Positions 1-42,351 of a DNA stretch of 42,351 nt are shown here, piece by piece. This DNA comes from an uncultured Clostridia bacterium (GTDB taxonomy: Bacteria > Bacillota > Clostridia > Christensenellales > UBA1242): positions 1 through 42,351 of the forward strand of contig CAMENR010000009.1 of assembly GCA_945928645.1 (NCBI GenBank), in the 5' to 3' direction. The notes beneath the pieces are model-generated. The model did not search any database. It was given only the letters and a program-made list of their open reading frames with translations, and was not told the DNA's origin. The position numbers and the translations under genes are program-made. Each line of letters begins with the position of its first letter. Positions within the stretch are counted from its first letter, which is position 1.

Positions 1-59
1 TTTTGATTAAAATTTATCCAAGTTTTTATTGTATTTTAGATAATATAAACTAAATGTAT

Positions 60-95
60 ATTGCTTTTTGCTTAAATGCAAAAAGCAATTTTTTT
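60..95 (+). terminator. Rho-independent terminator of a gene left of the window
   Basis: Perfect 12-bp stem ATTGCTTTTTGC-ttaaat-GCAAAAAGCAAT followed by T6. Confidence 0.8.
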
Positions 96-144
96 CGCTC
101 TCACAACATCATACAAAATGAACTTTTCATCTGAGATTTTAATA

Positions 145-537
145 TCAAAACAAATTGTTTACATTAAAACCCATAAAATAATGAAGAGATTCTGCTGACG
201 CATTTATTATGGAGAGGTTTTCTAGGGCAAGAGATTTGTCGTTGTTGTTTAGAGCCTCGTCCAGTTTTATAAAACTTTCGTCAATAGACCTAATTTTGTC
301 GTAATTGGTGAAATAAGTTATAAATTTCTTTTGATTGTTCCAATATTTTTTTGTTTCGTCAAATTTGTCAACTACCTCCTTAGACGACAAGTCTTCTGAA
401 TGTTGGCTTACAAGGGTCGTTAATTGTGTAGAATAATCTTGCATATTATCATAAGTAATTTTTAGGAGATACTCTTCCAAGAAGCATATCGCTATGAGTA
501 TTGCAACGAGTATAAGGACATATATATTTCTCTTCAT
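145..537 (-). CDS. DUF4363-like membrane-anchored protein
   Basis: N-terminal hydrophobic segment then helical region; overlaps the downstream end of a DUF421 gene, a common clostridial pairing. Confidence 0.6.
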   Translation of the reverse strand: MKRNIYVLILVAILIAICFLEEYLLKITYDNMQDYSTQLTTLVSQHSEDLSSKEVVDKFDETKKYWNNQKKFITYFTNYDKIRSIDESFIKLDEALNNNDKSLALENLSIINASAESLHYFMGFNVNNLF

Positions 538-1241
538 TTTTTTACCTCATATATAAAGGTCTTGCATGGCTTATTTTTTTCTTGATAATAAACATTTCCG
601 TTGCTGTTGATTGTTAGCACCAAAATATCGTTTACTTTTGGGGTTTTTTGTGATTTCATAATTTTTTGAATAAACTCTCTGTCTAATTTTAGTTCCTTTA
701 GGTTTTCTTCCATAAGTTTTCCATCGTTTATAAGCACATAGTTAAGGGAATCTTCCTCTGTGGAAAGTTTTAGTTGTCCGCTGGTTGCAGGGCTGGCAGA
801 GGATTTTAGCAAAACACTGATATTGCCATTGGTTTCCACAATAGCATATGCCACATTTGCAAGGTCAAAGCATTGGCTGGTTCTCAACCCTTCTGTTAGG
901 TCGTTTAGAGTCATATTCAGTTGTTTTAGAGCAGGGTAGTTTATTCCGTCTTGGTCAATCACTATAATAGGCTTGCCATTGAGTAATTTTCTAAAAAAGA
1001 TACTTTTTCTGTTTAGCAATGTAAATAGATGATGCAAAACAACAAGAGTGAGCAATGGGACAATGCCGAACACAAGGGGAATAGATACATCGCTCATCGG
1101 GATGCAAGCCAAATCGGCAATTATTAAGGTAACAACCAACTCAAATGGTTGCATATCTCCAATCTGCCTTTTGCCCATAATTCGCACTGCAACTAGCACA
1201 ATGCCATAAATGATAAAAGACCTTAATACTAGTGTTATCAT
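534..1241 (-). CDS. DUF421 (YetF-like) membrane protein
   Basis: MxxxxxRSFIIYGIVLVAVRIMGKRQIGDMQPFELVVTLIIADLA is the characteristic N-terminus of DUF421 proteins. Confidence 0.85.
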   Translation of the reverse strand: MITLVLRSFIIYGIVLVAVRIMGKRQIGDMQPFELVVTLIIADLACIPMSDVSIPLVFGIVPLLTLVVLHHLFTLLNRKSIFFRKLLNGKPIIVIDQDGINYPALKQLNMTLNDLTEGLRTSQCFDLANVAYAIVETNGNISVLLKSSASPATSGQLKLSTEEDSLNYVLINDGKLMEENLKELKLDREFIQKIMKSQKTPKVNDILVLTINSNGNVYYQEKNKPCKTFIYEVKK

Positions 1242-1270
1242 ATGTCAATTTATTTACAATTTGAGAATAT

Positions 1271-2803
1271 TTATGCACGAGATTTTGATTGTTTTGTAGA
1301 GGCTTTTTTCGAAAGGCCTTTTTTGATGTCTGCAAAGGAAAATTTGAATAAGTTGAATAGCAGGCAAAAAATAAGGTAAAATATAGTCGCAACAATGCAA
1401 GAAACTGCCAAAGAAATAAACATTGGTAATACATTTTTGCATAGATTATATATCCACCTAGACATAAGCAAACTAGAAAGTGATGCAACTATGGCAAAAA
1501 GTAGATATTTTAGATTAAAAAAGTTGTCATCTAGCGCCTTGTTGAGCATAATAATATTCAAAATACTTGCACCCCCAAGGCAAAGAGCCATCCCCCAAAC
1601 CAAAGATAAGACTCCTAGACTAGTTGTGAGAAATATTATGCAAAATAATAACCCCACAGCGCCAATAAGATAATTTACAAAACTTTTTACTTCAAGATTT
1701 AGAGCATTTAGGCAGGATACAGTTACTCCACTTAGACAAATAGGTAAGACAAGAAAACTGGAATAACTCAAAAAATATCCAGAATTTGCATTGTTATAAA
1801 AGAAAATTCCAATAGGACCACCAAGTGAGAAGAATAAAGGAATAAATATAAAGGATATAAACATAGCAAATTTTATAGAGAAGTGGATTTTTGACTTAAT
1901 TTCGTCGTTGTTTTGGGTAAAAACAGCGGAGGACAAGTCTGGAATAAGTGTTGTGGATAATGCCCCAATAACTGTGGATGGAACATACAACAAAGGGAAA
2001 GTCATCCCCATCGCAACCCCAAACAGAGCAATAGCCTGGTCGTTGGTATAGCCAATGCTAACCAATTTTAGAGGTATAATAACAGATATCAGTGGGGTAA
2101 GTAGGCTAGACACCACCCTAACAATTGTTATGGGGAGAGATGATTTTATAATAGGTTTAATAAAACCTTTTGGAGAAGAAAATTTTCCACCTCGTTTTAG
2201 ATAGAGCAAAAGAACCAAAATGCTAGAAGCAATGCAAGAAATGGTATATGAAATTCCTGCAAGAAAAACCTTTTCAAGTGAAAAACTTAATACCGCAAGG
2301 AAGAGAACTGTTAAAATTATCCTAACAATTTGCTCTACAAACTCTGTAAGAGATACCCAAAAATATTGTTTTTTGCCCCACAGACTCCCTCGCAACGAGG
2401 AATAAACAGTAGAGAATATAAGGGAAGGTAGAAGTATCAAGAGGATTACGATGCACCGTGTATCTGTAAAAATGTTAGAAAGTAAATTTCTGCACAAAAA
2501 AACAACCCCACATATAGCAAGCGAAGTGCAAATTCCGATAGTTAATGCCCCGGTAACAACCTTAAAACTGCCCCTATTATCCTTTTTAGTTTCGAATTCT
2601 GATGTCCTTTTGCTAACAACCAATGGTAATCCACTAGAAATAAAGGTTTCTAAAACCATAAAAACTGAAAATGCAATTTGATATACACCTAGACCTTCTG
2701 CCCCCACAGTGCGAGATAAAAAAATTCTAAAGAAAAAGCCCATTGCTCTTGTAAGCACAGAAAATGATGTTATAACTGCCAATGCCTTAAAAAGTTTTTT
2801 CAA
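1271..2803 (-). CDS. Polysaccharide/lipid flippase, SpoVB/MurJ-like (MOP superfamily)
   Basis: 510 aa, multi-TM, N-terminus RAMGFFFRIFLSRTVGAEGLGVYQIAFSVFM typical of SpoVB-like proteins. Confidence 0.8.
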   Translation of the reverse strand: MKKLFKALAVITSFSVLTRAMGFFFRIFLSRTVGAEGLGVYQIAFSVFMVLETFISSGLPLVVSKRTSEFETKKDNRGSFKVVTGALTIGICTSLAICGVVFLCRNLLSNIFTDTRCIVILLILLPSLIFSTVYSSLRGSLWGKKQYFWVSLTEFVEQIVRIILTVLFLAVLSFSLEKVFLAGISYTISCIASSILVLLLYLKRGGKFSSPKGFIKPIIKSSLPITIVRVVSSLLTPLISVIIPLKLVSIGYTNDQAIALFGVAMGMTFPLLYVPSTVIGALSTTLIPDLSSAVFTQNNDEIKSKIHFSIKFAMFISFIFIPLFFSLGGPIGIFFYNNANSGYFLSYSSFLVLPICLSGVTVSCLNALNLEVKSFVNYLIGAVGLLFCIIFLTTSLGVLSLVWGMALCLGGASILNIIMLNKALDDNFFNLKYLLFAIVASLSSLLMSRWIYNLCKNVLPMFISLAVSCIVATIFYLIFCLLFNLFKFSFADIKKGLSKKASTKQSKSRA

Positions 2804-2879
2804 AATTTTCTCCTATTGAATAATATATATAAATATATTTATTTTGCTGTTGCGTTTAGAATGAATAAAGGGAGAAAAA

Positions 2880-3161
2880 ATGAATAACATCAAAAAAGTG
2901 GATATATTGCCTTTTCAAATAATGAAAATTGTGGGGAAAACTAAGATAGATGTAGCAAAGAATTTCGCCATTTCAACAAGAGCAATAGTGGGAGATGACA
3001 ACGGATTTGTGTTAGTGGACAACAAATGTTCACATATATACACTGTTTTGCCGGGGGATACACTTAATTCTATTGCCAGTAAATTTGGGACTACACCACT
3101 AGAAATTAAGAAAAAAAATGACATTTTATTTATATTTGTCGGGCAACAACTATTAATATAG
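2880..3161 (+). CDS. LysM-domain protein
   Basis: C-terminal IYTVLPGDTLNSIASKFGTTPLEIKKKND...VGQQLLI LysM motif; no evident signal peptide. Confidence 0.7.
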   Translation: MNNIKKVDILPFQIMKIVGKTKIDVAKNFAISTRAIVGDDNGFVLVDNKCSHIYTVLPGDTLNSIASKFGTTPLEIKKKNDILFIFVGQQLLI

Positions 3162-3219
3162 TTGCAATTTTTATAAAAAAAATGTTATAATAGCGCCGTG
3201 AGGTTGAGATATAACTCAA

Positions 3220-4341
3220 ATGATAGAAATAAAAGAAGTTAAAACAAAAAAAGATATAAAGAAATTTGTAAACTTTCCGCATAAATTGTATAAAGGGAAT
3301 AAGAACTTTGTCCCTTTTTTGAATATAGATGAGATAAATAAATTTAATCCAAAGAAAAATGAATCTTATCACGATTGCATTGTCAAATGTTTTTTGGCAT
3401 ATAAAGACGGTGAACTTGTTGGAAGAATTGCTGGCATTGTGCAGAAATTATATAATGAGAAAGTTAATGAAAAACGTGCAAGATTTTCACGTTTTGATTG
3501 TATTGACGACAACGAAGTGGCAAAGGCGTTGTTTGACGCAGTGGAAAAGTGGGCAAAACAAGAAGGAATGGATATCATTCATGGCCCAATGGGATATAAT
3601 GATTTGGACAGGGAAGGATTACTTATAGAGGGCTTTGACCAAATGTCCACATTTGAAGAACAGTATAACTATGATTATTATGGCAAACTTATTGAAAATA
3701 ATGGGTTTGAAAAGGAAGTTGACTGGGTGGAATATAGAATATTTGCACCAGAAGAAGTCAACGAACGTGTTGATAAAATTGCTGATGTAGTATCCAAAAG
3801 ATACAACCTTAGACTTCTAACTCCTCCAAGTATCAAATGGTTTGTGGACAAGTACAAAGACCAATTTTTTGATGTTCTTGATGCTGCTTATTCTCCTTTG
3901 TATGGGGTTGTTCCATTTTCGGACAAGATGAAAGATTCGCTGATTTCTCAGTTTGGACTAATTTTGAACAAAGATTTTATCATTGGCATATTAAATGAGA
4001 AAGATGAACTTATTGCTTTTGGGCTGGTATTCCCATCAATTTCGGAATCAGTAAACAAGAGTAAGGGTAGAATTCTTCCATTTGGTATTTTTAGAATGTT
4101 AAAGCAAATAAAGAACCCAAAAAGCGTGGATTTGGGGTTGATAGCAATAAGACCAGAATATCAAAATAAAGGTGTAAATGCTATGATTGTTTCGCATCTT
4201 ATGCATGGGATGATTGAAAAGAAAATAGAATATGCCGAAACAAATCTTATGCTGGAAGACAATACAAGGATACAAGGGCAGTGGAGTGTATTTGACTACA
4301 TTCAACACAAACGACGAAGAAGTTATGTAAAGAGAATTTGA
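3220..4341 (+). CDS. GNAT-like N-acetyltransferase
   Basis: 373 aa; N-terminal KTKKDIKKFVNFPHKLYKGNKNFVP and C-terminal LGLIAIRPEYQNKGVNAMIVSHLM (GNAT-like). Confidence 0.65.
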   Translation: MIEIKEVKTKKDIKKFVNFPHKLYKGNKNFVPFLNIDEINKFNPKKNESYHDCIVKCFLAYKDGELVGRIAGIVQKLYNEKVNEKRARFSRFDCIDDNEVAKALFDAVEKWAKQEGMDIIHGPMGYNDLDREGLLIEGFDQMSTFEEQYNYDYYGKLIENNGFEKEVDWVEYRIFAPEEVNERVDKIADVVSKRYNLRLLTPPSIKWFVDKYKDQFFDVLDAAYSPLYGVVPFSDKMKDSLISQFGLILNKDFIIGILNEKDELIAFGLVFPSISESVNKSKGRILPFGIFRMLKQIKNPKSVDLGLIAIRPEYQNKGVNAMIVSHLMHGMIEKKIEYAETNLMLEDNTRIQGQWSVFDYIQHKRRRSYVKRI

Positions 4342-4412
4342 TTATATACTTCTAACCTAAAATTTAATCGTAGATAGTTTAATTTTTTGAAACATATTGA
4401 TGTTTTGAAACA

Positions 4413-4442
4413 AAAAAATCTCACATTTCTGTGAGATTTTTT
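4413..4442. terminator. Bidirectional terminator between convergent genes
   Basis: AAAAAATCTCAC-atttct-GTGAGATTTTTT. Confidence 0.85.
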
Positions 4443-4451
4443 GTTGTAATA

Positions 4452-7400
4452 TTATCTTTTCTTTTTGTCTTGAGATTCAGGGGCTTTTTTTGTTCCGTCA
4501 GAATTTTTTAGAGCATTAAATTCTTTTTCTACCTGTTTCTTTTTGTTTTTTATTTCAGATTTTTCGCTAGAACGAATAATTTGATTGTTTTGAAGATAGG
4601 CAACTGCAGAATTTAGATATTCGATTCTTTCTTTTATCTTATTCAACTTCTTGGTGTATTCGCTATAAAGTTTTGCATCAACACTTTCGTCATTGTTAGT
4701 TTTTGCTTCATATTCTGCTTTAATTTGGTCATATTCTGCTTGAAGAGTTGCTAATTGCTCATTAAGATTTTCAAGGCTTCCTTCTCTCTTTGTCTTAAGT
4801 TCTGCTTTGATTTGTTTTTCGTTGATAGCTTTTGGAGATTTCTTATATTCTGCCTTTTTAATCTTTTCTTTCTTTTGTTTTTTAGGAACTCTTCTAAGTA
4901 GGTATCCTGCTATTGCAAATCCCAATGCCAGCACAAGTAGAAGGGAAGATGCCAAAGCCCAAATATTCATATCTGCCGAGTTATCGTGGTTATGTTCTGC
5001 CTCATCTTCGTCAGGTGTTTCTTCTGCTTGTTCAACAACTTTTGATACTATTGTATATTCGTCAGAAGTTTTGCCAACATATTCGCTTGATTCCACATCG
5101 CTAACCACAAAGTTGTTGATATACATCTTTCCGACAACAGGACTATCTGCTGTGCCCAATGAGAAGCATACTTTTACATTTTGATCAGATTCTGCCAAAA
5201 CGTATATGGTATATAGTTTGTATCCATTGTTTTCATCATCTTCTTCTGGGGTAGGGGTGATGATTTTATTAAAGATATTCTTATTTTCTTCATCTTCTAT
5301 TATTTTGCCATCAGAGTCAACTGCTACCACTTCCATCATTCCGGCGCCTTTACCTACCAAATCTTCTGTCCTTATCCATGCACTAAATTTATAGTAGTTG
5401 TCTTTCTTTAGGGAATAGATGTAATTGGTGGAGATTGTTTGATAACTATTTTCAAATATATTATGCAATGTCAAAACTGATGTTGAAGTAGGGATAGTTG
5501 GAAGGTCTGGGTCGTCAAGTTTGTTGTATATATTTGCATAACACTCATTTTTGTTTGAAACTTTTATTGTTTCAAATCCAATGGCATCTTGCGACCTCTT
5601 ATCTCCGTCTTTCTTTACTGGTTCAAAGTTGTTCTCCAAAAGGTTTAGAGATAGGCTGGTAGCACCTGCAACAACTTTTTCAGAAGAAAGGTATCCAGCA
5701 CAGTCAAAGAATGCACATTGAGTTGTGCTTGTGTTGCCATGAACACCTACAACCATCTTTACGTCAGTTGACGAAATTCCATTGGTTACATAGAAGTAGA
5801 GTTGTTTCCATACACCATTAGTTTGGATATTATCAAATATCGCTAGTGTTTTGCCGCTCTTATCCACAAGTTTTACATATGCCTTGGCGTCATCATAAGT
5901 GTTTACGCCAACATAGAAGGTTGTTTTGGTTTGAGTAGAATGACTGTTTGCAGACAATGTAACAGAACTACTACTAAAAGAAACGTCGTTAGATGTGGAA
6001 CTTCTAACCATAAGGACATTTTCCTCATTTTCGCTATAATCGCCTTTGTTAAGATTGTAGAAATCTTTATAGAATGCATTGTTTGCCCCAGGGTTAGTTA
6101 TTGTCCCGTAACTATCTTGTGGGTTGCGAATAGAGTCTGCAGAATAATTGCCTATTCTTATTATGCCACTTGAAAGTCTTTCGTCGGCTGGTTTCGAAAT
6201 ATTCCAACTGCTAGGCGAAAGAGGATAGTTTAGAAGGATTGATCCACCTACTCCTATAGTATAACTGGAGGATAGGGAATCTATTGTCGCAAAGTTAAAT
6301 TGACCATTTTGGATATCCGAAGTGTCTGTCATACTGGATAGGTCAAGGGTATTGGAGGAAGTTTTTTTGGAAAACTCTGTTGAAGTAATTGCTTCAAGAA
6401 CAATGTTATCCACAACAGCCCAACCCTTTTCTTTTCCGATGGACATTTCAAGAGCAACTTTTTCATCTCTAGCACTGCTACCTTGAATATAGAAACTTAC
6501 AACCGAAAAGCCATTCCTTGCATCAGCACTAGATGTGCCTTTAAGTTCCGATTGAGTTATTGCTTTGGAAGATAAATCTTCGTTGGTTGGGGTAAGAGTT
6601 ACCTTAAGCCCAGATGTATTTCCGCCAGTTTTCAAAATAAACGACAATCTGTAAAGACCATGCTGATAAATAGTTAGGGAATTATCTTTTGCCAGGTCTT
6701 CATCTGTTGCAGAAGAAATCTTTTTGGATTCCACCACATCTTCTTTGTTTATAAAAAGGAGTGATTTTGTTGAGGAGGAAGTGCCGTCAAATGATTCTGA
6801 TTTGATGCCAGTGGATTCAAACACTGTGTTAATTTGGGCATCAATGTATTCCTTGGTGTTGACATATATTTCACTTTCTCCATTGCCACCACTAACTGTC
6901 CAAAAATTCAAACCACTTTCAAAGTTAGCATTTTTGTAGGAGGTTAGCATTGTGCGTTGAAAACTCTTTTTGGTGCAGGAGTCAGATTCTACTGCACTAA
7001 GATAGTCTGCTTCTGCCACCTCAGAAACGGTTATGTGATCATAAAACACAGCCCCTGATGCAGTTCCCTTGGAAAATTTCAGTTGCAATGTAAATGTTTT
7101 TGTATCAAATGAATCTGTTTGAACATAAAAACAATATTTGTTCCACTCTTTTGTAGTAACAGGCAAGGACATATCTAGTTCTGGCGAATAAATAGTGCCA
7201 GAGCCTGTCCCTTGTGTCATAGCATAAACACTTATTTCATAAAACTTATCGTTTTCCAGTGTTGCAGAATCACTAGTTACATGTGCAGATGTTTGTCCAG
7301 TTGCTTCGCTAGCACCACGAAACATCAAGATATACTTGTCTGGATCGGTGATATTAGTTGATGGCTTTGGTTTAACTGAAAGACCATAGTTGTAGGAAGT

Positions 7401-7670
7401 ATTTTCTGTGTCGATAACGCCACACGAAACATCTTCATTCACACTAACTGTCCAACTATTACCATCTAGAGATGCAGGGAAGTTGTCGCCTCTGTCAGTT
7501 TTTGTAGTAAAATCTCCGTTCTTTATAACACCTGTTTTTACAGATTGATAGTAGTAGGCTTGCACAGGAGTGTGTGAAAACCTAAGCATTGGCACACCTG
7601 ACAAAACACACGTTGCAGAAAGGGCAAGTGCGACAAGTGCTTTTTTAGTTTTTCTAAAATTGCGTTCCAT
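4452..7670 (-). CDS. Large secreted/membrane surface protein with repeated carbohydrate-binding-like modules, C-terminal TM and basic coiled-coil tail
   Basis: Signal peptide (ALVALALSATCVLSG), recurring 'NGDF/NANF/NGQF/NNF' module starts, TM IWALASSLLLVLALGFAIAGYLLRR, then ~150 aa Lys/Glu-rich tail. Confidence 0.7.
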   Translation of the reverse strand: MERNFRKTKKALVALALSATCVLSGVPMLRFSHTPVQAYYYQSVKTGVIKNGDFTTKTDRGDNFPASLDGNSWTVSVNEDVSCGVIDTENTSYNYGLSVKPKPSTNITDPDKYILMFRGASEATGQTSAHVTSDSATLENDKFYEISVYAMTQGTGSGTIYSPELDMSLPVTTKEWNKYCFYVQTDSFDTKTFTLQLKFSKGTASGAVFYDHITVSEVAEADYLSAVESDSCTKKSFQRTMLTSYKNANFESGLNFWTVSGGNGESEIYVNTKEYIDAQINTVFESTGIKSESFDGTSSSTKSLLFINKEDVVESKKISSATDEDLAKDNSLTIYQHGLYRLSFILKTGGNTSGLKVTLTPTNEDLSSKAITQSELKGTSSADARNGFSVVSFYIQGSSARDEKVALEMSIGKEKGWAVVDNIVLEAITSTEFSKKTSSNTLDLSSMTDTSDIQNGQFNFATIDSLSSSYTIGVGGSILLNYPLSPSSWNISKPADERLSSGIIRIGNYSADSIRNPQDSYGTITNPGANNAFYKDFYNLNKGDYSENEENVLMVRSSTSNDVSFSSSSVTLSANSHSTQTKTTFYVGVNTYDDAKAYVKLVDKSGKTLAIFDNIQTNGVWKQLYFYVTNGISSTDVKMVVGVHGNTSTTQCAFFDCAGYLSSEKVVAGATSLSLNLLENNFEPVKKDGDKRSQDAIGFETIKVSNKNECYANIYNKLDDPDLPTIPTSTSVLTLHNIFENSYQTISTNYIYSLKKDNYYKFSAWIRTEDLVGKGAGMMEVVAVDSDGKIIEDEENKNIFNKIITPTPEEDDENNGYKLYTIYVLAESDQNVKVCFSLGTADSPVVGKMYINNFVVSDVESSEYVGKTSDEYTIVSKVVEQAEETPDEDEAEHNHDNSADMNIWALASSLLLVLALGFAIAGYLLRRVPKKQKKEKIKKAEYKKSPKAINEKQIKAELKTKREGSLENLNEQLATLQAEYDQIKAEYEAKTNNDESVDAKLYSEYTKKLNKIKERIEYLNSAVAYLQNNQIIRSSEKSEIKNKKKQVEKEFNALKNSDGTKKAPESQDKKKR

Positions 7671-7815
7671 AATGACCTTCTTATTTTATATTGTTTAACT
7701 CCCTTGGGAGTTCAAGACTATTGCATTATATAATAACTTAGCAAAAAATGCAATCAATTTTTGTTATTTATTATTATATAAAATATTTTTCTACTAAATC
7801 AAACATAATAAAAGT

Positions 7816-8178
7816 ATGGACGAGAAAAAGAAAACTATAACATTTTTTATTTTTGCAGTGGTTGTGGGTATAATCAATGGGCTTTTTGGTGGCGGTGGGG
7901 GTATGCTATGCGTGCCAGTTTTTAGGAATATACTTGGGTTGGAGGACAAGCAATCTCATGCAACTGCTGTTTTGGTTATGTCTATTATTAGCATACCTAC
8001 ACTTATTGTCTATCTATCTTCCTTGCCGTTTAGGGCAGATGTGGGGATAATGATTACTATAGGCTCTCTGGTTGGTGGAATTGTGGGAAGCATAGCCCTG
8101 AAAAAAATCAACAATAAATTGCTTAATATACTATTTATAATTGTGTTGATAGCATCGGGAATAAAAATGTTTTTCTAG
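7816..8178 (+). CDS. TauE/SafE-family membrane protein, half length (N-half-like)
   Basis: FAVVVGIINGLFGGGGGMLCVPVFRNILGL glycine-rich TauE motif; 120 aa. Confidence 0.75.
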   Translation: MDEKKKTITFFIFAVVVGIINGLFGGGGGMLCVPVFRNILGLEDKQSHATAVLVMSIISIPTLIVYLSSLPFRADVGIMITIGSLVGGIVGSIALKKINNKLLNILFIIVLIASGIKMFF

Positions 8179-8244
8179 TGATTTAGTATAAAAACATATG
8201 AAATTGGTGCCAAAGTAGTATTTAAGGGTAAAAAAGGAGAAAGT

Positions 8245-8616
8245 ATGTGGTTTGTATTTATTCTAATTGGACTTACAACTGGGCTTTTGGGTGCTATGGG
8301 ACTTGGTGGGGGAACACTACTAATTCCATTGTTATCTTTGGTGGGGGTGGGGCAAAAAGAGGCTCAGCTTATCAATGTGCTGTCATTTGTAATTATGGCA
8401 CTGTTTATTCTGTTTTTTAATATAAAGAATAAAATGATTGACATTTTCCCAGCAATTATGTTTTCGGTGGTAGCAGTGCCTTTTGCAGTTATTTTAGCAT
8501 TGTGTGTGCAGGGGGCAAATGAGCAAGTGTTGAAGATTATCTTCGGTATCTTTTTACTCCTTATGGGTGGATACGAATTGTTTTGCTACCTAAAAAAATA
8601 TCATTGCAAAAAATAG
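8245..8616 (+). CDS. TauE/SafE-family membrane protein, half length
   Basis: LIGLTTGLLGAMGLGGGTLLIPLLSLVGVGQKEAQLINVLSF; 123 aa. Confidence 0.75.
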   Translation: MWFVFILIGLTTGLLGAMGLGGGTLLIPLLSLVGVGQKEAQLINVLSFVIMALFILFFNIKNKMIDIFPAIMFSVVAVPFAVILALCVQGANEQVLKIIFGIFLLLMGGYELFCYLKKYHCKK

Positions 8617-8743
8617 GTGTAATTGTTATTAGGTGTAAGTGATAGTTTATTAAACCTCTATCGCAGACACTCAAAATTATGAGACAACATTATGGAACAA
8701 AATTATAACTACCAAGAATGATGACGGTCAAGAAAAATTTTTC

Positions 8744-8771
8744 TTGACATTTTTTATTTGTGTGATATTTT
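8744..8771 (+). promoter_or_regulatory. Candidate promoter of the ferredoxin gene
   Basis: TTGACA (8744-8749), 16-bp spacer, extended -10 TGaTATTTT. Confidence 0.55.
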
Positions 8772-8942
8772 GTAGGTGAACATACAACCTTGACAGTATT
8801 TCGTAATACAAAGGTAACTTTATAGCCAAATTTTAATAAGAAATCAATGTTTGTTGTTCAAAAAATGAGCCTTATATCGCAATTTTTCTTTACATATTTC
8901 AAAACTTCGTGTAAAATACTGGTTGTAATAAGGAGTAAAAAA

Positions 8943-9110
8943 ATGGTTGACAAAGAAAAATGTATCGGCTGTGGCGCTTGTGAAGGGGTTTGTCCTGTAG
9001 GCGCAATAAAAATCGTTGATGGCAAATCTCAAATTGACGACAATATATGCATAGGTTGCCACACCTGCGAGGGTATCTGCCCAGTAGAAGCAATAAAAAT
9101 TGAAAAATAA
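8943..9110 (+). CDS. 2[4Fe-4S] ferredoxin-type protein
   Basis: Two CxxCxxCxxxCP motifs (CIGCGACEGVCP, CIGCHTCEGICP); start ATG 8943 preceded by AAGGAG. Confidence 0.9.
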   Translation: MVDKEKCIGCGACEGVCPVGAIKIVDGKSQIDDNICIGCHTCEGICPVEAIKIEK

Positions 9111-9137
9111 GCAGTTATCTGCAAAGGAGATTTTGTT

Positions 9138-10643
9138 TTGGAAAAATTAGCAGTTATTCATTTGGGAAGCTCAAAAGTAAATCTTACATTGGCTTATCAC
9201 AATCAAGATGGCAACTATGTAGTCTTTCACGATGTTAGTGAACCGGTTAAGATAGTTGATGACTTTGATGGCGAAGGTCTGTTGAGAATGGCACGAAGCA
9301 ACGAGGCTTTGGTTGTGCTAAAGATGTTTAGAATGATGTGCGAAGTAAACAAGGTGAGCAACATATATGCTGTTGGCTCTCATTCGCTTAAAACATTGAA
9401 AAACTATCGCAGTTTTTTGGATGAAATCTACAACATCACAGGGTTCAAATTTAGAATTTTGGAAGAAAATGAAGAGTTATCCAACCTTTATTGCGGGGTG
9501 GTCAATTCGCTAGATATCCCAAAGGGTGTTATCTTTAATATAAGTGGAGGTTCTACCCGCATAGTGCAATATTCTAGAAGAAATATTGTAAATCAAGTGG
9601 TTATTCCATTTGGCTCTTATGAAGTGGCAAAATCTCTTGAAAATGCATCAAGCACCTCAGAGGGTTGCGATGCTATGGTCAAGAAATTTCGTGATAGTTT
9701 GATGGAAATTGATTGGCTTAGAAACATAGATCCAGAATATAGTTTTATCGGCGTGGGTAATTCCTTTTTGAATGCGGGTAAACTTTCTCGCAAACTTCGC
9801 AAATACCCTGTGGATATAGCACACAACTATGTAATGTCAAATGGGCAATTTGACGATGTGCTTAAGTTGATAAAAACTCTAGAAATTGACAAAACAAAGA
9901 AGGTAAAAGGTATTTCGTCAGAACGTGCTGATATTTTTGCTGCTGGAATTTGTATGACAAAGGCTATTTTTGATGTTTGCAAATTTGAAAATCTAACAGT
10001 GTCCGAACGTGGTATGAATCTTGGGTTTGTTTTGGGCAACGTTATCTCTACAGAGAAGCCTGTCAGCGATCTTTTGGGATACAGCCTGGATAACATATCT
10101 TCCTTTTATGAAGGGGAATATAGCAATTCAAAACAAGTGGGAGAGTTGGCACTAATATTGTTTAGACAACTTAAAGTTTTGCACAAACTTCCTCGTGGAT
10201 ATACAAAAATTTTGAGGATAGCATCTGCAATGCATGACTGTGGTCAAAGGATAAAATTCTATGAACACGAAAAGAACAGTTTTCATATCCTTCTCAATTC
10301 TGAAATTTATGGGGTAAGCCATAGGGAGATTGTGATGGCCTCCTTTGTAAGTGCTTGCCAAAATCTTAGTGACTTTGACCTTGCAGAATGGATAAAATAC
10401 AAAGATATACTCTTGGAAGAAGATTTGGATGCAATGCGAAAACTTGCCCTTATTGTTCGTCTGGCAGAAGCCTTGGATAAGAGTCATAGAAATGTGGTGC
10501 AAGATGTCAGTTGTGATATTTTGGGTGACAGTGTTATTATGAAAACCATTGTTACTATGGACGCTTCAATAGAAATAAGAGAAACTGCAAAAATAGGGCA
10601 GGATTTCAGAAAAGTTTATAAAAAGACTCTTGAAGTTTTGTAA
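9138..10643 (+). CDS. Ppx/GppA phosphatase-family protein with C-terminal HD-like region
   Basis: TTG start with AAAGGAG; VGSHSLKTLKN, ILEENEEL, FNISGGSTRIV; C-terminal IASAMHDCGQRI...HILLNSEIYGVSHRE. Confidence 0.75.
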   Translation: MEKLAVIHLGSSKVNLTLAYHNQDGNYVVFHDVSEPVKIVDDFDGEGLLRMARSNEALVVLKMFRMMCEVNKVSNIYAVGSHSLKTLKNYRSFLDEIYNITGFKFRILEENEELSNLYCGVVNSLDIPKGVIFNISGGSTRIVQYSRRNIVNQVVIPFGSYEVAKSLENASSTSEGCDAMVKKFRDSLMEIDWLRNIDPEYSFIGVGNSFLNAGKLSRKLRKYPVDIAHNYVMSNGQFDDVLKLIKTLEIDKTKKVKGISSERADIFAAGICMTKAIFDVCKFENLTVSERGMNLGFVLGNVISTEKPVSDLLGYSLDNISSFYEGEYSNSKQVGELALILFRQLKVLHKLPRGYTKILRIASAMHDCGQRIKFYEHEKNSFHILLNSEIYGVSHREIVMASFVSACQNLSDFDLAEWIKYKDILLEEDLDAMRKLALIVRLAEALDKSHRNVVQDVSCDILGDSVIMKTIVTMDASIEIRETAKIGQDFRKVYKKTLEVL

Positions 10644-10662
10644 AATAATTAAGAGGTTTTGT

Positions 10663-11673
10663 ATGTCGTGTTATGAATTGTGTATCGATATGGGCAGTTG
10701 CTATACAACTATCTACAAAAAGAATAGTGGGATTGTCCTTCGAGAGCCAACCTTGGCAATACTTCAAACATCAGGCAAAAATATGAAGGTGCTAAAGATA
10801 GGGATTGAGGCACAGCAATTATATGGCAAAATTTCTGATGACGAAGTATTTGTCAGACCAGTGGTTGATGGGAGAGTTAAAAATATTTCCCTAACTCAAA
10901 AAATTTTGGAATATTTTTTAAGCAAAGTGATTCAATATCGCTTTGTTAAGCCTGCCATAAAGGTTGTCGCTTGCTTGCCTGTTGGGTTGAAGAAAGAAGA
11001 ATATGAAGACATAAAGGAAATGTATTATGCAGTGGGGTTTGCGAAGATAGACTTTGTGTATGGCAGTGTGTGTGCAAGTTTTGCAGGTAGTCCATATCTT
11101 GCTCAAAACAGGGCAAACCTTATAGTAGATATCGGTGGTGGAAAAACGGAAATATCTTGCATAACCAATGGTAAGATTATCTCTGCTTGCAGTGCTAATG
11201 TTGGTGGAAACTTTGTGGATAGAGCAATTGTGGACCAACTTCAACACTCCAAAAACTACATAATCAATCAAAATTTGGCAGGTAAGATAAAGTGTGAGAT
11301 TGGTAGTCTTTATGAAACTGATACTAGCAGTATAGAAGTGGTTGTGCAAGAAGGCTCTGCTAACTCACAAATAACAACTGTGGTGCATGCTAGAGATATA
11401 ACCAAACCTATTTGTGAGTCTTACTTCAAAATAGCACAACTTATTCAGGCTTTTTTGGGGGATTGCTCTCCAGAAGTGGTGGAAGATATTCAAAAAAGTG
11501 GCATTATTGTCTGTGGTGGTGGCGCAAAAATAACTGGATTGGAGAGTTTCTTCAAAAAAATTTTGAAGTTGAGTGTTTTTGTGCTGGACAATCCAGAGGT
11601 CGCAAGTGTATTGGGTAGCGAGAAATTATTTGGTGACTATAATATGTTACAAAAAGTTAAGGAAGAAAACTAA
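10663..11673 (+). CDS. Divergent MreB/Mbl-like actin homolog
   Basis: ELCIDMGSCYTTIYKKNSGIVLREPTLAIL, LIVDIGGGKTEISCITNGKII, IIVCGGGAKITGLESFF; ORF start trimmed to ATG 10663. Confidence 0.7.
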   Translation: MSCYELCIDMGSCYTTIYKKNSGIVLREPTLAILQTSGKNMKVLKIGIEAQQLYGKISDDEVFVRPVVDGRVKNISLTQKILEYFLSKVIQYRFVKPAIKVVACLPVGLKKEEYEDIKEMYYAVGFAKIDFVYGSVCASFAGSPYLAQNRANLIVDIGGGKTEISCITNGKIISACSANVGGNFVDRAIVDQLQHSKNYIINQNLAGKIKCEIGSLYETDTSSIEVVVQEGSANSQITTVVHARDITKPICESYFKIAQLIQAFLGDCSPEVVEDIQKSGIIVCGGGAKITGLESFFKKILKLSVFVLDNPEVASVLGSEKLFGDYNMLQKVKEEN

Positions 11674-11697
11674 AAACAATTTTTTTTGTCGAAAATC

Positions 11698-11731
11698 AAA
11701 AGTAAGACCGAATGAGGTTTTACTTTTTTTT
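11698..11731 (+). terminator. Terminator or attenuator between mreB-like gene and minD
   Basis: 12-bp stem AAAAGTAAGACC-gaatga-GGTTTTACTTTT plus T-run. Confidence 0.75.
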
Positions 11732-11763
11732 GTTTGTTGCTAAAATTTTGTTGGGAGAAGAAA

Positions 11764-12561
11764 ATGGCAAGGAAAATTGTTATTACAAGTGGCAAGGGTG
11801 GTGTGGGTAAGACCACTGTATGTGCCAATCTTGGTATGGCCCTGGCAAAATTGGGCAAGAGGGTATGCCTTGTAGATGTGGATATTGGACTTAACAATCT
11901 TGACGTGGTTACTGGGGTAGAGAATAAAATTGTTTTTGACATTGTTGATGTTATACAAAATAGATGTAGGATAAAGCAGGCTTTGGTTCAGGACCTAAAC
12001 CAACCAAATCTTTTTATTATGCCTTCAGCACATTCTTACAACAAATCTCAAGTTACTGCCGAAAATGTAAAAAGAGTTATTGATGGGCTAAATGATTACT
12101 TTGATTTTGTGTTGATAGATTGTCCTGCTGGGATAGACGAACCATTCAAGCGTGCTGTGTGTGGAGCAGATGAAGCCTTGGTGGTGGTTACTCCACATCT
12201 GTCCAGTATGCGTGATGCCGACAAGGTTATGCTTATGTTGGGAAATTTTAACATAAAAGATTTTTCCATTGTAATAAATAGAGTGCGTGGCGATATGATT
12301 TTGGACAAGGAAATGTTAGATTGCAAAAAGATTGCCGAAGTGCTAGATGCTCGGCTTTCGGGTATAATACCAGAGGACGATGCGATAACCACCTTTTTGT
12401 CGGTGGGCAGGACAGTAAACAGGGGTTGCAATTCGTTTGAGGCTTTTTCGTTGCTTGCCAAAAACATTTTGGGCGAAACAACCAAAGTGTTTGATTGCAC
12501 AGAAAGATATAAAGGGCTTTCTGGATTTTTTAAGAGAATAATACTTAAAAAGGTAAAATAG
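11764..12561 (+). CDS. minD: Septum site-determining protein MinD
   Basis: MARKIVITSGKGGVGKTTVCANLGMALAKLGKRVCLVDVDIGLNNLDVV deviant Walker A; 265 aa. Confidence 0.95.
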   Translation: MARKIVITSGKGGVGKTTVCANLGMALAKLGKRVCLVDVDIGLNNLDVVTGVENKIVFDIVDVIQNRCRIKQALVQDLNQPNLFIMPSAHSYNKSQVTAENVKRVIDGLNDYFDFVLIDCPAGIDEPFKRAVCGADEALVVVTPHLSSMRDADKVMLMLGNFNIKDFSIVINRVRGDMILDKEMLDCKKIAEVLDARLSGIIPEDDAITTFLSVGRTVNRGCNSFEAFSLLAKNILGETTKVFDCTERYKGLSGFFKRIILKKVK

Positions 12562-12574
12562 AGAGGGATAATAT

Positions 12575-12811
12575 ATGAAATTGGCTCAAAAATCTCTTTT
12601 GAGAATAGAAAAAATGTTAAAATTCGACAAGGAAAGGGTTTCACAACCACTGCTTAGTTTGCTAAAAAGTGATATTTATAGTGTGTTTGACAGTTATTTT
12701 GAAACGAGTTTAGAGGATATTTCCATAAGTTATTTTGTAGGTAAGGACGGGAAATATCATTTTAAGTTGGATATTGGTGCAAAGAGAATGAAAAAACCTA
12801 CATATTTTTGA
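12575..12811 (+). CDS. MinE-like cell division topological specificity factor
   Basis: 78 aa directly after minD; ERVSQPLLSLLKSDIYSVFDSYFETSLEDISISY resembles the MinE topological specificity domain. Confidence 0.6.
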   Translation: MKLAQKSLLRIEKMLKFDKERVSQPLLSLLKSDIYSVFDSYFETSLEDISISYFVGKDGKYHFKLDIGAKRMKKPTYF

Positions 12812-12877
12812 TATAATGCACAATTTATCCTTATTGGGCAGTTCATATTTTGCAAAGGCAAAGCATAAATATCTTGT

Positions 12878-13486
12878 ATGAAAAAGTTTGTTATAAATGC
12901 ACTTTCTGTAAAGAAAGGATTAAAAAATTCTTGGGGATTTTTCAAAAAATATCTCACAATTTTTATTATTTTGCTTATGTTTTTGGTGCTTGTGGTGTGC
13001 GACAAAGCGGGGAGCAAAACAGGTGGAATGATTATGGATAATCTAAAATCTATTGCAACCAGTTTTACTCCAACCACAGACCTTTTTGATGATGGCAGTG
13101 AGGTATCATTTGTGTCATATTTCTTTGGTATGACTCAGCCAAAAAGAAATGAAGATGTGAAATTTGTGTTGCCAACAGGGCAGGAAAACTTGGCATCTTC
13201 CGAAGATTTTTTGTGCTATGACTTTGATGGGGTAGTAAGGTCTGTTGCAAGTGGAACAGTGTGTGCTGTGGGCTGGACATTAGATAATCAAAAGTATATA
13301 GAAATTGAACACGCCAAGGGCTACAAGTCAAGGTATGTGGGAGTATATTCCTTGGGTGTTGCTACAGGAGATAGGGTTGTAGGTGGGGATTTGATTGCTT
13401 CACTATCCTCTGGTCAAAAGTGTAAGGTTTATATTTTTCAAAACAACAACCAACTAAAAATAAGTGAAGTGGAATGGGCAAAATAA
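12878..13486 (+). CDS. SpoIVFA-like protein with degenerate M23/LytM domain
   Basis: N-terminal TM, DGVVRSVASGTVCAVGW...IEIEHAKGYKSRYVGVYSL...GDRVVGGDLIASL; directly before SpoIVFB-like gene. Confidence 0.7.
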   Translation: MKKFVINALSVKKGLKNSWGFFKKYLTIFIILLMFLVLVVCDKAGSKTGGMIMDNLKSIATSFTPTTDLFDDGSEVSFVSYFFGMTQPKRNEDVKFVLPTGQENLASSEDFLCYDFDGVVRSVASGTVCAVGWTLDNQKYIEIEHAKGYKSRYVGVYSLGVATGDRVVGGDLIASLSSGQKCKVYIFQNNNQLKISEVEWAK

Positions 13487-14343
13487 AGTTTAAGATTCAC
13501 CCTCTGTTTGTTGTTTTTGCCCTCCTCTTGTTGTATTTTGGACAAGGAGTTTTGTTTGTAAATTATCTTGTTGTGATGATTGTTCACGAATACTCCCATG
13601 CCTATGTGGCAAGAAGACTGGGGTATAACTTACAGAATATAAAACTTATACCATTTGGCATTTGCTTAAATCTAAATTCTACTTCGCTAAACCCTACTGA
13701 TGAAATAAAAATCGCTATTGCTGGTCCTTTGTGCAACTTTGTATTGGGTATTTTTACTGTTGCTATTTGGTGGATTTTCCCAGCAACTTACAATGTTACC
13801 AACCTTTTTTGTTATACCAATTTTGTTACAGCAACTTTTAATATATTGCCAGCATTTCCTTTGGACGGGGGAAGAGTTTTGCATGGGATTTCTGCAATGT
13901 GTTTTGGGCAAAGTAAAGCATCAAAAATTTGCAAAATTTCAAGCGCAATATTATGTGTGGCTCTGCTTATTATGTTTGTTGCCAGTTTCTTTGTTGCACA
14001 AGTCAACTTTACCTATCTTTTTGTAATATTTTGCTTGCTAACAGGTTTTTCACAAAAAGACGAGAAGTTATCTTATAGTTTTTTTAGCCTTTCAAAAGCA
14101 AAAAATAGCAAGAAAGTTTTGAAAGTAAAAACTCTTTATGTTAGGGGGGACACAAAAATTTTTAGGTTGTGCAAATATATAGATTCGTCTACATTTCTTA
14201 ACCTTTATGTGTGTGATAATAATGGCGATTTTTTGGATATGATAAACGAGCAGGAGTTAACAAAAATACTAGAAAATTGCAATTCTACAACAACAATTAT
14301 GGAGGCTTTGGCTTTGTCAAATACACCTAAAGGCACTTTTTAG
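13474..14343 (+). CDS. SpoIVFB-like M50 intramembrane metalloprotease
   Basis: VMIVHEYSHAYVARRLG (HExxH) and NILPAFPLDGGRVL. Confidence 0.85.
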   Translation: MGKIKFKIHPLFVVFALLLLYFGQGVLFVNYLVVMIVHEYSHAYVARRLGYNLQNIKLIPFGICLNLNSTSLNPTDEIKIAIAGPLCNFVLGIFTVAIWWIFPATYNVTNLFCYTNFVTATFNILPAFPLDGGRVLHGISAMCFGQSKASKICKISSAILCVALLIMFVASFFVAQVNFTYLFVIFCLLTGFSQKDEKLSYSFFSLSKAKNSKKVLKVKTLYVRGDTKIFRLCKYIDSSTFLNLYVCDNNGDFLDMINEQELTKILENCNSTTTIMEALALSNTPKGTF

Positions 14344-14432
14344 TGTAAAAAACATCAAATTTTATGAACAAAAGGTCAAAAACGCTTAACATATCGCCAA
14401 AAATATTTTAGAATATTGTCATAGGGGTAGAT

Positions 14433-16799
14433 ATGAAATACGTTAGAAATATTGAAGACTTAAAAAAATATACATTTGAATTTTTTGATGCCTTTTTGCC
14501 ACAAGCATTGTCGGACCAATTGGTCAATTATTTTTTGCTTAATATGGGTGATGGCAAATTACTAGAGGGGCAGGCTATTGCATATCTTTCGCAAAGGAAA
14601 ATCCCTCAAGACACCGTTGCAGAATATGGCGAGGCAATATTGCAACTAAATGATTATAGAGGGTTGCTCAAAAAATTTGTTGAATTATTGCTAAAGGCTC
14701 GCTGTTACGAAGGTTTGAGTGCTTTTCTTAACAGGATTTTCTTGCAACAGGTGGGAGATGTAAAATATAGAAGTATAAAAAGACAATATTCCATCAATGA
14801 GAGATATTTTGATAGATTTATAGAGATTATATCCTATTGTCAAATAGACAAAAAACTCTATATGCCATTCTTTTTGGCAATATTTGCAAGCGATGCCAAT
14901 TCTCGAATGTTTGCTTACAAAGAACCTCTAAAAGAATACCTTGATGTATTTTTGAAGGAGGGAGAAGATGATGAGTTTATATCACAACTTATAGACCTGG
15001 AAAACAAAGATGGCATAGAGGAGTATGCATCGTCTAATATATTCAAGACTATCAAAGCAATCGTTATGGAATATGTTACAGGAGAAAATGGCAGTGCTGT
15101 GCTAGCCAAAAGAGCAATTGCAATGCATAAGACAGAGGGAATAAATATCCTTAATGAAATTTTATCTGGCAATGACGAAGGTCAAAAGCAAAAGGCGGTG
15201 TCCTTGTTATGCTCCCTTAAGAGTGATAGACGAGTTAAGGATAAATTAAAAAATATTTATGAAACGACAGGGAACCCAAGAATAAAGGCCATTTTGGAGA
15301 AAGAATGTGGCTTTGACACTCTAAAAATGTTTGAAACAGAGCAAGAATTCTTAAATGAAGTGAATGAAAAAGTTGACCAAATCCAAGAGAGATTGTATGG
15401 AGTTAGACTAAAAAGATTTTATGACAAAAACGGACTGGTCAACACAGGCATTAGTGGCAAGGTTTTGACATACATAATGGAAGTTTTTAAGTCGAGAGAG
15501 ATAGATTCCAACCTAAGCGCTTACAGAGAGTATTTCAAGTTTGTAGATACAAAGGTTTTGCAGGGCTTAAGCAATGTAGTGTGGGAGGTCGCATACTCTA
15601 GGGGGAAATTTTTGAGCAGTAAATGGGCGATGCGTCTGATTGCTGTGTTTGCACCTATGTCCCTTATAAAAGAAATAACAGAATACCTAAAGGTGTGGTT
15701 TTTTGACAAAAATTTGTATGCAGGCTGTAAATACTTTGTAGATATGATGGCTAGTGGTGGACATGAAGGAATTATTTATGTTGTAAGGGAGTTGCAAAAA
15801 GAAAACCTTACTCCAAAGCAAAAGAAATATTTTGAACAAAAATTAGAGAATTTTTCGGATAGGAGTAGCCAAAGCATTGAGGAAGTGAAGGACAAATTGG
15901 CAGACACTTTTGGATTTGACAAAGATGGCTATCTAGAACTGGATATAGGCAATAGAATTTTGCTGGCAAAGATAAATTTGGATTGCACAATATCCATATA
16001 TAACAGTGCTACAGGCAAACCTGCAAGGCTAAAGGGAAATGAGCAATGTCAGGGAGAAAATGTAAAAAAATACCTCAAACAACTGGAAAAAGAGGTTAAG
16101 GAACAGAGAAAAAGACTATGGAATAGTTTTATGGAATTTAGAGAATATGACTTGCCAACTTTCCGCAAATGTATAGTAAATAATTGTTTGCTTAACTTTC
16201 TTGCAAAACATCTTTATTGGGGAAAATATAAAAAAGGGAAATTATGCGAAGTTTGTCTTTTTCAAGAGGATAGACTGGTGCATGAGGCAGGCAATGTGCT
16301 AGATGACTTGGATAATTACAATGTAGCAATACTGCAACCACTAGATGCAGAGCAATATGCAGGCAGATTAAGTGGAAGGATTCAAACTTTGTTTGACCAA
16401 CTAAATTTTCCACATTTTCAGGCGGAGGAAAACACAGCCAACTGCAATTATGTTGATGTGCTATCAGGGGTGGTGTGCAATGCGCAACTCTTTGTTACAA
16501 GGCTTGAAAAACTAAAATTTAAGGTGGCAGACTTGGACAATCGTGGCACTTTTGGCACATTGTTTAAGGTTAACAAAAATCTCAACCTAATAACCACAGT
16601 GGAGTTTGAGCGAATCCCTATGGCATATCAAAACTGTGGCACAGCCTTGGGCAAAATAAGGTTTTATGACCTGTCCAAGCAAACCAAAAATGGCAAAACA
16701 TATGCACTTAATAAGTCCGAAGCACTAACTATAAAAGACATAAATGAATATGTCTTAAGCAATGAAATAGGGCAGATAATAAAAGCAAGCAAAAATTAG
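14433..16799 (+). CDS. DUF4132-like large protein of unknown function
   Basis: 788 aa; C-terminal W-R/L-rich region (RLWNSFMEFREYDLPTFRKCIVNNCLLNFLAKHLYW ... ILQPLDAEQYAGRLSGRIQTLFDQLNFPHFQAEE) resembles DUF4132; family assignment from memory. Confidence 0.5.
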   Translation: MKYVRNIEDLKKYTFEFFDAFLPQALSDQLVNYFLLNMGDGKLLEGQAIAYLSQRKIPQDTVAEYGEAILQLNDYRGLLKKFVELLLKARCYEGLSAFLNRIFLQQVGDVKYRSIKRQYSINERYFDRFIEIISYCQIDKKLYMPFFLAIFASDANSRMFAYKEPLKEYLDVFLKEGEDDEFISQLIDLENKDGIEEYASSNIFKTIKAIVMEYVTGENGSAVLAKRAIAMHKTEGINILNEILSGNDEGQKQKAVSLLCSLKSDRRVKDKLKNIYETTGNPRIKAILEKECGFDTLKMFETEQEFLNEVNEKVDQIQERLYGVRLKRFYDKNGLVNTGISGKVLTYIMEVFKSREIDSNLSAYREYFKFVDTKVLQGLSNVVWEVAYSRGKFLSSKWAMRLIAVFAPMSLIKEITEYLKVWFFDKNLYAGCKYFVDMMASGGHEGIIYVVRELQKENLTPKQKKYFEQKLENFSDRSSQSIEEVKDKLADTFGFDKDGYLELDIGNRILLAKINLDCTISIYNSATGKPARLKGNEQCQGENVKKYLKQLEKEVKEQRKRLWNSFMEFREYDLPTFRKCIVNNCLLNFLAKHLYWGKYKKGKLCEVCLFQEDRLVHEAGNVLDDLDNYNVAILQPLDAEQYAGRLSGRIQTLFDQLNFPHFQAEENTANCNYVDVLSGVVCNAQLFVTRLEKLKFKVADLDNRGTFGTLFKVNKNLNLITTVEFERIPMAYQNCGTALGKIRFYDLSKQTKNGKTYALNKSEALTIKDINEYVLSNEIGQIIKASKN

Positions 16800-16940
16800 A
16801 ACAAAATAAATAGTTGTATTTGCAAAAGCATTGGGTTATAATATATTATATACTTAAGTTTCGAATTAATCTTATTTCGAAATACTATTTGTTTTGCAAT
16901 TAAGTATGATAGGAATATTCTGTTAAAGGGAGAAAAATCT

Positions 16941-18935
16941 ATGTCCAAGTGGGATAGGTTCGTAGATTGGGGCAATAGGCTATATAGAACTTGCAATCGA
17001 ATAACAATATTCGTGTTGTATGTTACTATTATGCTTATTTTGGGCGCTATGATATATGGCGCCAACCAACAGCGAGCAACCTCCAATATCACTGTAACCT
17101 ATTCTAGACCTTCCTATACCGTTTCTTTTGACCCGCATGGTGGGGCGGGAACCCCTAGCTCAAAGACCGTCAAATTGGGCGATAATTATGGCACATTGCC
17201 AGACATCACAAGAGTGGGTTATGATTTTGCAGGATGGGCAAGAGAAGATATGACGATAGTATCTCCCACAACTCAAAACACCACCGTAGGCGACCACACG
17301 CTTACAGCTACTTGGACACCAAAAACATACTCTTTATCCTTATATGAAAATAAAAATATTCTTTATGGTGGGGAGTTGACTACAACACAGGATTTGAATA
17401 CATGGAATAGTTGGTATAGTGCAGATATAGTAACAGAAGATGGCATAACTTGCTCTAAAATAAGTGGTGTATTATCAGATTATAGAAATGTTGGTCAGGG
17501 AATTCTTGGTAGGATTAACTCCAATACAGAGTATATAATGAGCCTTAAAGTAAAAGTTACAAATTATGTTGCAGGCTCTACTTATCCATCTTTAGCAATA
17601 AATCTAGAAGGTTATTATGAAAGCAATGGTTCAGGTAATTGGCCTAGTTTGGGGGTTAACCATTCTTTAGACGGATATAGTGGAAAAGGTTGGCAAAATA
17701 TTGGTTATCACTTTACATCCTTAAATGCAGATTACTCTATTTATAGCGGGGCAAATCTCTGGCTTTATGCCCGAGATTTTACTGGAGATGTGTTCTTTAG
17801 AGATTATTCATTGGCACTTGCCACCAACACAGCCAAATCAGTAACATACGATAGTGCGATAGCATCTGTTAGTGCATTGAGTAGAACGGGTTATACTTTC
17901 CAAGGATATTATACTCAACCAGTTGGTGGGACAAAAATATTCAATGCTGATGGCAGTGTGGTGAAGAATGTATCAGGCTATACAGATAGCAATGGCAACT
18001 GGGTAAGAGATGAAGCCATTAACCTCTATGGTCAGTGGAAGGCTAATTCATACACTGTAACACTGGATAGGCAAGGTGGCTCTGGTGGAACGTCTAGTTT
18101 TACTGCAAAATACAACTGCAAGCCATCAATATCCATTCCTTCTAGATCAGAGCATGATTTTAAGGGGTATTATACTTCAACTGGTGGGGGCGGAACACAG
18201 TATATTGATGTAAATGGTGCATCTTCAAGAGTTTGGGATATTGCGAGCAATAGTACATTGTATGCTAACTGGCAACAATGGCCAGTGTTACCTAGCAGTG
18301 CAGGGGCGACATTTGTAAATACTCAAGCATTGCAAAATAGCAATGGAGGAAGAAACAAACGTGTTGTGCAAATAAAGACCACCACAAATGCAAGTGGCAC
18401 AGCGAGGACATATCAGTATAGTTGGGACGGAAGTAATTGGTCGAGTGGCAGTGGATCATCAATTATTGTGACAAAGACTTCTTCTGGCGACCAAACGTTG
18501 TATGTTAGAGTTTACCCGACAGGAGGAGAACATTATAGAAGTTATGTTCAAACATCTACTGTTGTGCACCTTAATCAGTTGCCTACTCCAAGGGTCTATG
18601 TTGGTATGAAAGGCGGAACAAGTGGTTTTTGGAAAGTTGAAGCTACAAGAAAGGTTAATACTGCAACTATGGTTGCATGGGCAACTGGTTCCAAATTGAC
18701 AGTAAGCAGTCCAACAGAGTTCCGTGATGACAGCACGCACAAACTAGCAGGCTGGAGTGGTTGGATATTATGGCTAACAGAAGGTGCAGAGGGACATGCT
18801 TATCATTATCAAAATGGATTTATAGATAGTTCGCAAGTAAATAATGCTATCGGTTACCAAGATCAGACGAGTGAAGGGAAAGGTAATAGTACTCCATATA
18901 CGACTACGGATGATGGTCGATTGCAAGCATTGTAA
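16941..18935 (+). CDS. Membrane-anchored surface protein with InlB B-repeats (Listeria/Bacteroides repeat)
   Basis: N-terminal TM; repeats YTVSFDPHGGAGTPSSKTVKLGDNYGTLPDITRVGYDFAGWA, ...LSRTGYTFQGYYTQPVGGTKI, YTVTLDRQGGSGGTSSFTAKYN. Confidence 0.8.
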   Translation: MSKWDRFVDWGNRLYRTCNRITIFVLYVTIMLILGAMIYGANQQRATSNITVTYSRPSYTVSFDPHGGAGTPSSKTVKLGDNYGTLPDITRVGYDFAGWAREDMTIVSPTTQNTTVGDHTLTATWTPKTYSLSLYENKNILYGGELTTTQDLNTWNSWYSADIVTEDGITCSKISGVLSDYRNVGQGILGRINSNTEYIMSLKVKVTNYVAGSTYPSLAINLEGYYESNGSGNWPSLGVNHSLDGYSGKGWQNIGYHFTSLNADYSIYSGANLWLYARDFTGDVFFRDYSLALATNTAKSVTYDSAIASVSALSRTGYTFQGYYTQPVGGTKIFNADGSVVKNVSGYTDSNGNWVRDEAINLYGQWKANSYTVTLDRQGGSGGTSSFTAKYNCKPSISIPSRSEHDFKGYYTSTGGGGTQYIDVNGASSRVWDIASNSTLYANWQQWPVLPSSAGATFVNTQALQNSNGGRNKRVVQIKTTTNASGTARTYQYSWDGSNWSSGSGSSIIVTKTSSGDQTLYVRVYPTGGEHYRSYVQTSTVVHLNQLPTPRVYVGMKGGTSGFWKVEATRKVNTATMVAWATGSKLTVSSPTEFRDDSTHKLAGWSGWILWLTEGAEGHAYHYQNGFIDSSQVNNAIGYQDQTSEGKGNSTPYTTTDDGRLQAL

Positions 18936-18993
18936 ATTTGTTCAAGTTTTGTGCATTAAACTATTATGCGACCTAAAACTCGACATAAAACAC

Positions 18994-19022
18994 AAAAACT
19001 CCTCCAACTTGGAGGAGTTTTT
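18994..19022 (+). terminator. Rho-independent terminator
   Basis: AAAAACTCCTCC-aactt-GGAGGAGTTTTT. Confidence 0.9.
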
Positions 19023-19139
19023 GCTTTTAATTATAACTTTGAACAGTTTTTTAATTTATTCATTGGTTATAAGTTTAGGGTTTTTATCTTTTTAATTGTG
19101 AATTTGGAATTTTTAGTCGTTTTGTGTTTTAATGCCAAT

Positions 19140-19703
19140 TTATTTATTATTTGCAGGTTCTTCTTTTTGAGGTTTTTCGCCTTGACTGTGGTCAGATTTC
19201 AATGCCCCAGTTTTTTTGCCTTGCTCGGCAATTTCACTGCCTGGCTTATTGTTTTCGACCAATATATATGGCTTTAGCCTTTCGATGTTACTTTCTTCCA
19301 ACTCCAAAAGGCGTTTGCCAAATATTACCAGTTCCGTTTTGCATTTTTGGCAGTCGGAAAGCACACTCATAAGGTCAATAACACCCATAGTCGTGCCTAC
19401 AATATTTACACTGGCAATTTTCCTGTTGGTTTTGTCAAGCATTGTTGCCATATTTACAGAAAACCACATTTTTGCTTTCTTCAAAAAACCATTATTCACC
19501 AGTTCGATGTCCAGAGCATTGGCAAGGTCCTCACAACTTTCGGCAAATCCGTCATAATCCTTAAATTGCTTCTTTAACTCTCTTTTGAGTTTGCTGTCGT
19601 GAACCTTGTCCATAACATTGTTTATTGATTGCATAGCAGTTTGAATATTTTGGTGAAGAGCCACCAATAGATTTGTGTTCATTTCTTTTTGACTTTTTGG
19701 CAT
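19140..19703 (-). CDS. Predicted all-helical protein of unknown function (ferritin-like bundle possible)
   Basis: 187 aa, RBS AAAGGGGG upstream; heptad-like helices, Lys/Glu-rich tail. Confidence 0.55.
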   Translation of the reverse strand: MPKSQKEMNTNLLVALHQNIQTAMQSINNVMDKVHDSKLKRELKKQFKDYDGFAESCEDLANALDIELVNNGFLKKAKMWFSVNMATMLDKTNRKIASVNIVGTTMGVIDLMSVLSDCQKCKTELVIFGKRLLELEESNIERLKPYILVENNKPGSEIAEQGKKTGALKSDHSQGEKPQKEEPANNK

Positions 19704-19797
19704 AGTCGCCCCCTTTATATACCATTATTTTGGCTTACAAAATCAAAATTATACATATGGCATCCAGATGTCATCCATTTGTTATCCATTTTGGGTA

Positions 19798-19825
19798 TTG
19801 ACAAAAACCAAAAGAAAAGTATAAT
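19798..19825 (+). promoter_or_regulatory. SigA-type promoter
   Basis: TTGACA, 16-bp spacer, TATAAT. Confidence 0.75.
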
Positions 19826-19845
19826 TTGCTTAACAAGAGGTGAGT

Positions 19846-20427
19846 ATGAAAGATTCTTTTAACAGTCAAGATGTTTCACAATTTTTGATTGGGATGAGAT
19901 TGGTTGGATCTAAATCCAGCATTCCATATTTTGACGAAAAAAGTTCTCTGAATATAGTTAGCAAGAACAAAGACGGCTCCGAAGTGATTTGGAATTTTAC
20001 TCCATGCACATTGTGGCAAAAGGGAAGAAAGAAGAATTCGCAAGAGGAATATTTTATCAATGATTGGACTTTTGAATGGATGGAGTTTATGACGCAAAAA
20101 TATGGTCAGGAATACCTAACATATTTGGATAGCCTTTTGCCAGTCCTTCAAGAAAAATATAGAGAAATACAAGGAAAGATTATGTCCACTACCACAGAGC
20201 AAGAGTTGCGAACATTGCCAGAATGTGTGCTGATCAAAAAACTAGAATCTTGCCCAAACATTGGCTCTACCAACGACGAAGACGAAGAACTGGAAGATTT
20301 CAGTGGTCATCAACAAAGATTTGACACAAAAGTTTATCGTTATATGGAGATGATTTGGAACAAAATAGAATCATTAGAAAGAAGTTACTCTCTCCAAAGT
20401 GAACAAAGTATGGAACAGGGGAGATAA
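19846..20427 (+). CDS. Hypothetical protein
   Basis: ORF 19840 trimmed to ATG 19846 with AAGAGGTG upstream; no recognised domain. Confidence 0.6.
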   Translation: MKDSFNSQDVSQFLIGMRLVGSKSSIPYFDEKSSLNIVSKNKDGSEVIWNFTPCTLWQKGRKKNSQEEYFINDWTFEWMEFMTQKYGQEYLTYLDSLLPVLQEKYREIQGKIMSTTTEQELRTLPECVLIKKLESCPNIGSTNDEDEELEDFSGHQQRFDTKVYRYMEMIWNKIESLERSYSLQSEQSMEQGR

Positions 20428-20463
20428 ATCTGGCAAACAATAAATAATTGTGAAAATTTTACA

Positions 20464-20489
20464 ATCTCTCCTTTAATGGAGGGATTTTT
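20464..20489 (+). terminator. Rho-independent terminator
   Basis: ATCTCTCC-tttaat-GGAGGGAT then T-run. Confidence 0.75.
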
Positions 20490-20559
20490 GCATAATGTTT
20501 AGTTAAAAATTAGTTTTATATAACACACCAATATTCATGCAACGAGTTGTTGAAGCATT

Positions 20560-20728
20560 ATTATTACCAGCCAAGGCGGTGAAGTATATTTAACGATAAG
20601 TTCCATAAATCTACTTGACAAGTGGGGAAATTTGTGTTAAAGTTGCCGTATCCGCATGGAAAAGGTTTGTGATAAGTAGGCTTTGGCTTCACCTTAACAG
20701 CGAGTTTGGAGGATAAGGAGGAAACAAG
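20560..20728 (+). promoter_or_regulatory. Structured 5' leader of rplU (L21-leader-like)
   Basis: Long leader with AGCCAA/TTGGCT and GGTGAAG/CTTCACC pairings that are mutually exclusive. Confidence 0.5.
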
Positions 20729-21040
20729 ATGTACGCTATCGTTCTTTCTGGTGGAAAGCAATACAAGGCAGAAGAAGGCAAGTTTATTGATGTAGAAAAA
20801 CTTGAAGGCAATGTTGGGGACAAGGTTTCTTTTGCTGTGCTTTGCTTGTCAGATGACAAGGGACTTGAAACAGGTAAACCTGTTTTGAACAAGGTTAGAT
20901 GTGAGGCAGAAATCATTCTTCAAGGCAAAGAAGACAAGATTGTTGTGTTCAAATACAAAGCAAAGAAGAATGAAAGAAAGAAACAAGGTCATAGACAACC
21001 TTTTACCAGAGTTAAAATATTGTCGATAAAGAGAGTTTAA
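20729..21040 (+). CDS. rplU: 50S ribosomal protein L21
   Basis: MYAIVLSGGKQYKAEEGKFIDVEKLEGNVGD...KKNERKKQGHRQPFTRVKI. Confidence 0.97.
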   Translation: MYAIVLSGGKQYKAEEGKFIDVEKLEGNVGDKVSFAVLCLSDDKGLETGKPVLNKVRCEAEIILQGKEDKIVVFKYKAKKNERKKQGHRQPFTRVKILSIKRV

Positions 21041-21045
21041 TTTTT

Positions 21046-21375
21046 ATGACAAAAATTTCGGTCACAAAGAAAGATAATAATATTGTGGAATTGGAGTGCG
21101 ATGGACACACAGATTATGGGGTGCATGGCGAAGATATTGTGTGCAGTGCATTGTCTAGCATAGTCCAAACAGCAGTGCTGGGGCTAATGATGGTGGTTGG
21201 CATAAATGTTTCGCTAAAAAGAGATGTAGATAGAGGTTATCTCAAACTTACTCTTCCCAAAAACTTGGATCAGTCGGCTCGCCACGATGCAAATGTTATC
21301 TTAAACACTATGATGTGTGGAATAAATGACCTAAGAGAAGGTTTTTCTGATTTTATAGAACTGGAGGTTAAGTAA
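21046..21375 (+). CDS. prp: Ribosomal-processing cysteine protease Prp (YsxB)
   Basis: Between rplU and rpm[23 protein letters not shown] with conserved His and Cys. Confidence 0.92.
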
Positions 21376-21376
21376 G

Positions 21377-21661
21377 ATGTTTATTCAGTTGCAATTGTTC
21401 GCTCACAAAAAGGGCGGTGGTAGCACAAAGAACGGACGTGACAGCCAAGCCAAAAGACTAGGTGTCAAGTGCGGAGATGGTCAGTTTGTTCTTGCTGGTA
21501 ATATTATTGTTCGCCAACGTGGCACAAAATTCTACCCAGGTGACAATGTTGGCCTTGGCAAAGACTATACATTGTTTGCACTTCGTGATGGCAAGGTGAA
21601 ATTTATCACAAAACATGGCGACAAAAAGTATGTTACTGTGGTTGAAGACGCTAAAAAGTAA
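21377..21661 (+). CDS. rpmA: 50S ribosomal protein L27 with N-terminal Prp-cleavable extension
   Basis: [55 protein letters not shown]. Confidence 0.97.
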
Positions 21662-21667
21662 TTGAAA

Positions 21668-21698
21668 TAAAAATTCCTCAAAAGTGGGGAATTTTTTT
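21668..21698 (+). terminator. Rho-independent terminator after rpmA
   Basis: AAAATTCC...GGAATTTTTTT. Confidence 0.8.
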
Positions 21699-21844
21699 GT
21701 ATAAATATTGTTGCAAAAGATGGGCAAATAAAAAAGAGTTGTATATGGCAAAAGGGTTATTGCAATTCTAAACAAAGACTAGAAAAAATATAAATAATAT
21801 AACGAGATTTGTGGTCTTGTTGTATTATTTTTTTTGGAGTGGAT

Positions 21845-22108
21845 ATGGTAGGTTTTTTGGAGGAGATTGCAAAGACTTCGGGGATTGACATTGGGGTGCT
21901 GTCAGGGGAGGCAAGGATTTTGTATGTGGGTGGCAAGGTGGTCTTGGTTGAAGGCAAGACAAAACTGGTGGAGATGACCAGCGAGATTGTGAAGATTAAA
22001 CTAAAAAAAGGTATGGCAATTATAATAGGCAAAGGTTTGAAGTTGAGAAATCTTAATATGCAAAGTGTGTTGGTCGTGGGGGAAATTTCTCATTTTGAAA
22101 TATGCTGA
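21845..22108 (+). CDS. yqfC: YabP/YqfC-family sporulation protein
   Basis: LSGEARILYVGGKVVLVEGKTKLVEMTSEIVKIKLKKGMAIIIGKGLKLRNLN; precedes yqfD. Confidence 0.75.
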   Translation: MVGFLEEIAKTSGIDIGVLSGEARILYVGGKVVLVEGKTKLVEMTSEIVKIKLKKGMAIIIGKGLKLRNLNMQSVLVVGEISHFEIC

Positions 22109-22122
22109 TTGGGGGATAGTAT

Positions 22123-23037
22123 ATGACAACTTATGAAATAACTGGGCTGAACTTTGTAAAGTTCTTGGGAGAAATAGAAAGGAGAAATATCCTCCTTGCA
22201 GAAGTTATCAAATTATCTCACAATAAGTTTTGTGCGAAGGTAAACACTTCTCAAAAAAAGAAATTTCTCAACCTATGTTCGCAACTCAATCTTGACGTTT
22301 TGGAAAAACAAATTCCTTTTTTCGAGAGGTTGCTTAGGGGGATAAAAAGCCATATTCCATTATGTTTTTTTGCCACTATTTGTATGGTGTTGGTTATTAT
22401 TTCACAGATGTTTGTATTTAGGATAGAGGTTTTTGGAGAATCTTCTATTAGTGAAAGTGAAATAATTTCTGTATTAAAATCTCATGGTTTTGGTAGTTGG
22501 AAACCAAAAGGAAACTATAAAACGGAGGAAGTAGAAAAAATACTTACTTCAAATATTTCTGGCATAAGTTTTGCTTCGGCAGTGATTCATGGTGGAACTT
22601 TGGTGGTAAATGTTTATGAAAAGATAGATACCAGTCAGGTGTTAGATGTTGGAGAACCTATAATATCCCCTTGCGACCTTATAGTGCAGAATGTGGATTG
22701 CACAAGTGGAACGGTAATAAAGGGAAAGGACTCCACAGCCAAGGCAGGAGAGGTAATAGTAGGCAACTATGTTATGTTAGAAAATACTAAAATAGATGTG
22801 CCAGCACACGCCAATATTGTTGCAAATATTCAACATAGCATCAGCAAACTGGTTGTTTGCGAGAACATTGACGAGCATGCAAAAAAAGTGGTTGAAGAAA
22901 ACAAAAAAATGATGTATAATATATTATCTAACACAAAAATTCTTAATGAAATTGAAGAAAATACAGAAATTTTGAAAACAGAAAAGGGTTATTTGATAAT
23001 TAGCAAATTTTCTGGACAAATTGAGTTTTCTTCATAA
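22123..23037 (+). CDS. yqfD: Sporulation protein YqfD
   Basis: TM followed by VFRIEVFGESSISESEIISVLKSHGFGSWKPKGNY, VINVYE-like segment and IVAxxxG-type domain; synteny. Confidence 0.75.
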   Translation: MTTYEITGLNFVKFLGEIERRNILLAEVIKLSHNKFCAKVNTSQKKKFLNLCSQLNLDVLEKQIPFFERLLRGIKSHIPLCFFATICMVLVIISQMFVFRIEVFGESSISESEIISVLKSHGFGSWKPKGNYKTEEVEKILTSNISGISFASAVIHGGTLVVNVYEKIDTSQVLDVGEPIISPCDLIVQNVDCTSGTVIKGKDSTAKAGEVIVGNYVMLENTKIDVPAHANIVANIQHSISKLVVCENIDEHAKKVVEENKKMMYNILSNTKILNEIEENTEILKTEKGYLIISKFSGQIEFSS

Positions 23038-23051
23038 ACAAAGGAAATATT

Positions 23052-23552
23052 ATGAAAATAGAAATAAATGACTATGCTTTATCCAAAAACTTTACAAAAC
23101 TTATTTGCAAACTCCTAAAGACAGCAAACAAGTATTCAAGGTTTAATCAAAGGAAGGTGCAAGTTGCCATAAGTTTTGTGGGCAAAGAGGAAATTAAAAA
23201 GTTAAACAAAGACAATCGTGGGATAGACAAAGCGACTGATGTTTTATCTTTTCCTACTTTGAGTCTTGTTCCACTGCAAAAGATAAATATGAAAGACCCA
23301 GAGATAAGGTGTGATATTGACCCTATGACCAAACATCTTATGCTGGGGGATATAGTAATTTGTGAAGATGTAGCCAAGGCAAATGCCGAGGAGTATGGAC
23401 ATAGTTTTGAGAGGGAAATTTGCTACCTTGTCGTGCATGGGTTTTTGCATCTTTTGGGATATGACCATATGGAAGAAGAAGATAAAAAGGTTATGCGTGC
23501 TTTGGAAGAAGCAGTGCTAAAAAAATATAATATAACGAGAGATGAAAAGTGA
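23052..23552 (+). CDS. ybeY: Endoribonuclease YbeY
   Basis: KATDVLSFPTL and HGFLHLLGYDHMEEED zinc motif. Confidence 0.95.
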   Translation: MKIEINDYALSKNFTKLICKLLKTANKYSRFNQRKVQVAISFVGKEEIKKLNKDNRGIDKATDVLSFPTLSLVPLQKINMKDPEIRCDIDPMTKHLMLGDIVICEDVAKANAEEYGHSFEREICYLVVHGFLHLLGYDHMEEEDKKVMRALEEAVLKKYNITRDEK

Positions 23553-24451
23553 AAATAAAGTGTGGATTTGTTGCCGTTGTGGGCAAGCCTAACGCAGGCA
23601 AAAGCAGTCTGATAAATGCTATTATTGGAGAAAAGGTTTCTATCGTTTCGCCAAAACCACAAACTACTAGAAATAATATTTTGGGGATTTACAACAGTGC
23701 ACATAGCCAAATAGTATTTGTTGACACTCCAGGAATAAACAAAACAGCAACTGGGCTTGATAAATTTATGCAAAAAAGCATAAAAGGTGCGGTGAGTGAT
23801 GTTAATGTGGTAGTTGTGGTCTGCGACATAACAAAAGGTGTGCAAAGGACAGAATTGGATCTGGTGGAAAAGTATAATAAGGGGAAAATCCCTGTGGTGC
23901 TGGTTTTGTCCAAAATTGACCTTGTCAAAGACGAGGTTGTTTTTAAGACATTGCAAGATTTATCTCCTATTGCAGATAAGTGCGAGATTGTTCCACTTTC
24001 TAGCTCAAAAGGGAAAAATGTGGACACTTTGATAGAAGTGGTGGAAAAGTTTCTTCCAGAAGTTGACGAAAAAGACAGATATTTTGACCAAGATGAATAC
24101 ACTGACAAACCACTCAACTTTTTGGTGGCTGAGATTGTTAGGGAAAAGGCTTTGTATTATTTAGACAGGGAGATTCCACACGGAATTGCTGTTGTAACAC
24201 AAAGATTTGAAGAAAGTGAAAATATTATAGAGATTGATGTGGATATTGTTTGTGATAAGAGTTCACACAAGGCGATAATCCTGGGTAAGCAGGGAAGTAT
24301 GCTCCAAAAGATAGGTCATGATGCCAGAGTAACTATCCAAAAAATTGTTCAAAAAAAGGTTATGCTTAATATTTTTGTAAAAGTTAAACCAAATTGGAAA
24401 AATAATTTGGAGTTTTTGGACTCTTTGGGTTATAATATAAACGAGTTGTAG
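23549..24451 (+). CDS. era: GTPase Era
   Basis: GFVAVVGKPNAGKSSLINAIIGEKVSIVSPKPQTTRNNILGI; C-terminal KH domain; GTGA overlap with ybeY. Confidence 0.96.
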   Translation: MKIKCGFVAVVGKPNAGKSSLINAIIGEKVSIVSPKPQTTRNNILGIYNSAHSQIVFVDTPGINKTATGLDKFMQKSIKGAVSDVNVVVVVCDITKGVQRTELDLVEKYNKGKIPVVLVLSKIDLVKDEVVFKTLQDLSPIADKCEIVPLSSSKGKNVDTLIEVVEKFLPEVDEKDRYFDQDEYTDKPLNFLVAEIVREKALYYLDREIPHGIAVVTQRFEESENIIEIDVDIVCDKSSHKAIILGKQGSMLQKIGHDARVTIQKIVQKKVMLNIFVKVKPNWKNNLEFLDSLGYNINEL

Positions 24452-24517
24452 GAATAATTTTAGATTTTTGAGTTATGCTAAATCTAGAGAACAACCCAAT
24501 GTGGCAAGGAGGGACCT

Positions 24518-24778
24518 ATGGATATCAAAAATGCTTTTGCAAAGGTAAAACTTAATACTCAAAAGAACAGGGCGTGTGTAAACACTTTGGGTTATCTTTT
24601 GCACAAATATGGCTGGGGACCTGTAGTGCTGGCTTATCTTACGGGGGCAGATCCAACAACTCACGAATATTATTGTTCGGAAGAGGTTTTTGAGGTTTAT
24701 GTGCAAGCGCTAGAAAGTGGTATGTTAGAAGACATAGAACACTCTCAAAACCAAGAGGAGTTTACTCCTGAAAGATAA
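24518..24778 (+). CDS. Hypothetical protein between era and recO
   Basis: 86 aa, AGGAGGG RBS, no recognised domain. Confidence 0.6.
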   Translation: MDIKNAFAKVKLNTQKNRACVNTLGYLLHKYGWGPVVLAYLTGADPTTHEYYCSEEVFEVYVQALESGMLEDIEHSQNQEEFTPER

Positions 24779-24797
24779 TTTATAAAAGAGATAAACT

Positions 24798-25517
24798 ATG
24801 GATAAAGCAGTTTCGGGGCTTGTATTGAAAGCCATTGACTATAAAGAGAATGATAAATTACTAACTATCTTAACTTTGGATATGGGCAAGATTTTAGTTG
24901 TCGCAAGGGGGGTAAAGAAATCTACCAGCAAATTAAAAGCCTATAGCCAAAGTTTTTGTTTTGGACAGTTTGAACTGTCCCAAGGCAAAGGTGGGTGGGT
25001 TCTTGTGGGGGTAAACCCTGTTGATAACTTTTTTGAGTTGCTGGCGGATTTTGATAAATACAAGCAAGCGTGCGCCGTTCTTGAGATTTGTGATAAGATT
25101 TGTGTGGAAAATCAGTCTTATCCAAAGTTGCTACTAGAGGCGCTAAAAATTATAAAACAAATCAATTACTCTGCCATAAATCCAAAACTTTTGCTATGCA
25201 AGTTTATGTTTAATGTCCTAAATTACGAAGGATTTGGCATAGATGCAAAACATTGTTCTTGTTGTAGAAGTCCCTTTATGAACGAGGTGTATTTGAGCGT
25301 TTCAACAGGGGAGTTGTTGTGCCACGCATGTAAAACGGAAGATTGTGAAATGCTGGACGGGGGAGTGTTTTCTGCACTCAAAATTATTTCTTCTGTGGAA
25401 GATGAAAAATTGTCCACAGTAAAATTGCCCACTTCAGTTGTAGAGAGAATGTTTGTTTTCCTATACAGAAATCTTTCTAATAAATTTGAAATTCGGCTAG
25501 GTTCAGTCGAGTTATAA
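24798..25517 (+). CDS. recO: DNA repair protein RecO
   Basis: GLVLKAIDYKENDKLLTILTLDMGKILVVARGVKKSTSKLKAYSQSFCFGQFEL; Cys zinc site CSCC/CHAC. Confidence 0.93.
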   Translation: MDKAVSGLVLKAIDYKENDKLLTILTLDMGKILVVARGVKKSTSKLKAYSQSFCFGQFELSQGKGGWVLVGVNPVDNFFELLADFDKYKQACAVLEICDKICVENQSYPKLLLEALKIIKQINYSAINPKLLLCKFMFNVLNYEGFGIDAKHCSCCRSPFMNEVYLSVSTGELLCHACKTEDCEMLDGGVFSALKIISSVEDEKLSTVKLPTSVVERMFVFLYRNLSNKFEIRLGSVEL

Positions 25518-25654
25518 AAACTTTTGACCTTTTGGCTAATTATGCTTGTCTATAATTTACAGACTTGCATAATTTTTTTATGTATATTTTTAATACAATA
25601 TTTGTCAATAATAACTAAAAAAATATAAAAAGATTTTTTTTACCTGCAAAACTG

Positions 25655-25683
25655 TTGACAATTTTCGAGGAAATATATAAAAT
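25655..25683 (+). promoter_or_regulatory. SigA-type promoter of ppdK
   Basis: TTGACA (25655-25660), 17-bp spacer, TAAAAT. Confidence 0.7.
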
Positions 25684-25714
25684 CAACCTTGTGAATTTTA
25701 TAAGGAGAAATTAT

Positions 25715-28348
25715 ATGGCAAAAAAATACGTTTATCTATTTAGCGAAGGCAACTCCAAAATGCGTGAAATTTTGGGCGGAAAGGGAGCAAACCTTGCGGA
25801 AATGACTAATCTGGGGCTTCCTGTCCCACAGGGATTTACTATTTCCACAGAGGCTTGCACACAATATTACGAAGATGGTCGTCAAATAAATGACGAAATC
25901 CAACAACAAATTATGGAATATATTGCCAAAATGGAAAAGATTACGGGCAAAAAATTTGGCGACAAGGAAAATCCACTATTGGTGTCTGTTAGAAGTGGCG
26001 CAAGAGCAAGCATGCCTGGTATGATGGATACTATCCTAAACCTTGGTCTTAATGAGGAAGTTGTAGAAGTTTTGTCCAAAAAATCTGGCAATCCACGTTG
26101 GGCTTGGGACTGCTACAGAAGGTTTATCCAAATGTATAGCGATGTCGTTATGGAAGTCGGCAAAAAATATTTTGAAGAACTTATCGACAAGATGAAGAGT
26201 GAAAAGGGTGTCAAACTAGACACAGAACTTACTGCAGAAGACTTGGCAGAACTCGCTCATCAATTTAAGGAAGAATATAAGGCAAAGATAGGTCAAGACT
26301 TCCCAAGCGATCCAAAGGAACAACTTATGGGAGCAATAAAGGCTGTGTTCAGGTCATGGGACAACCCAAGAGCCAACTATTACAGAATGCAAAATGACAT
26401 TCCATACAGTTGGGGAACAGCAGTTAATGTTCAGATGATGGCATTTGGGAATATGGGCGAAACCAGTGGAACAGGTGTTGCATTTACTCGTAACCCAGCA
26501 ACAGGCGAAAAGAAACTTATGGGCGAATTCTTGATGAATGCACAAGGTGAAGACGTTGTTGCAGGGGTAAGAACACCAATGCCTATTGCAAAGATGGCAG
26601 AAATTATGCCAGAAGTGTATGAACAATTCCAACAAATTTGCAAAACTCTTGAAGAACATTACAAAGATATGCAAGATATGGAATTTACTATTGAAGACAA
26701 GAAATTGTATATGCTTCAAACAAGAAATGGCAAGAGAACAGCTCGTGCTGCACTAAAGATTGCTTGCGATCTTGTTGACGAGGGAATGATAACCGAACAA
26801 GAAGCACTTATGCAAATTGACCCAAAGAGTCTAGATAGTCTTCTTCATCCTCAATTTGATCCAAAAGCATTGAAAGACGCAAAACCAGTGGCTCAAGCTT
26901 TGGCTGCATCTCCAGGTGCTGGTTGTGGTGCTATTGTGTTTACTGCAGAAGATGCAGTGGCTCATGGCAAAAACAAAGAAAAGGTGGTACTTGTCCGTCT
27001 TGAAACATCCCCAGAAGACATCGAGGGTATGCACTATGCACAAGGGGTTCTCACTGTTCGTGGAGGTATGACCTCTCACGCAGCAGTTGTTGCAAGAGGT
27101 ATGGGAACTTGCTGTGTATCTGGCTGTGGCGAAATAGAAATGGATGAAAAGAACAAGTGCTTTACTTTGGCAGGCAGAGTTTATCACGAAGGGGATATTA
27201 TATCTATTGATGGTTCAACAGGAAAGATTTATGGAGAAGAAATCAAAACTGTGCCAGCAAACACCAATGATGGAGATTTTGGCAGAATTATGGCATGGGC
27301 TGACAAATACAAGGCTCTCCAAATAAGAACCAATGCCGACACTCCAAAAGATGCAAAACAAGCCAAACTATTTGGCGCTCAGGGCATAGGCCTTTGCAGA
27401 ACAGAGCATATGTTCTTTGAACCAGATAGAATTTCTGCAATAAGAGAAATGATTTGTGCCGACACTGTGGAACAACGTGAAAAAGCACTTGAAAAACTAG
27501 AACCAATGCAACAAGGGGATTTTGAACAGTTGTATGAAGCATTGGAAGGGCTTCCAGTAAATATTCGTTATCTTGATCCACCTCTACACGAATTTGTGCC
27601 TACAGAAGAAGCAGATATAGCACTTCTTGCAAAATCACAAGGCAAAACTGTGGAGCAAGTTAAGCAAATTATCGCTTCATTGCACGAGTTCAACCCAATG
27701 ATGGGGCATCGTGGTTGCAGACTTGCAGTTACTTATCCAGAAATCGCTGTTATGCAAACCACAGCAGTTATCAAGGCAGCATTGAATGTAAACAAAAAGC
27801 ATAACTGGAACATTGTGCCAGAAATTATGATCCCTCTTGTTGGGGAAGTAAAAGAGTTGGCTTATGTTAAGAAAATAGTTTGCGAAACAGCAGACAAATT
27901 GATTGCAGAAGCAAAATCTAATATGAAATACAAAGTGGGCACAATGATAGAAATCCCACGTGCAGCACTTTTGGCAGACAAGATTGCTCAAGAGGCAGAA
28001 TTCTTCTCATTTGGAACAAACGACCTAACTCAAATGACATTTGGATTTAGCCGTGATGATGCTGGCAAATTCTTGGGTTCTTACTACGAAAAGAAGATTT
28101 ATGAATTTGACCCATTTGCTCGTCTTGACCAAGAAGGTGTTGGTAAGTTGGTTGAAATGGCTTCCAAACTTGGCAGACAAACTCGTCCAGAACTTCATCT
28201 TGGAATATGTGGTGAACATGGTGGCGACCCAAGTTCTATTGACTTCTGCCATAGAGTTGGACTTAACTATGTTTCTTGCTCTCCATATCGTGTTCCTATT
28301 GCACGACTTGCAGCAGCACAAGCCAACATCAGAAATCCAAGGAAATAA
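25715..28348 (+). CDS. ppdK: Pyruvate, phosphate dikinase
   Basis: LGGKGANLAEMTNLGLPVPQGFTIST, GGMTSHAAVVARGMGTCCVSG, FGTNDLTQMTFGFSRDDAGKFL; ATG 25715 with AAGGAG. Confidence 0.96.
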   Translation: MAKKYVYLFSEGNSKMREILGGKGANLAEMTNLGLPVPQGFTISTEACTQYYEDGRQINDEIQQQIMEYIAKMEKITGKKFGDKENPLLVSVRSGARASMPGMMDTILNLGLNEEVVEVLSKKSGNPRWAWDCYRRFIQMYSDVVMEVGKKYFEELIDKMKSEKGVKLDTELTAEDLAELAHQFKEEYKAKIGQDFPSDPKEQLMGAIKAVFRSWDNPRANYYRMQNDIPYSWGTAVNVQMMAFGNMGETSGTGVAFTRNPATGEKKLMGEFLMNAQGEDVVAGVRTPMPIAKMAEIMPEVYEQFQQICKTLEEHYKDMQDMEFTIEDKKLYMLQTRNGKRTARAALKIACDLVDEGMITEQEALMQIDPKSLDSLLHPQFDPKALKDAKPVAQALAASPGAGCGAIVFTAEDAVAHGKNKEKVVLVRLETSPEDIEGMHYAQGVLTVRGGMTSHAAVVARGMGTCCVSGCGEIEMDEKNKCFTLAGRVYHEGDIISIDGSTGKIYGEEIKTVPANTNDGDFGRIMAWADKYKALQIRTNADTPKDAKQAKLFGAQGIGLCRTEHMFFEPDRISAIREMICADTVEQREKALEKLEPMQQGDFEQLYEALEGLPVNIRYLDPPLHEFVPTEEADIALLAKSQGKTVEQVKQIIASLHEFNPMMGHRGCRLAVTYPEIAVMQTTAVIKAALNVNKKHNWNIVPEIMIPLVGEVKELAYVKKIVCETADKLIAEAKSNMKYKVGTMIEIPRAALLADKIAQEAEFFSFGTNDLTQMTFGFSRDDAGKFLGSYYEKKIYEFDPFARLDQEGVGKLVEMASKLGRQTRPELHLGICGEHGGDPSSIDFCHRVGLNYVSCSPYRVPIARLAAAQANIRNPRK

Positions 28349-28514
28349 TGCCATTGGCACAAAATCTTGTATTTTAACTACCAAAAAGGGTGGTTCTATA
28401 TATCAAAAATTCTGTATTCTTTGCAAACCTAAAAATAATAAGCATATTTATTGTATGTTGAGTTACTAGGCTGGGCAAAAATAAATATGTTTATTATATT
28501 GCAATTATTTTTAT

Positions 28515-28554
28515 ACAAACAAAGAGTGTCAGCAATCTGGCACTTTTTGTTTGT
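28515..28554. terminator. Rho-independent terminator after ppdK
   Basis: ACAAACAAAgAGTGTC-agcaatct-GGCACTTTTTGTTTGT. Confidence 0.75.
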
Positions 28555-28703
28555 GTGGATAATAATTTGATATTGTTTTATAAGGCGTATTTTTGATTTT
28601 TTTACAAGCAAATATTTGTGTATATCATCTTATTATTAAAAATTTTCAACTTTTAGTGATATTTTTGAGAAAAAAATGTTTTTCAATAAATTTTCAAAAA
28701 AAA

Positions 28704-28719
28704 ATACAATATATTGTGT
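28704..28719. promoter_or_regulatory. NrdR-box-like palindrome 1
   Basis: ATACAATATATTGTGT; 15/16 to acaCwAtATaTwGtgt consensus as recalled. Confidence 0.65.
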
Positions 28720-28727
28720 ATTTTTAT

Positions 28728-28757
28728 TTGACAAGACCACAATATGTATTGTAGAAT
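28728..28757 (+). promoter_or_regulatory. nrdDG promoter
   Basis: TTGACA (28728-28733), 18-bp spacer, TAGAAT. Confidence 0.55.
28737..28752. promoter_or_regulatory. NrdR-box-like palindrome 2
   Basis: CCACAATATGTATTGT; 33 bp centre-to-centre from box 1. Confidence 0.5.
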
Positions 28758-28791
28758 GGTTTTCGGAAAACAAATATTGGAGGCAAAAAAA

Positions 28792-30915
28792 ATGCAAGTA
28801 ATCAAAAGAAATGGAAGTATAGTCGATTTTGACCCAACCAAGATAAAGGTTGCGATTGAAAAGGCAAATGCAGAGGTTAATGAAAAAGAGAAGGCAAAGA
28901 AAAGCGAGATAAAGGAGATTATCTCTTATATAGAAAATCTTGACAAGAAAAGAATCCTTGTTGAAGATATTCAAGACATCGTTGAAGAAAAACTTATGGA
29001 ATATGGGCATTATCTCCTTGCAAAAAGTTATATCATTTATAGATATAACCGTGCTTTGATAAGAAAGTCTAATACAACAGATGAAACAATCCTAACTCTT
29101 ATCAAAAACACCAACAAGGAAGTTATGGAAGAAAATTCCAACAAGAACGCCATGGCTGCCAGCACTCAAAGAGATTTGATTGCAGGTGAAGTGTCTAGAG
29201 ATTTGACCAGGAGATTGTTGCTTCCAGAAGACATATCCAAAGCCCATGATGAAGGCATTTTGCACTTCCACGATTCTGATTATTTCATTCAACCAATATT
29301 TAACTGCTGTCTTATCAACCTTGGAGATATGCTAGACAATGGCACTGTAATGAATGGCAAAATGATAGAATCTCCAAAGAGTTTTCAGGTGGCTTGCACC
29401 GTTACAACACAAATCATTGCCGCTGTGGCTTGCTCACAATATGGTGGCCAGTCGGTTGATGTAAAACATCTTGGCAAATATTTGCGCAGGAGTAAGGAAA
29501 AGTTTGAACGTAATATTAAGGCTACCGCACCAGAACTATCGCAAGAGGAAGTGGACAAACTGGTAGCAGAGAGATTGAAAGATGAGTTGGCTTCTGGTGT
29601 TCAGACAATTCAATATCAAATAAATACTTTGTTCACAACCAATGGACAGTCGCCATTTGTTACTCTATTTATGCACTTGGACGAAAATGATCCATATATT
29701 GAAGAAAATGCTATGATTATTGAAGAAATAATTAGGCAAAGATATCAGGGCATTAAGAATGAAAAAGGTGTTTATATCACCCCAGCATTCCCAAAACTTG
29801 TTTATGTTTTGGACGAATGTAATTGCCTAAAGGGTGGAAAATATGACTACATCACAAAACTTGCTATCAAATGCTCTGCAAAGAGATTGTATCCTGACTA
29901 TATTTCAGCAAAGAAAATGCGTGAAAACTACGAGGGCAATGTGTTTAGCCCTATGGGTTGCAGAAGCTTTTTGGCACCTTGGAAAGACGAAAACGGGAAG
30001 TATAAATTTGAAGGAAGATTCAATCAAGGTGTTGTTAGCATAAATATTCCACAAGTTGCTATTATTGCAGACGGAGATGAAGAAAAGTTTTGGAAACTAT
30101 TTGACGAAAGACTGGAACTTTGCTTCAAAGCCCTAATGTGCAGACACGAAGCGCTAAAAGGTGTTAAGTCTGATGTTTCTCCAATCCATTGGCAATATGG
30201 TGCAATCGCAAGACTAGAAAAAGGGGAAACAATAGACAAACTGCTATATGGCGGTTACTCCTCTATATCACTTGGTTATATTGGTTTGTATGAAGCGACA
30301 AAACTGATGAAAGGTGTTTCTCACACTGACCCTGTTGGCGAAGAATTTGCAATGAGAGTTATGAATTATATGAAGCAAAAAACAGTGGAATGGAAGAAGA
30401 AAACAAACATTGGATTTGCACTTTATGGAACACCAGCAGAATCACTGTGCTATCGTTTTGCAAGGATTGACAAGCAAAAATTTGGAACAATCCCAGACGT
30501 AACAGATAAGGGGTATTATACCAACTCCTATCACGTTGACGTTAGGGAAAAAATCAATGCCTTTGATAAGTTTAAGTTTGAAGCCAAATTCCAACCAATA
30601 TCTTCTGGTGGATGTATCTCTTATGTGGAAATTCCAAACCTCACAAACAACCTAAAAGCAGTGGAAGAAGTTGTAAGATTTATTTATGACAACATTCAAT
30701 ATGCAGAGTTTAACACAAAGAGTGACTATTGCCATGTGTGTGGATATGATGGGGAAATAATCATCAATGACAACAACGAATGGGAATGTCCACAATGCCA
30801 CAACAAAGACCAACGCAAGATGAATGTTACAAGAAGAACATGTGGCTATCTGGGAGAAAACTTCTGGAATGTTGGAAAAACAAAAGAAATAAAAGCAAGA
30901 GTTCTGCATTTGTAA
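28792..30915 (+). CDS. nrdD: Anaerobic ribonucleoside-triphosphate reductase
   Basis: N-terminal ATP-cone (MQVIKRNGSIVDFDPTKIKVAIEKA), C-terminal CxxC zinc site and RRTCGYLGE glycyl-radical motif; ATG 28792. Confidence 0.95.
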   Translation: MQVIKRNGSIVDFDPTKIKVAIEKANAEVNEKEKAKKSEIKEIISYIENLDKKRILVEDIQDIVEEKLMEYGHYLLAKSYIIYRYNRALIRKSNTTDETILTLIKNTNKEVMEENSNKNAMAASTQRDLIAGEVSRDLTRRLLLPEDISKAHDEGILHFHDSDYFIQPIFNCCLINLGDMLDNGTVMNGKMIESPKSFQVACTVTTQIIAAVACSQYGGQSVDVKHLGKYLRRSKEKFERNIKATAPELSQEEVDKLVAERLKDELASGVQTIQYQINTLFTTNGQSPFVTLFMHLDENDPYIEENAMIIEEIIRQRYQGIKNEKGVYITPAFPKLVYVLDECNCLKGGKYDYITKLAIKCSAKRLYPDYISAKKMRENYEGNVFSPMGCRSFLAPWKDENGKYKFEGRFNQGVVSINIPQVAIIADGDEEKFWKLFDERLELCFKALMCRHEALKGVKSDVSPIHWQYGAIARLEKGETIDKLLYGGYSSISLGYIGLYEATKLMKGVSHTDPVGEEFAMRVMNYMKQKTVEWKKKTNIGFALYGTPAESLCYRFARIDKQKFGTIPDVTDKGYYTNSYHVDVREKINAFDKFKFEAKFQPISSGGCISYVEIPNLTNNLKAVEEVVRFIYDNIQYAEFNTKSDYCHVCGYDGEIIINDNNEWECPQCHNKDQRKMNVTRRTCGYLGENFWNVGKTKEIKARVLHL

Positions 30916-30993
30916 AATTATTGTGTGAAAATGATAAAAATGTGGGAAAGTCTTCTCAATTTTTATCATTTTTGCTGTTATGGAGGAAGCAAA

Positions 30994-31545
30994 ATGAATT
31001 ATGCTGATGTAAAAGATATTGATAGCGCCAATGGGGTAGGGGTTCGTGTTAGCCTTTTTGTAAGTGGTTGCACACACCATTGCAAAAATTGTTTTAATCA
31101 GGAAACATGGGATTTTGGTTACGGGAAAAAATATACAAAAGAAGTTCAAGACCACATAATTGAGGCTTGTGGAAAGCCATTTATAAAAGGATTATCTCTT
31201 TTGGGGGGAGAACCTTTTGAAAAGGCAAACCAAAAAGATGTTTGCGAACTTATTTTGAGGTTCAAAAAAACATATCCAGACAAAGATATCTGGTGTTATT
31301 CTGGCTATCTATTTGACAAAGATATGGTAGAAGGTAGCAAAATTTGGACGGAATACACAAAAACTATGCTAGAAAATATTGACTTCTTGGTTGATGGCGA
31401 ATTTGTTGATGAATTGAAAAATTTGCGTCTTAAATTTAGAGGTTCTGCCAATCAAAGAATTATTGACGTCCAAAAATCTCTAAAAACTGGCAAAACGGAA
31501 GTTATACCAGATGAGCAAGTAGATAAGGTTTGTGGAGGTTGGTAA
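30994..31545 (+). CDS. nrdG: Anaerobic ribonucleotide reductase activating protein (radical SAM)
   Basis: MNYADVKDIDSANGVGVRVSLFVSGCTHHCKNCFNQETWDF CxxxCxxC; start trimmed to ATG 30994. Confidence 0.94.
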   Translation: MNYADVKDIDSANGVGVRVSLFVSGCTHHCKNCFNQETWDFGYGKKYTKEVQDHIIEACGKPFIKGLSLLGGEPFEKANQKDVCELILRFKKTYPDKDIWCYSGYLFDKDMVEGSKIWTEYTKTMLENIDFLVDGEFVDELKNLRLKFRGSANQRIIDVQKSLKTGKTEVIPDEQVDKVCGGW

Positions 31546-31547
31546 AA

Positions 31548-31994
31548 GTGAAAAGTGAAAAAGTAAAAATAAAAAAATTGTTTGACAATGCAATTGTTCC
31601 AACCTATGGAACGGAACACTCTGCTGGAGCAGATTTGTATGCTTATTTGGATAGGGCAGAAGAAATAAAACCTGGAGAAACAAAATTTATTTCAACAGGG
31701 GTTTGTATGGAAATCCCTGAAGGATTGGTGGGCTTGGTTTATGCAAGAAGTGGGTTGGCTTGCAAGCAAGGATTAGCTCCTGCCAACAAGGTTGGAGTGA
31801 TTGACTCTGATTATCGTGGGGAAGTGAAGGTGGTTTTGCACAATCATTCCAACGAAACAAGGATTGTGGAAAACGGGCAGAGAATTGCTCAAATAGTTTT
31901 TGCACCTTATGTATTTGGAGAGTTTGAAGTGGTTGACCAACTTCAAGACACTGTTCGTGGTCAGGGTGGTTTTGGTTCAACTGGGAAAAATTAA
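31548..31994 (+). CDS. dut: dUTP diphosphatase
   Basis: SAGADLYAYLD, ARSGLACKQGLAPANKVGVIDSDYRGE, GQGGFGSTGK; start codon uncertain (GTG 31548 proposed). Confidence 0.93.
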   Translation: MKSEKVKIKKLFDNAIVPTYGTEHSAGADLYAYLDRAEEIKPGETKFISTGVCMEIPEGLVGLVYARSGLACKQGLAPANKVGVIDSDYRGEVKVVLHNHSNETRIVENGQRIAQIVFAPYVFGEFEVVDQLQDTVRGQGGFGSTGKN

Positions 31995-32032
31995 AAATTG
32001 TTAATGATTACAACTTTTTGAAAGTTAAAAAC

Positions 32033-32072
32033 AAAGGGAACTATACTATTAAATTGTATAGTTCTCTTTTTT
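32033..32072 (+). terminator. Terminator of nrdDG-dut operon
   Basis: 14-bp stem AAAGGGAACTATAC ... GTATAGTTCTCTTT then T-run. Confidence 0.85.
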
Positions 32073-32080
32073 ATGCTTTT

Positions 32081-32313
32081 ACTTATTTCAAAAAAAACAC
32101 AAGCAAGCACATCTTACTTATCCCCAAAAAACACAAGCAAGCACATTATACTTATTCCAAAACACATAAGAGAATACATTCTACTTATCCCCAAAAACAT
32201 AAGATAATACATTCTACTTATCCCCAAAAACATAAGATAATACATCCTACTTATCCCAAGAATATAAGCAAACACATTCTACTTATTTCAAAAACTAAAA
32301 GAAAAGGATGTGT
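32081..32313. repeat. Imperfect ~33-bp tandem repeat, six full units plus a partial
   Basis: Units start ACTTAT at 32081, 32116, 32150, 32183, 32216, 32249, partial at 32281; lengths 35,34,33,33,33,32. Confidence 0.9.
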
Positions 32314-32342
32314 TTTGTAGTTTTAATATAAGGTTACAAAAG

Positions 32343-33500
32343 TTACGATTTTTGCAGAGAGTTTTTGGTCAGTTCTCTTAATGCTTTTGCTAAGATATTT
32401 ATATCTCTGTGATTATTCTTAAAATCTACCCCCACTCGAACAAGTCCAGATTGCATTGTCCCTAGCATTTTGTGTGTAAGTGGAGCACAGTGAAGCCCAC
32501 CCCTTGTGGCAATATGATATTGTTCGTTTAGATAATCAGCAACCTCTATAGAGTCAAAGCCCTCAACCAAAAAGGATATTACTCCATATGTGTTTTGAGG
32601 GTGTGAATAGATTTTTACTCCTTCTATTTCACTTAATTTCTTTATGGTATATTGTGTTAGTTTTGCTATTTTTTTTGTAAAACTATCAAAATGTTTTTCT
32701 ATATAACTTACTCCTGCATCTAGGCTGGCAATAAGAGGGGAGGACAAGGTTCCACTCTCGTAACATTCTGGCGGAAGGGTAGGTTGCATCAAGTTCTCAC
32801 TTTCTGTTCCTGTTCCACCAAAAATTATAGGCAATGGGTAGGAGTCGCAATTTATGCACAATGCACCAATGCCTTGTGGAGTGTGTAACCCTTTATGACC
32901 TGAAAAAGCAAGATAGTTGATGTGCAGTTTCTTCATATTTATCCTAATGTGCCCAACCCCTTGAGCGTTGTCTAGTAGGAAAATTACCCCTTTTTTGTGG
33001 CATAATGATGCCACATCTTCATAATTGTTTTTGTTGCCAGTTACATTGGATATCGCTGTAAGGCACACAAGAAAGGTGTTTGGTCTAATTGCATTGGATA
33101 TGTCGCTAGCAGTTATAAACTTGTTATTTTTTGGGCTAACGACGGTTAGAGATATTTCGCCCAAACTCTGCAAATGATGAAGTGGTCGCAAAACGGAATT
33201 ATGTTCCAAACAACTGCACACGACATGTTTGCCTTTATTTTTGGCACAAAGACCAAGGATAGCAATATTTAATGCCTCTGTGGCATTTTTGGTAAATATT
33301 ACATTTTCTGGTTCTATTTCTCCAAACATTTTTGCTATGGATTCTCTTGTTTGCCATATTTTTTGGGCGTTTTTTAGGGCGAGATTATGTCCCCCTCTGC
33401 CAGAGTTTGCACTGAGCGATAGATATTTCAAAAAAGCACGCTTTACACACCTTGGTTTGTAGTGGCTGGTTGCCGGGGTGTCAAGATATATTGTTTTCAT
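32343..33500 (-). CDS. Class V aminotransferase / cysteine desulfurase-like protein
   Basis: MKTIYLDTPATSHYKP..., FTKNATEALNIAI, LDNAQGVGHI, LAFSGHKGLHTPQGIGAL (PLP lysine), RGGLHCAP; start trimmed to ATG 33500. Confidence 0.88.
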   Translation of the reverse strand: MKTIYLDTPATSHYKPRCVKRAFLKYLSLSANSGRGGHNLALKNAQKIWQTRESIAKMFGEIEPENVIFTKNATEALNIAILGLCAKNKGKHVVCSCLEHNSVLRPLHHLQSLGEISLTVVSPKNNKFITASDISNAIRPNTFLVCLTAISNVTGNKNNYEDVASLCHKKGVIFLLDNAQGVGHIRINMKKLHINYLAFSGHKGLHTPQGIGALCINCDSYPLPIIFGGTGTESENLMQPTLPPECYESGTLSSPLIASLDAGVSYIEKHFDSFTKKIAKLTQYTIKKLSEIEGVKIYSHPQNTYGVISFLVEGFDSIEVADYLNEQYHIATRGGLHCAPLTHKMLGTMQSGLVRVGVDFKNNHRDINILAKALRELTKNSLQKS

Positions 33501-33726
33501 ATTAAATCCTCTACTCATTTTATGTTTTATCTCTTTCAAGATGTGTTTTGATATAAAAATAGCAATTTATAAACATAATCAAGAAAAAGTTAATATAGTG
33601 ATTTGAGGGGCTATGAGTGCCTTGTGTATAAAAAGGCTGTCTTTATCAAAAAAAACACAGAGCAATCAACAATTCCAAAAGATTTGTAATAAGCCGACTT
33701 AACAATCAAAAAGAGAGGGAAGGAAA

Positions 33727-33969
33727 ATGTTTTATCTTGTAGTATTTAGGGCAAGAAGTGAAACAATGAAATTTTCGAGCATCCTTTCGTCATATGGCAT
33801 AAAAAATGCTATAGTAAACACTCCAAGGCAAATTGCTGTGTCGTGTGGTATTTCTGTGAGGGTAGATGTTGGGGCTTTGGAAACTTGCAAACAAATATTA
33901 TCAAGAAGGCAATTTTGGACATTTGGAGGTATTTTTCTTATGCAAAATGACCTTTATGTGCAACAATAA
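33727..33969 (+). CDS. DUF3343-family protein (putative Se/S carrier-like)
   Basis: 80 aa; FRARSETMKFSSILSSYGIKNAIVNTPRQIAVSCGISVRV matches the DUF3343 pattern. Confidence 0.7.
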   Translation: MFYLVVFRARSETMKFSSILSSYGIKNAIVNTPRQIAVSCGISVRVDVGALETCKQILSRRQFWTFGGIFLMQNDLYVQQ

Positions 33970-34018
33970 GGTTGAAATAACACCTTTTTTGTGTTACACT
34001 TTGCCAAAGGATAGAAAA

Positions 34019-34660
34019 ATGAAAGCAAAAGAAGTGTATGAAACATTGCTACAACGATTTGGCAATAGAGGGTGCGAACTAAATTTTAATAATAATTATC
34101 AACTGCTGGTAGCAGTCATTTTGTCTGCTAGATGCACAGATAAGAGGGTAAATATTGTTACAAAGGACCTTTTTGAGCATTACAAAACTCCACAAGACCT
34201 GGCAAATGCAAATATAGATGAGTTGCAAAAAGAAATTTATTCTTGTGGATTTTATAGAAACAAATCAAAAAACCTTGTCTTGATGGCAAAAGACTTGTGT
34301 GATAGATTTGACGGTGTTGTGCCAAGTAATTATCAAGACCTTGTTTCTCTAGCAGGGGTGGGCAGAAAAACTGCCAATGTAGTGATGTATGTTGGTTTTG
34401 GAATCCCTGCCATAGCGGTGGATACTCATGTGTTTAGAGTTTCTAATAGGTTGTCATTGGTCAATGCAAAAACACCTCTGGAGTGCGAATTGGCACTTCA
34501 AAAGCAAATGGACAAGTCGTCGTGGGGAAGTTTTCATCATCTTTTGGTGCTTTTTGGTAGATATGTTTGCACCTCTCGTTCGCCTGCTTGCGTTGACTGC
34601 GAATTTAGGACAAAATGCCCATATTATAAGTCCAAAAGGGATTCAAGAAATAACAAATAA
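34019..34660 (+). CDS. nth: Endonuclease III
   Basis: LVAVILSARCTDKRVN, LAGVGRKTANVVMYVGFGIPAIAVDTHVFRVSNRL, Cx6Cx2Cx5C FeS site; ATG 34019. Confidence 0.95.
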   Translation: MKAKEVYETLLQRFGNRGCELNFNNNYQLLVAVILSARCTDKRVNIVTKDLFEHYKTPQDLANANIDELQKEIYSCGFYRNKSKNLVLMAKDLCDRFDGVVPSNYQDLVSLAGVGRKTANVVMYVGFGIPAIAVDTHVFRVSNRLSLVNAKTPLECELALQKQMDKSSWGSFHHLLVLFGRYVCTSRSPACVDCEFRTKCPYYKSKRDSRNNK

Positions 34661-34913
34661 TCTAATTCCTTGGGAAATATAAAGTAATTTTGAAAGGAAA
34701 AGAGTTGAACTGTCAACCTACTCTGAAAATATAAAATAATATGTCCTTGGGTGTAGGTTAAATAAGGGGTTTGTTTTTGAAGCAAAAAGCAGTTAGTAAA
34801 GAGTAGGAAATAAATAACTAAAATTTTGAGTAAGGAAAATATAAAAAAATATTTAGAAAATCTAAATAATTGTAGTATAATATATCTAGATTAAACTGAT
34901 AGAGGAGGCGGAG

Positions 34914-36182
34914 ATGTTTGTAGATAGAGTTAATATAAAGATTAAAGCGGGAGATGGTGGCAAAGGAGCGATCTCTTTTAGACGAGCAAAAGGTATTCCA
35001 AATGGTGGCCCTGATGGTGGCAATGGTGGTAGGGGTGGAAATATTATTTTTCGTGCAACAAAGGATTTGAACAATCTCGTCGCTTTCCGTTATTCCTCAC
35101 ATTTTAAGGCACAAAACGGAGAGCCTGGTGGTAAAAAGAGTTGCAATGGCAAGAGTGGACAAGACTTGGTTATTAAAGTTCCACAGGGGACTATTATCAA
35201 AGATGCCCAAACAGGCAAGATTATTGCAGATTTGTTTTATTTGGATAAGGACTACGTCATTTTGCGTGGTGGAGAAGGTGGTAAGGGGAATGAATTCTTC
35301 AAATCTCCAACTCGTCAAGCACCACATTTTTCGCAAATGGGTGAGGCCACCAAGGAACATACTGTTACCTTGGAGTTGAAAGTTTTGGCAGATGTGGGGC
35401 TTATTGGTTTTCCAAATGTGGGCAAAAGCACATTGCTCTCTGTTATATCAAATGCAAAACCAAAGATTGCCAACTATCATTTTACAACACTCAGCCCAAA
35501 TCTTGGTGTGGTGAAATATTATGAACATAGTTTTGTGGTGGCGGATATTCCTGGTCTTATTGAAGGCGCAAGCGAAGGACAAGGGCTGGGGCATGAATTC
35601 TTAAGACATATCGAAAGGACACGTATGCTTGTTCATGTGGTGGATATCTCCGAGGCAGATGGCAGGCAGGCATTTAATGATTATTTAACAATCAATGAGG
35701 AACTAACAAAGTTTAACAAAGTTTTGGGCGAATTGCCTCAGATTGTTGTGCTAAACAAAATAGATAGGATAAGAGATTATTTTGTAGTAGAGGAGTTTAA
35801 GCATAGGCTTAACAATAGCAAGATAAAGGTTATATGTGTGTCGGCATTGTGCAGAGAAAATATAGAAGAACTAGTTAGAGAAATGTGGAAAATGCTAGAA
35901 ACATTGCCACCACAAGTGCCAGTTGATGTGGAAGAATTTGGCTTTGATGAACAAGATAAAACGGCAATAAATATCACAAAATTGTCAAACGACTGTTATG
36001 AACTCTCTGGTGGGTTTATCGAAAATATCTCTCGTGGAATTGTTGTCAACGATTACGAATCATTGTCATATTTCTGGAAAAGGCTTAAAAATGATGGTAT
36101 TATCGATATGCTAAAGGAAAAGGGTGTAAAAGATGGCGACACAGTAAAAATTGGCAATGTAGAATTTGAATTTGTGGAATAA
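34914..36182 (+). CDS. obg: GTPase Obg/CgtA
   Basis: MFVDRVNIKIKAGDGGKGAISFRRAKGIPNGGPDGGNGGRGGNI; GFPNVGKSTLLSVISNAKPKIANYHFTTL. Confidence 0.96.
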   Translation: MFVDRVNIKIKAGDGGKGAISFRRAKGIPNGGPDGGNGGRGGNIIFRATKDLNNLVAFRYSSHFKAQNGEPGGKKSCNGKSGQDLVIKVPQGTIIKDAQTGKIIADLFYLDKDYVILRGGEGGKGNEFFKSPTRQAPHFSQMGEATKEHTVTLELKVLADVGLIGFPNVGKSTLLSVISNAKPKIANYHFTTLSPNLGVVKYYEHSFVVADIPGLIEGASEGQGLGHEFLRHIERTRMLVHVVDISEADGRQAFNDYLTINEELTKFNKVLGELPQIVVLNKIDRIRDYFVVEEFKHRLNNSKIKVICVSALCRENIEELVREMWKMLETLPPQVPVDVEEFGFDEQDKTAINITKLSNDCYELSGGFIENISRGIVVNDYESLSYFWKRLKNDGIIDMLKEKGVKDGDTVKIGNVEFEFVE

Positions 36183-36191
36183 GGAGATAGT

Positions 36192-36491
36192 ATGTTAACT
36201 TCAAAAGAAAGAGCCTATTTGCGAGGTGTTGCTTCCACTCAAGAAGCGGTGTGCTTTGTGGGCAAAGACGGGCTAAGTGATATGTGCCTTGCAAGTATAA
36301 GTGATGCATTAAGAGCTAGAGAAATAGTAAAAATTTCGGTGCTTCAAAATTGCGACTGTGATACAAAGTCAGTGGCAAATGAAATTTGTGAAAGACTTGA
36401 ATGTGAATGTGTAGGCATTGTGGGTAGGAAGATAATTGCCTATAAACTCAACCCAAAGAATAAAAATCACATATTAAAATTAAAAATATAA
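36192..36491 (+). CDS. yhbY: YhbY-family (CRM domain) RNA-binding protein
   Basis: LTSKERAYLRGVAS...FVGKDGLSD...ALRAREIVKISVL...CVGIVGRKIIAYK. Confidence 0.88.
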   Translation: MLTSKERAYLRGVASTQEAVCFVGKDGLSDMCLASISDALRAREIVKISVLQNCDCDTKSVANEICERLECECVGIVGRKIIAYKLNPKNKNHILKLKI

Positions 36492-36493
36492 AG

Positions 36494-37324
36494 TTAGGGC
36501 TTCTCTTGCGGGGAGCCTTTTTTTGTTAGGCAAAGAAGGGACAAAAAGAATAATAGTGAACTGACAAAAACGTAGTAAATATTATATCTAACTACAAGAG
36601 AGCAGAAAAAAATGAGCAATCCACTCAAAAAATATTTTTTTGCCTTTGATTTTTTTATTGCCTCATTCGCCAAATCTCTAAATCTTATTTTGTTGACATT
36701 GCTACAAGTTAGGATTTTTTGAGGAGGTGTTGCATGAGAGCAAAAGTATTGATAAGCAGTTGTTCCGCTCACAACACAAACGCTTACGTTCTGAATAGAA
36801 TGCAACATTTTTAGGTCGTCTTTTGGACAATAATTGCACAGCACAATCAGTTTTTTTGCATCATTATCAAGGGCAAATTTTGCACAAGAAAGTGTGTGGG
36901 ATATATCTAAGGTTTTTTGTTCTAGGGCAATAAGCGTAAGTTTGTTATCTTGCAAATACAAATTAGTCTTTACCTTTTTGCCAAAAGAATTGCCTGCTAG
37001 TAGATTTTTTTCTTTTTGTGAAAGGGCAGAATAATTTAGGAAAAATTCCTTTGATTGTTTTTCTAACTCTTTTTGGGAGATGTTGGAAGGCTTTTTTGAA
37101 CGGAAAAGATAAATGAGTAAGTTTATTACAAACAAAATAGACAAAGAAAGAGTAGTCGCCCACCCAAAAGACTTAGTCGCAAACCGTATCCAAGCAAATA
37201 GCAACAAAAACAAGCACAGATTGAAAAATAACCAGTCGATAGTGCGAGAAAGAGAAAAATTTTTTATCAAATCTCCTAATTTTATTTTTAATGTAGTTTT
37301 ATATTTGTTTTCATTTTTATTCAT
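36494..37324 (-). CDS. Membrane protein with soluble central domain, unknown function
   Basis: 276 aa, N- and C-terminal TM pairs flanking ~130-aa soluble region. Confidence 0.6.
   Translation of the reverse strand: MNKNENKYKTTLKIKLGDLIKNFSLSRTIDWLFFNLCLFLLLFAWIRFATKSFGWATTLSLSILFVINLLIYLFRSKKPSNISQKELEKQSKEFFLNYSALSQKEKNLLAGNSFGKKVKTNLYLQDNKLTLIALEQKTLDISHTLSCAKFALDNDAKKLIVLCNYCPKDDLKMLHSIQNVSVCVVSGTTAYQYFCSHATPPQKILTCSNVNKIRFRDLANEAIKKSKAKKYFLSGLLIFFCSLVVRYNIYYVFVSSLLFFLSLLCLTKKGSPQEKP
36498..36524 (+). terminator. Terminator of obg-yhbY, lying inside the 3' end of the convergent CDS
   Basis: GGCTTCTC-ttgc-GGGGAGCC + T7. Confidence 0.75.
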
Positions 37325-37561
37325 ATTTCAATTTTTGCCCAAATAGTAAACATTATTCCAAAATTTTTATTCAAAAAGTAGGTGTATTATCCACATTTTT
37401 TGCAGATTTTTTGTAGATAATAATTTTAATTTTGATATAATGTGTTGTTGCAAATTTATCAGGTTATCATCGAAAATTATTGTTGCAAACTTTTATTTGT
37501 TTTGCTTGTGTTTTTTTTACTTTTGAGTTATGCTTATAATAGATAAAATGTTGGAGGATTT

Positions 37562-37987
37562 ATGAGCAAATATCCAGAAAAGGTTATCGAAATTTGTAAA
37601 CTTTTAGACGAAAAAAAGGCTAGCGAAATAACTGTGTGTGATGTTTCAAAGTCAAAAGACTTTGTTAAATTCTTTATTGTTGCGACACTAGACTCCACTG
37701 CACATATAAGAGAAACGGTTGATTATCTTATGCAAAACACTTCTGGTGGTGATTTTTCTTTTTGGCAAAGAGAAGGTTTTAATATGAGCGAATGGGTAGT
37801 GCTGGATTATTATGATGTTTTTGTGCATCTTTTTACAAAAGAAGAGAGAAATCATTATAGCTTTGATAAACTTGTATCTGGCGAAGCCTCTTGTCTGTCG
37901 TATAAGCGAATTGTGGCAGATATTAACAAACAACAGAAAAAACTTCAATCACAAAAAGGGAAGAACAAGGAGAATAGCCAAAAATGA
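37562..37987 (+). CDS. rsfS: Ribosomal silencing factor RsfS
   Basis: LLDEKKASEITVCDVS...DFVKFFIVATLDSTAHIRETVDYL...WVVLDYYDVFVHLFTKEERNHYSFDKL. Confidence 0.93.
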   Translation: MSKYPEKVIEICKLLDEKKASEITVCDVSKSKDFVKFFIVATLDSTAHIRETVDYLMQNTSGGDFSFWQREGFNMSEWVVLDYYDVFVHLFTKEERNHYSFDKLVSGEASCLSYKRIVADINKQQKKLQSQKGKNKENSQK

Positions 37988-38550
37988 GTGCAAATGAAGT
38001 ATTTTTTTGGATTTTGATTGCAGTGTTTTGCCTTTCGCTATTATTTTTGATTGTGGAAGTGTCTGTCGTTCAAATCGTTAGATATAAGGGGAAAAAATTA
38101 TTACCTGAAGTAGAAAAAGAAAGAGTTCTTTTGTTTGAAATATCTCTATCTCAAAAGCAAACCAAGGAAATTGCAAAGGAAATTTTATCCTTTATAAAAA
38201 AGGGTGATCTTGTTGTTTTGCAAGGCGATTTGGGAGCAGGCAAAAGTGTTTTGACCAGAGAAATACTCACATTGCTTGGCGTCAAAAACAAAATAACCAG
38301 CCCAACTTTTACTTTGGTAAACGAATATTTTGCTCCATCGGGGCATTATTATCACTTTGATATGTATAGATTAGAAGACGAATTGGAAGCAGTAAATATT
38401 GGCTTTGAGGAAATGATTGCAGATAAAGATAGCATAAAGTTTGTAGAATGGGCAGAGAAGGTAAAAAATTATTTGCCAAAACATTACAAAAAGATTTCCA
38501 TTGCAAAGTTAGGCTCTCACAGTCGAGCAATAGCAGTAGAGGAAATATAA
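37984..38550 (+). CDS. tsaE: TsaE with an apparent N-terminal transmembrane segment
   Basis: VVLQGDLGAGKSVLTREILTLLGVKNKITSPTFTLVNEY; ATGA overlap with rsfS. Confidence 0.9.
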   Translation: MSANEVFFWILIAVFCLSLLFLIVEVSVVQIVRYKGKKLLPEVEKERVLLFEISLSQKQTKEIAKEILSFIKKGDLVVLQGDLGAGKSVLTREILTLLGVKNKITSPTFTLVNEYFAPSGHYYHFDMYRLEDELEAVNIGFEEMIADKDSIKFVEWAEKVKNYLPKHYKKISIAKLGSHSRAIAVEEI

Positions 38551-38559
38551 AGAGGTATT

Positions 38560-39609
38560 ATGGAACTTATTATTGATACAAGTTCGGAAGAACTTATTGT
38601 AATACTAAAACAGGGGAATAATGTGTTGGAAGGGGAAAGGTTGCGTGGCAAACACCAAGAAACTCTTTTACCACAGATAGACACACTATTAAAACGGGCA
38701 AAAAAGACTCCAAAGGATATAGATGTCTATGGGGTTGTTGTTGGGCCGGGGTCTTTTACGGGTGTTAGGCTTGCAGTGTCCACTGTAAAGGCTTTTTGCT
38801 CAGTTTTTGATGCAAAAATTGTCGCAATAGATATGTTAGACCTTTTGGGAACAAAATTGAAGGTGGGGCAGTGTGTTGCAATTAAATGCACCTCACAAAA
38901 ACTATATCTTGCAAAAAAAGAGGAAGATGGACTGTTCAAACAAGTTGCATTGACAGAAGATTTGCTGTCTGTTGCTCATTCAGGAAGTCTTTTTGGCTAC
39001 AATTTGGCAGAAATTGACGGAATGTCTATATCGCAAATTCAACTAGACGCCAATGATTACGTTGCTTTTGTAGAAGAGGAAATTGATAATAAGAATTTTG
39101 TATCGGCAAAAATGCTGGAGCCAGTATATATGGCACTTTCACAAGCAGAAGAAGAACTTTTGAAAAAATCAGACACAGAGATTATTCCTTTTGCAGACAA
39201 ATATGCAGAAGAAATGTATCAGTTGCAAGATGCAGTTATGCCTCCTGCGGACAAAATGACCAAAAAGGGTTTTATGGGAGAGTTCTCGCAAGATACAAGG
39301 ACATATTTTGTGGCAAAACGAGGGGAAGTGGTGGTTGGATATGTTGGACTTATGGCTTGTGATAGTGACCAAAACATAATTAGCATTGCTGTTATGAGTT
39401 CTCTTTGGGGACAAGGGATTGGAAGTTTGCTGTTAGGTCGTGCAAAGTGCTTTGCCAAAGAAAATGGTTGCAAAACTTTGTCGCTTGAGGTGGACGAAAA
39501 GAATGCTAGGGCAATAGAATTTTACAAAAAATTTGGTTTTGAAGTAACAAATATCAGAAAAAAATATTATAAGGATAGTGACGCCCTTGTAATGTTTTTG
39601 AAAATATGA
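38560..39609 (+). CDS. tsaB: TsaB-RimI fusion protein
   Basis: N-terminus ELIIDTSSEE...GVVVGPGSFTGVRLAVSTVKAFC (TsaB); C-terminus ISIAVMSSLWGQGIGSLLLGRA...LEVDEKNARAIEFYKKFGFEVTNIRKKYY (RimI). Confidence 0.9.
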   Translation: MELIIDTSSEELIVILKQGNNVLEGERLRGKHQETLLPQIDTLLKRAKKTPKDIDVYGVVVGPGSFTGVRLAVSTVKAFCSVFDAKIVAIDMLDLLGTKLKVGQCVAIKCTSQKLYLAKKEEDGLFKQVALTEDLLSVAHSGSLFGYNLAEIDGMSISQIQLDANDYVAFVEEEIDNKNFVSAKMLEPVYMALSQAEEELLKKSDTEIIPFADKYAEEMYQLQDAVMPPADKMTKKGFMGEFSQDTRTYFVAKRGEVVVGYVGLMACDSDQNIISIAVMSSLWGQGIGSLLLGRAKCFAKENGCKTLSLEVDEKNARAIEFYKKFGFEVTNIRKKYYKDSDALVMFLKI

Positions 39610-40349
39610 AATGTAAATTTGAAGATGTAGAAGTGTATTATGAAGTATTTGGAACAGGGGAGGATGATACTCCCCTTGTTTTTTTGCATGGCTGGGGAGG
39701 TAGCACAAAATGTTTTGAATATTTTGCAAAAGCAATGTGTAGTTGTAGGAAAGTTGTGCTGATAGATTTGCCTCCTTTTGGCAACTCAACAGAATCCAAA
39801 AATGTGTGGAATGTGGAGAAATATGCCCAATGTGTTTTGGAAATACTCAATCAACTAGGAGCAAAAAGGTGTGATATTGTTGCCCATTCCTTTGGTGGTA
39901 GAGTTGCTATATTGCTGGCAGGAAAATATAATATTTGCAATAGACTTATGCTGACTGGCTGTGCTGGGATAAACAAAAAGAGTTTTGGGACAAAGATAAA
40001 AATTAAGTTATACAAAATAAAAAAAATATTGTGCAAGTGTGGGTTGATTTCAAAATCGGCTATTCAAAATAAGGGAAGTGAAGATTATCAACACCTAAGC
40101 CCTGTTATGAAGCAAACATTTTGCAATATTGTGAATTATGACGAAAGATATTTGTTTGAAAAAATTTCTTGCCCAACTTTGCTTGTTTGGGGAATAGATG
40201 ACAAAGCCACTCCATTTTGTTGGACAAAAATCTTCAAAAAACATATAAAAGATTGTGAAATCATAAAATTGACTGGGGGACACTTTGCTTATCTTGAAAA
40301 TGCGAGCAAATTTCTCAGGATTATGCAATCTTTTTTTGCAAATTTATAA
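39606..40349 (+). CDS. Alpha/beta hydrolase
   Basis: PLVFLHGWGGSTKCFEYFA, nucleophile elbow VAHSFGGRVA, terminal GGHFAYLE. Confidence 0.85.
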   Translation: MKCKFEDVEVYYEVFGTGEDDTPLVFLHGWGGSTKCFEYFAKAMCSCRKVVLIDLPPFGNSTESKNVWNVEKYAQCVLEILNQLGAKRCDIVAHSFGGRVAILLAGKYNICNRLMLTGCAGINKKSFGTKIKIKLYKIKKILCKCGLISKSAIQNKGSEDYQHLSPVMKQTFCNIVNYDERYLFEKISCPTLLVWGIDDKATPFCWTKIFKKHIKDCEIIKLTGGHFAYLENASKFLRIMQSFFANL

Positions 40350-40408
40350 AAATTCTAAATTTTATTTGCTTAAAAATAAAATAGTGGTAAAATATTTTTG
40401 AGGTGAAA

Positions 40409-42034
40409 ATGAATTTCTTTGCAGTTGACAATATCCATTTGTATATAACAATAGCACTTTCTGTTATAAACGGTATCCTTATGTGCTTTGCATCATACAA
40501 ATATTTTCAAATAATTCAACTTTCTGGATACAAGTTAAAGGGTTATTTTGCGTGGCTTAAGGAAACGAAGTGGAGTTATGCCCTAAGAATGATACTTCTA
40601 AGTTTGTTAAGTGCTTTCTGTGTGCTTGTAACCAATGCACTATTCAATGTTTATCATCAAGAGGCATTATACTCTTATATTGGACTTGTGTTTTACTTTT
40701 ATTTTACCATAGTGTTTATAAAAGCGCTTTACAACGCTCCAAAGAAGATTCCTCTTAAAAACACAACGAGAATGACTAGGCTTAATGTCGCAATGCTTAT
40801 ATTTGTTAGCCTATTTTCCTTTGTGGTGGTTTGGGGCTCATTTCAATATCTAAGTTTTGTGAAGTTTGGGGCTTTGTGTGTTGTGCCAGCGGTGGTGGTC
40901 TTTATCGTTCCAGTAGTTCACCTAATTATGCTTCCACTAGAGAAACTTATAGTATCTAGGTATCTTCATCAGGCAAAAAGCAAACTTGCAAAGAGAAATG
41001 ACCTTATCAAAATCGGCATAACGGGTAGTTATGCAAAAACCAGTGTAAAATATATATTGAATACTATTTTGTCGCAAAAATATAAGGTTTGTATGAGCCC
41101 ACAGAGTTTTAACACGCAAACTGGGCTTAGCAAAGTGGTAAATAATTATCTTACAGACTTGGATCAAGTGCTTATCGCAGAGATGGGGGCGAGGAGCAAA
41201 GGGGATATAAAGAAGCTTTGCAAACTTATTTCGCCACAATATGCCATAATAACAGGCATTTCTCCACAACATCTTTTGACTTTTAAGTCTTTGGACAATA
41301 TAAAAAGGACAAAATTTGAGTTGGTAGAATCTCTTTCGCAAAATGGGGTTTGTGTTTTTAATGGTTTTGACCAGGAAGTGTGCGATATGTATTCTTGGGC
41401 AAATATTGACAAAAAGTATCTTGTAGGCAAAGATAAGGATATATCCGCAAAAGACATTCAGTTTGACCAAGATGGCACAAAATTTGTGCTTGTTTTGGGT
41501 GAAAAGGAATATAACGTGCATACAAAACTTTTGGGGGAACACAATGTTCAAAACATCTTGCTATGTGTGCAGATGGCAAAGTGCCTTGGCTTGAGTGATC
41601 AGCAGATTGTCAGAGGGATAAAGTCCCTTCAACCAGTGCCACACAGATTGGAACTAGTGAAAACTGCAACCAACCTAATATTAGACGACTCTTTCAATGC
41701 AAATATTCGTGGTAGCAAAATTGCCCTTGATGTGCTGGGAAAATTGCCAGGCAGAAAGATTGTCATTACTCCAGGCTTGGTGGAATTGGGCGAAAGGGAA
41801 TATGACGAAAATGTTGTCTTTGGCGAGCAAATCGCAGGAGTGGCAGATTTTGTTATTATAGTAAACAAAGTGAATTTTGAAGCAATAAAAAAGGGACTAG
41901 ACAACAAAAAATTTAAGGAAGAAAACATTTCTCAGGCAGAAACCCTGGAGCAAGCCAAAATATTGATGAAAGAAATCCTTCAACCAGGCGACACAGTGCT
42001 ATTTGAAAATGACCTCCCAGACAACTATATCTAA
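40409..42034 (+). CDS. Membrane-anchored Mur ligase-family protein (MurF-like)
   Basis: Several N-terminal TMs then IGITGSYAKTSVKYILNTIL...QSFNTQTGLSKVVN...LIAEMGARSKGDIKKLCKLISPQYAIITGISPQHL. Confidence 0.82.
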   Translation: MNFFAVDNIHLYITIALSVINGILMCFASYKYFQIIQLSGYKLKGYFAWLKETKWSYALRMILLSLLSAFCVLVTNALFNVYHQEALYSYIGLVFYFYFTIVFIKALYNAPKKIPLKNTTRMTRLNVAMLIFVSLFSFVVVWGSFQYLSFVKFGALCVVPAVVVFIVPVVHLIMLPLEKLIVSRYLHQAKSKLAKRNDLIKIGITGSYAKTSVKYILNTILSQKYKVCMSPQSFNTQTGLSKVVNNYLTDLDQVLIAEMGARSKGDIKKLCKLISPQYAIITGISPQHLLTFKSLDNIKRTKFELVESLSQNGVCVFNGFDQEVCDMYSWANIDKKYLVGKDKDISAKDIQFDQDGTKFVLVLGEKEYNVHTKLLGEHNVQNILLCVQMAKCLGLSDQQIVRGIKSLQPVPHRLELVKTATNLILDDSFNANIRGSKIALDVLGKLPGRKIVITPGLVELGEREYDENVVFGEQIAGVADFVIIVNKVNFEAIKKGLDNKKFKEENISQAETLEQAKILMKEILQPGDTVLFENDLPDNYI

Positions 42035-42080
42035 ATGAATATGTAATCTCAAATTTTGTTATATCCAATATATGTAAAAA

Positions 42081-42106
42081 GGCTAGTAGAAACACTAGTC
42101 TTTTTT
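42081..42106 (+). terminator. Rho-independent terminator
   Basis: GGCTAGT-agaaac-ACTAGTC + T6. Confidence 0.85.
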
Positions 42107-42122
42107 GAAATAAGCATACTTT

Positions 42123-42312
42123 AAAACGAAAATTATATAAAACACTAAAAATCACATCAAGAAAAGGTAAAACTCCTCCAAAAACCCCAAAAAGCATAAA
42201 AAAACCAAAAAAGGTCAAAATAATCAAAAAAAACTCCAAAAAATATCAAAAATGTATAAAATATACAAGAATTTTACAAAATAATAAAAATAATCAAAAA
42301 AACTACCCAAAA
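42123..42312. promoter_or_regulatory. Phased A-tract (probably curved) DNA
   Basis: A4-A8 tracts recurring at about 10 bp on the + strand. Confidence 0.75.
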
Positions 42313-42316
42313 TCTT

Positions 42317-42345
42317 TTGACAAAAATAGTAGTGTAAAATATAAT
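42317..42345 (+). promoter_or_regulatory. Perfect-consensus SigA promoter reading out of the window
   Basis: TTGACA (42317-42322), 17-bp spacer, TATAAT (42340-42345). Confidence 0.9.
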
Positions 42346-42351
42346 GAGGGC

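Follow-up and report, generated by a model that had tools for sequence, protein, structure and literature searches.

The DNA analyzed here (the window, 42,351 nucleotides from an uncultured Clostridia bacterium) ends, almost on its last base, in a perfect consensus promoter preceded by a long series of regularly spaced A-tracts, which raises the questions of why the sequence should stop there and what such a promoter would drive. The window is the entire contig C9 of a draft genome of 1.107 Mb in 30 contigs. Among named relatives, ObgE places the host nearest to a Clostridia bacterium from goat caecum (79% identity), and the host's family is filled with genomes of approximately 1 Mb. When the window is placed in the context of the other contigs, the region is probably (at a rough probability of 0.6) one of five promoter cassettes, in each of which about 200 bp of phased, curved DNA and a sigma-A promoter drive a common leader and a surface-protein gene of the PARCEL/DUF285 family.

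The A-tract array and its promoter

The original prediction, made from the window alone, listed 13 A-tract centers at an average spacing of about 9.9 bp, running straight into TTGACA-N17-TATAAT. All 13 were recovered, each within 0.5 bp of its listed position and in tracts of 4 to 8 bp, and counting the interval from 42259 to 42279 as two turns gives a mean spacing of 9.85 bp. The array (Table 1) consists of 61% A and 5% G. Within the band from 9.5 to 11.5 bp, the spectrum of its A/T-tracts has its maximum at 9.9 bp, with p = 0.001, which is the floor of the 1000 dinucleotide shuffles used; at exactly 10.5 bp there is no power, and the period of 9.9 instead of 10.5 bp belongs to the signal. 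Autocorrelation gives peaks at lags 9-10 and 20-21 (p = 0.005-0.02). As regular short spacers could by themselves mimic phasing, a stricter control was applied in which all tract and gap lengths are kept and their order alone is permuted, and the phasing of the array survives it (p = 0.0025). Tandem Repeats Finder reports weak periods of 19-20 bp at the array.

Table 1. Coordinates of the features at the right-hand end of the window
Feature	Position	Strand	Remarks
MurF-like Mur ligase	40403..42034	+	upstream neighbor, not part of the unit
Terminator-like hairpin and T6	42072..42110	+	closes the upstream transcription unit; stem arms ~42076-42106
A-rich, G-poor spacer	42107..42316	+	fills the gap from the upstream terminator to the -35 box
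A/T-tract array	42123..42316	+	~20 tracts of 4-8 bp, 9.9-bp phase, predicted intrinsic bend
Terminal 55-mer	42297..42351	+	matches the end of contig C20 exactly; point where the assembly graph collapses
-35 box TTGACA	42317..42322	+	identical in 5/5 copies
17-bp spacer AAAATAGTAGTGTAAAA	42323..42339	+	GTGTAAAA common to all copies
-10 box TATAAT	42340..42345	+	identical in 5/5 copies

Across the 42-kb contig, the array is the top-scoring 10-bp window (6.49, against 3.17 for the next best), and a wedge model makes it the most curved segment of the contig (shuffle p = 0.005), as the expectation of curved DNA had implied. On test arrays this implementation of the wedge model behaved as expected, with strong bends for A5N5 and A4T4CG and none for A5N10 and T4A4CG. 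Strong 10-bp signals found at further contig ends were set aside, as they fall in lysine-rich coding sequence (C2) or have no consensus promoter behind them. Elsewhere in the window, at 32092-32305, an A-rich sequence repeats in tandem with a unit of 33/66 bp, close to three turns of the helix (score 216-251).

Directly upstream of the -35 box the A/T-tracts stand in helical phase, as in the anatomy of UP elements. The TTGACA-N17-TATAAT sequence at 42317-42345 is exact and agrees with the sigma-A/sigma-70 consensus (spacer 16-18 bp), and the predicted start, an A located 7 nt past the -10 box, falls at 42352, just outside the window; this A is visible in three other copies of the promoter (C23, C26, and C12). 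As a statement of anatomy, the description of curved, UP-like A-tracts running into a sigma-A promoter of consensus sequence has good support. Perfect TTGACA-N16-18-TATAAT sites number 33 in the genome, including one at 19798-19825 in the window, whereas the reversed control pattern has 0; full-consensus promoters are frequent in this genome, and another surface-protein paralogue uses one (C20:8535).

The hairpin that closes the upstream transcription unit folds at -12.3 kcal/mol (z -4.0) and is not listed by a consensus terminator scanner. In C9, C20, C12, and C26, the terminator-like hairpin of the preceding gene lies 171-228 bp before the -35 box, and the A-rich array fills this interval in all four alike. 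The genes that precede the cassette in these four copies include the MurF-like gene and, as judged by eye, a tRNA and an epimerase-like gene.

Five copies and the break in the assembly

The core TTGACA-N17-TATAATGAG occurs in five exact copies, all of them at contig ends (C9, C20, C12, C26, and C23) and nowhere else in the genome. As a repeat of five copies could not be assembled, the contig stops at the promoter; with the same promoter at five collapsed contig ends, its position at the window edge is to be expected, and the repeat accounts for an edge that had seemed coincidental. Exact 55-mer junctions also join many other contig ends in the genome, and we infer that these exact meetings are repeat breaks left by an assembler working at K=55.

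Other repeats were observed toward contig ends. A dispersed repeat with the common block CATCACAGTTTGAAT(T/C)ATCATCAGTTGCTGGCAAGTATCC is found at or near the ends of C15, C17, C19, C21, and C30, and the ends of C7, C8, and C17 carry units of 11-12 bp (GCTAATATTTTT; TTGTAAATTTTG) in short tandem arrays. The end of C28 (L070 ~1050-1579) carries a CRISPR-like array, with 36-nt repeats GTTTTAGTTATATATAGAATAACATAACACTCAAAC and spacers of ~30 nt, that runs off the contig end.

Among the five copies, the core is nearly invariant from just upstream of the -35 box to the GAG, and over ~120 bases at the promoter end the identity between copies is 67-94%. Farther upstream, pairwise identity is 0.30-0.57, which for A-rich DNA may be little above what composition gives. 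The core promoter was found in its own genome only among 51 genomes searched.

Downstream of the sibling copies

Past the -10 box, C12 extends for 107 bases and C26 for 39 bases, and C11 starts inside the -10 box and reads on. The leader AAGAATTTTAGATAAAAGGAGAACCCCCAAAAT is common to C26, C12, and C11. After the start comes AAGAATTTTAGATAAAAGGAGAACCCCCAAAATG and then a 38-codon open reading frame, MKILATKTASIRGWEKSLKRNLVTTDITTQNKGLCATV (ORF38), which in C11 and C12 is preceded by a Shine-Dalgarno site; over 112 bases, the leaders of these two copies are 96% identical. In C11, ORF38 ends in a terminator-like hairpin followed by T8, with its stop codon in the hairpin loop, an arrangement, seen in this one copy, that would suit a leader-peptide attenuator. 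Taken as a whole, the 190-nt leader folds with no unusual stability (z -1.7). An exact search of genome_contigs with the 20-mer that spans the Shine-Dalgarno site gave no match, and in a search of 99 relatives the leader DNA was found in its own genome only, apart from weak, chance-like matches.

About 90 bases after the hairpin of C11 begins a protein of 504 amino acids with a hydrophobic N terminus, which matches DUF285 (E 3.9e-31) and TIGR02167 (E 9.3e-42) in five stretches (PARCEL repeats). The open reading frames after this surface gene look by eye like rpsF-ssb-rpsR. Near rpsF-ssb-rpsR-like frames, again by eye, a small acidic protein is encoded on the minus strand (L057 1039-1629), with a Cys/Asp-rich tail that ends in ~20 Asp.

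These downstream sequences bear on what had been proposed to lie past the edge, namely, a probably very highly expressed transcript, either a stable RNA (tRNA, rRNA, tmRNA, or 6S) or, as a last option, an unusual gene. No Rfam family was found in the downstream sequence of C11 and C12, apart from one chance-level match elsewhere, and the window holds no relevant tRNA, tmRNA, or Rfam match. A stable RNA gene at the edge was dropped after the downstream sequences of C11 and C12 had been read, and the last option fits their leader, Shine-Dalgarno site, and 38-codon frame, with the DUF285/PARCEL gene behind in C11. The original prediction thus holds for the curved, UP-like anatomy of the promoter and finds no support for the stable RNA product.

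Contigs C1, C14, C19, and C20 (at its start) each break within a homologous surface gene that lacks its 5' part, and the C11 gene contains an exact copy of the last 55-mer of C1. Five promoter ends therefore face five surface-gene ends, which is a count and not a linkage, and for which the simplest reading is a five-member family of promoter, leader, and surface gene that collapsed in assembly. With its GAGGGC, C11 fits C9, C20, C23, or C26 and not C12 (GAGAAC), and no contig joins the window's own promoter to a downstream gene. A surface gene of the PARCEL/DUF285 family follows the cassette in at least one copy and most likely in all, and we infer that one also lies behind the window's own promoter.

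Promoter, leader frame, and terminator-like hairpin would also make up a complete small transcription unit, and it could be argued from this, and from the near identity of the leader between copies, that the cassette stands by itself as a multicopy gene for a small RNA or a small protein, the ~170-nt transcript of which ends at the hairpin and T8 and acts as an RNA or as a 38-aa peptide, with the surface gene as a mere neighbor. We consider this unlikely, as the transcript belongs to no Rfam family and ORF38 has no convincing homologue in the 99 relatives and none in Pfam/NCBIfam. Such a gene would, moreover, leave the surface gene without a visible promoter, as no promoter-like site was found on the gene strand in the ~90 bp before the C11 surface gene, and it would not explain why surface-gene ends with missing 5' parts equal the promoter ends in number.

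The array among its copies and among known systems

The genome was also searched for further A-tract arrays upstream of consensus promoters, as the original prediction had advised. Of 30 perfect-consensus promoters scored for upstream phasing, A-rich arrays precede only the five family copies, and none of the 25 others has a comparable array. Phasing scores are 4.5-7.8 in four of the five family promoters and at most 2.3 elsewhere, and the upstream A content is ~54-61% in all five. Between -200 and -75, phasing is significant in every copy (p 0.002-0.034). When tract order is permuted, C20 behaves as C9 does (p = 0.0035), the signal is weaker in C26 (p = 0.03) and marginal in C12 (p = 0.08), and C23, a weakly phased copy, gives none.

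It is conceivable that the array was not selected for bending at all and is a low-G, A-rich spacer that was duplicated with the promoter, its regular spacing being a product of slippage or tandem duplication. The poor phasing of C23 and the weak 19-20 bp periods would agree with such an origin, as would the A/T-tract periodicity also present in lysine-rich coding sequence of the genome (C2). This account nevertheless appears doubtful, as the distal parts of the arrays stay phased though no longer convincingly alignable, other consensus promoters are without an array, and permutation of the tracts abolishes the signal in C9 and C20. It is highly improbable that the five copies are the ends of a mobile element or prophage and not promoters of a resident gene family: they are multicopy, at assembly breaks, and differ in their flanking genes, and the cassette was not found in the relatives searched, but there is no match in phage or plasmid records, the unit follows the neighbor's terminator-like hairpin in four copies and interrupts no gene there, the similarity between copies declines by degrees in the upstream direction, neither a sharp boundary nor an inverted repeat or transposase was seen, and the sole assembled downstream sequence is the surface gene followed by the rpsF-ssb-rpsR-like frames.

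The preferred reading, a promoter cassette shared by a family of surface genes, can be compared with known systems. Upstream A-tracts and UP elements can stimulate bacterial promoters via the alpha subunit of RNA polymerase (Ross 1993; Estrem 1998; Aiyar 1998, cited in PMC4081817), and the likeness lies in A-tracts spaced by the helical turn just ahead of a promoter of the sigma-A type. The known UP region is short (-38 to -59), whereas here ~20 tracts extend over 190 bp. In Helicobacter pylori, the promoter of the adhesin gene sabA has A-boxes, a T-tract, and intrinsic curvature; its phased A-boxes and curvature tune RNA polymerase binding, the role of curvature being a proposed one, and many tract-bearing loci encode surface proteins (PMC4081817). 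Both cases place UP-like phased A-boxes (spaced 10-11 nt in sabA) upstream of a surface gene, but here no single tract reaches 9 bp, there is no evidence of length variation, the promoters are five paralogues, and the -35 box is consensus. The same source also cites work in which A-tracts inhibit, and more upstream contact does not always give more output (PMC4081817).

On the side of the gene product, PARCEL/DUF285 (TIGR02167) repeat families of surface proteins are described from Mollicutes, Listeria, and others (PMC2996958). The C11 gene resembles them in its strong matches to DUF285 and TIGR02167 and in belonging to a multigene family in its genome, and the shared curved promoter and leader peptide are an added feature here; the words "promoter" and "upstream" are absent from PMC2996958.

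By analogy with these systems, the array most likely raises polymerase recruitment: the phased tracts would increase promoter activity via contacts with the alpha-CTD of RNA polymerase together with upstream wrapping or bending. The hairpin between leader frame and gene, present in one copy, suggests attenuation. It would make the leader an attenuator, and the surface gene, as the ~90 bp before it contain no promoter-like site, would depend on read-through from the cassette promoter. It could further be speculated, although we hold this to be unlikely, that these dispersed surface genes share a dedicated cassette in which the activating signal has been conserved as long-range curvature and not as sequence, and that this signal is coupled to a 38-aa leader peptide, restricted to the lineage, and a terminator, which together decide on read-through into a variable surface gene.

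Phased A-tracts upstream of promoters are known, mostly as single cases. In this one small genome, five paralogous promoters at dispersed sites have kept an A-rich array, clearly phased at ~10 bp in four of the five, while its sequence drifts, and they offer a natural test of whether selection acts on the curvature itself. That a family of repeat surface proteins shares such a cassette suggests, for this uncultured gut lineage, either strong and coordinated expression or a hotspot where recombination varies the surface.
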